Shown: positions 1-39,794 of the stretch, piece after piece
How positions within the stretch are numbered: position 1 is the first letter of the stretch
How the letters are laid out: each line of letters opens with the position of its first letter
Assembly: GCA_017521285.1 (NCBI GenBank)
Contig: JAFXDG010000032.1
Coordinates: forward strand, 1 to 39,794
Length of the DNA: 39,794 nt
Direction: 5' to 3'
Source of the DNA: Bacteroidaceae bacterium
GTDB taxonomy: Bacteria > Bacteroidota > Bacteroidia > Bacteroidales > Bacteroidaceae
The notes under the pieces: generated by a model
What the model saw: the letters and a program-made list of their open reading frames with translations, nothing else
Database searches by the model: none
What the model was told of the DNA's origin: nothing
Made by a program: the position numbers and the translations under genes

Positions 1-21
1 CAAAATGCCATCATTCCATTT

Positions 22-133
22 TCCAGACGCGGATGACGCGGATAACGCAGATAAATTATAACCTACCGGGTAGTAATGATCAAGATAAATCCGCGTCATC
101 CGCGTCATCTGCGTCTAAAAAGTGTATTATGAC
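22..133. repeat. Intergenic hairpin repeat, family A, copy 1
   Basis: Imperfect inverted repeat. The left arm (25-55) is about three 9-bp quasi-repeats of the type ACGCGGATR; the right arm (82-121) is their reverse complement and ends in TTATGAC. Related copies lie at 265-376, 37054-37150 and, as a half copy, 39490-39543. Repeats of this kind are common in Bacteroides intergenic DNA; I know of no established function. Confidence 0.85.
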
Positions 134-264
134 ACACCTCCTTTAAAAGCCTTGCTACGCCCCCTGACAGGGGGACAGCTGAATGCCATAGCTGAATACC
201 TTAGCTTGCATGATGGCAGAAGTAACCAAACTGGAGGTAAAGTCAAAATGCTGCCATTCTAAAT

Positions 265-376
265 TTTAGGCGCGGATTTCGCAGATTTCGCGGATAAATT
301 ATACTCTTTAAGGTATAAGATTAAAATATAAGTCCGTGTAATCCGCGTCATCCGCGCCTAAAAAGTAAATTATGAC
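265..376. repeat. Intergenic hairpin repeat, family A, copy 2
   Basis: Same design as the copy at 22-133: 9-bp quasi-repeats (GCGGATTTC, GCAGATTTC, GCGGATAAA) in the left arm and reverse-complement units at 333-361. It again ends with a CTAAAAAGTAAATTATGAC-like terminus. The arms have diverged but remain complementary, which suggests that the fold is what is conserved. Confidence 0.8.
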
Positions 377-546
377 AATCCTTTGCTCTTCTCCTGCTTG
401 TTCAAATGGGAAAAGGTAAACCAAATGTATGACTAAATAAAAAACAAGTCAACCATAATTAAAAATATTGTTTAACTGGGTCAACTTGCTATACAAATAA
501 GACGAAAAGTAGCCACTAAAATCGTTAACATACAGCGTAAAATTAG

Positions 547-670
547 AAAATAACTGCTTTAGTTCTTTATTTCACGTCTTGAAATAGTTATTTCACGCTT
601 TGGAATGAATATTTCACGACGTGAAATGAGCGTTTCCCGTCGTGAAATAAAGAAGTGAAGCAGTTAAAAT
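547..670. repeat. Four 17-bp palindromes at exact 21-bp period, with flanking inverted arms
   Basis: Four units close to ATTTCACGWCGTGAAAT start at 569, 590, 611 and 632, each separated by 4 bp, so the period is exactly 21 bp. They are framed by an outer inverted repeat, 551-569 against 648-666, matching at 17 of 19 positions. A minus-strand open frame across it is not considered a gene. The array lies about 360 bp upstream of susC. Similar geometry with different sequences occurs at 28551-28630 and 22839-22918. Confidence 0.85.
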
Positions 671-921
671 AAAGTTTAGCGCGTAATATATAAGGTTTTG
701 CACGTATCTGTGAAAATATATGCAGATTATTGCTTGCAGATTCTGTCCGCAGTCGTACAAACCAATACCCCTCTTTTGCTTTACAAAAAGACAGGGAAAA
801 AGTCAACTTTGCCACAAAAAGGTTTTTCTCTTCTTTTATTCCCGAGCAAAAAGGAAACAAACGAAGATTCTCCTTAATAATTGTTAAATACCCCCCCTAT
901 TTCTAAAATTAAGTAAAAGAG

Positions 922-954
922 TTTAATTTTATACAATTTTTATATTTTACTTTG
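922..954 (+). promoter_or_regulatory. Probable promoter of the susC/susD operon
   Basis: TTACTTTG at 947-954 resembles the Bacteroidetes -7 box TAnnTTTG but is one base short. A weak -33-like TTTA at 922-925 lies 21 bp before it. The leader to the ATG at 1009 would be about 50 nt and A-rich. Regulation cannot be read from the sequence; no sensor gene is adjacent. Confidence 0.4.
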
Positions 955-1008
955 CAAATCTTGTAATCGAGAATGAACTAATTTAATATTAACTAAAAAC
1001 AGCTTTTT

Positions 1009-4000
1009 ATGAAAAGATTAATGTTGTTTATGGCCTGCCTATTCATGATTGGTATAGGTGTGGCAAATGCACAGATTTCGAGAGCAACAGGTACTGTTGT
1101 ATCGGAAGAAGATGGCTTGCCTGTAGTAGGCGCCACGGTTCATGTTAGAGGAACCAGCGCTGGAACAGTGACAGATGAAAACGGAAAGTTTACACTGACC
1201 AACATTCCCGCTACAGCCAAGACAGTGGAAGTTTCTTATTTGGGTATGGAGACACGTACCGTTCTTATCAAACCTGACATGAAGGTGGTTCTTTACCCCG
1301 ACGTGGAAGCTTTGGACGAAGTGATGGTGGTTGCCTATGGTACAGCCAAGAAGTCTTCATTTACCGGTTCTGCAGCAACCGTGTCAGCCAAGCAAGTTGG
1401 CAAGTTGCAGGTTGCAAACATCTCCAAGGCCTTGGAAGGTACTGTACCTGGTGTACAAGTAGCTTTGACTTCTGGCCAGCCTGGTACAAGCGGAACCATC
1501 CGTATCCGTGGTATCGGTTCTATCAACTCAAGCGCAGCTCCGCTCTACGTTGTTGACGGTATGCCTTACGATGGAAACATCAGCGCCATCAACCCTGCGG
1601 ACATTGAGTCAATGAACGTATTGAAGGATGCGGCTTCAACTGCCCTTTACGGTTCACGTGCTGCCAATGGTGTCGTATTGATTACTACCAAGAAAGGTAC
1701 ACAAGGACAGAAGTCAAGATTGACCTTCGATGCTCGTGTCGGTGTAAACCAGCGCGGTATCAGCGAATATGACATCATGAAGAGTGCCGGCCAGTACATG
1801 ACCACCTATTGGAACATGTTGAACAACACATTGGGCGATCCGACACAAGCCAGCGAGAACCTCTTCCTCGACTTGGGCTACAACCCCTTCCTTTGCGACA
1901 ACAATGCAATCGTTGACGCCAACGGAAATTTGACAACTGCTCCTTTGCGCTACAACGACGATTGGGAGAAAGAGGCCATCAGAGACGGTATGCGTCAGGA
2001 ATATAACCTGAACATTCAGGGTGGAAGCAACAAATCTTCTCACTTCCTCTCTATCGGTTATTTGAACGATGAAGGTATCATTGCAAACTCTGACTATACA
2101 CGTCTTTCAGTACGTGCAAGCGGTGATTATGAGATTAACAAGTTCGTTAAAGTGAATGGTAATGTTTCATATTCTCGTGGAGAAATGAACGAGTTGGCCA
2201 TCTCCAGCCTTGACAACTACTCTAACACCTTTGCTTTCACTCAGAATTTGGCTCCTATCTACCCCGTATATGCATACGATGCTGAAGGAAACCGCCTCTA
2301 CGACGAAAACGGTAAAGCAATCTTTGACTTCGGTGATGGTACATATGGTTCACGTGCGTACGCTTCAATGCAAAACGTTGTAGCCAGCGACGATGCTAAC
2401 CAATTCCGCACCATTTCAGACAACTTGGCTACCCGTTTCGGTGTTGACATCAAGTTCTTGAAGGATTTCAAGTTCCAAGTGAATGGTGGTTATGACATGA
2501 CCTATTCTACTATTGACCGCTTCATGACTCCCTCATTCGGTGATGCAGAACAGGCCAATGGACGTGCTTACAAGTATCGTACCCGTTACCAGACTTACAC
2601 CATTAACGAATTGTTGAACTACAACAAGGAAATCAATGGACACAGCTTTGATGTATTGGTAGGTCACGAAAACTACAATTGGGGACGCAGCTATTTGCGA
2701 AGCACCAAAACAAACTTCTTTGACCCCGTAACTCCTGAATTTGACAATGCCATCACAATGGAAGATATGAGTTCATCTACCGATGAGTACACTATCGAGT
2801 CATATTTGGGACGTTTCAACTACGATTTCAACGACAAGTACTACTTCTCGGCTTCAGTTCGTCGCGACGGTTCATCTCGTTTCCACAAGGATAACAGATG
2901 GGGTACATTCTGGTCAGTAGGTGGTTCTTGGAGAATCTCTAAGGAAAACTTCATGCAGGATGTTGAGTGGACTGACAACTTGACGTTGCGTGCCAGCTAC
3001 GGTAGCGTAGGTAACGATGCTATCTACTATCCTGGAAGCAGCACCAACAACTACTATCCGTACAAGACCCAGTACGCAATCAGCAACTCTGATGGTGACT
3101 TTGCCGTATCTAAGTACTATGTAGGTAACAAAGACCTCACTTGGGAAACCTCATACAATGCCAATGTGGGCTTGAGCGCTACCCTCTTCGACAATTTGTT
3201 GAATGTTGACTTCGAATACTTCAACAAGAAGACTGAGGATATGCTCTACAACGTACCTCAAGCTATGTCTTCTGGTATCTCATACATCAGTGAAAATGCA
3301 TTGACTATGACCAACAAGGGTGTTGAATTCACTTTGGGAGTAAACATTCCTATGCCTCAGGGTATGCGTTGGAACTGGACATTCACAGGTTCTCATTACA
3401 AGAATGAAGTTACCGACATTCCTGAAGCCAAGCAGAAAGAAGGTATCACACACGGTGGATACTACAACATTCGTGAAGGTGGTAGCGTATACGACTTCTA
3501 CTACTACAAGTATGCTGGTGTAGAAGAATGTACTGGTAAATCACAGTGGTTCTATGAAAGTCCCGTTGTTGATGAAGAAGGAAATGTGGTTAAAGATGCC
3601 AAGGGCAATACTGTGATGGAAACATTGGCTACAACCGACTACGCCAGCGCAGATAAGTACTTCATCGGAACTGCCATCCCCGACTTCCAGGGTAACATCT
3701 CTACCGAATTTGGTTGGAAAGGATTCGACTTCTCAATCTCTGCCAACTATCAGCTTGGTGGCGACATCTACGATGCCATGTATGCAGGTTTGATGCACGC
3801 AGGAAGCAATGCCGGACACAACTGGCACAAAGACATCCTCGGCGCATGGACTCCGGAAAACCAGACAAGCAACATTCCTGTTTTGGACGGTGACCAGAAC
3901 GCAAACGTGTTCTCATCTCGTTTCTTGATTGACGCTTCATACTTCAACCTCCGCAACATCACTTTGGGTTACACATTCCCGAAGAGTTGGTTGCGTCAGG

Positions 4001-4158
4001 CTCAGATTGAAAATGCACGTCTTTATTTCGTAGCTGACAACATCGCCATCTGGTCAAAGCGTAAAGGTCTGGATCCGCGTCAGTACATCTCAGGACAATC
4101 TCAAGCCAACTACTCAACCATCCGTTCAATCTCAGTTGGTCTTTCTTTAACTCTTTAA
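1009..4158 (+). CDS. SusC-family TonB-linked outer membrane transporter
   Basis: A 1049-residue outer membrane TonB-dependent transporter of the SusC/RagA family, which forms the glycan import channel with its SusD lid. It has an N-terminal signal peptide ending near AQIS, then a carboxypeptidase-regulatory-like beta domain (about residues 25-95). A TonB-box-like DEVMVVAYGTAKK follows, then the plug domain with IRIRGIGS, PLYVVDGMPY and the closing VVLITTKKG, and a long beta-barrel. The length is normal for the family. The susD gene starts 6 bp downstream, so the two are one transcript. The substrate cannot be told: no glycoside hydrolase is adjacent, and the GH3 and GH43 genes of this window are over 20 kb away. 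Confidence 0.95.
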   Translation: MKRLMLFMACLFMIGIGVANAQISRATGTVVSEEDGLPVVGATVHVRGTSAGTVTDENGKFTLTNIPATAKTVEVSYLGMETRTVLIKPDMKVVLYPDVEALDEVMVVAYGTAKKSSFTGSAATVSAKQVGKLQVANISKALEGTVPGVQVALTSGQPGTSGTIRIRGIGSINSSAAPLYVVDGMPYDGNISAINPADIESMNVLKDAASTALYGSRAANGVVLITTKKGTQGQKSRLTFDARVGVNQRGISEYDIMKSAGQYMTTYWNMLNNTLGDPTQASENLFLDLGYNPFLCDNNAIVDANGNLTTAPLRYNDDWEKEAIRDGMRQEYNLNIQGGSNKSSHFLSIGYLNDEGIIANSDYTRLSVRASGDYEINKFVKVNGNVSYSRGEMNELAISSLDNYSNTFAFTQNLAPIYPVYAYDAEGNRLYDENGKAIFDFGDGTYGSRAYASMQNVVASDDANQFRTISDNLATRFGVDIKFLKDFKFQVNGGYDMTYSTIDRFMTPSFGDAEQANGRAYKYRTRYQTYTINELLNYNKEINGHSFDVLVGHENYNWGRSYLRSTKTNFFDPVTPEFDNAITMEDMSSSTDEYTIESYLGRFNYDFNDKYYFSASVRRDGSSRFHKDNRWGTFWSVGGSWRISKENFMQDVEWTDNLTLRASYGSVGNDAIYYPGSSTNNYYPYKTQYAISNSDGDFAVSKYYVGNKDLTWETSYNANVGLSATLFDNLLNVDFEYFNKKTEDMLYNVPQAMSSGISYISENALTMTNKGVEFTLGVNIPMPQGMRWNWTFTGSHYKNEVTDIPEAKQKEGITHGGYYNIREGGSVYDFYYYKYAGVEECTGKSQWFYESPVVDEEGNVVKDAKGNTVMETLATTDYASADKYFIGTAIPDFQGNISTEFGWKGFDFSISANYQLGGDIYDAMYAGLMHAGSNAGHNWHKDILGAWTPENQTSNIPVLDGDQNANVFSSRFLIDASYFNLRNITLGYTFPKSWLRQAQIENARLYFVADNIAIWSKRKGLDPRQYISGQSQANYSTIRSISVGLSLTL

Positions 4159-4164
4159 ACATAA

Positions 4165-5712
4165 ATGAATATGAAATTTAACAGATTATATAAAGGAATA
4201 TTAATGGGAGCCATGACTATGACTATGGCTGCCTCATGCTCCGAGGATTATCTGGAGACATCACCTACCGATGTATTGGAAGAATCAAAGGTTATTGATG
4301 GCATGAAGGCCGACCCCGGAAAAGTGCAAGCTTATGTGACTGGAGCCTATATGAACTTCTATTGTGGTGGTGATTATTGGGTATCTCATGATGACTTTGG
4401 AATCCCCGCAATCAAAGCATCAACAGACCTTTGGGGTGAAGACATTGCTTACACATTGGACCAGAACTGGTTCTGTTACGACTATCAGTTGGATAACCGT
4501 TTAGGTAGCTATCGCCGTGCTGGTAGTACATGGAACCAATTGTATAGTGTGATTGACTATACAAACACCATCATCACCATGCTGAAGCCTGTAGAAGGAG
4601 AAGAACCTGAAGCAGCAGCAGCTACCATGTTGGGAGAAGCTTATTCATTGCGTGCATACTGCTACTTCTGGTTGATTAACCTGTGGCAACATCCTTACAA
4701 CGTAGACCCCGATGCTCTTGGAATCCCCATGAAGCTCGAAAATGAGTTCTATCGTCCGGAGCGTGTTCCTGTAAAGGAAGTTTATGCACAGATTCTTGAA
4801 GACATCGCCTTGGGTTACAACTACCTCGAGGGTAAGGGATACCACAATGCAAAGGTTGGTTTGTCTGAGTATGCCGCAGCTGCCATCTATGCAAACATTC
4901 TGATGTTTACTGGTGATTATGAAGAAGCTGCAGGTTATGCTAAGAAAGCTATTGCAGGTGGTTCATTGAACAGCGAAGCTGACATGTTGAGCGGTTTCAA
5001 TTCACTTGATATGCCCGAAGTTCTCTGGGGTTACAACGTAAATGTTGAAACAACAGGTTATTATGCTTCGTTCTTCTCTCACTTTGACGCATACACATTC
5101 GGTTATTCAGGTATGGGTTATAACAAGATGATTTCATCTCATCTGTATGACAAGATCGCAGACAACGACGTTCGTAAGAAGTGGTTCGGCTATAAGGAAG
5201 AGTACAATGCATTGGAAAATGCGTTCGATTATGAAAAGAACTACGGTTTGGAAAAATATGTTCCCAACAAGTTCCGTGACATCTACGTAACAAGCAACGG
5301 TTCTGCTGATCCTTTCACATCAGCTATCATCTACTTCCGTACAGCAGAAATGTACTATTTGGCAGCAGAAGCCTATTACTTGGATAAGGATGAGACAAAT
5401 GCCAAAGCTATGCTGAACGAAGTGACTGCAACCCGTATTCCGGGCTACAACTGCACATTGAGCGGTGAAGCTCTCTATGAGGAAATCTGTATTCAGAAGC
5501 GTATTGAAATGTGGATGGAAGGATGTCGTGCTCTTGACGCAAAACGTCGTGGTGAGACAATCGACCGTACATTGAGTACCAACCACGCAGCCGACTTGGA
5601 ACACTTCAATGCATTGAAGTACACTGGTCATGATTATCGTTTGATTTACCGCATTCCTACTAAAGAATTGGAAAACAACTCTGCCATCTTGAAAGAGCAT
5701 GACAATGAGTAA
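4165..5712 (+). CDS. SusD/RagB-family glycan-binding lipoprotein
   Basis: A 515-residue surface lipoprotein that should cap the SusC channel and bind the incoming glycan. The signal peptide ends in the lipobox MAASC, followed by SEDYLETSPTD, a typical mature SusD start. TPR-like helical regions follow, including YFRTAEMYYLAAEAYY and the near-C-terminal QKRIEMWMEG block characteristic of the family. The start was taken at 4165; an ATG two codons later is equally possible. A strong terminator directly follows. A further accessory lipoprotein often found after susD is missing here; a C-terminal stub at 9356-9640 may be its relic. Confidence 0.93.
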   Translation: MNMKFNRLYKGILMGAMTMTMAASCSEDYLETSPTDVLEESKVIDGMKADPGKVQAYVTGAYMNFYCGGDYWVSHDDFGIPAIKASTDLWGEDIAYTLDQNWFCYDYQLDNRLGSYRRAGSTWNQLYSVIDYTNTIITMLKPVEGEEPEAAAATMLGEAYSLRAYCYFWLINLWQHPYNVDPDALGIPMKLENEFYRPERVPVKEVYAQILEDIALGYNYLEGKGYHNAKVGLSEYAAAAIYANILMFTGDYEEAAGYAKKAIAGGSLNSEADMLSGFNSLDMPEVLWGYNVNVETTGYYASFFSHFDAYTFGYSGMGYNKMISSHLYDKIADNDVRKKWFGYKEEYNALENAFDYEKNYGLEKYVPNKFRDIYVTSNGSADPFTSAIIYFRTAEMYYLAAEAYYLDKDETNAKAMLNEVTATRIPGYNCTLSGEALYEEICIQKRIEMWMEGCRALDAKRRGETIDRTLSTNHAADLEHFNALKYTGHDYRLIYRIPTKELENNSAILKEHDNE

Positions 5713-5745
5713 TCAATCAGAAAGAAATAATTTCTTTACTTAATC

Positions 5746-5778
5746 AATCGGGTGTGCTTTGGCACACCCGATTTTTTT
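5746..5778 (+). terminator. Terminator of the susC/susD operon
   Basis: Perfect 12-bp stem AATCGGGTGTGC / GCACACCCGATT with a 4-nt loop, followed by a run of T. It begins 34 bp after the susD stop codon. Confidence 0.93.
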
Positions 5779-5820
5779 CATCTATGGCTCATCATTGAAA
5801 TCTGCGCCAAATGTATCGTA

Positions 5821-5865
5821 ATCCCTGCAACCTCAGAGTCCCCTCTGCCGTTGCAGGGATTTTTG
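5821..5865 (+). terminator. Duplicated terminator hairpin, full copy 1
   Basis: Stem ATCCCTGCAAC / GTTGCAGGGAT with an 18-nt loop and TTTTT after it. It is nearly identical to the hairpin at 9666-9710 and its right half recurs at 7626-7656. No intact gene ends just before it: susD already has its own terminator. This suggests that the hairpin arrived with, or was left by, the rearrangements that built the toxin-antitoxin island. Confidence 0.85.
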
Positions 5866-5976
5866 TATAAACACATAAAGAATATTATTGGTGTTCGATA
5901 ATTATAAATAGCAAAATCGCATTATACTGTGATTTCACCATAAAAAAACATCAAAATTTATCCATATTCTACCAAA

Positions 5977-6031
5977 TTCACAACATATTGTGAAACTGAT
6001 TTGTTTTGTTCGTGAAAATACTCTATATTTG
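5977..6031 (+). promoter_or_regulatory. Promoter and probable HipB operator of the hipBST module
   Basis: A perfect inverted repeat TTCACAA-CATA-TTGTGAA lies at 5977-5994. It sits just upstream of a strong Bacteroidetes promoter: TTTG at 6000-6003, 20 bp, then TATATTTG at 6024-6031. A further half-site TTGTGAA lies at 6049-6055, next to the start codon. The position suggests autorepression by the HTH protein encoded directly downstream, as is usual for HipB families (inference). Confidence 0.75.
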
Positions 6032-6056
6032 CATCAAATACCAATATATTGTGAAT

Positions 6057-6254
6057 ATGGAAGCATTAGGAATGCAGATCAAGACTCGCAGATTAGCTCT
6101 TAAAATCAAACAGCAAGAGCTGGCAGATTTAGCTGTTGTGAGCATAAATACGATTGTCGCGATAGAACGTAGCACAGGTAATCCTCGTATGGACACATTA
6201 CTTTCTGTTTGCGATGTGTTAGGATTGCAACTTGTAACTAAATTAAAGGATTAA
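6057..6254 (+). CDS. hipB: HipB-like XRE-family antitoxin of a tripartite module
   Basis: A 65-residue helix-turn-helix protein, nearly all of it one XRE/Cro-C1 domain. The recognition region includes LKIKQQELADLAVVSINTI and the usual following helix RSTGNPRMDTLLSV. It should bind its own operator and form part of the antitoxin complex. The ATG at 6057 was chosen because the -7 box ends at 6031, so the longer frame starting near 6006 would begin upstream of transcription. The next gene starts 4 bp after its stop, and a third overlaps that one, giving the order HTH, HipA N-terminal domain, kinase. Confidence 0.85.
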   Translation: MEALGMQIKTRRLALKIKQQELADLAVVSINTIVAIERSTGNPRMDTLLSVCDVLGLQLVTKLKD

Positions 6255-6258
6255 CGTT

Positions 6259-6585
6259 ATGAGACAATGTGAAGTGTATCTACACGGAATAAAGGCCGGA
6301 GTATTGGTCGAAAATGACAATCGTGAGTTCTCGTTTACTTACGATAAAGCATACCTGTTAAATGATAATTGTGATGCAGTAAGTCTGACACTACCACTTC
6401 GCCCAGAACCATATTATTCACCGTTTCTTTTCTCTGCATTTGCTAACATGTTATCAGAGGGGGATAACCGCCAAATACAATCCCAACTGCTTCGCATTGA
6501 TTCTGAAGATGATTTTGGAATACTATTGGCGACTTGTCAATTTGATACCGTTGGAGCCATTACTGTTAAACCGATAGAATTATGA
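6259..6585 (+). CDS. hipS: HipS-like protein (stand-alone HipA N-terminal domain)
   Basis: A 108-residue protein corresponding to the N-terminal subdomain of HipA. It starts with a strand pair (CEVYLHGIKAGVL) and carries the LPLRPEPYYSPFLFSAFANM segment, where two-domain HipA proteins have LP and PFF-like motifs. In the Escherichia coli O127 HipBST system the equivalent small protein HipS, not HipB, neutralises the kinase; the same role is inferred here. It overlaps the kinase gene by 4 bp (ATGA), so translation is coupled. It is not a frameshifted HipA: length, start and overlap fit a genuine separate gene. Confidence 0.83.
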   Translation: MRQCEVYLHGIKAGVLVENDNREFSFTYDKAYLLNDNCDAVSLTLPLRPEPYYSPFLFSAFANMLSEGDNRQIQSQLLRIDSEDDFGILLATCQFDTVGAITVKPIEL

Positions 6586-7577
6586 AAGACCTGACTGTTT
6601 GCCCATCAACATTACAAGAGGGGTATGATACCTATTCGCCTGCTGCCCGAAGAGCTTTGTTTGACGGTCATGCTGTATCTCATATTTTCTCAGAGCCAAG
6701 TCCTGATACTGAAACAGTAGAGGCAAATGAAGCAGTAAAGAGTATTGGACGCATATCACTTTCCGGTGCTCAACCCAAATTTTCCATCATTATTGATGAT
6801 GATAAACTACGTTATATTCGTGAAGGAGAGCAAGGAACATTCATCCTTAAACCACGTCCTACAGCATACCAAATCATAAATAGGGATTTTTGTGTAGCTA
6901 ACGAGCATGTGACTATGCAAATTGCATCACAAGTATATGGCATTGAAACGGCTGTAAATGCCATCTGTCTATTTGATGATGGTACACCTGCATATATTAC
7001 CCGCAGATTTGATGTGCACAGTAAGGGCAAATACAAACAAGAGGATTTCGCTGCATTATTGGGTTATACAAAAGATAATGCAGGATCTAATTACAAATAC
7101 GACAAAGCCAGCTATGAAGAATGTGCTGAGGTAATCCATCAATACGTCAAAGCTACGCTGGTTGATATACGCAGATTCTTTCGCATAATCCTATTCAATT
7201 TTGTTACGCTGAACGATGATGCACATTTAAAGAACTTCTCTTTGATAGAACGTAATGGTGAATATCGTTTATCTCCTGCCTATGACCTTATCAATACATC
7301 TTTGCAACTTAGAGAGCCTCACATCTTTGCTCTTGACAAAGGTCTTTTTAAGGAAGGAATGGCATTTTCCGACACTCACACAATCTGCCGTTCTGATTTT
7401 GAAGAGTTCGGCAAGCGCATTGGACTTCCTGCAAAAGTAATAAAACAAGAGATCGATATGTTTGCAACAGAAAAGCCGCAGGTAAAAGAGCTGCTTGGCC
7501 GTTCGTTCCTTTCACTATCATTACAAGAACAATATTGGATGGCATTCGATTACCGTCGCAAAATGCTTAATTTTTAA
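6582..7577 (+). CDS. hipT: HipT-like serine/threonine kinase toxin
   Basis: A 331-residue HipA-family kinase lacking the N-terminal subdomain, which is supplied by the preceding gene. The glycine-rich loop reads ISLSGAQPK, placing serines at 59 and 61. This is the SxS arrangement of HipT autophosphorylation sites (57 and 59 in the E. coli protein). Lys90 in TFILKP is the ATP-anchoring lysine. The catalytic motif is NDDAHLKN with Asp213, Lys217 and Asn218, and the metal-binding Asp235 lies in SPAYDL. All key residues are present, so the kinase should be active. The target cannot be read from the sequence; known relatives phosphorylate aminoacyl-tRNA synthetases (GltX for HipA, TrpS for HipT). 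Confidence 0.88.
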   Translation: MKDLTVCPSTLQEGYDTYSPAARRALFDGHAVSHIFSEPSPDTETVEANEAVKSIGRISLSGAQPKFSIIIDDDKLRYIREGEQGTFILKPRPTAYQIINRDFCVANEHVTMQIASQVYGIETAVNAICLFDDGTPAYITRRFDVHSKGKYKQEDFAALLGYTKDNAGSNYKYDKASYEECAEVIHQYVKATLVDIRRFFRIILFNFVTLNDDAHLKNFSLIERNGEYRLSPAYDLINTSLQLREPHIFALDKGLFKEGMAFSDTHTICRSDFEEFGKRIGLPAKVIKQEIDMFATEKPQVKELLGRSFLSLSLQEQYWMAFDYRRKMLNF

Positions 7578-7587
7578 GGTGGATGCT

Positions 7588-7630
7588 ATAAATTTCCTCC
7601 TTCATCGTTTCAACAGTTCGTCCATCTCTG
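7588..7630 (-). pseudogene. Remnant of an mntA-like antitoxin gene
   Basis: This 43-bp stretch matches 10206-10255, the 3' end of the intact mntA and the start of hepT. It shares the Shine-Dalgarno-like TTCCTCC block and CAACAGTTCGTCCATCTCTG, with one 7-bp deletion and a few substitutions. It is fused at CTCTG directly to the right half of the terminator repeat. I read it as the scar of an earlier or recombined MntA/HepT module between the two Hip modules. Confidence 0.75.
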
Positions 7631-7656
7631 CCGTTGCAGGGATTTTTGTATAAACA
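7626..7656 (+). repeat. Half copy of the duplicated terminator hairpin
   Basis: 31 bp identical to 5843-5873: the right arm of the hairpin, its T-run and the following GTATAAACA. The left arm is missing and is replaced by the mntA remnant. It therefore cannot fold as the original terminator and marks a recombination junction. Confidence 0.85.
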
Positions 7657-7741
7657 GTTATAGAATAAACCCGGAATAATTAAAAAGATATAAATCTTGT
7701 AGAATAGTACCGCTTTATAGTAGTATATTGATATTTATTTA

Positions 7742-7749
7742 TATCTTTG
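7742..7749 (+). promoter_or_regulatory. -7 box of the hipBA promoter
   Basis: TATCTTTG, a full match to TAnnTTTG, 26 bp before the chosen start of the HTH gene. No convincing -33 TTTG lies at the right distance, so the promoter may be weak or activator-dependent. Confidence 0.55.
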
Positions 7750-7775
7750 CAAAAAAAATAGCAACATATCACTAT

Positions 7776-8102
7776 ATGGTAACGGAAAATTATACCACGA
7801 ACCAGGACTTTATCATGCTCCTGAGCCAACGGCTGAAGGAGTATCGGCTTGCTGCACGCATCAGTCAGAAGGAGATGGCGGAGAAATCGGGCGTAAGTCT
7901 TACTACCATCTGCCATCTGGAGCAGGGGGTGAATCAGAACATCACGCTCAACAACTTCATTTCACTGCTACGTGCCGTCGGCATGGAGCAGCGTCTGAAC
8001 GATTTGTTGCCAGAACTGCCTATGCCGCCAATGGCACTGAAACAGATAAACAAGTATATTCCCAAAAGAGTAAGGAGGAGCAGCCATGATACAGAATCTT
8101 GA
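7776..8102 (+). CDS. hipB: HipB-like XRE-family antitoxin
   Basis: A 108-residue protein with an XRE helix-turn-helix at about residues 18-70. Motifs include RISQKEMAEKSGVSLTTICH and LEQGVNQNITLNNFISLLRA. A proline-rich linker and a basic tail (KRVRRSSHD) follow. It is expected to repress the operon and neutralise the kinase. The ATG at 7776 was chosen because it follows the -7 box by a plausible leader; an in-frame ATG at 7815 is the alternative. Its 3' end overlaps hipA by 17 bp, so translation is coupled. It is only distantly similar to the 65-residue HipB of the neighbouring module. Confidence 0.87.
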   Translation: MVTENYTTNQDFIMLLSQRLKEYRLAARISQKEMAEKSGVSLTTICHLEQGVNQNITLNNFISLLRAVGMEQRLNDLLPELPMPPMALKQINKYIPKRVRRSSHDTES

Positions 8103-9375
8103 TGTCTATCTGTGGAATCTGAAAGTAGGTTCATTGGTCACTTACAAGGAACGGTATTCGGAGAAGATATGTTTCTATTTCGACCGCGCTTTCCTTGCCA
8201 ACGGCTATGACATTGCTCCATTGCGGGCATCCGTAAACAGCGTTTCCGTCAAGAACGGTCTGCCTGTTTATGCTGACGAAGAAAAACTCTTCGGTGGCTT
8301 GCCCTCGTTCATTGCAGACTCTTTGCCCGACCATTGGGGAAACAGGGTGTTCAACGAGTGGGCCAAAGCGCATAATATCAGTACACGGAACCTCTCGGCC
8401 CTTGACCGCCTGGCATACATTGGCAGAAGAGGTATGGGCGCTTTGGAGTTTCTGCCTCCTGCTGCAGAAGAGATGGAGCAACCGTTCAAGGTGGAGATAG
8501 CCGAACTGTACAAACTGGCACAGTCGGCATTGAACGAGGCGAAGAGCTTCAAGGCAGGGGTGCATCCCGACTTGTTGATAGAGAGCCTGTTCAAGGTGGG
8601 TACTTCTGCCGGTGGACGAAGACCAAAAGCTATCATCAACCTAAACAAGGAAACAAACGAATGCTATTCCGGACAAGTGGATGCACCGATGCCCGGCTTT
8701 GTTCCGATGATTATCAAATTTGACGAACATTCGGATATACCCACCACACGCATTGAATACAGCTATTACCTGATGGCAAAGGATGCAGGACTGAAGATGA
8801 TGCCGTCCTCCCTGATGGAAGGGGAAAAGGCTGCACACTTCCTTACGGAACGGTTTGACAGACAGAAGGGCAAGAAGATTCACATACAGACATTGGCAGC
8901 CATGAATCCCTCATCGGACAGTTATGAAGACTTGTTTGACACGGCCTGCCGTATCGGCATTCTTCCATCGGAGCAGAAGCAGTTGTTCTTGCTGACGGTG
9001 ATGAACGTGCTTGGCGGCAATGTGGATGACCACAACAAGAACTTCAGTTTCCTGATGGGCAGTGACGGCGTGTGGCACACGGCTCCGGCTTACGACTACA
9101 CCTTCTCGGTTGACCCGTCTGCACCGGGATATATGAACCGCCACTGCATGACCATCAACAACAAGAATTCGGACATTGAACGTTCAGACCTCCTCGAACT
9201 GGCCAAGCGGTACAATATAAAGGGAGCTGGCGCAATCATAGAAAAGGTTATCAGCATTGTTAACAATTATAAGCAATATGCAGAAGCGGCTGGTGTAAGT
9301 CCGTACTGGACTCACAAGATAAAAGAGGAAATTGGGTATCGGACAGACAACATGAGATTATTGCCCCAACCCTAG
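8086..9375 (+). CDS. hipA: HipA-like serine/threonine kinase toxin
   Basis: A 429-residue full-length HipA-family kinase with both subdomains. The N-terminal part carries FFD-type strands and FGGLPSFIADSLPDHWGN; the kinase follows. Its P-loop is of the GTSAGGRRPK type (Ser174), different from the SxS loop of the neighbouring HipT. The catalytic motif is VDDHNKNFS with Asp314, and the metal-binding residue is Asp337 in APAYDY. The last 10-20 residues end at a junction with a broken gene whose reading frame opens at 9356, so the natural C-terminus may have been altered. No downstream terminator belongs to it except the repeat copy at 9666. Confidence 0.9.
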   Translation: MIQNLDVYLWNLKVGSLVTYKERYSEKICFYFDRAFLANGYDIAPLRASVNSVSVKNGLPVYADEEKLFGGLPSFIADSLPDHWGNRVFNEWAKAHNISTRNLSALDRLAYIGRRGMGALEFLPPAAEEMEQPFKVEIAELYKLAQSALNEAKSFKAGVHPDLLIESLFKVGTSAGGRRPKAIINLNKETNECYSGQVDAPMPGFVPMIIKFDEHSDIPTTRIEYSYYLMAKDAGLKMMPSSLMEGEKAAHFLTERFDRQKGKKIHIQTLAAMNPSSDSYEDLFDTACRIGILPSEQKQLFLLTVMNVLGGNVDDHNKNFSFLMGSDGVWHTAPAYDYTFSVDPSAPGYMNRHCMTINNKNSDIERSDLLELAKRYNIKGAGAIIEKVISIVNNYKQYAEAAGVSPYWTHKIKEEIGYRTDNMRLLPQP

Positions 9376-9640
9376 CTATCACCTTCAGTTTGAATTGGAT
9401 GAGAACAACGAGCCTCTGGGCTTGCCTAAATTCCAGAACATCGGTGAAGAGTCAAGCAAGGGCGGTTGGTGGACATTCTACTACAGCGCTTCAGCTGATT
9501 ACTGCTCATTCACTCGTGAAGGAACTGTATTCACCATCAATGGTGCATGGGCCTATGGTGACGCTGATATGGGCTATGGCCTTTACGGCTACGCCACTGA
9601 AGTATTCGATTGGAACGACGGTTGCCCCAGTGCCAACTGA
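9356..9640 (+). pseudogene. C-terminal stub of an exported or lipoprotein gene, 5' part lost
   Basis: An open frame of about 94 codons without a proper start, running from inside the end of hipA to a TGA at 9638. The peptide includes NPSYHLQFELDENNEPLGLP, GGWWTFYYSASADYCSF and a terminal DWNDGCPSAN, rich in aromatics, glycine and aspartate like outer-surface proteins encoded beside susD. A terminator repeat follows directly. I infer that it is the 3' end of a gene once at the end of the susCD locus, separated from it when the Hip modules arrived. The family was not identified. Confidence 0.65.
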
Positions 9641-9665
9641 TTTCAATAGAATAAGTATATAAAAA

Positions 9666-9710
9666 ATCCCTGCAACCTCAGAGTCCCCTCTGCCGTTGCA
9701 GGGATTTTTG
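9666..9710 (+). terminator. Duplicated terminator hairpin, full copy 2
   Basis: Same stem ATCCCTGCAAC / GTTGCAGGGAT and T-run as at 5821-5865, placed 25 bp after the stop codon of the broken exported-protein stub. This looks like the original location, where it terminated that gene. Confidence 0.88.
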
Positions 9711-9735
9711 TATATTGGAGCGGAATTTTCCTAAA

Positions 9736-9759
9736 CAATCATTGCAAATCCAATGATTG
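9736..9759. repeat. Small perfect inverted repeat between convergent modules
   Basis: CAATCATTG-CAAATC-CAATGATTG, 9-bp arms with a 6-nt loop and no T-run on either side. It lies in the 120-bp gap between the terminator repeat and the 3' end of hepT. A further half (GCAATGATTAT) lies near 9792. It may end the convergent hepT transcript or bind protein; the function is unknown. Confidence 0.6.
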
Positions 9760-9832
9760 TGCTTATATCTGCAGCGTAATAATTGGGAAAGCAATGATTA
9801 TAGATGTGTATGCACTTACAGACACAAAAAAA

Positions 9833-10207
9833 CTACCCAAGAATATCTGCAATCATTCTCTTAACAGTACATAACAAACCTGGGAATTCATTTTTTACCA
9901 CATTGAACACCACTTCTGCATCCAATTCAAAATAATGATGTGCAATGATATCACGTATTCCCATTGCACCCCTCCAATCAACCTCCGGATATTGAGGCAG
10001 TAATTTTTTCTCTGTAATCTTATCTATACCTTTTATGCTTTCACCAATAGCAATTAACAACATACAAGTACTTTCCAACCGTTCCATTCCCGCCGGTGAC
10101 TCATAGTAGTCATGATATGAATTGATCTTTACAGATTTTTCAATTACCCGCTCCACGGTCTGCTCAATCTTTCGCAGGGCAGAAACCACGTATTCTTCTC
10201 TATACAT
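9833..10207 (-). CDS. hepT: HepT-like HEPN-domain toxin
   Basis: A 124-residue all-helical HEPN (DUF86/HepT) protein. The signature RxxxxHxY is present as RDIIAHHY (Arg85, His90, Tyr92); this is the RNase active site of the family and its tyrosine is a target of AMPylation by the partner. Its ATG overlaps the stop of mntA by 8 bp, so the two are translationally coupled. Together they match type VII toxin-antitoxin systems, in which MntA transfers AMP to HepT to silence it (known for the Shewanella pair, inferred here). Residues and length are complete, so it should be functional. Confidence 0.9.
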   Translation of the reverse strand: MYREEYVVSALRKIEQTVERVIEKSVKINSYHDYYESPAGMERLESTCMLLIAIGESIKGIDKITEKKLLPQYPEVDWRGAMGIRDIIAHHYFELDAEVVFNVVKNEFPGLLCTVKRMIADILG

Positions 10208-10493
10208 AAATTCCCTCCTTCATTATATCCCGTTTTAACAGTTCGTCCATCTCTGGCCTTATACGAATAATATCCACTGGCCTTCCGAACAGGTTCTGTA
10301 ACTCCTCTTTTATATGTACCAAATTAAAAAGCGAAGGTGAAACCAAATCAACGCAAATATCAATATCACTATCCTCAGTTTGCTCACCACGCGCAACTGA
10401 ACCAAAGATGCCAATACGTGAAATTCCGTACTGCACAGCCTTTAAAGCTTTATAGCTTTTCAAAATCTGCAAATATTCACTCGTTGCTTTCAT
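10200..10493 (-). CDS. mntA: MntA-like nucleotidyltransferase antitoxin
   Basis: A 97-residue minimal nucleotidyltransferase. It carries the GSx10DxD signature, with Gly31-Ser32 and Asp43/Asp45 in GSVARGEQTEDSDID, the metal and nucleotide site. It is the first gene of the pair and should AMPylate HepT. A clear Shine-Dalgarno AAGGAGG lies 6-7 nt before the ATG, unusual in this window, where most leaders lack one. A remnant of the same gene's 3' end lies at 7588-7630. Three 31-bp direct repeats occupy its promoter region. Confidence 0.9.
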   Translation of the reverse strand: MKATSEYLQILKSYKALKAVQYGISRIGIFGSVARGEQTEDSDIDICVDLVSPSLFNLVHIKEELQNLFGRPVDIIRIRPEMDELLKRDIMKEGIYV

Positions 10494-10534
10494 TTTGACC
10501 TCCTTATTCCTTTTTTCTATTTAAACATCAATCG

Positions 10535-10627
10535 AATGCAAAAATAAGAGTTTTTGTTGAATAAGAGGTTGTTTTATGGAGTTTTTGTCGATTGAGAAGC
10601 AATTTTTATGGTAATTTGTCGATTAAG
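10535..10627 (-). repeat. Three 31-bp direct repeats over the mntA/hepT promoter
   Basis: On the minus strand three units start with CTTAATCGACAAA, CTCAATCGACAAA and CTTATTCAACAAA, at plus-strand spans 10597-10627, 10566-10596 and 10535-10565. The unit nearest the gene contains a -7 box, TATTTTTG (plus 10540-10547). Iterated sites over a toxin-antitoxin promoter suggest an operator (inference). Confidence 0.7.
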
Positions 10628-10655
10628 GAACAACATAAGCTTTCCACATTCGATA

Positions 10656-10877
10656 AAAAGCACTTTTGTATTTCTCTCGCCTTACACTACTTTGCTTCGC
10701 GAAAATAGGCGGCGGCTCGGACGTGTTGTTGAGCGATAGCGAAAAATAAAAAATAAACGAGTTTATTTTGTTCTTCTCTCGCCTTGCACTACTTTGCTTC
10801 GCGAAGATAAGCGGCGGCTCGGAAATAAAAAAGAATTCGATTCTTTTTGTATTTCTCTCGCCTTGCACTATCTTTGC
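10656..10877 (+). promoter_or_regulatory. Tandem promoter repeats upstream of hflX
   Basis: A 58-bp unit occurs at 10664-10721 and 10766-10823, and its first 33 bp again at 10845-10877. Each starts TTTTG, contains CTCTCGCCTTGCAC and reaches a CTTTGC box. Only the last copy has perfect boxes: TTTG 10846-10849, 19 bp, TATCTTTG 10869-10876. The upstream copies have CTACTTTG, one base short. Each unit is preceded by a different AT-rich inverted repeat whose T-run overlaps the -33 box, for example 10749-10768 and 10829-10849. The remaining DNA at 10628-10655 shows nothing else. Confidence 0.8.
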
Positions 10878-10893
10878 ACCAAATTGAAAAAGG

Positions 10894-12150
10894 ATGAAGG
10901 AATTTGTAATATCTGAAGCCCAAACCGAAACGGCCGTACTGGTGGCCATCATCACTCCGCAACAGAATGAGCGGAAGACCAATGAGTATTTGGACGAACT
11001 GGAATTTCTGGCCGAGACGGCTGGTGCCAAGACGGTAAAACGTTTTACGCAACGACTGGATGGCGCCAGTTCGGTGACCTATATCGGTAAGGGTAAACTA
11101 CAAGAAATAAAGGAATATATCCAACGCGAAGCTGAGGAAGAACGCGAGGTGGGTATGGTCATTTTCGATGATGAATTGTCGGCCAAGCAGATGCGCAACA
11201 TCGAAAAAGAGTTGCAGATAAAGATTCTTGACCGTACATCGCTCATCCTCGACATCTTTGCCATGCGTGCCCAAACGGCTCATGCCAAGACTCAGGTAGA
11301 GCTGGCTCAGAACCGTTATATGCTTCCCCGTTTGCAACGTCTGTGGACACACCTTGAGCGACAAGGTGGTGGTTCTGGTAGTGGCAAGGGTGGCTCGGTA
11401 GGTTTGCGTGGCCCTGGTGAAACCCAGTTGGAGATGGACCGCCGTATCATCTTGAACCGTATGTCGTTGCTGAAGCAACAATTGGCTGAAATTGACAAGC
11501 AGAAGACAACGCAACGCAAGAACCGTGGACGCCTTATCCGCGTGGCATTGGTAGGATACACCAACGTGGGCAAATCGACCTTGATGAACCTGCTGGCCAA
11601 GAGCGAGGTGTTTGCTGAAAACAAGTTGTTTGCCACACTGGACACCACGGTGCGCAAGGTGATTATCGAAAACTTGCCCTTCCTGTTGAGTGATACGGTA
11701 GGATTCATCCGCAAATTGCCTACGGAACTGGTTGAGTCGTTCAAAAGTACATTGGACGAAGTGCGTGAAGCCGACCTCCTGTTGCACGTGGTGGATATTT
11801 CACATCCTGACTTTGAAGAGCAGATACAGGTGGTGGAGCGCACGTTGGGCGACCTTGGATGCAGTGACAAGCCAAGTATGATTATCTTCAATAAGATTGA
11901 TGCTTATACATACGTTGAGAAGGACGAGGACGACCTGACACCGCGCACCAAGGAGAACATTACTTTACCCGAACTGATGAACACCTGGATGGCCAAAATG
12001 AATGGCGATTGCATCTTCATTTCGGCGCGGGAGAAGACCAATCTGGAAGAACTGAAAACCATTATATATAATAAGGTAAGGGAACTGCACGTACAGAAGT
12101 ACCCCTACAACGATTTCCTTTACCAGACTTACGATACGGAAGAACAATGA
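10894..12150 (+). CDS. hflX: Ribosome-associated GTPase HflX
   Basis: A 418-residue GTPase that binds the 50S subunit and helps split or rescue stalled ribosomes under stress. The N-terminal HflX nucleotide-binding-like domain (about 1-110) is followed by a helical linker with GGSVGLRGPGETQLEMDRR. The G domain has G1 GYTNVGKST (Lys227), G3 DTVGF, G4 NKID and G5 SAR. The C-terminal segment is of normal length. The start lies 17 bp after the -7 box of the strong promoter. It overlaps the DUF4954 gene by 4 bp (ATGA), a translationally coupled pair. Confidence 0.96.
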   Translation: MKEFVISEAQTETAVLVAIITPQQNERKTNEYLDELEFLAETAGAKTVKRFTQRLDGASSVTYIGKGKLQEIKEYIQREAEEEREVGMVIFDDELSAKQMRNIEKELQIKILDRTSLILDIFAMRAQTAHAKTQVELAQNRYMLPRLQRLWTHLERQGGGSGSGKGGSVGLRGPGETQLEMDRRIILNRMSLLKQQLAEIDKQKTTQRKNRGRLIRVALVGYTNVGKSTLMNLLAKSEVFAENKLFATLDTTVRKVIIENLPFLLSDTVGFIRKLPTELVESFKSTLDEVREADLLLHVVDISHPDFEEQIQVVERTLGDLGCSDKPSMIIFNKIDAYTYVEKDEDDLTPRTKENITLPELMNTWMAKMNGDCIFISAREKTNLEELKTIIYNKVRELHVQKYPYNDFLYQTYDTEEQ

Positions 12151-13808
12151 AAAGACAACTGACCGACGAAGAGATCAGGCAACTTGAGCAACAAGGATGC
12201 TCGGCCGAGAAGTGGGAGAACATACTTGTCCACCCGAAGTTTGACACCAATAACTTGCGCCATACCCATTTCGAGGGTGACGTAGAGATAGGCGAGGGGG
12301 TGAGCATAAGTCATGTAGGTGTGATAAAGAACGTCGCCATTGGCGATGATGTGACCATCTGCCGTGTGAACGAACTCACGTGTGACAAGTGGATAGATGC
12401 GGAGCTTTGCCAAGAAGGAATCACCGTGGGCAACGAAGCCGGTGAGCCTAATGTGCGCTTTACACACTCCCCCAACGAACAATTGGATTGGCTGAATGCG
12501 CACCGTGTGCAATATCCTCATATTGAGGAAGTGGTAACTCCTGACAGGTCTCCCATCTGCTCTATCGGAAGTGGGTGTCGCATCAAGAATTCTGGCACGT
12601 TGCACAACCTCTCTTTGAAGTCAGACGTCCGCATAGAAGGAGCCGCCCATTTGGAAGAAGGTTTCTTGTTGGAAGGAGCTTATGTAGGTACACAAGTGAT
12701 TGCCCATAAGTTCGTCATCGGCCCTCGCACCAAGGTGACCGACGGAGCCAAACTTTACCACGTCATCACCACCAACGATTGCAAGATAGGCAAGGGGTTC
12801 ATGGCCGAAAATTGCTACTTCGGACATCATTGTGAAATGTTTTGTGGCGAGGCTTGTGCCGTATTTGCCGGGCCTCACACGGTGAGCCACCATAAATCGA
12901 CGTTGCTCATCGGCGGGGAGTTCTCGTTTTACAATGCAGGTTCGAATACCAATCAGAGCAATCACGCCTACAAGTTAGGCCCTGTTCACCACGGCACATT
13001 GGCGCGAGGCTCGAAGACGGCTTCGGGTAGCCACATCTTGTGGCCGATGCAAACGGCTCCTTTCACCATGGTGATGGGTAAGGTGAAGACACATCCCGAC
13101 TTGTCGGCTTTGCCATTCTCTTATGTCATTGCAGATGGAGACAAGGTGTATGTGGCACCAGGCATGAATTTGGGTACGGCGGGCACTTTCCGCGATGTGT
13201 TGAAGTGGCGCCAACGCGGCAAATCTCCCTACACTGGAGAGTACGATTTCCTCTCTCCCTTCGTGATGCAAAGCGTATTCAAGGGGCTCGACACCTTGGA
13301 AGCCTTGCAACGGCAATATGGCACAGAAGTGGAGGAGTATCCCTACAACGGAACCTTTATCCGCTGGAGTGCCTTGTCGAAAGGACTTGACCGTTATAGG
13401 CTGGCCATCCGCCTCTATGCTAACAAAATCGTCCCTACAGAGGAGATTGTTGGCGAAGCTCTCAATTGGCACTGGACAGACGTGGCTGGCTTGCCTATGG
13501 TGGAAGAACTGTTAACCCAGGGCTATGGGTACCTTAACCCAGGGCTAAGGGAGGCTCAGCCTTGGGATAAGGTTAATGCCCTTTACACTGCCCAATCGCA
13601 ACAATGGGGAGCCGCCATGTTGGCTCATCGGTATGGCGAAGCCTTCACGGATGGGTCGCTCCGCCAAAAAGGGGGAGAAGCTCTTGATGAATGGAAAGCT
13701 TTGCTGGTGGGCGATGCACGCAAAGAACTTGCCTTGGGCGACATGGATGAGGCATTGGTGGACGATTTTATAAGAAAAGTAGAGGAAAACAGCAAAGATT
13801 CTCTGTAA
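12147..13808 (+). CDS. DUF4954 family protein (left-handed beta-helix type)
   Basis: A 553-residue protein of the DUF4954 family, found in Bacteroidetes. The middle part has hexapeptide-like turns typical of left-handed parallel beta-helix acyl- and nucleotidyltransferases, such as DVTICRVNELTC, RIEGAAHLEEGFLLEGAYVG and AHKFVIGPRTKVTDGAKL. A role in sugar or acyl transfer is possible, but no substrate can be named. The coding region contains a near-palindromic duplication, TTAACCCAGGGCTA at 13512 and again at 13534, encoding a surface loop; it looks like an in-frame repeat insertion. It is coupled to hflX. Confidence 0.85.
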   Translation: MKRQLTDEEIRQLEQQGCSAEKWENILVHPKFDTNNLRHTHFEGDVEIGEGVSISHVGVIKNVAIGDDVTICRVNELTCDKWIDAELCQEGITVGNEAGEPNVRFTHSPNEQLDWLNAHRVQYPHIEEVVTPDRSPICSIGSGCRIKNSGTLHNLSLKSDVRIEGAAHLEEGFLLEGAYVGTQVIAHKFVIGPRTKVTDGAKLYHVITTNDCKIGKGFMAENCYFGHHCEMFCGEACAVFAGPHTVSHHKSTLLIGGEFSFYNAGSNTNQSNHAYKLGPVHHGTLARGSKTASGSHILWPMQTAPFTMVMGKVKTHPDLSALPFSYVIADGDKVYVAPGMNLGTAGTFRDVLKWRQRGKSPYTGEYDFLSPFVMQSVFKGLDTLEALQRQYGTEVEEYPYNGTFIRWSALSKGLDRYRLAIRLYANKIVPTEEIVGEALNWHWTDVAGLPMVEELLTQGYGYLNPGLREAQPWDKVNALYTAQSQQWGAAMLAHRYGEAFTDGSLRQKGGEALDEWKALLVGDARKELALGDMDEALVDDFIRKVEENSKDSL

Positions 13809-13835
13809 AAGGTATCGTCGTATTGAGTTTTTGCG

Positions 13836-13843
13836 TAACTTTG
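13836..13843 (+). promoter_or_regulatory. -7 box upstream of the histidine kinase gene
   Basis: TAACTTTG fits TAnnTTTG. It lies 8 bp before the ATG at 13851, so the transcript would have almost no leader. No good -33 box is present. Confidence 0.5.
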
Positions 13844-13850
13844 CGGAGCT

Positions 13851-15695
13851 ATGAAAAAAGAACTCGTACATTTGCTTACTTGCATACCGCTATATTTCTT
13901 GTGTGCGATATGTTTTTCGTGCCACGAAAAGAACCATGGCATCGACCCTATGACCGCCCGGTTGATAGAGCTGGACGATAGCCTTTATTTTCTTCCACAG
14001 GGAAAAAGTTTTTCCGCAATCTTCGAAGAATTTGATAGCCTCGAACGCATCTGTTCGCTTGAGAACAATTGTTCGGGAGAGGCCATGCTCCATCACATTC
14101 GTGCCGACCTCCACATCATGGCCGGTCACAATGCGTTGGCCTTTAACGAAACCCGCAAATTGTTGGAAAAGGCTGATTGTGAATTCGACGAAGGTGTCTA
14201 TTTCCTTACCCTTTCGAACATCGACATCGAGCTGAACCTGTTGGGGAAAGCCCGCGAGCGTCTGCTGGATGCCCTTGAGCGATTGTCTGATAACCGCATC
14301 CTGCAAACCCGCATACATTTGCACTTGCTGGAGTTGAACGTTATCCAAAAGAGTTTCAACAATGCCATGTTGCGCATTGACAAGATTGAACGATTGAATG
14401 CCGTGGAGGGTGTCCACACGTTGCCCCATAACATCCAGATACGCTATGCGGCTTGGAAATCATTGGCTTATCTCTACTTTGGCGATACGGAATATTGTCA
14501 CCGTCTGATGGCTGAGTTTGAAGCCAACGACGAGTTGAAGGCATCGAGCGGATACGATGCCATACGCCATCTGCTCCGCCGTAACTATCACTCTGCCATG
14601 GAAGAGTATGATGAAGCCTTGAAACATGCAAAGGCATATATCGAAGAGTGTCAGAAGCACAAGAACCACCATTGGGAGCTGAATGCCTATATGCGCACAG
14701 GAAACATCTTGGAAGAGAGTGGACAACCGGAGGAAGCCCTGCGCTATTATAGTCGGGCTGTAGAACTGAAAGATTCGTTGACAAACCTCAATATGAGTCG
14801 TGAAGAGGTAATCTTGAAGGAGGAGCAACGCCTTGATGAACTTGAATACCAGTTGTGGCAGAAGCGTCACAACCTGTTGCGCTACGGCTTCTTTGCCGGA
14901 ATCGCGGCGTTGGCACTGATTGTTTTCAGTATCATCTATTTGCGTCGTCAGAGCCATAAGTTGCAAGATTCAATTGTCCAATTGAAGGCGGCACAGAAAC
15001 GGGCCGACGAAAGTATTCAGGCCAAAAGCCTCTTCCTGTCGAACATGAGCCATGAGATACGCACACCGCTGAATGCCATCTCCGGCTTCTCGGAAATCCT
15101 TATATCGCAACCGGACATGGACAAGGAGATGCGGGGCGAATGTAACAACATCATCCGCGAAAACTCCATGTTGTTGCTGAAATTGTTGAACGATGTGCTT
15201 GACCTTTCGAACCTCGACATCGAAAAGATGAACTTCAGTTTCGACAACTGCGACGTTGTGGGCATCGGACGCTCGCTCGTCAATATGTTGCAAAACATCA
15301 AGCATTCGTCCAATGCCCGCCTCCTGTTTGAAAGTGAAATTCCTGAGCTGGTGCTATATACCGATGAAAACCGTTTGCGACAAATGCTGATAAACCTGCT
15401 TATCAATGCCACCAAGTTTACCAAGGAAGGAACCATTACGTTGTCCGTCAAGGTGGACAAACAGAGGGAGTATGCCCTGTTTGCCGTGACAGATACAGGT
15501 TGTGGCATTCCTTTGGAAAAGCAGAAGGCGGTATTCTCGCGCTTTGAGAAATTGCACGAGAACATCAATGGCACAGGGCTTGGACTCTCTATCTGCCAAT
15601 CCATCATCCATCGCTTGGGCGGAGACATCTGGATAGACTCTTCCTATACCCAAGGAGCACGCTTCGTATTCTCACACCCCATACCAAAATCATAA
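13851..15695 (+). CDS. TPR-containing membrane sensor histidine kinase
   Basis: A 614-residue sensor kinase. It has a signal segment, with cysteines at CFSC that might be lipidated, then a periplasmic TPR-like helical domain (about 40-330, e.g. EALRYYSRAVELKDS). A transmembrane helix spans about 345-365, followed by a short coiled coil. HisKA has the intact H-box MSHEIRTPLN (His401), and the HATPase domain has Asn519 (LLINATKF), the DTGCGIP box and NGTGLGLS. It should autophosphorylate, but there is no receiver domain and no response regulator nearby. The next gene, 6 bp downstream, encodes a shorter kinase-like protein. Confidence 0.93.
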   Translation: MKKELVHLLTCIPLYFLCAICFSCHEKNHGIDPMTARLIELDDSLYFLPQGKSFSAIFEEFDSLERICSLENNCSGEAMLHHIRADLHIMAGHNALAFNETRKLLEKADCEFDEGVYFLTLSNIDIELNLLGKARERLLDALERLSDNRILQTRIHLHLLELNVIQKSFNNAMLRIDKIERLNAVEGVHTLPHNIQIRYAAWKSLAYLYFGDTEYCHRLMAEFEANDELKASSGYDAIRHLLRRNYHSAMEEYDEALKHAKAYIEECQKHKNHHWELNAYMRTGNILEESGQPEEALRYYSRAVELKDSLTNLNMSREEVILKEEQRLDELEYQLWQKRHNLLRYGFFAGIAALALIVFSIIYLRRQSHKLQDSIVQLKAAQKRADESIQAKSLFLSNMSHEIRTPLNAISGFSEILISQPDMDKEMRGECNNIIRENSMLLLKLLNDVLDLSNLDIEKMNFSFDNCDVVGIGRSLVNMLQNIKHSSNARLLFESEIPELVLYTDENRLRQMLINLLINATKFTKEGTITLSVKVDKQREYALFAVTDTGCGIPLEKQKAVFSRFEKLHENINGTGLGLSICQSIIHRLGGDIWIDSSYTQGARFVFSHPIPKS

Positions 15696-15700
15696 GAATC

Positions 15701-16732
15701 ATGAAACAGTTATATATCACACTTCTTCTGTTGTTGGGGCTGGCGGGAAATGCTTTTGCCAAGAATTCGGCCGATAGCCTTGCGTCGGTTCATGCCAAAC
15801 TCCCTGTTGCTGAAAAACTTGAATTGTATCGCGAGCATCTGCAACATCAGAATGCCGAAGAAAATGCTTTTTATCACAGCCTTATCAACCAATTGAACAA
15901 CTCATTTCAAGCGAAATCCTTGCAGACACGTTATACCAAGACTTCCAGCTTGATTTACAGTGTGTTGATAGTTGTACTTTCGGCATTCGGTATCTATCTG
16001 ATATTCAATGTACGACGTATCTTGAAACTCTACCGTATAGAGAAGCAAAACAGGGAAAAGACGCAAGAATTGCTGATGAATACGGAAGACATCAATACGA
16101 TCAAAGCACGCTTCTTGCAAGACATCAGCTACAAGATACGGACCCCGCTGAACAGTGTGATGGGTTTGTCGGAAATATTGGCAAACAATCCGGAACTGAT
16201 TGAAGCTGAGGATGTAAAAAGTATTTCGGAGACCATACAGGAGAATTCGCAAGAATTGCAACAATTGGTGAATGCCGTACTTGATCTCTCCCGTTTGGAA
16301 TCAGGCATGATGAAGTATAATCTTTCCGATTACAGCTTAATCCAAATTTGTCAGGATGCCATCAGTGTCGTACGGTTGCATAGCGATACGCCTATCCCAC
16401 CAATCGGCTTCAATTGTACGGTGGAAGAGGGTAGGGACATCATTCATACCGATGTGACACGCTTGACGCAAATCTTGTCAGAGATGTTGCACACTCCCTT
16501 GCATAAAGTGGAACAGGGGGAAGAGGAAAATGTATGTATAAACTTGTCGGTTTGTAAAGAAAATGGTGCCTTCTTACAAGTGGAAGTCAAGCATTCTCCC
16601 ATGACAAGAAATGCCGATGAAGACTCTCTGAACTCCATCCGGCAAAAGATTGCCCAACTGCTCATCGAGCATTTCGGAGGCACGTTCAGCATCCAATCCG
16701 AAGATATTCTGTTCACATATCCGTTAAAATAA
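15701..16732 (+). CDS. Histidine-kinase-like protein with degenerate catalytic sites
   Basis: A 343-residue protein: signal peptide (1-20), short periplasmic segment, transmembrane helix about 84-104, coiled coil, then a HisKA-like domain. The H-box reads ISYKIRTPLNS, so Tyr144 replaces the phosphorylated histidine. The following dimerisation helices are well kept (VMGLSEILANN, AVLDLSRLESG). In the ATPase-like part the N-box asparagine region is replaced by ILSEMLHTPLHK, and the DxGxG and GxGxG loops are not recognisable. I infer a pseudokinase that pairs with or modulates the active kinase encoded just upstream. Confidence 0.85.
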   Translation: MKQLYITLLLLLGLAGNAFAKNSADSLASVHAKLPVAEKLELYREHLQHQNAEENAFYHSLINQLNNSFQAKSLQTRYTKTSSLIYSVLIVVLSAFGIYLIFNVRRILKLYRIEKQNREKTQELLMNTEDINTIKARFLQDISYKIRTPLNSVMGLSEILANNPELIEAEDVKSISETIQENSQELQQLVNAVLDLSRLESGMMKYNLSDYSLIQICQDAISVVRLHSDTPIPPIGFNCTVEEGRDIIHTDVTRLTQILSEMLHTPLHKVEQGEEENVCINLSVCKENGAFLQVEVKHSPMTRNADEDSLNSIRQKIAQLLIEHFGGTFSIQSEDILFTYPLK

Positions 16733-16786
16733 CAAATATTTGCCAATTTCTTGACAGAATATGCCTGCAATTAGCGCGAAAATCGT

Positions 16787-16794
16787 TATTTTTG
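16787..16794 (+). promoter_or_regulatory. -7 box of the purH promoter
   Basis: TATTTTTG, a full TAnnTTTG match, 18 bp before the chosen purH ATG. The -33 region is not clear. Confidence 0.6.
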
Positions 16795-16812
16795 CCGTCT
16801 AATAACTTAATT

Positions 16813-18348
16813 ATGCAAGACATGTCTGAAACGAAAAGAATCAAGACCGCACTCGTGTCGGTTTATCACAAGGAAGGTTTGGATGAAATTATTACCAAAC
16901 TGCATGAAGAAGGAGTAGAGTTTCTCTCAACCGGAGGAACCCGTCAGTTTATCGAATCATTGGGCTATCCCTGCAAGGCAGTGGAAGACCTCACTTCATA
17001 TCCCTCTATTTTGGGTGGTCGCGTAAAGACCCTTCACCCGAAAGTGTTCGGTGGCATTCTCTGTCGTCGTCATCTGGAAGAGGATATCCAGCAGATTGAA
17101 CAATATGAAATCCCCGAAATAGACCTCGTCATCGTTGACCTCTATCCGTTCGAGGCAACCGTTGCTTCGGGTGCTGAAGAGCCTGCCATCATTGAGAAGA
17201 TTGACATAGGCGGCATCTCACTCATCCGCGCCGGTGCCAAGAACTTCAAGGATGTGGTTATCGTAGCCAGCAAGGCACAATACCAGCCGTTGGCTGACAT
17301 CCTGAACGACCACGGAGCTGAAACCACTTTGGAAGAGCGTCGTTGGTTTGCCAAGGAGGCTTTCGCTGTTTCTTCTCACTACGATTCTGCCATCTTCAAC
17401 TATTTCGATGGCGAGAATGGCTCTGCTTTCCGTGCAGCTGTTGAGTGTCCCAAATCACTCCGTTATGGCGAGAACCCCCATCAGCAAGGTGCCTTCTTTG
17501 GCGACTTCGAAGCGATGTTCGACCAGATTCATGGCAAAGAAATCTCTTACAACAACTTGCTCGACATCAATGCAGCCGTTGACTTGATTGACGAGTTCGA
17601 TGAAGTGACTTTCGCCATCCTGAAACACAACAATGCGTGTGGCTTGGCTTCACGTCCCGTGTTGGTGGACGCTTGGAAAGATGCGCTTGCCGGCGACCCC
17701 GTATCAGCTTTCGGTGGTGTACTGATTACCAATGCTGTTATTGACAAGGCCACGGCTGAAGAGGTCAACAAGATTTTCTTTGAAATCATCATCGCTCCCG
17801 ATTACGACGTGGATGCATTGGAAATCCTCGGACAGAAGAAGAACCGCATCATCCTCGTACGCAAAGAGGGTGTACAGTTGCCCAAGAAGCAGTACCGCTC
17901 TGTATTGAACGGTGTGCTCGTGCAAGACCGCGACTTGAAGACCGAAACCCCCGAAGACCTGAAGCAAGTGACCGACAAGGCCGCTACCGCTCAGGAAGTG
18001 GAGGACATGCTTTTTGCCAACAAGATTGTGAAGAACAGCAAGAGCAATGCCATCGTATTGGCCAAGAACAAGCAACTTTGTGCCAGCGGTGTAGGACAGA
18101 CATCACGTGTGGATGCCTTGAAGCACGCTATTGAGAAGGCTAAGGGATTCGGCTTCGACCTTCAGGGTGCAGTTATGGCCAGCGATGCATTCTTCCCCTT
18201 CCCCGATTGTGTGGAGATTGCCGGCAACGAAGGCATCACAGCCGTTATCCAACCGGGCGGTTCAGTGAAGGACGAACTCTCGTTCCAATATTGCAACGAG
18301 CATGGTATTGCCATGGTAACAACCGGATTCCGTCATTTCAAACACTAA
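16813..18348 (+). CDS. purH: Bifunctional AICAR transformylase / IMP cyclohydrolase
   Basis: About 511 residues, catalysing the last two steps of purine synthesis to IMP. The N-terminal cyclohydrolase (MGS-like) domain has ALVSVYHKEGL, FLSTGGTRQFIES and GGRVKTLHPK. The C-terminal formyltransferase domain has SLRYGENPHQ, the catalytic KHNNACG and SDAFFPFPD. The ATG at 16813 was chosen because the frame's more upstream start overlaps the -7 box; the ATG at 16822 is also possible. A long inverted repeat follows the stop codon. Confidence 0.97.
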   Translation: MQDMSETKRIKTALVSVYHKEGLDEIITKLHEEGVEFLSTGGTRQFIESLGYPCKAVEDLTSYPSILGGRVKTLHPKVFGGILCRRHLEEDIQQIEQYEIPEIDLVIVDLYPFEATVASGAEEPAIIEKIDIGGISLIRAGAKNFKDVVIVASKAQYQPLADILNDHGAETTLEERRWFAKEAFAVSSHYDSAIFNYFDGENGSAFRAAVECPKSLRYGENPHQQGAFFGDFEAMFDQIHGKEISYNNLLDINAAVDLIDEFDEVTFAILKHNNACGLASRPVLVDAWKDALAGDPVSAFGGVLITNAVIDKATAEEVNKIFFEIIIAPDYDVDALEILGQKKNRIILVRKEGVQLPKKQYRSVLNGVLVQDRDLKTETPEDLKQVTDKAATAQEVEDMLFANKIVKNSKSNAIVLAKNKQLCASGVGQTSRVDALKHAIEKAKGFGFDLQGAVMASDAFFPFPDCVEIAGNEGITAVIQPGGSVKDELSFQYCNEHGIAMVTTGFRHFKH

Positions 18349-18356
18349 AAAAATAA

Positions 18357-18446
18357 TTAGCTAATGTGCTAATATGCCAATGTGCAAAGGGACATTGAGT
18401 ATTTATCAATATTAGCACATTGGCACATTGCCATATTAGCATATTA
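18357..18446. repeat. Inverted repeat of 8-bp quasi-repeats between purH and mreB
   Basis: The left arm is GCTAATGT, GCTAATAT, GCCAATGT; the right arm is the reverse complement of a similar series, ending near 18443. Both arms have an exact 8-bp period and pair imperfectly into a long stem around a loop near 18395-18408. It fills almost the whole gap before the mreB start and may act as terminator, attenuator or mRNA stabiliser. Confidence 0.8.
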
Positions 18447-18451
18447 TACAC

Positions 18452-19474
18452 ATGGGATTATTCTCTTTCACTCAAGAAATAGCGATGGACCTTGGCACTG
18501 CCAATACTGTCATCATCAGCAATGGAAAGATTGTTGTCGATGAACCGTCTGTCGTAGCCCTTGACCGCCATACCGATAAGATGATTGCTGTAGGTGGCAA
18601 GGCTAAAATGATGCATGAGAAGACTCACGACAACATCCGCACCATCCGCCCGCTGCAAAACGGTGTCATTGCTGACTTCAACGCTTGTGAGCAAATGATA
18701 CGCGGTCTTATCAAGATGGTCGATACCGGACGTCGTCTTTTCTCTCCCTCTTTACGCATGGTTATCGGTGTTCCTTCGGGTAGTACCGAAGTCGAACTTC
18801 GTGCTGTTCGCGACAGTGCCGAACGTGCTAACGGGCGCGATGTATATCTGCTGTTCGAACCGATGGCTGCCGCAATCGGTGTGGGCATCGATGTGGAAGC
18901 TCCCGAAGGGAACATGATTGTGGATATCGGTGGTGGCTCTACGGAGATTGCCGTCATCTCACTCGGTGGTATCGTGTCCAATAACTCTATCCGTACGGCA
19001 GGCGATGACCTTACGGCCGACATTCAGGCTTATATGAGTCGCCAGCACAATGTAAAGGTCAGCGAACGTATGGCCGAACGAATCAAGATTCACGTGGGTT
19101 CAGCACTTCCCGATTTGGGAGAAAATGCTCCTGAAGACTATGTGGTGTATGGTCCGAACCGTGTGACTGCCCTTCCGATGGAAGTGCCTGTCTGCTATCA
19201 GGAAATTGCCCATTGTCTGGACAAGACGATTGCCAAGATTGAGACCGCTGTACTCAGTGCCCTTGAGAACACGCCTCCCGAACTGTATGCAGATATTGTG
19301 AAGAACGGTATTTGGTTGACTGGAGGTGGTGCTTTGCTTCGTGGGTTGGACAAACGTTTGACTGACAAGATAAATATTCCGTTCCACATAGCCGAAGACC
19401 CCTTGCACAGTGTGGCACGCGGTACCGGCATTGCTTTGAAGAACGTTGACCGTTTCACATTCTTGATGAGATAA
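18452..19474 (+). CDS. mreB: Rod shape-determining protein MreB
   Basis: A 340-residue bacterial actin that forms membrane-bound filaments directing elongasome peptidoglycan synthesis. Actin-fold ATP sites are visible: phosphate-1 MDLGTANT near the N-terminus, phosphate-2 VDIGGGSTEIAVISLGG, and the adenosine loop LTGGGALLRGL. Length is normal. It opens the mreBCD-mrdA cluster; the gap to mreC contains a repeat hairpin but no obvious promoter. No Shine-Dalgarno is seen; the ATG follows the repeat element by a few bases. Confidence 0.97.
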   Translation: MGLFSFTQEIAMDLGTANTVIISNGKIVVDEPSVVALDRHTDKMIAVGGKAKMMHEKTHDNIRTIRPLQNGVIADFNACEQMIRGLIKMVDTGRRLFSPSLRMVIGVPSGSTEVELRAVRDSAERANGRDVYLLFEPMAAAIGVGIDVEAPEGNMIVDIGGGSTEIAVISLGGIVSNNSIRTAGDDLTADIQAYMSRQHNVKVSERMAERIKIHVGSALPDLGENAPEDYVVYGPNRVTALPMEVPVCYQEIAHCLDKTIAKIETAVLSALENTPPELYADIVKNGIWLTGGGALLRGLDKRLTDKINIPFHIAEDPLHSVARGTGIALKNVDRFTFLMR

Positions 19475-19480
19475 CTCTAT

Positions 19481-19573
19481 TTACAAGGTACAACTTACAA
19501 AGCACAATTGCCACCATGTGGCATCCTGCGAACTGTGTTTTGTAATTGTACCTTGTGCCTTGTAAATTGTAAA
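19481..19573. repeat. Inverted repeat of 7-bp quasi-repeats between mreB and mreC
   Basis: The left arm is a series ACAAGGT, ACAACTT, ACAAAGC, ACAATTG; the right arm is the reverse complement of ACAATTT, ACAAGGC, ACAAGGT, ACAATTA-type units. The period is about 7 bp. The hairpin fills the 106-bp gap inside what should be one operon. Confidence 0.8.
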
Positions 19574-19580
19574 TGAGACA

Positions 19581-20429
19581 GTGCGCAATCTGCTGAATTT
19601 CCTCCTAAATTACGGTTACTGGATTCTCTTCCTTCTGTTAGAGGTTGCCAGTTTCATGTTGCTGTTCCGTTTCAACAGCTATCAGGGAAGCGTAGGTTTC
19701 ACGTCGGCCAATTGGATTGCCGGACATATCTATACGGTATCAGCAGAAGTTTCATCCTTCTTCAAATTACGTTCTGTAAACCATCGCTTGACGCAGGAAA
19801 ACGTGACCCTGCAAGCCGAAAACAAAGCCTTGCGTGAGGCTTTGCAACGCACCGTGTCTGAGGTTGGGGATAAAGCCATAGCCCCCGATTTGCAAAAGGA
19901 TGACTACAGTACGATTCCCGTCCACGTCATCAACAACTCCTTGCATTTGCCCGACAATTACCTTACTTTGGACAAAGGCGCGGCCGATGGTGTGGCTCCT
20001 GAGATGGGCGTAGTGGGAGGCAATGGTGTTATGGGCATCGTCTATATGGTTTCAGAGCATTATGCTTTGGCCATTTCGCTGCTTAACAGCAAGTCCAGCA
20101 TCAGTTGCAAGTTCAAGCATAGCGACTACTTTGGCTATCTGAAATGGAAGGGTGGAAGTCCGCGTCATGCTTTGTTGGAAGATGTCCCCCGGCACGCTCT
20201 GTTTCAAAAAGGTGATACCATCGTGACCAGCGGTTACTCTGCTGTGTTTCCCCAGGGATTGATGGTGGGAACTGTAGATAGTATTGCCGACTCCAACGAT
20301 GGCTTGTCCTATCTGTTACGCGTCCAGTTGGCTACCGATTTTGCATGTTTGGACAATGCATTGATAATCTCCAATGATCACAGGGAGGAGCAACACGCAT
20401 TGGAAACGAAAGCCCAACAAGTTCCCTGA
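19581..20429 (+). CDS. mreC: Rod shape-determining protein MreC
   Basis: A 282-residue bitopic protein. Transmembrane helix about 13-31 (WILFLLLEVASFMLLF), then a coiled coil (NHRLTQENVTLQAENKALREA) and the periplasmic beta-rich domain, with VGGNGVMGIVYMVS and GDTIVTSGYSAVFPQGL. It scaffolds the elongasome and activates PBP2. It starts at GTG: the nearby upstream ATG at 19573 is in another frame and runs into a stop. The last 25 residues are polar and extend past the conserved domain. Confidence 0.93.
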   Translation: MRNLLNFLLNYGYWILFLLLEVASFMLLFRFNSYQGSVGFTSANWIAGHIYTVSAEVSSFFKLRSVNHRLTQENVTLQAENKALREALQRTVSEVGDKAIAPDLQKDDYSTIPVHVINNSLHLPDNYLTLDKGAADGVAPEMGVVGGNGVMGIVYMVSEHYALAISLLNSKSSISCKFKHSDYFGYLKWKGGSPRHALLEDVPRHALFQKGDTIVTSGYSAVFPQGLMVGTVDSIADSNDGLSYLLRVQLATDFACLDNALIISNDHREEQHALETKAQQVP

Positions 20430-20464
20430 AGGCCATTAAAAGTATAAACCCTATAGCCACCTAT

Positions 20465-20962
20465 ATGATTATCACATTCCTCAAACGCTTCAGTTGGTTT
20501 TGGGTGCTTGTGCTCGTACAAGCGCTCATCCTTAACAATGTGCATTTCTTTGGCTATGCCACTCCGTTCCTCTATATTTACCTGTTGTTGAAGTTCGATG
20601 CCAACATGTCGCGTTACAGCTTGTTGTTATGGGGCTTTTCGCTTGGTCTGGCAGTTGATGTTTTTTCCAATACTCCTGGGGTGAATGCGGCTTCTGCCAC
20701 GCTGTTAGCCTTTGTCCGTCCATTCTTGCTCAAACTTTTTGCTCCACGCGATAGTGCCGATGACTTTTCTCCCGGTATCCACAGTATGGGACTTGCCCCT
20801 TTCATGCGTTATGCCTCTGTGGCCACTTTGGTTCACCAGAGTGCACTTGTCCTGTTGGTTACTTTCTCTTTTGCCCAACCTTCGGTGATGTTGCTCAAGG
20901 TCGTGTCGGGAACGTTACTTACCACCCTCTGCATCTGGGGGGTAGAAGTCGCCAAGAAATAA
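20465..20962 (+). CDS. mreD: Rod shape-determining protein MreD
   Basis: A 165-residue integral membrane protein with about five hydrophobic segments, starting with a short basic N-terminus (KRFSWFW). Motifs shared with Bacteroidetes MreD include LLLKFDANMSRYSLLLWGFSL and GLAVDVFSNTPGVNAAS. It lies between mreC (35 bp gap) and mrdA, as in the conserved cluster, which supports the call as much as the sequence does. Confidence 0.92.
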   Translation: MIITFLKRFSWFWVLVLVQALILNNVHFFGYATPFLYIYLLLKFDANMSRYSLLLWGFSLGLAVDVFSNTPGVNAASATLLAFVRPFLLKLFAPRDSADDFSPGIHSMGLAPFMRYASVATLVHQSALVLLVTFSFAQPSVMLLKVVSGTLLTTLCIWGVEVAKK

Positions 20963-20986
20963 TCCTTGCCCTTTTCTTTTCCCGCT

Positions 20987-22831
20987 ATGAAGAAGAATCC
21001 GTTTGAAACGCGTAAGTATGTCATTGGCAGTGTGGTGGTGGGCATTGTACTCGTCTATATTCTGCGCCTGTTCTCGCTACAGATTGTCAGCGACGAATAC
21101 AAGCAACATGCCGACAGTAATGCTTTCCTGAAGAAAACGCAATATCCTTCACGAGGAATCATCTACGACCGCAACGACAGTCTGTTGGTGTACAACCAAC
21201 CGGCTTACGATGTCACCTTCATCCCGCGTGAAATAACCAATCTCGACACGCTCGACCTGTGCAATGCTTTAGGCATTACGCGCGAACAATTCGACAAGCG
21301 CATGAAGGACATCCGTAACCGCAACCTCAATCCTGGTTACTCGCGCTACACCCATCAGACCCTGCTTACCCAACTTTCGGGCGAAGAGTTTTCTGTTTTC
21401 CAAGAGAAGCTGTTCCGCTTCCCCGGTTTCTACATACAGCGCCGTAGCATCCGGCAATACACCTGCGATGTGGGTGCCCATGTGTTGGGCGACATTGCCG
21501 AAGTTTCCAAGAAGGACATTGCGAACGACGAATACTACAAACGGGGCGACTACATCGGCAAACAAGGTATCGAGCGATCCTACGAAAAGCAGTTGCGTGG
21601 CGAGAAAGGCATGGAGATTCTGCTACGCGATGTACACGGCCGCATACAGGGACGCTATATGGATGGCGCCATGGACGTTCGCTCCACTCCCGGAAAAAAT
21701 CTGAAGTTGGGTCTCGACATCAAGTTGCAAGCCTTGGGCGAACGTCTGTTGGAGGGAAAGATTGGCAGCATTGTGGCCATCGAGCCTAAGACGGGCGAGA
21801 TTCTCTGTATGGTCAGTGCCCCATCTTTCGACCCTCACCTGATGGTGGGGCGGCAACGCGGAGACAACCATCTGAAACTTTCGCACGACGGATGGAAGCC
21901 TCTGCTTAATCGTGCCATCATGGGAACTTATCCGCCCGGCTCCACGTTCAAGACTTCGCAAGCACTGACCTTTCTTGAGGAGGGTATCATCACCGAGCAT
22001 ACTGTCTATCCCTGTCACGGAGGTTTTGTTCACCGTGGTTTGCGCGTAGGTTGCCATGCCCACGGTTCGCCCATTCCCGTTATCCCCTCCTTGGCCACCT
22101 CGTGCAATGCCTTCTACTGTTGGGGACTCTACTATATGATTGGTTCACGCAGCAAGTATGGTTCGGTACAGAATGCCATGAACCGTTGGCGCGACTACAT
22201 GGTCTCCATGGGCTTCGGCTATCCTCTCGGTGTCGATTTGCCGGGCGAGAAACGTGGCCTTATCCCCAATGCACAGTATTACGACAAAGCTTATCGTGGC
22301 TCATGGAACGGCATGACCATCATCAGTATCTCCATCGGACAGGGCGAGGTGAACCTCACTCCGCTGCAGATTGCCAACCTTGGAGCGACCATTGCCAACC
22401 GTGGATGGTTCATCACTCCCCACGTGGTGAAAGAGATTGAGGGCGAACCTCTTGACTCACTCTACACCACCCGCCGTTACACCATGGCTTCGGAGAAGAA
22501 CTACGACATCGTGGTCAAAGGTATGCGCGAGGCCGTGCTGAACGGAACTTGTCGAGGTGCCAACCTGCCGGGCATCGAGGTGTGTGGCAAGACGGGAACG
22601 GCACAGAACCGTGGAAAAGACCACTCCATCTTCATGGGCTTCGCACCCAAGGACGACCCGCAGATAGCCGTCGCCGTCTATGTGGAAAACGGAGGCTTCG
22701 GTGCCACCTTCGGCGTGCCCATCGGTGCACTCATCATGGAGCAGTACATCAACGGGGAACTTTCTCCCGAAAGTCAGGCCAAAGTCGATTACCTCCGCGA
22801 ACGGCCCATCTATTACGACGACAAGAGGTAA
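20987..22831 (+). CDS. mrdA: Penicillin-binding protein 2 (elongation transpeptidase)
   Basis: A 614-residue class B PBP that crosslinks peptidoglycan for cell elongation. One N-terminal transmembrane helix (about 13-32), then the PBP dimerisation domain (PSRGIIYDRNDSLL) and the transpeptidase domain. Catalytic Ser319 and Lys322 lie in PPGSTFKT, the second motif is SCN (Ser372, Asn374), and the third is Lys535-Thr-Gly in CGKTGTAQN. The ATG at 20987 was chosen because it gives the expected short basic N-terminus. rodA, which usually follows in Bacteroides, is not adjacent: a repeat array begins 7 bp after the stop. Confidence 0.96.
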   Translation: MKKNPFETRKYVIGSVVVGIVLVYILRLFSLQIVSDEYKQHADSNAFLKKTQYPSRGIIYDRNDSLLVYNQPAYDVTFIPREITNLDTLDLCNALGITREQFDKRMKDIRNRNLNPGYSRYTHQTLLTQLSGEEFSVFQEKLFRFPGFYIQRRSIRQYTCDVGAHVLGDIAEVSKKDIANDEYYKRGDYIGKQGIERSYEKQLRGEKGMEILLRDVHGRIQGRYMDGAMDVRSTPGKNLKLGLDIKLQALGERLLEGKIGSIVAIEPKTGEILCMVSAPSFDPHLMVGRQRGDNHLKLSHDGWKPLLNRAIMGTYPPGSTFKTSQALTFLEEGIITEHTVYPCHGGFVHRGLRVGCHAHGSPIPVIPSLATSCNAFYCWGLYYMIGSRSKYGSVQNAMNRWRDYMVSMGFGYPLGVDLPGEKRGLIPNAQYYDKAYRGSWNGMTIISISIGQGEVNLTPLQIANLGATIANRGWFITPHVVKEIEGEPLDSLYTTRRYTMASEKNYDIVVKGMREAVLNGTCRGANLPGIEVCGKTGTAQNRGKDHSIFMGFAPKDDPQIAVAVYVENGGFGATFGVPIGALIMEQYINGELSPESQAKVDYLRERPIYYDDKR

Positions 22832-22838
22832 CCAGCCC

Positions 22839-22918
22839 CCATCTGTGGATTATGGAACTCCATCTGCGGACTATGGAAGCCCGTCTGTACAGTATGGAAA
22901 TCCATCAGCCAGTTATTT
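22839..22918 (+). repeat. Four 17-bp units at exact 21-bp period downstream of mrdA
   Basis: Units CCATCTGTGGATTATGG, CCATCTGCGGACTATGG and CCGTCTGTACAGTATGG start at 22839, 22860 and 22881, and a degenerate fourth at 22902. Spacers are 4 bp. Three units have complementary ends CC.T/ATGG, but the centres are not palindromic and no outer inverted arms are seen. Geometry equals that of the arrays at 569 and 28551. One frame reads it as a PSxxYGx heptapeptide repeat, probably untranslated. Confidence 0.8.
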
Positions 22919-22933
22919 TTCTTATGCACATCG

Positions 22934-22964
22934 TTGGTTTTATGAAACAAAAACGGTACTTTTG
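22934..22964 (+). promoter_or_regulatory. Promoter of the HI0074/HI0073-type pair
   Basis: TACTTTTG at 22957-22964 fits TAnnTTTG, with a -33-like TTGG 19 bp upstream (22934-22937). The leader to the ATG at 22989 is about 18 nt, which fixes the start of the next gene. Confidence 0.65.
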
Positions 22965-22988
22965 CCAAAAATAAGAATATCATACGAC

Positions 22989-23432
22989 ATGGAGAAGAAG
23001 GACATACGATGGATACAGCGGTTCAGCAACTTCCGCAAAGCGTTGGTCAAGTTGAACCAAGCCGTTGGCATCATTACCAATCAGACAGAGAGTGTAAAGG
23101 AAGTGGACGAACTGCTGAAGGAAGGGCTTATCCAACGCTTTGAATACACCCACGAGCTGGCTTGGAAGGTGATGAAAGACTATGCCGAATATCAAGGATA
23201 TACCGATGTGCGCGGTTCAAGGGATGCCCTCCGTCAAGCCTTGCAAATGGGAATCATCAATGATGCCGCCTGGATGGACTCCATCGAAGACCGCAATCTG
23301 ACGTCGCACAACTACGACGAAGAGGTGGCAGAAGAGGTGTACGAAGCCATCGTGCACAAGTATCATCCGCTCTTCATCCGCTTTGAAGCCACCATGTCGA
23401 AGTTGGCAGGCAACGGACCCACATTATTCTAA
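22989..23432 (+). CDS. HI0074-type nucleotidyltransferase substrate-binding (HEPN) protein
   Basis: A 147-residue helical protein of the HI0074 family (nucleotidyltransferase substrate-binding, HEPN-like). Characteristic stretches are RFEYTHELAWKVMKDY near residue 55 and DRNLTSHNYDEEVAEE near 105. It pairs with the small nucleotidyltransferase that starts 5 bp after its stop. Such pairs form heterocomplexes and are regarded as relatives of HEPN/MNT toxin-antitoxin systems, although the biological role of this subfamily is not settled. The frame stays open upstream through the repeat array into mrdA, but the promoter position argues for the ATG at 22989. Confidence 0.85.
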   Translation: MEKKDIRWIQRFSNFRKALVKLNQAVGIITNQTESVKEVDELLKEGLIQRFEYTHELAWKVMKDYAEYQGYTDVRGSRDALRQALQMGIINDAAWMDSIEDRNLTSHNYDEEVAEEVYEAIVHKYHPLFIRFEATMSKLAGNGPTLF

Positions 23433-23436
23433 TCCC

Positions 23437-23739
23437 ATGCCATACGGACTACAAGAATCTGAACTGCAAAAACTGCACGAGTTGTTCCGCGCCAATGAGA
23501 ACATCCGGCAGGTCATCCTCTACGGCTCGCGTGCCAAGGGGAACTACAAGCCGTTTTCCGACGTGGACATCACACTGACGGGCGAACACCTTACGCGTAC
23601 CGACATCAACCGACTGCAAGCCGCCCTGGCCGAATCGTCCCTCCCCTACCAATTCGACATCTCCCTGTTCGCCTCGCTCAAGAGCGACGAACTGATTGAC
23701 CATATCCGCCGCAGGGGGATTGTGATATATCAGAAGTAA
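23437..23739 (+). CDS. HI0073-type minimal nucleotidyltransferase
   Basis: A 100-residue nucleotidyltransferase of the MNT type. The GSx10DxD signature appears as GSRAKGNYKPFSDVD. The order is HEPN first, nucleotidyltransferase second, the opposite of the mntA/hepT pair at 9833-10493. The upstream extension of the frame into the HI0074 gene is rejected: the ATG at 23437 sits 4 bp after that gene's stop and gives a normal N-terminus. The likely target is its partner (inference). Confidence 0.87.
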   Translation: MPYGLQESELQKLHELFRANENIRQVILYGSRAKGNYKPFSDVDITLTGEHLTRTDINRLQAALAESSLPYQFDISLFASLKSDELIDHIRRRGIVIYQK

Positions 23740-23811
23740 CTGAACCCAAGACGGTCTTTCAGATTGTCTCTTTTATAGTATGTATTTCCGCATCTTGCAC
23801 GAAAAAGAGGC

Positions 23812-23871
23812 TTTGCAAACAATTTGCAAACTCAAACTTTGCTCTTTTCCTATGAAAAAGGGCTATCTTTG
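23812..23871 (+). promoter_or_regulatory. Promoter and phased TTGCAA operator of the membrane HTH regulator gene
   Basis: Two TTGCAA palindromes lie at 23813-23818 and 23824-23829, exactly 11 bp apart. The 18-bp block around them is the reverse complement of the block upstream of the next gene (24960-24977). A promoter follows: TTTG 23838-23841 and TATCTTTG 23864-23871, with a slightly long 22-bp spacer. The operator ends 8 bp before the -33 box, a position typical of an activator. Confidence 0.7.
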
Positions 23872-23875
23872 CCAC

Positions 23876-24958
23876 ATGACGAATAAAAGCTATATGTTGT
23901 TGGCGGCTCTTGTCTGTGTCATATTGGCGGGATGCAGCCGAAAATCCGAACCGGACAAGTACAGTCTGAGTGGCGTGTGGATAATGACCCATGCGGAATA
24001 TCCTGTTCCTGAATTATCCGAAGACTTTCCCGATGCTGATGGGAAGACACTTTGCCGGATATACGAAGGCGATAGTGTTTTCTACGAGTGTTGGATAAGG
24101 ACGATGAAGCCCGGCCAACCGCAGAATGTTATGACTGCATCGGATGTCATAATCGTCCCCAAAAGTAAGTGTGTCTGCACCCTGATACAGAAGGACGGTG
24201 CCGGCAATCCGTTGTACCTTGAGGATGGTTCCGTCCGGCCTGTCAGATTTCTCAGCAACACATCTATGACAATTCAGAAAGTCGGCATTGTATTCTCCTG
24301 GACATTGGCCAAAGAGATGAAACAAGAACGTATCGCGGAAATCAAGGAAATTATCGCCAACAACTTGAGTAGCGCCGGCGAAATGCGCCAGTTTGTATTG
24401 CCCACCACTGAGCGCCAACTGGAGGCTGCCAACAGCCAATTGAAGACCACAGCCCATACGCTCGCGTACATTATTATTATATTGGTGCTTGTCGTGCTGC
24501 TCATTGTGTATGTGGCCATCAATGTTTCTCGCAAGAAACGGCGTGTCGAACAACAGTTGCGCCAAATGAGTGAAGAGCGTGAACTGCGCCCACAACCCGT
24601 GCGTCAGGCAATGGCTGAGGTGGAAGAGGATTTCCTTCATTCAGAGTTTTATTTGTCGCTGCGCCGACGTATTGCAGCCGGTGAAATGCTGAGAGAAGAA
24701 GATTGGAAAGAGATGGAACAACGGATGAAGTCCGTATGGCCTGCTTTCAGCAATCGGTTGTTCGACCTTTGCCACTTGTCGGAACTGGAGTATCGCGTCT
24801 GTCTGCTCATCAAATTGCGCGTATCGCCGTCGGAGATGGCGGCATTGTTGAGCAAAGATACAAGTACCATCAGCACCGTGCGTAGCCGTCTTTACCAGAA
24901 AGTGTTCCAACGCAAGGGCAGTTCCAAGGCTTGGGACAGCTTTATTCTCTCAATGTGA
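23876..24958 (+). CDS. Membrane-anchored HTH transcriptional regulator with extracytoplasmic sensor
   Basis: About 360 residues. N-terminal signal with a lipobox-like LAGC, then an extracytoplasmic domain starting LSGVWIM that resembles the small exported protein encoded next. A transmembrane helix spans about 197-218, then a basic coiled coil and a C-terminal helix-turn-helix. The latter (LSELEYRVCLLIKLRVSPSE, then TSTISTVRSRLYQKVF) is the LuxR/sigma-4-like domain of Bacteroidetes membrane regulators. The topology puts the HTH in the cytoplasm. The start is uncertain: the -7 box ends 5 bp before the ATG at 23876, so 23894 is possible. It probably regulates itself and the next gene through the shared TTGCAA sites (inference). 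Confidence 0.82.
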   Translation: MTNKSYMLLAALVCVILAGCSRKSEPDKYSLSGVWIMTHAEYPVPELSEDFPDADGKTLCRIYEGDSVFYECWIRTMKPGQPQNVMTASDVIIVPKSKCVCTLIQKDGAGNPLYLEDGSVRPVRFLSNTSMTIQKVGIVFSWTLAKEMKQERIAEIKEIIANNLSSAGEMRQFVLPTTERQLEAANSQLKTTAHTLAYIIIILVLVVLLIVYVAINVSRKKRRVEQQLRQMSEERELRPQPVRQAMAEVEEDFLHSEFYLSLRRRIAAGEMLREEDWKEMEQRMKSVWPAFSNRLFDLCHLSELEYRVCLLIKLRVSPSEMAALLSKDTSTISTVRSRLYQKVFQRKGSSKAWDSFILSM

Positions 24959-24959
24959 C

Positions 24960-25041
24960 TTTGCAAATTGTTTGCAATTGAAAATGCAAAGTAAATGCAA
25001 AATAAAAAGCTTGGTGCAGTGGACTGACGGCCTTACCTTTG
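24960..25041 (+). promoter_or_regulatory. Promoter with four helically phased TTGCAA/ATGCAA boxes
   Basis: Boxes TTGCAA 24961, TTGCAA 24972, ATGCAA 24984 and ATGCAA 24995 are spaced 11, 12 and 11 bp, all on one face of the helix. The promoter follows: -33-like TTGG 25011-25014, 19 bp, TACCTTTG 25034-25041. The leader to the ATG is about 40 nt. The first two boxes form the reverse complement of the operator at 23812-23829. This looks like an activator array ending 10 bp before the -33 box. Confidence 0.72.
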
Positions 25042-25084
25042 CACCGACAAAATCAATTTATTAACTTTTTAAACTGTAAGTGAT

Positions 25085-25588
25085 ATGAAAAAATTATTGG
25101 TGATTGTAGTAATGGCAATGGCTTGCATCAGCAGCCTCACGGCACAGACAACTGACAAGAGACTTCTTGGCGTATGGGTAATGGAGTCCATGCAATTTGA
25201 TGGCGAAGAGAAGATTCTTTGTGGCAGTAAAGAAACGCCCTATACCCAGTTCAAGTTCTATGGGGCTGATGGTGAGTATGCCTGTGCAGAGATTGTCCGT
25301 CAGGAAAATGGGGAATTTGTTGTCATTCCTCACGAGTACGGTACATACACCTACAAGAATGGTGTCTATTCTGAAATGGGGCGTCCTGCAGTTGCCAAGG
25401 AAGACATGGTACTGGTCGACAAAGACACTTTCAAAGGCCGTTGGGCAAATCGCAACGATGTGTGGAAGAAGAAAACCAACCTGTCCAAAGAGGCGATAGA
25501 CTACATTATCACTCTCTGTAAAATGGCGAAGCAGAAACCATCGGCAGAAGTTCAAAAGTCCATTGAGCAAAGCATGTTCAGCCGCTAA
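25085..25588 (+). CDS. Small exported lipocalin-like protein
   Basis: A 167-residue exported protein with signal peptide MKKLLVIVVMAMACISSLTA and mature start around QTTDK. The N-terminal LLGVWVMESMQF resembles the lipocalin-like GxW signature. Alternating strands follow (YTQFKFYGADGEYACAEI, YGTYTYKNGVYSE) and then a helical C-terminus. The GVWxM motif is also at the start of the sensor domain of the upstream regulator, so the two may bind the same ligand or each other. It is monocistronic, with its own promoter and a strong terminator. The family may be one of the Bacteroidetes lipocalin-like DUFs; I cannot assign it with certainty. Confidence 0.75.
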   Translation: MKKLLVIVVMAMACISSLTAQTTDKRLLGVWVMESMQFDGEEKILCGSKETPYTQFKFYGADGEYACAEIVRQENGEFVVIPHEYGTYTYKNGVYSEMGRPAVAKEDMVLVDKDTFKGRWANRNDVWKKKTNLSKEAIDYIITLCKMAKQKPSAEVQKSIEQSMFSR

Positions 25589-25661
25589 ACGGACACACGA
25601 ATTGCTAAAAAAACTAAAGTTTATAATAATGTTGTTGTAGTTTGACCGGAAAGGTTAAAAG

Positions 25662-25697
25662 AAGAAAGGGGTGCGCGATGCATCCCTTTCTTGTTTA
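25662..25697 (+). terminator. Terminator of the lipocalin-like gene
   Basis: Stem AAGAAAGGGGTGC / GCATCCCTTTCTT, 13 pairs with one wobble, around a 5-nt loop, followed by TTGTTT. It may also serve the convergent GH43 gene, whose stop lies 11 bp beyond. Confidence 0.85.
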
Positions 25698-25707
25698 TAC
25701 GGCTATT

Positions 25708-26754
25708 TCATTTCTTCCCCGGCACATACTTCTTTCCTACCACAAGGCGGTCGCCTGAGAGGTCCACTTCGAAGAGGTTGGGGATGCGCAGGTAGTAACC
25801 TACGTCCTTGTGGCTGTGGACTGACATCAGCCACTTGCCTTCGAGGGTCTGGAAAAGCATTCCGTGGCCGAAGTTCGGCGGGGTGATAGGCTCGGCCTCG
25901 TGTACCCAAGGACCGTCGAGAGTGCCGCTCTCGGAATAGACAACTCCCTGTGTATAGACATTATCGACCCAGCTGGTCCATATCATACCCAAGCGGCCGG
26001 TGCCGGTCTTGAACAGGTACGGTCCGTCGGTCACTTTGTTGGGGCGCACCTTGCCGTCCTCCACTTCGTTGCTCCAGGGACACGAGCTGGCGCGGAACAT
26101 CAGTTTGCCTTCGCCGATGGAGCCGCTCAGGTCGGGCTTCAACTCTATCTTCTCCATCGTGCCATCCCAGTTCTGCAACCACTCTCCACAATAGACCATG
26201 TAAGGCTTGCCGTCGGTATCTACCCAGAAGGTTCCGTCCAGCGTCGGCTGGTTGTCGGGCAAGTAAGTCGGGTCGGCCATCGGGCGGTAGGGGCCTTCAG
26301 CCTTGTCGCTCACGAGTATGTGGCTGGCACGGCGGGGGATGACGTTGCCACGCACGGTGTCAATCTTGATGGCTTCGTTGGTGAAGGTGGCAAAGTAGTA
26401 GTATTTCCCTTTATACTCGTGCAACTCGGCGGCCCATATCTGCGGACGGCGGCCCATCCACGAAGCCGTATCGGTCAAGGCCACGCGGTAGGGACCTTCC
26501 CATAAGGCCAAGTCCTTACTCTTCCACAAGAGTCCGCCCGTTCCGGTCATGTAGTACATGTTGGTCTTCTTGTCGGCCAAGATGCAGGGGTCACTCAGGC
26601 GGATGCTGTCCAACGGGATGTCCGTGCGGAAGCGGCGCGTCTTTTCGGGTTGTTCACTCTGAGTCTGTTCGGCAGCACTCGTTTTGTTCGTTTGTACGCA
26701 GGCGGTAAAGGCCATCAGCAGGCAGGCCGCCCATAGAATCAGGTTCTTTTTCAT
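25708..26754 (-). CDS. GH43-family glycoside hydrolase lipoprotein
   Basis: A 348-residue lipoprotein (lipobox FTAC) with a five-bladed beta-propeller fold of GH43, a family of arabinofuranosidases, xylosidases and related enzymes. The catalytic base region is IRLSDPCIL (Asp), and the pKa-modulating Asp lies in TLDGTFWVD. The general-acid region reads VTDGPYLF, with Asp where many GH43 members have Glu in EGP; I believe this is a subfamily feature rather than a defect. Substrate specificity cannot be assigned. The start follows the stop of the broken PIN gene by 13 bp, so it may be read from the same upstream transcript or a promoter inside it. Confidence 0.87.
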   Translation of the reverse strand: MKKNLILWAACLLMAFTACVQTNKTSAAEQTQSEQPEKTRRFRTDIPLDSIRLSDPCILADKKTNMYYMTGTGGLLWKSKDLALWEGPYRVALTDTASWMGRRPQIWAAELHEYKGKYYYFATFTNEAIKIDTVRGNVIPRRASHILVSDKAEGPYRPMADPTYLPDNQPTLDGTFWVDTDGKPYMVYCGEWLQNWDGTMEKIELKPDLSGSIGEGKLMFRASSCPWSNEVEDGKVRPNKVTDGPYLFKTGTGRLGMIWTSWVDNVYTQGVVYSESGTLDGPWVHEAEPITPPNFGHGMLFQTLEGKWLMSVHSHKDVGYYLRIPNLFEVDLSGDRLVVGKKYVPGKK

Positions 26755-26767
26755 GATATAGTAGTTG

Positions 26768-27189
26768 TCAATCTTCTTCTCGCAACAATTCTAAAAACTC
26801 TTTTAATTTCAAGACCATAAGTTCGGGGAAAGTAACATCACGGAGCACATCAAAATGCACATCATTGGAAACTATGTAAGTGGCATTGGATGCGAAAGCA
26901 CAATCCACAAACTTATTGTCATCGGGGTCTGTGGTGATGAGATTCCAGTGGAAATAGGTGTTGACAAATTGAACATTCTTACTCTTCAGAATCAGTTCCA
27001 CCACATGCTTGGCGATTGAAGGCGTAGTTTTCTGAGAGATTATCTCTTCGTACTCTGCAAGAATCTCCGTTGTTACGCATAAAATGTATTTCCCTTCTGA
27101 AAACTTTTCCAGACGGGATACGAACTGCCAAGTCTTGACAACGAAGCCAGCAGGCAGTTGGTGTCAAGTACAACCTTATTATTCTGCAT
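26768..27189 (-). pseudogene. PIN-domain toxin gene with a one-base frameshift
   Basis: Reading the minus strand from the ATG at 27189 gives MQNNKVVLDTNCLLASLS, a classic PIN start with the first catalytic Asp, then a stop soon after YPVWKSF. Shifting by one base at the A-run (plus-strand TTTT 27105-27108) restores KKFSEGKYILCVTTEILAEY and continues into PDDNKFVDCAFAS, with the later acidic residues, to 26768. Adding one A gives exactly 140 codons. It is either a toxin silenced by a homopolymer deletion or a sequencing error. PIN toxins are RNases. The antitoxin-like gene just upstream is intact. Confidence 0.83.
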
Positions 27190-27412
27190 ATTTGTAGGGC
27201 GTACGAAGATGTTCTTTCAGTATTGCTTCGTTTTTTTCATTGTCCCATTTCCCTTCAGCCCAAAGTTGATCCATTTCTTTGTCAATCTTACGGGCATAGA
27301 AGTCGCACACCACTTGGCGTAATTCGTCAAGTTCTTCCTCTGTCTTGATATATCCCAATAATCGGAGGAAGTCCAACTGTGCAGCATTCAACGGAGTCTT
27401 TGCTTGTTCCAT
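27179..27412 (-). CDS. Probable antitoxin of the PIN module
   Basis: A 77-residue, highly charged helical protein (TEEELDELRQVVCDFYARK, EMDQLWAEGKWDNEK) ending HLRTPYKYAE. It overlaps the PIN gene start by 11 bp, the arrangement of antitoxin followed by toxin. I recognise it as a protein commonly found beside Bacteroides PIN genes; no DNA-binding domain is obvious. The ATG at 27412, with GGA 5 nt before it, is preferred over an upstream TTG. With its toxin frameshifted it may be a surviving orphan antitoxin. Confidence 0.7.
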   Translation of the reverse strand: MEQAKTPLNAAQLDFLRLLGYIKTEEELDELRQVVCDFYARKIDKEMDQLWAEGKWDNEKNEAILKEHLRTPYKYAE

Positions 27413-27505
27413 AATTCCTTTTTTTATGTTCAATGAGCGTAAAGTTACATTCTTTTTGGTAAGTAATGTCAGTTTGGTTATACCTTTTATAATTATTTAA
27501 GGTAA

Positions 27506-28339
27506 TTACCTCCTCACATTCCACATGCTGGCTGTTCCACCCGAGCCGACGAGGACGTCGATGTTGGCTCCCTCCTTCTTCTCAATGATTTCCCAGGCAC
27601 GCAGTTGGATGAACTGGTCGGTGCTCAAGCCCAGCTCCTTCTGATAAGCCTTGTCGGCAATGGCACGCTGGCGCTCGGCAGCCTCGCGTGCCACCAGCAT
27701 CTCGCGGCGCGACTCTTCGGTGCGCTTGGCCTGGTTGGCGGCTGCTGTGCGGTCCATCTCCTCCTTCTGCGGTCCGTTGGGGATGGCGCGTCCCACAATC
27801 ACGTTCACCACTCTGATGGGCAGTTCGCGCTCCTTCGACAGGGCGGCAATGTGGTTCACCATATCCTTCTTCACCATCAGGTTGATGCTGTCGAGCACTT
27901 CGCGGTTCGACATCAGGTCAAACGGATTGTAGCGCGAAATGTAACTGCGCACCGTGTTGCGGTAGGTCTCCTGTATCACATTGGTGTACCAGTCGGAGCC
28001 ATACAACTCTATCAGCAGGGGCGATTTGTTGTCAATCACCTGCAACTGTATCTGGGTGTTGAAGTCCAGCAGGGTGTTGTCGTTCGATGTCACATCCTCC
28101 AGATTCTCATCGTACTTCTGGGGCACCATCGACACATATACGTTCTCGGTTGAGAACCACACCCATTCCGAACCTGTCTCTACCGGCGTGGGGTCAACAC
28201 CTTCTTTACCAAAGAAATAAGGCTTGTGTATCAACACAGCTTCGGTTCCCGCATTGGGGGTCACGCGGTGACACGATGTCAGGCCGGCACACAGCAACAG
28301 GCCTGTAGCCAAACATGAAAAAAGCTTTCTCGTCTTCAT
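27506..28339 (-). CDS. SPFH/band-7 (prohibitin-like) lipoprotein
   Basis: About 277 residues from the ATG at 28339. Signal peptide with lipobox LTSC, then an SPFH/band-7 domain (about 45-190) containing VSMVPQKYDENLEDVTSNDN and ELPIRVVNVIVGRAIPNG. A charged coiled coil rich in Ala, Glu and Arg follows (about 190-240), as in stomatin/prohibitin-type scaffolds that oligomerise on membranes. The longer frame up to 28414 is rejected because it crosses the promoter. The role is unknown; such proteins organise membrane domains or hold proteases. Confidence 0.87.
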   Translation of the reverse strand: MKTRKLFSCLATGLLLCAGLTSCHRVTPNAGTEAVLIHKPYFFGKEGVDPTPVETGSEWVWFSTENVYVSMVPQKYDENLEDVTSNDNTLLDFNTQIQLQVIDNKSPLLIELYGSDWYTNVIQETYRNTVRSYISRYNPFDLMSNREVLDSINLMVKKDMVNHIAALSKERELPIRVVNVIVGRAIPNGPQKEEMDRTAAANQAKRTEESRREMLVAREAAERQRAIADKAYQKELGLSTDQFIQLRAWEIIEKKEGANIDVLVGSGGTASMWNVRR

Positions 28340-28391
28340 ATTCTCTCTTATTCTTAATAACTTGTTATACTTATTCGCATTATCTGCGACA

Positions 28392-28422
28392 CAAAAGTAC
28401 AGATTCAGTAGCATTTGACAAA
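28392..28422 (-). promoter_or_regulatory. Promoter of the SPFH lipoprotein gene
   Basis: On the minus strand: TTTG (plus 28419-28422), 19 bp, TACTTTTG (plus 28392-28399), a near-perfect Bacteroidetes promoter. The leader to the ATG at 28339 is about 45 nt. Confidence 0.82.
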
Positions 28423-28505
28423 GAAAATCCTACATTTTTTTCGTCACTCTTAAGCAGAAGCGGAAATATCTTAAACTGAAAATCGGTTTTGCCACACAGA
28501 AAAAC

Positions 28506-28654
28506 CAGTTTGCCCCTTGCATTTTTTAATCAGAGTAAAGAGAAAAGTTTAATCAGCAGTGTTGATTATATAATCAGCAGTACTAATCACATAATCATCA
28601 CTGCTGATTACATGATTAGCACTGCTGATTAAAGTTTTGACTAAAGGCAAACTG
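28506..28654. repeat. Four 17-bp palindromes at exact 21-bp period, with flanking inverted arms
   Basis: Units close to AATCAGCAGTGCTGATT start at 28551, 28572, 28593 and 28614, with 4-bp spacers (ATAT, ACAT, ACAT). They are framed by inverted arms CAGTTTGCC (28506-28514) and GGCAAACTG (28646-28654). The geometry equals the array at 569-648, with a wholly different sequence. It lies between divergent SPFH and sigma-factor genes. Confidence 0.85.
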
Positions 28655-28714
28655 AAAAAAGAGCAAGGCAAATGGATTTTTCTGTTGGGCAAAAGTAGAA
28701 ATGTGGTTAAGGGC

Positions 28715-28980
28715 TTTCTCGGCCGTAACTATTCAGCGATTCTTTTTTAGTTCAAACGCGGAGACGCAGAGACGCAGAGATTTATTTTTTTAGAGTTTGA
28801 TAGAGACTTGGAGAGTAAAACGACCTACGAGCGTTTTTGATGTGCGTCATAGGCTGACTTGTCAGCCAAATCTCTGCGCACTCAGGATGCTCTCTATCGA
28901 ATGGAAAGAATCTCTGCGCCTCTGCGTCTCTGCGTTTTTTGTAATAAAGGTCTTTCGCTGAACAGTTACTCTCGGCCAAG
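28715..28980. repeat. 265-bp imperfect inverted repeat (MITE-like or hairpin element)
   Basis: Arms of about 65 bp: the left contains CTCGGCCGTAACTATTCAGCGA and then ACGCGGAG, ACGCAGAG, ACGCAGAG (8-bp period). The right (28909-28979) is the reverse complement, with GTAACTGTTCAGCG near its outer end. The 120-bp centre is AT/GC mixed, with CTGACTTGTCAG as a short palindrome. No transposase is encoded. The gap 28981-29052 then holds a possible weak promoter of the sigma factor (TTACTTTG 29026-29033). Confidence 0.78.
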
Positions 28981-29052
28981 AATTATTTAACACTTCTTAA
29001 TGGTGCACATTTGAAACTTATTCGTTTACTTTGCAAAAAGATTCATTCCGGA

Positions 29053-29562
29053 ATGAAAACCAAAGAAACTACATGCACCCACGACACTGCTGATTTTGAA
29101 AAGGTCGTGCAGAGAATCCGTCACTGGCTGCTACAGACGGCCATCGGCTATCTGCACGATGCTGACGAGGCGGAGGATGCCGTGCAAGAGGCCCTGATGC
29201 GCTGCTGGACAGTGCGCCAACGCTTGGGGAAGATGGACGAATTGCCGCCCTTTGCCATGCGGGTACTGAAGAACTTGTGCACCGACCTGTTGCGCCAACG
29301 CACCTGGCCGGTCGGGACAATGGAGGAAGACGAAAGTCCATCGCCGGAGGTCCGACTGATAAACCGGGAGCAGCAGGACTGGATGATGGAGTGCCTGAAG
29401 CGGTTGCCAACAGGCGCACGTGCCGTATTGCAGATGAAGGGCATCGACGGACTGTCGTACCAAGAGATGGCTGCCATCTTGGGCACCACAGAGGCCACTG
29501 TCCGCGCTAAAGTGGCAAAGGCGAGACAAAAACTTTGGGAAATCTACCACAAAAGAAAATGA
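29053..29562 (+). CDS. ECF-type RNA polymerase sigma factor
   Basis: A 169-residue sigma-70 family factor of ECF size. Region 2 includes YLHDADEAEDAVQEALMRCW, and region 4 includes LPTGARAVLQMKGIDGLSYQ and the recognition helix area TTEATVRAKVAKARQKL. The ATG at 29053 was chosen over the frame start at 29011 because a promoter-like CTTTGC lies between them. A membrane protein with an anti-sigma layout starts 6 bp downstream, so the two should form a regulatory pair. Target promoters are unknown. Confidence 0.9.
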   Translation: MKTKETTCTHDTADFEKVVQRIRHWLLQTAIGYLHDADEAEDAVQEALMRCWTVRQRLGKMDELPPFAMRVLKNLCTDLLRQRTWPVGTMEEDESPSPEVRLINREQQDWMMECLKRLPTGARAVLQMKGIDGLSYQEMAAILGTTEATVRAKVAKARQKLWEIYHKRK

Positions 29563-29568
29563 AAGGAA

Positions 29569-31317
29569 ATGAATGCTATGGACAAAAGATTGAAAGAACA
29601 TATCGATAAGCTGCTCCGCCTCTACGACGAAGCACGCACCACCGACGAACAGGAACGGGAATTGGCCGACTTCTTCAGCCAACCGCACCACGACTTGCCT
29701 GAGGAGTGGGAAAGATATGCGGCACTGTTCACTGCCTTTGCCGGAAGTGAATCCCTCTTCAGCGAAGCGGAGTTGGAGGCTATGGCCGCTCCCCGCACAA
29801 GCAGAAGGTTTTGGCCTTGGTTGATGGGGGCTGCCGCCACCGTTGCCCTGCTTGTAGGATTTGCCCTCTACCAACAAACAGCAGAAACGCCCGACTACTT
29901 GGCTATTGCCGAACAACCGACACCCAGCATGGAAGAGATGAATCTGACTTCGGCGGATAGTGCCTTTCAGGAACGCGTATCCAAACTTGAAATCGTCTCC
30001 TACTTGGGTGACTCAAATAATGTCATGCGGTTGGGAGGAGATTGTCCACCACCGGCAGAGAACGTCACCGCTCATTCGGATTCAAACAAGATTGAGCGCA
30101 TGGAGGGAATGAAGGATGTCATGGTCGCTAAGGCCGAAGCTAAGATCGAGCCAGCCCCTACCATTTCTCCTTCAGACGAGGTGAGGTTAGGACAGACCCA
30201 AATGAAGAAAACTGCACCCCAATTGACGTTCAATACCCCGACGTTAGACGTGGATAAGGTGTTCACGCCAAAGGAAAGTACTTCTCAGAGCCTTGTTCCC
30301 AAACTTGACATTGTATTCAACTCATCCGAGTTAGGAAATACAAATATTGCCATGCGATTGAGAGGAGGAATTAGAGAGAAAAGAGGAACCCGCCTAAGCA
30401 ATGCCGACCCCGATTCTCTTTTGACATTATTATGTGTCTCTGTTAATGGCGAATTGTTCCTTGACTCATTGAATTTCCTCGCAATGCTCCACGAGGATGA
30501 AATACGTGACTATTTCCTGTCTCAAGGAAAAGTTTTCGATGACATTGACATATGGCTTATCAAAGAGGACTCTACTATCATTAGCAAATATGGCTGGTTG
30601 CCTAAAAGTAAAGGGAAACATATGCTCATGGAAATTACACTAAAGGAGGAGGGCTATTTAGCAGAATCCGAAATATTTCCCGATTTCGATAAAGCATCAC
30701 AGGAAAATTCTATGGAGTTTTGTGGCTTAGGTGAGTCACCTCAAGTAGGAATTATGACATTGAGAGAAGAATCTCCCGAATACTTGGCCATTACCAAACA
30801 ACCGACACCCGATGTGGATAAGCCGTTCATGCCAAAGGACAACAGCTTGTCGCAATTCACAGGTGCTCTCAGCAAAAGCCCTGGCACTACCACATCAAGA
30901 GTAAGAGACACTATGTCATTCGGGCATCAGCGCAGAGAGGAAGAGACAATCCCTGCATACGTCGTATCAGTAAACGGAGAATTGCTCCCCGACTCGATGA
31001 ACTACCTTGCAACTCTATCCCTTAACAAAATCCGTGAATATTTTCTGTCTCGTGGGGAAGTTGTCGAAGACTTCGATTATAGGGTTGTCAAAGACGAGAC
31101 AGAACGACAAAAGTACATCGAAAGAGCAAAAGGGAAACATACTATTGTCGAATTACGGATAAAGACGAAACCCTTAAAGTTGGACATGACCGCTGCTGAC
31201 AGCAGTTTGATAGGGCGCAGAGCGGGGCTTGATACCGTCTCTGCCCACTCGGACTCAATCGGAAGTGCACACATGAAAGAAAAAATCAAAGTGCCAGACT
31301 CTTTGTCTGTTAAATAA
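29569..31317 (+). CDS. Anti-sigma-like membrane protein with repeated periplasmic domain
   Basis: 582 residues. A cytoplasmic helical N-terminus (about 1-80) that could bind the sigma factor lacks the zinc motif HxxxCxxC. A transmembrane helix lies at about 83-103 (WPWLMGAAATVALLVGFALY) and a large periplasmic region follows. This contains a duplicated module: VSVNGELFLDSLNFLA (about 289) and VSVNGELLPDSMNYLA (about 464). Each is followed by an I..YFLS.G segment and ends near KGKH. Short motifs such as QPTP and VSKLEIV/VPKLDIV also recur. The module loosely resembles a TonB-receptor plug (inference). Partner of the sigma factor by position. Confidence 0.75.
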   Translation: MNAMDKRLKEHIDKLLRLYDEARTTDEQERELADFFSQPHHDLPEEWERYAALFTAFAGSESLFSEAELEAMAAPRTSRRFWPWLMGAAATVALLVGFALYQQTAETPDYLAIAEQPTPSMEEMNLTSADSAFQERVSKLEIVSYLGDSNNVMRLGGDCPPPAENVTAHSDSNKIERMEGMKDVMVAKAEAKIEPAPTISPSDEVRLGQTQMKKTAPQLTFNTPTLDVDKVFTPKESTSQSLVPKLDIVFNSSELGNTNIAMRLRGGIREKRGTRLSNADPDSLLTLLCVSVNGELFLDSLNFLAMLHEDEIRDYFLSQGKVFDDIDIWLIKEDSTIISKYGWLPKSKGKHMLMEITLKEEGYLAESEIFPDFDKASQENSMEFCGLGESPQVGIMTLREESPEYLAITKQPTPDVDKPFMPKDNSLSQFTGALSKSPGTTTSRVRDTMSFGHQRREEETIPAYVVSVNGELLPDSMNYLATLSLNKIREYFLSRGEVVEDFDYRVVKDETERQKYIERAKGKHTIVELRIKTKPLKLDMTAADSSLIGRRAGLDTVSAHSDSIGSAHMKEKIKVPDSLSVK

Positions 31318-31350
31318 CAATAAAAGAACGCATTTACATTAATAATCACG

Positions 31351-31358
31351 TATATTTG
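31351..31358 (+). promoter_or_regulatory. -7 box upstream of the DUF4419 gene
   Basis: TATATTTG, a full TAnnTTTG match, 20 bp before the first ATG at 31378. No clear -33 box. Confidence 0.55.
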
Positions 31359-31389
31359 CACCCACATTAACAAACTAATGAGAATTATC

Positions 31390-32811
31390 ATGAAAAGAGT
31401 ATTTGTCATCATTGCGTTGCTCACCACCACGCTGTTGGCAGGACAAGCCGCCAAGAAGGATAAGATTATCGAAAAGAAAAAAGGAAGCATCACCTTTGTG
31501 GTGGATGAAGGACTGGAACCTATCCAGAGAGATCAATATTATCACCTCAGGCTGATGGATGGGAAGAAATTGGCCAAACAAATTCTCTCTACCGCTGAAT
31601 CCCCTGGTGAACCGAACATCGTAGCCACCAGCTTTGCCGACGAGCAGAATCTGCGATCTTTCGGTAAGAAGGACGCTTTCTTCCGTACCGTAGTGACGGC
31701 TTATGCCAACCACCAGTCGCTTGTGCTTTCGCCCGACATGATATGGTTGCTCATCAGTCAAGGCTTTGCCCGCTACGTGAATGCCCATCCCGAGGAACTG
31801 CGTCCCCAGTTGGTTGAGCACGATGGGAAGATGGACTTGGTGGTAATAACACCCGAAGAACTGCTGACAGGCAATCCCGATTGGGAGAAAATCATGGGCG
31901 ACTTCTCCGACTCTATCCAGAAGTACACGAAAGGGGACATCGCAAAGACCATCGCCGCCGACTTCACCACCACCACCCCCGTGACACGCATCGCTTCGGA
32001 AATCACGCTGATGGAGAGTGTGAAGTCCTACTTCGAGTACGTGGTCATGTACATCGCGTGTGGCATCCCCAGTGTGACACTCCAAGGTACACCCGAAGAC
32101 TGGCAACTGGTGCTCGACAAGGCCAAACGCCTGAAGCCGTACGGCCTGACGAAATGGATAGAGGAACTGGAACCGATTCTGACCGAGTTTATCCGCACTG
32201 CCAAGGGGAAGCCTGACCAGCTCTTTTGGCAAAGGATGGTCAAGGAGGTGCGGCTTCCCCGACTGAAAGGTGGAGGTTGCTCTTCCGATAAACCGACCGA
32301 ACTGGACGGATGGGTGCTGAAACTGTTCCCCAACGAACAGGGGGTGACACTGGACAAGATACCCCACACCCGAGACATGCCGGCTGACCACGTGCGGGTG
32401 GATTTCAAATACCAGATTATAGCCCCTGCACAAGGAAGCGTGGCCCGCGAGACCCCCATGGAACTGTGGGCCGGCTTCATCGGTGCCAAAGAAGACACCA
32501 TAGCCAACACACTGATGCCGAAAATCGGCTGGCTCGTACGCATCAACGATGAGGAGAGCATCCTCAACGACCTCCAGAAGAAGGAGGACAAAGAAGGAGC
32601 GATACACCTCCGCATCAAAGAGGTGCCCACAGTGCTTGCCCAGCTGGGGCACATCAAACGTCTGATTCTCGACTTCACCGGCAAAGTGGTCCTTCCCGCA
32701 TGGATGGACAAACTGACCATCGAGAACTTTACCATCTCCGGCAAGATGACCGAAGAGGAGAAAGCAGAAATACAGAAGCGATTTCCCAAGGCGGTAATCA
32801 ATAACAGATAA
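31390..32811 (+). CDS. DUF4419 family exported protein
   Basis: About 473 residues with a signal peptide (MKRVFVIIALLTTTLLAGQA). The body matches the DUF4419 family, recognisable by SFGKKDAFFRTVVTAYANHQ, LVLSPDMIWLLISQGFARYV and the internal TLQGTPEDWQLVLDKA. The same domain occurs in fungi and some bacteria and has no known activity. An ATG four codons upstream (31378) is equally possible. A hairpin terminator follows at 32832. The antisense strand has a 481-codon open frame, judged a shadow of this gene. Confidence 0.87.
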   Translation: MKRVFVIIALLTTTLLAGQAAKKDKIIEKKKGSITFVVDEGLEPIQRDQYYHLRLMDGKKLAKQILSTAESPGEPNIVATSFADEQNLRSFGKKDAFFRTVVTAYANHQSLVLSPDMIWLLISQGFARYVNAHPEELRPQLVEHDGKMDLVVITPEELLTGNPDWEKIMGDFSDSIQKYTKGDIAKTIAADFTTTTPVTRIASEITLMESVKSYFEYVVMYIACGIPSVTLQGTPEDWQLVLDKAKRLKPYGLTKWIEELEPILTEFIRTAKGKPDQLFWQRMVKEVRLPRLKGGGCSSDKPTELDGWVLKLFPNEQGVTLDKIPHTRDMPADHVRVDFKYQIIAPAQGSVARETPMELWAGFIGAKEDTIANTLMPKIGWLVRINDEESILNDLQKKEDKEGAIHLRIKEVPTVLAQLGHIKRLILDFTGKVVLPAWMDKLTIENFTISGKMTEEEKAEIQKRFPKAVINNR

Positions 32812-32831
32812 TGCACACACTATAGCATGAC

Positions 32832-32872
32832 GGGAAAAGTGAAAGCGTCAACCTTCACTTTTCCCATCGTTT
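32832..32872 (+). terminator. Probable terminator of the DUF4419 gene
   Basis: Perfect 12-bp stem GGGAAAAGTGAA / TTCACTTTTCCC with a 10-nt loop; only a weak T-rich tail (ATCGTTTGTTT), which doubles as the -33 region of the next gene. Confidence 0.7.
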
Positions 32873-32873
32873 G

Positions 32874-32905
32874 TTTGGAAATGTACGGAAGATGAGATAC
32901 TTTTG
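32874..32905 (+). promoter_or_regulatory. Promoter of the DUF6922/AbiEii pair
   Basis: TTTG 32874-32877, 20 bp, TACTTTTG 32898-32905: a near-perfect Bacteroidetes promoter. The expected transcription start near 32912 lies after the ATG at 32909, favouring the ATG at 32933. Confidence 0.8.
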
Positions 32906-32932
32906 CAGATGAAAATAAAAAATGTTCAAGTC

Positions 32933-33253
32933 ATGGTAATACTCGATGCATACGTTTCTGGTGGGCACCGTATAAACACAGCCCTGTTGTGGGAATACGA
33001 TATGAAGGACTTCGATTGGCAGAAGTCCAAAACTATTGTGGCACAACGAGTCGTGGAGTTGGGAACTCCTGAAGATTTCTATGGAGCTTTTGACCTGTAT
33101 GGAGGCATTGAAGGATTTCGCGATATATTAAAATCTGTTCCTTACTTGAACGAATTGGACCAGCATTTTGTCTGTACTTTTTTTAATCTTAAAAAGGAAG
33201 AACTCAGATGTTACACAAAGAAGTTATCGAACCTGGGACATTGGAACTACTGA
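32933..33253 (+). CDS. DUF6922 protein, probable antitoxin of an AbiEii-type pair
   Basis: About 106 residues. The core ALLWEYDMKDFDWQKSKTIV, FYGAFDLYGGIEGFRDILK and FFNLKKEELRCYTKK is the signature of DUF6922, which in Bacteroidetes regularly precedes an AbiEii nucleotidyltransferase. It overlaps that gene by 46 bp. It probably acts as the antitoxin or regulator (inference from context). The start at 32933 is chosen from the promoter; the frame also has an ATG at 32909. Confidence 0.75.
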   Translation: MVILDAYVSGGHRINTALLWEYDMKDFDWQKSKTIVAQRVVELGTPEDFYGAFDLYGGIEGFRDILKSVPYLNELDQHFVCTFFNLKKEELRCYTKKLSNLGHWNY

Positions 33254-33849
33254 AAAACCTTCAGAAAGAATCCGAATTGAAAACGTTCAACCTTGTGGGA
33301 GGAACATCATTGGCGTTACAATTAGGTCACAGAAAAAGTATAGACCTTGACTTGTTCACCGATACAGAGTTTGATTTGGAGGAATTGACATCTATGCTGA
33401 TTGCCAAATATAATCTGAGAGTTTCCTATGCCAGAAAGCAGACGTTGAAAGGTTTTATCAATGAGGTGATGATTGATTGTATCCGTTTTGATTACCCTCA
33501 TTTGGAAAGCCCGCGAACCATCGACGGAATACGTCTGGAGAGCATTCCAGACATCATTGCCATGAAATTGTCGGCCATCGCACAAAATGGTACACGCATT
33601 AAGGATTACATAGATATTGCTTACCTTTCTCCTCTTTACACATTAGAAGAGATGTTGGATTTCTATTGCAGGAAATATCCCAATGCCAACATCATGATGC
33701 CGACCAAGGCATTAACTTATTTCAATGATATTAACTTTGAAGAGTCTGTTGTAATGATAAACCACGATTTTTGTTGGGAGAAAATAGCAGATCGTCTCAT
33801 GGATATGGTACAAAACCCAAAAAAGAGATTCAAAAATAATCCGTTATAA
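33208..33849 (+). CDS. AbiEii/AbiGii-type nucleotidyltransferase toxin
   Basis: A 213-residue DNA-polymerase-beta-like nucleotidyltransferase of the AbiEii/AbiGii toxin family. It has VGGTSLALQLGHRKSIDLDL with GGTS at 31-34 and metal ligands Asp46/Asp48, then the conserved DIIAMKLSAI and RIKDYIDIAYL motifs. AbiE-type toxins act in phage abortive infection and as type IV toxin-antitoxin systems; some relatives modify tRNA. The usual AbiEi winged-helix antitoxin is absent and DUF6922 takes its place. All active-site motifs are intact. Confidence 0.9.
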   Translation: MLHKEVIEPGTLELLKNLQKESELKTFNLVGGTSLALQLGHRKSIDLDLFTDTEFDLEELTSMLIAKYNLRVSYARKQTLKGFINEVMIDCIRFDYPHLESPRTIDGIRLESIPDIIAMKLSAIAQNGTRIKDYIDIAYLSPLYTLEEMLDFYCRKYPNANIMMPTKALTYFNDINFEESVVMINHDFCWEKIADRLMDMVQNPKKRFKNNPL

Positions 33850-33874
33850 TTAACCGCTTAAAACAATCAACGAC

Positions 33875-34531
33875 ATGAGAAAACTTGTTTTTATCCTTTT
33901 GGCCCTGCTTGCAGGAATAGGCGCGGAGGCACAAGAGACGCTGATTCCAATCAGCAAGAAAGAAAGAAAAATAATTTCTCACAGTAAAGAGCTCAAACTT
34001 TATGATGAAGAAATCAAACGACTTCTGATACCTGCTGCGACAGAGTTTGGTATGATATGCAAACCATCTCTCTCAAGGGAATTTTCGTTGACTTACGACC
34101 CCATAGCCCATGCGTTGGTCTATATAGAGGCCGACGAGTCTATCTGGGGCGGTACCAACACTCGTGAGTATTGGGATGAATCGCTATCAAAAACGGTAAT
34201 TGAAGAAAAGACATCATACCACGCCCCTGGTACAAACATGTACACATTACCCATCTCCGACGAAATGGCAAAATCCTTGAAACGGTTATGGAAAGTAGCC
34301 ATCAATCAAGCCAAACCTATGGATCAAAATATTCTTGACGGCACCGGTTGGGAATATTTCATTGGCAAAAAACGTGCCAAAATCCAAGTTGGAGGGGAAG
34401 GTGGCAAAGGAAAGGTCGGAAGCCTCATCAACCTCTGCATTGAACTGAGAGAGGCCGTCTGTAAGAACGACCCACAGAAATGTGCGGCACTGCAACCCCG
34501 AATAGATTCATTGTACAAAGAGTTCAAATAA
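33875..34531 (+). CDS. Small exported protein of unknown function
   Basis: 218 residues with a clear signal peptide (MRKLVFILLALLAGIGAEAQ). The mature part is mixed helix and strand with no motif I recognise. It includes YDPIAHALVYIEADES, SYHAPGTNMYTLPISDEMAK and a glycine-rich turn VGGEGGKGKVGSLIN, plus two cysteines near the C-terminus (CKNDPQKC) that could form a disulfide. It follows the AbiEii gene by 25 bp with no promoter seen, so it may be read through from it. A strong terminator follows. Confidence 0.7.
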   Translation: MRKLVFILLALLAGIGAEAQETLIPISKKERKIISHSKELKLYDEEIKRLLIPAATEFGMICKPSLSREFSLTYDPIAHALVYIEADESIWGGTNTREYWDESLSKTVIEEKTSYHAPGTNMYTLPISDEMAKSLKRLWKVAINQAKPMDQNILDGTGWEYFIGKKRAKIQVGGEGGKGKVGSLINLCIELREAVCKNDPQKCAALQPRIDSLYKEFK

Positions 34532-34558
34532 AGTGACCAGACAGAAGAAGTCATTCCA

Positions 34559-34602
34559 CAGACGGACAAAATTATGAAAATAGTTTTGTCCGTCTGCTTT
34601 TT
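34559..34602 (+). terminator. Terminator of the small exported protein gene
   Basis: Perfect 13-bp stem CAGACGGACAAAA / TTTTGTCCGTCTG with a 12-nt loop, followed by CTTTTTG. Confidence 0.92.
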
Positions 34603-34614
34603 GTTGTACCTTTG
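34585..34614 (+). promoter_or_regulatory. Promoter of the GH3 gene, overlapping the preceding terminator
   Basis: TTTG 34585-34588 lies inside the terminator's right arm; TACCTTTG 34607-34614 follows after 18 bp. Leader about 55 nt, A-rich. Confidence 0.65.
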
Positions 34615-34676
34615 CCGCAACAACCCCTTATCTCACATAAAAACATCGAATTATAATTGAATAAATAGGAAATAGC

Positions 34677-37016
34677 ATGAAACACAAGTTATTGGTATTG
34701 GGAGCCATTACCCTTATGACAAGTAGCTGTTGTCAAAAGTCAGACATCGACAACAAAGTAGATGAACTCTATGCGCAAATGCCCATGGAAGAACGTGTGG
34801 CCCAACTGAGAAGTACCTACATGGACGAGCTCTTTGATAGTTTGGGGCACCTCGACACATTGAAGTGTAAGGAAGTGATTCCCTACGGAATTGGACACTT
34901 TTCACAATATGCCAGCCAACAACCCTTGGATGCCAACACATTGCGCAACCGAGTGGCCGCGATACAGGATTGGCTGATACACCACACACCGAACGGAATC
35001 CCTGCCCTCTTCCACGAAGAGGTGCTGACTGGTATCAATGCCAGCGGTGCGACTATCTATCCACAACAGATAGGACAAGCCTGCTCGTTCAATCCCGAAC
35101 TGGCCGAACTGAAGACGTTGCAAACGGGTATTGCCCTGAGAAAGATGGGCGGTGTGTTGTCACTTTCGCCCATGGTGGATGTGTGCCGCACACCCAGCTT
35201 CAACCGCTTGGAGGAATCGTATGGCGAGGACGGTTACCTGTCTGCCGTCATGGGAACAGCCTTTGTGCGCGGTTTGCAACAGGACGACCTGAAGAAAGGT
35301 GTGGGTGCCTGCTCAAAACACTACTTGGGATATGGTGGTGGCGGTGATGCCGACGAGAAGGAGATGATGGAAGAGATTCTGCTGCCCCACGAGGCCATGA
35401 TACGCTTGACTGGCAGCCGGGTGGTGATGCCCGGATACCATGCGGTACACGGCACCAACTGTGTGGAGAACAGCGAAATTCTGCAAGACATCTTGCGCGG
35501 ATATGTAGGCTTCGACGGGATGGTGGTGAGCGACTATACGGCCATCGACCAGATTCCCGGCTACGAGAATGCTGTGCAGAAGGCGGCTGCAGCCATCAAC
35601 AATGGCAATGATGTGGATTTCCCCTCAGGAGCCAACTACCAATACCTGCCCGAAGCCATCGAACAGGGACTGGTGAAGCCCGAGGTGTTGGAACGGGCGG
35701 TGAAGAATGTGCTCCGTCACAAATTCCTCTCCGGCCTCTTTGACGAAAATCCTTATCTGTACAGCACCGAACAGATCACATTGGACTCTCCCGAGGAACG
35801 ACAGACGGCCTACGACATTGCAACCCAGTCGGTGGTGTTGCTGGAGAACAACGGCATCTTGCCCCTGAAGGATGTGAAAAACATACTTGTCACCGGACCG
35901 AATGCCAACTCCATGTGGGCCATGTGTGGCGACTACACCTTCCCGGCCATGTCCTACTTCTGGAAACGGATTATGGACGAAGAGGTGTTCAACGAACCTC
36001 ACATTGTGAAACTGTTGGAAGGCATGGACACCCGCAAACCCGCAGGCGTGAACATCCGCTACTCCCGCGGATGTGACTGGACGGAAGAGGTGGAAACCAA
36101 ATATACCAAAGGGGGCGACGAGCGTGCTTGGGAATACCAGACCCTGCATCGCAAAGTGGAATCGGGCGAAAAGGCTGACAAGGCAGAGGCGCTGAAGATG
36201 GCCCGTGAGTGCGACGTGATTGTAGCTGCCGTGGGTGAAAATGTGATGCTGTGTGGCGAGAACCGCGACCGCCAAGGGCTGCGTCTGCCCGGCAAGCAGG
36301 AGCAATTTGTGGAGGAACTGATTCAGACAGGCAAGCCGGTAGTGCTGGTCATGTTCGGTGGTCGGGCACAGGTGGTGTCTGGCTTGGCTGAGCGTTGTGC
36401 GGCAGTCATCCAGGCATGGTATCCGGGTGAAGAGGGGGGCAATGCCGTGGCTGACATTCTCTATGGAAAGGTGTCTCCGTCGGCCAAACTCAGTGTGAGC
36501 TACCCCAATGCAGAAGTATATGAACCCATCTGCTATAACTACTCCACCGAAAAGGATGCACGGGTAGCCTGGCCCTTCGGCTATGGATTGAGCTATACCT
36601 CGTTCGAGTATGACAAGTTGGACCTCGTTCAAGAGGCATCTACGACCGACGAAGCACTCACCATCGCTTTTGAGGTGAAGAATACAGGTACCGTGAAGGC
36701 CGATGAAATCGCCCAAATTTATCTCTCTCCGGCTGATGGCAACACGAACATACGCCCGATACAGCTTCAAGGATTTGCCCGTGTGGCGCTCGAACCCGGA
36801 CAGACGAAACGGGTGGAGGTGAAACTCTACACCGAACAGTTCGGCTACTACAGCAACAACGGTCAACGCCAATGGAATATCGCTCCCGGCAAGTTCGCCA
36901 TCAAGGTGGGGGCTTCGTCACAGGACATCCGTCTGACAGGCGAAGTCAACTTGAAGGGGAAAACCGTAGTGAAACCGTTGAGAGACTATTACTTCTCTGA
37001 AAGTACGATAAATTAA
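34677..37016 (+). CDS. GH3-family beta-glucosidase-type lipoprotein
   Basis: A 779-residue GH3 hydrolase, periplasmic or surface lipoprotein (lipobox TSSC). The N-terminal TIM-barrel domain has GIPALFHEEVLTG and KHYLGYGGGGDADE, with the nucleophile Asp286 in MVVSDYTAID. The alpha/beta sandwich domain (about 395-600) has VVLLENNGILPLK. The C-terminal fibronectin-III-like domain (about 650-760) has WPFGYGLSYTSFEY leading into it. Length is normal for bacterial GH3. Likely activity is removal of beta-linked glucose or xylose from oligosaccharides; specificity is not determined. It has its own promoter. Confidence 0.94.
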   Translation: MKHKLLVLGAITLMTSSCCQKSDIDNKVDELYAQMPMEERVAQLRSTYMDELFDSLGHLDTLKCKEVIPYGIGHFSQYASQQPLDANTLRNRVAAIQDWLIHHTPNGIPALFHEEVLTGINASGATIYPQQIGQACSFNPELAELKTLQTGIALRKMGGVLSLSPMVDVCRTPSFNRLEESYGEDGYLSAVMGTAFVRGLQQDDLKKGVGACSKHYLGYGGGGDADEKEMMEEILLPHEAMIRLTGSRVVMPGYHAVHGTNCVENSEILQDILRGYVGFDGMVVSDYTAIDQIPGYENAVQKAAAAINNGNDVDFPSGANYQYLPEAIEQGLVKPEVLERAVKNVLRHKFLSGLFDENPYLYSTEQITLDSPEERQTAYDIATQSVVLLENNGILPLKDVKNILVTGPNANSMWAMCGDYTFPAMSYFWKRIMDEEVFNEPHIVKLLEGMDTRKPAGVNIRYSRGCDWTEEVETKYTKGGDERAWEYQTLHRKVESGEKADKAEALKMARECDVIVAAVGENVMLCGENRDRQGLRLPGKQEQFVEELIQTGKPVVLVMFGGRAQVVSGLAERCAAVIQAWYPGEEGGNAVADILYGKVSPSAKLSVSYPNAEVYEPICYNYSTEKDARVAWPFGYGLSYTSFEYDKLDLVQEASTTDEALTIAFEVKNTGTVKADEIAQIYLSPADGNTNIRPIQLQGFARVALEPGQTKRVEVKLYTEQFGYYSNNGQRQWNIAPGKFAIKVGASSQDIRLTGEVNLKGKTVVKPLRDYYFSESTIN

Positions 37017-37053
37017 AGAACTCGTCCCCTGAGAAGATGTTAACCATTTGATT

Positions 37054-37150
37054 CCTCAGACGCGGATGACGCAGATAATGCGGATAAATTATCCGTCTAT
37101 GAAATAAGAAAGCTGCATCATCCGCGTCGTCTGCGTATAAAAATAATTGA
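37054..37150. repeat. Intergenic hairpin repeat, family A, copy 3
   Basis: 9-bp quasi-repeats ACGCGGATG, ACGCAGATA, ATGCGGATA on the left, reverse complement at 37115-37139, then a terminus ending TTATGAC as in copies 1 and 2. That terminus runs into the ATG of the next gene. Confidence 0.83.
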
Positions 37151-37153
37151 GTT

Positions 37154-37453
37154 ATGACAAACCTTCAAAGAATCTCCCGGATGGAGCAATTGTTTGACCG
37201 TGCATCGGAAGCAGTAACGGAACTCTCGGCTGCACTTGACAAGTATCAGGCTGCCCAGGAAGCAATAGCTACCCTTAGTGCCTATTACGGAAGCGGCGAA
37301 TGGAAACAAGACTTTGCTGACGATGAGGCTGGACGATTGCCTGCCGGTTTGAAGCGTGGTGTGCTTTCAGAAGATGGAATGTGGAACCTGCTCGCTGAGG
37401 TGCGCGAGTTGAATGACCGTCTTTCTCTTCCTCAAAAATGCCACAAAAACTAA
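37154..37453 (+). CDS. DUF4298 family protein
   Basis: A 99-residue, helical, acidic cytoplasmic protein. The family signature is YYGSGEWKQDFADDEAG followed by LPAGLKRGVLSEDGMWNLL. Function unknown; the family is widespread in Firmicutes and Bacteroidetes. Its start codon lies in the TTATGAC end of hairpin repeat copy 3, so the repeat forms the 5' leader, and I see no separate promoter. The 164-bp gap after it contains the promoter of the next gene. Confidence 0.87.
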   Translation: MTNLQRISRMEQLFDRASEAVTELSAALDKYQAAQEAIATLSAYYGSGEWKQDFADDEAGRLPAGLKRGVLSEDGMWNLLAEVRELNDRLSLPQKCHKN

Positions 37454-37521
37454 GAGAAACTTTTGAATTGGTATAAATTTGATGTTTATTTGTTGCTCTT
37501 TAGTTTTTTTTATTCTTTAAT

Positions 37522-37553
37522 ATTGCCTTTTTGACATTATCCCTTTATTTTTG
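37522..37553 (+). promoter_or_regulatory. Probable promoter of the double esterase gene
   Basis: TATTTTTG at 37546-37553 with a -33-like ATTG at 37522-37525, 20 bp upstream. Leader about 57 nt. Confidence 0.55.
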
Positions 37554-37617
37554 CTCCTGAAAAAATCACAGACGCATAAAGTGCAATCTGAATTTATACC
37601 TAAATAATCATATCATT

Positions 37618-39420
37618 ATGCGAAAGACTTTATTATCAATCGTTCTGTTGTGCATGGTCTCTTTGGTCATGGCACAGCCTGCAGGTGGCTTCGGAGGATT
37701 CCAAATGCCACAAGTGAAACTGGAAACTTCCCAGGAATGGAAAGATGTCAATTATGCTGGTGACGGCCAAGCCTACCATACGTGTGACATCTATCTGCCC
37801 AAACAGGTGAAAGAGAGTTATCCCGTAGTTATCCACATCTATGGAAGCGCATGGTTCAGCAACAACAGCAAGGGGTCGGCCGACCTCGGTACCATTGTGA
37901 AGGCATTGCTTGAGGCCGGTTATGCCGTAGTTTGTCCGAACCACCGTTCAAGCATGGATGCCCAATGGCCGGCACAGATTCACGACATCCGCGCCGTCAT
38001 CCGTTTTGTTCGTGGCGAGGCCAAGAAGTACAAGTTCAACCCCTCGTTCATTGCAACCAGCGGATTCTCTTCCGGCGGACATCTCGCTTCAACTGCTGCC
38101 ACTACCAGCGGATTGAAGAAGACCAAGGTGGGCAGTTACGACATCGACCTCGAAGGAGCAGTGGGCAACTACCTTCAAGAAAGCAGCCAAGTGAATGCCG
38201 CTTGCGACTGGAGCGGTCCCGTTGACCTCACTGCCATGGATTGTGGCGAACACATGTCTATGGGCGATAACAGTCCCGAAGACATGCTTTTGAAATCAAA
38301 ACTCTCGGAAGAACCAGACAAATACCATAGTTTGAGTGCCACACACTATGTGGATGCCAACGACCCGCCCATCATCATTTTCCATGGTGAAAAAGATAAT
38401 GTAGTTCCCTGCTGCCAAGGCAAGAAATTCTACGAGTTGTTGAAAGCGGCCGGCGTGAAGACCGAAGCGACGTTTGTTCCCGAAGGCGGACACGGCATGG
38501 GTATGTATTCGGAAGAGAACTTGAACAAGATGGTGAACTTCCTCAACGAAGCACAAAAGGGGGACGCTGCCAAGGGTGAGCCAAAGTCACGCATCGTAGA
38601 AGATGGTGGTACCGGTGCTTACAAGGCCATCATGAAGGAGGACTTCAGTCTGCCCGAACACACAATTTTCGTGCCGCAGGACCTCTCTGCTTTCGACAAG
38701 AAGAATCCGCTGCCCGTACTCGTATGGGGTAATGGGGCTTGTGCCAATTCTCCTCACGAGCATATCAACTTCCTCAACGAGATAGCCTCTCACGGTTACA
38801 TCGTTCTGGCCACCGGAGTTATCCCCATGGAAGGCGGATGGTACAGAGGTCCGATGTCGAGAACCGAACAGCAGATTGAGTCTATGGACTGGGCTATCGC
38901 ACAGAATGCTGACCCCGCTTCACCCTATTATCAGAAGATTGATGTAAAAAACATTTGCGTAGCGGGTATGTCATGCGGTGGATTGCAGACACTCTACAAC
39001 TGTGCTGACCCACGCATCAAGACTTTGATGATCTGCAACAGCGGACTCTTCAACCAACAGAATGCCAACCAGGCTGTGGGTGGAATGCCTATGCCCTCGA
39101 AGGATAAGTTGAAGGAAATCCACACCTCTATCCTTTACATGCTTGGCGGTGAATCTGATATTGCTTATGGCAACGGAATGGATGACTTCAAACGCATTGA
39201 ACACGTTCCGGCTTGTGCTACCAACCTTCCCGTTGGCCATGGTGGCACCTACGCCCAGCCTCATGGCGGCGAATACTCCATCGTAGCTCTTGCATGGCTT
39301 GACTGGCAACTGAAGGGCGACAAGAAAGCCTCTAAAATGTTCGTGGGTAAAAACTGCGACCTCTTGAAACGCAAAGACTGGAGCATCGAAAAGAATGCCG
39401 CTTTCAACAAATTGAAATAA
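37618..39420 (+). CDS. Exported protein with two tandem alpha/beta-hydrolase domains
   Basis: 600 residues with a signal peptide (MRKTLLSIVLLCMVSLVMA). Domain 1 (about 40-310) is a carbohydrate-esterase-like alpha/beta hydrolase: oxyanion strand VVIHIYGSAWFS, nucleophile Ser151 in GFSSGG, acid in EKDNVVP, and His in GGHGMG. Domain 2 (about 330-600) is a second hydrolase: VLVWGNGACANSP, nucleophile Ser452 in GMSCGG, acid region GGESDIAYG, and His in VGHGG. Both active sites look intact. Two esterases in one chain suggest removal of acetyl, feruloyl or methyl groups from a plant glycan; the substrate is unknown. Confidence 0.88.
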   Translation: MRKTLLSIVLLCMVSLVMAQPAGGFGGFQMPQVKLETSQEWKDVNYAGDGQAYHTCDIYLPKQVKESYPVVIHIYGSAWFSNNSKGSADLGTIVKALLEAGYAVVCPNHRSSMDAQWPAQIHDIRAVIRFVRGEAKKYKFNPSFIATSGFSSGGHLASTAATTSGLKKTKVGSYDIDLEGAVGNYLQESSQVNAACDWSGPVDLTAMDCGEHMSMGDNSPEDMLLKSKLSEEPDKYHSLSATHYVDANDPPIIIFHGEKDNVVPCCQGKKFYELLKAAGVKTEATFVPEGGHGMGMYSEENLNKMVNFLNEAQKGDAAKGEPKSRIVEDGGTGAYKAIMKEDFSLPEHTIFVPQDLSAFDKKNPLPVLVWGNGACANSPHEHINFLNEIASHGYIVLATGVIPMEGGWYRGPMSRTEQQIESMDWAIAQNADPASPYYQKIDVKNICVAGMSCGGLQTLYNCADPRIKTLMICNSGLFNQQNANQAVGGMPMPSKDKLKEIHTSILYMLGGESDIAYGNGMDDFKRIEHVPACATNLPVGHGGTYAQPHGGEYSIVALAWLDWQLKGDKKASKMFVGKNCDLLKRKDWSIEKNAAFNKLK

Positions 39421-39489
39421 TCGGTCACCTTTCTTCCTTTAAGTGGGAATGTGTCAAAATGATGCCTTCTAGATTGAGGTTGTGCCAAA

Positions 39490-39543
39490 ATTATGTCATT
39501 TCATTTTTTAGACGCAGATGACGCGGATAACGCAGATAAATTG
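39490..39543. repeat. Family A hairpin repeat, half copy cut by an IS
   Basis: Only the left part is present: TTATGTCATTTCATTTTTTAG, then GACGCAGATGACGCGGAT and AACGCAGATAAATT. The sequence then changes abruptly at about 39544 into the 3' flank of a transposase gene. The right arm is expected on the far side of the IS, outside the window. Confidence 0.75.
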
Positions 39544-39584
39544 TTATTGTTGTCCGCTAAACCCCGAAATTCGTAAAAAGTCCC

Positions 39585-39616
39585 ATCCGCAGTGCCCATA
39601 AACAGGCATTGCGGAT
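39585..39616 (-). terminator. Hairpin downstream of the transposase gene
   Basis: Stem ATCCGCAgTGCC / GGCAtTGCGGAT, 11 of 12 pairs with an 8-nt loop. On the minus strand it is followed by GGGACTTTTTAC. It lies 23 bp after the transposase stop and could end its transcript. Confidence 0.65.
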
Positions 39617-39638
39617 ATCACACAAAAAAGTAAGCCCC

Positions 39639-39794
39639 CTAATCAAATAGACGGGCCTCTGGCGGTTCCTCCCTTCCACATTTCAGAATCCTCGTCCAGT
39701 CTCTTTCCGGTTCCTCCAAGAAAGTGTAGCAGTTCACGTAATACATGAGCATAATCCTGAACATGGTGGCCAGCCCGGAGAAACTCCACTTGCG
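39639..39794 (-). mobile_element. 3' end of an IS transposase gene (partial)
   Basis: The minus strand from the window edge encodes 51 residues: RKWSFSGLATMFRIMLMYYV, NCYTFLEEPERDWTRILK, and an end EEPPEARLFD followed by a stop. This resembles the C-terminus of DDE transposases of the IS4-like type in Bacteroides. The rest of the element lies outside the window. About 95 bp separate the stop from the junction with the interrupted repeat, a normal distance to an IS end; I could not identify a terminal inverted repeat from one end alone. Confidence 0.7.

Follow-up and report, generated by a model that had tools for sequence, protein, structure and literature searches.

The question raised by this locus is why a predicted membrane regulator and the small exported protein encoded next to it are preceded by the same evenly spaced boxes. 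The window, i.e. the whole stretch of DNA analysed here, has 39,794 nucleotides and comes from a Bacteroidaceae genome of 3.38 Mb that is 86% complete and consists of 141 contigs. An earlier note on this DNA had proposed that a one-component transmembrane activator controls itself and a secreted relative of its own sensor, possibly a ligand scavenger giving feedback. The two genes are separated by a gap of 126 bp, with the operator and promoter of the exported gene inside the gap (Table 1); read-through transcription from the regulator into the exported gene is possible. Upstream of the regulator (window 22980-23739) there is a nucleotidyltransferase and substrate-binding pair (PF18765/PF01909 and PF08780), which we take to be an MntA/HepT-like arrangement.

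Table 1. Features of the regulator and exported-protein locus, in window coordinates
Feature	Coordinates	Strand	Remarks
Regulator operator: TTGCAA x2, 11 bp apart (23813, 23824)	23813..23829	+	box G 49 and 38 bp before -7
-33 TTTG, regulator promoter	23838..23841	+	read off sequence
-7 element TATCTTTG, regulator promoter	23864..23871	+	ends 4 nt 5' of ATG
Membrane regulator P0001, 360 aa	23876..24958	+	ORF; predicted structure
N-terminal signal helix, residues 1-20, lipobox-like ILAGC	23876..23935	+	predicted helix 2-19, low confidence; lipobox by eye
Extracytoplasmic lipocalin-like sensor domain (predicted), about residues 33-144	23972..24307	+	
Single TM helix, about residues 196-215	24461..24520	+	inside predicted helix 178-237; hydrophobicity by eye
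C-terminal DNA-binding domain, NarL/LuxR-type HTH (predicted), about residues 290-360	24743..24955	+	
Distal box pair, exported-gene operator: TTGCAA at 24961, 24972	24961..24977	+	box G 71 and 60 bp before -7
Proximal box pair, exported-gene operator: ATGCAA at 24984, 24995	24984..25000	+	box G 48 and 37 bp before -7
Degenerate -33 (TTGG), exported-gene promoter	25011..25014	+	read off sequence
-7 element TACCTTTG, exported-gene promoter	25034..25041	+	
Exported lipocalin-like protein P0002, 167 aa, homologous to sensor domain	25085..25588	+	

The predicted structure of the regulator (P0001; mean pLDDT 90.9, pTM 0.56) has an N-terminal helix, a beta domain, a long helix with one transmembrane (TM) segment and a C-terminal helical domain, which agrees with the architecture read earlier from the letters. 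Structure comparison of the predicted model assigns the C-terminal domain to the NarL/LuxR fold. Of the earlier label "LuxR/sigma-4-like", it is the LuxR part that is borne out, as LuxR/NarL proteins are listed in the comparison; Pfam GerE had no match listed on the regulators at E<=1 (n=4) or at E<=0.01 (n=34). Given a predicted TM helix and DNA-binding domain in one chain and no kinase match, P0001 classes as a transmembrane one-component regulator. Among regulators with an exported partner (type A) 55 of 81 carry a crude lipobox motif, against 12 of 29 among those without. A lipobox ahead of the sensor domain, followed by a later TM helix, possibly indicates a lipid-anchored transmembrane regulator. 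Neither P0001 nor P0002 is covered by any family found in Pfam, in NCBIfam or in sequence searches against solved structures. A match to a spindle protein (1.4e-4) over the end of the sensor and the TM region was taken as chance.

P0002 is an exported beta protein by its predicted structure. Direct BLASTP of P0001 against P0002 gave no significant match (E 0.23), and the homology of the two was found via relatives. Specifically, P0002 matches the paralog P0005 at 5e-10, an HMM built from exported proteins alone matches regulators (best 3.9e-18), and hhalign of the exported protein against the sensor domain gave 1.3e-21 and 1e-9, with 8 of the 121 regulators, those having no clear GxW motif, left out of this comparison. 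Both the sensor and the exported protein are predicted to be lipocalin-like by structure comparison; their best structural matches include the Bacteroides lipocalin-like 4qrl (BACUNI_01346), 5byp, 4gzv, 4iab and 4i95. The lipocalin matches in two Foldseek searches were all weak or of low coverage, and they were re-examined with VIA-align. Pfam matches on the exported proteins are all weak (Lipocalin_4, PF13648, in 5 of 41, best E 6.7e-5; DUF4488 in 1 of 41), P0002 itself having no match to Lipocalin_4. Thus the two extracytoplasmic parts, whose comparison had been proposed as a check, turn out to be homologous and to share a predicted fold. Across 78 pairs the sensor has a median identity of 0.36, lower than that of the exported protein (0.56) and of the HTH (0.57).

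The box coordinates and spacings described earlier (11 bp before the regulator, 11/12/11 bp before the exported gene) proved to be correct, and over 18 bp each two-box block is exactly the reverse complement of the other, as described. From the end of the array it is 8 bp to TTTG (23838) before the regulator and 10 bp to TTGG (25011) before the exported gene. The -33/-7 assignments follow the Bacteroidota -33/-7 consensus. TTGCAA-N5,6-TTGCAA occurs twice in the window, with a shuffle mean of 0.04 and none of 100 shuffles reaching 2. The single word TTGCAA occurs 31 times (20.8 +/- 4.7 in shuffles; 2 of 100 shuffles reach 31), and this mild enrichment means that the signal lies in spacing and position, not in the word. 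Genome-wide, the strict pattern TGCAA-N6-TGCAA-N33,34-TANNTTTG has two sites, both at these two promoters, and the reversed pattern has none. The looser WTGCAA-N5,6-WTGCAA, taken without the -7 box, also occurs elsewhere in the genome on both strands, with at least 17 rows listed versus 2 for the reversed control. In an ortholog (L012) the boxes of the regulator operator are at the matching place (37/48). Since the regulator -7 element ends 4 nt before the ATG (23864-23876), its mRNA would be nearly leaderless; the same short distance from -7 to ATG is seen in the ortholog (L006/L012).

The regulator belongs to a so far undescribed family of membrane-spanning regulators that is found in gut and rumen Bacteroidaceae and has a predicted lipocalin-like outside part. 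Fifteen genomes of the genus were searched and four had matches. The ortholog in G008 is 62% identical to the regulator and has its own exported neighbour, relatives of 35-36% identity occur in G004 and in the source genome itself, and in G013 the match is confined to the C-terminal part. A profile of the first four proteins has matches in 162 of 399 genomes sampled from the family, about a hundred matches being full-length; surroundings were taken of the listed full-length matches, with 106 regulators above 150 bits. Scanning named-genome contigs with P0001 alone found no relative, and with alignment A3 80 of 294 relatives were kept, mostly from MAGs named Bacteroidaceae, Prevotellaceae, Prevotella and Paraprevotella, many of them ruminant by their titles. 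The pair is also present in Prevotella sp. P3-122 (L199, 2941-4008 and 4171-4758), whose title points to an isolate rather than a MAG. Of 295 genomes sampled across the order, 4 had matches at 1e-30, which suggests that the family belongs mainly to Bacteroidaceae. Searches of open PMC papers listed none that, judged by title and start of abstract, describes the regulator family or the operator.

Is the operator conserved in these relatives? We used a test that is free of any word, in which 9-bp direct repeats (at least 8 of 9 identical) were counted by lag in 240-bp regions after the regulator; 79 and 40 regulator regions were non-redundant after filtering. In the first set a repeat at lag 11 is found in 57 of 79 regions (72%; shuffles 1.8%), and the other lags from 5 to 40 reach at most 11.4%, except for 20% at 22 and 20% at 33. 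The second set, which came from the named-genome scan and had not been used previously, has lag 11 in 30 of 40 regions, 20% at 22, 22.5% at 33 and at most 15% at the remaining lags tested. Regions after other genes of the same loci served as the control and have lag 11 in 9.6% of 415; for regions 5' of regulators the value is 31% of 78. Box distance was taken from the box G to the T of TAnnTTTG, which could be evaluated in 43 of 79 regions. The boxes lie at 37/38 and 48/49, the distal pair commonly at about 70 or 79-80 and 90-91. After 187 regulators were made non-redundant, both proximal boxes stood at 37/38 and 48/49 in 71 of the 119 regions downstream and in 62 of the 130 upstream, so that the conservation asked about in the earlier note is seen on both sides of the regulator. 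The box consensus is WTGC[A/C/G]AAC; TG was favoured by the search and the rest left unfixed, and the unfixed half-site positions are conserved (C 0.98, A 1.00). The full element is found in 34 of 38 genomes and its reversed control in none, which demonstrates specificity and not independent discovery because the pattern was derived from such loci. Of these 38 genomes 37 are classed as having the pair, with G093 undecided (contig ends) and the exported gene 1.7 kb away in G109 and G123.

A different factor could bind the boxes, the gene pair adjoining them by chance. Before other genes the canonical box places are found in 14 of 449 control regions, and 9 of the 14 genes lie just 3' of a family regulator. 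The other 5 hits do fit such a factor, and so do 7 of 8 further loci that were read, since similar elements there precede genes that are not directly 3' of a family regulator. Seven of these eight stretches hold elements away from the pairs, and one (L249) is 3' of a partner-less regulator. By eye, the genes that follow are three thioredoxin-like ones, a TonB-receptor-like, an ECF-sigma-like and a TPR-TM-HTH regulator; two stretches have no close ORF. The TPR-TM-HTH regulator (L250, 2524-4065) has a matching promoter element with TGCAACGC words. We consider a different factor very improbable, because across non-redundant loci the element goes along with the regulator family (71/119), even when the target belongs to another family. 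In a few loci, moreover, the box word varies with the HTH subgroup (RAPxSVSS occurs with TTGCRAGG-like boxes), which is no more than suggestive. In L127, L128 and L137 two family regulators flank a 923-aa gene, with boxes of the TTGCGAGG/TTGCGAAGC type.

The geometry of the promoter bears on the direction of control. In many rows of the relatives' exported-gene promoters the -33 place reads TTGG or TTG. The boxes stand just 5' of -33, constant within about a base, and -33 is often weak, so activation by contact with RNA polymerase is the likely mode; it is thus the position of the sites that suggests an activator role. The regulator might instead be a repressor of both genes that is relieved by the signal, and autoregulation fits repression too. 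The conserved box pairs, however, spare -33 and -7 and keep a constant place just upstream of an often weak -33 (TTGG), as activator sites do. Repression is therefore very improbable in our judgement. Lone box-like words within the promoter are seen in a few rows.

Comparing loci with and without the exported protein is informative about the sensor. Among 121 non-redundant regulators an exported partner lies within about 400 bp in 85, none was found in 31 and 5 were undecided; after correction 89 have a partner and 26 do not. Four rows were relabelled as having a partner: in L069 and L174 the exported gene lies farther off (1.7 and 2.3 kb downstream), in L138 it lies upstream, and in L077 its ORF had been given too early a start and therefore fell outside the distance window. 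L180 at 2053 was left out as it is not of the regulator family. The distance from regulator to exported gene is 1.7-2.3 kb in L069, L174 and L070, the last being outside the 121, and in L077 another copy of the exported gene is found 1.8 kb downstream. With a partner, 58 of 87 regulator genes are themselves preceded by canonical boxes; without one, 0 of 25 are (56/83 and 2/30 before relabelling). The HMM of the exported type matches (E<=1e-3) 25 of 26 partner-less regulators versus 21 of 89 with a partner (27/31 and 19/85 before relabelling). Loci with an exported partner thus mostly have a diverged sensor and a regulator that looks autoregulated. The partner label changes only three times on the non-sensor tree, so this may reflect a single evolutionary event.

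Ten proteins were scanned 3' of partner-less regulators, seven from next genes and three from second genes. Five of them are thioredoxin/redoxin-type, and there is one TPR protein, one Porph_ging-like, one S41 peptidase and two without a clear family. The source genome itself has a partner-less paralog of the regulator (L010, 7092-8159, on C110) 5' of a 626-aa protein; a thioredoxin/redoxin-like domain is present in the L011 counterpart, where the box pairs are TTGCAAAC and TTGTAAAC at 91/80 and 48/37.

The drift of the sensor also helps to choose between two roles of the exported protein. It could be a mere output, an induced binder that shares the ligand of the sensor without ever touching it (sense-and-sequester), its target being a hydrophobic compound, or a protease as with potempins. 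A sensor of the same ligand should then retain the shared signature, and just 21 of 89 sensors do so in the presence of a partner; we regard this role as unlikely, though the most serious competitor. As the sensor has mostly lost the signature precisely where the exported twin exists, a partner role is favoured, and from the same drift it follows that the sensor and the exported protein need not share a ligand. Of the earlier proposal, a one-component transmembrane regulator with conserved sites in front of both its own gene and the gene of an exported relative of its sensor is well supported; the suggested ligand scavenger is possible and not favoured.

We thus prefer the reading that the locus encodes a self-contained switch from membrane to DNA, with the exported relative as its partner in a feedback loop, and give it a probability of roughly 70%. 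The regulator would sit in the inner membrane with the lipocalin-like domain outside and the C-terminal NarL/LuxR-type HTH inside. Upon a signal, the HTH domains would bind the tandem 11-bp repeats on one helix face just 5' of -33, and the bound regulator would bring in RNA polymerase both at its own promoter and at that of the gene that follows. The product of that gene would be the exported protein, which shares an ancestor with the sensor and most likely carries the ancestral ligand-binding function. As a partner of the diverged sensor it would close a feedback loop of either sign, and it would also be the main product of the circuit. The latter is probable because in the source genome the strict element is found at just these two promoters. 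Since the assembly is 86% complete and variant boxes escape the strict pattern, further genes may belong to the regulon.

Similar elements at other sites raise the question whether the operator grammar is wider. In TPR relatives of the BT3442 type lag 11 is found in 8 of 30 downstream regions versus 1-4 of 30 at other lags tested, which is a weak signal; upstream regions had lag 11 in 3 of 30, with no signal. A near-canonical place before -7 is seen in 4 of these relatives. Taken with the elements at other sites, this suggests a grammar that extends beyond the lipocalin-sensor family. More tentatively, we suggest that the tandem 11-bp operator grammar may be common to a superfamily of NarL/LuxR-type membrane regulators of Bacteroidota with lipocalin and TPR sensors, and could then be read from sequence, and that duplication of the sensor may have given rise to an exported twin taking over ligand binding and feedback.

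With these results the fold, as predicted, a candidate site of binding, the geometry of the promoters and target genes come together for a common and nameless regulator family of the gut and rumen, which makes its regulons predictable from sequence. The pair is also a test case for how a sensor and its soluble twin share or divide ligand sensing. If it is true that an exported twin derived from the sensor feeds back on it, this would be a signalling design for which we found no description in the open PMC literature.

Several known systems resemble the pair in part. In the portion of PMC10269533 on Bacteroides, about 72% of transmembrane transcription regulators are described as hybrid, with kinase and receiver domains. 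A DNA-binding domain and a TM helix in one chain are shared with the regulators treated there; unlike the hybrid ones, the lipocalin-sensor family shows no kinase match. The word LuxR is absent from the main text of that paper. A related C-terminal HTH is present in the BT3442 family NF053779 (P0001 residues 271-343, E 7.7e-6; matched by 11 of 34 members of the lipocalin-sensor family), BT3442 being called a TPR protein in the part of PMC2954219 that concerns it. That family has N-terminal TPR repeats in place of the lipocalin-like domain, and P0001 scores 24.9 bits against it over the HTH region only, far from the curated cut-off of 940 bits, and so is not a member. DUF6377-like Bacteroidota proteins are matched weakly, in the surroundings of the TM segment, by 2 of 34 members of the lipocalin-sensor family.

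By analogy, the co-component system is the closest described design that we found. As VtrA/VtrC and ToxR/ToxS are presented in the relevant passages of PMC9214523, the layout is alike: a TM transcription factor is adjacent to an extracytoplasmic partner (here in 85 of 121), and a lipocalin-like partner is common to VtrA/VtrC-type systems and, by prediction, to our pair. In the same passages the HTH of VtrA is N-terminal and co-component systems were found via CadC-like HTHs, whereas the HTH here is C-terminal and of the NarL/LuxR type, not the N-terminal one of CadC/VtrA. In contrast to VtrA/VtrC as described there, the regulator here carries a lipocalin-like domain of its own, to which the partner is homologous. 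Furthermore, VtrA/VtrC form an overlapping operon (PMC9214523) and the partner gene here has its own operator-bearing promoter; the hosts are enteric bacteria in that account and Bacteroidaceae here. Because type and position of the HTH, operon structure and homology of partner and sensor all differ, the pair resembles a co-component system and is not a member of that group. It can be regarded as an analogue of VtrA/VtrC that uses another kind of DNA-binding domain.
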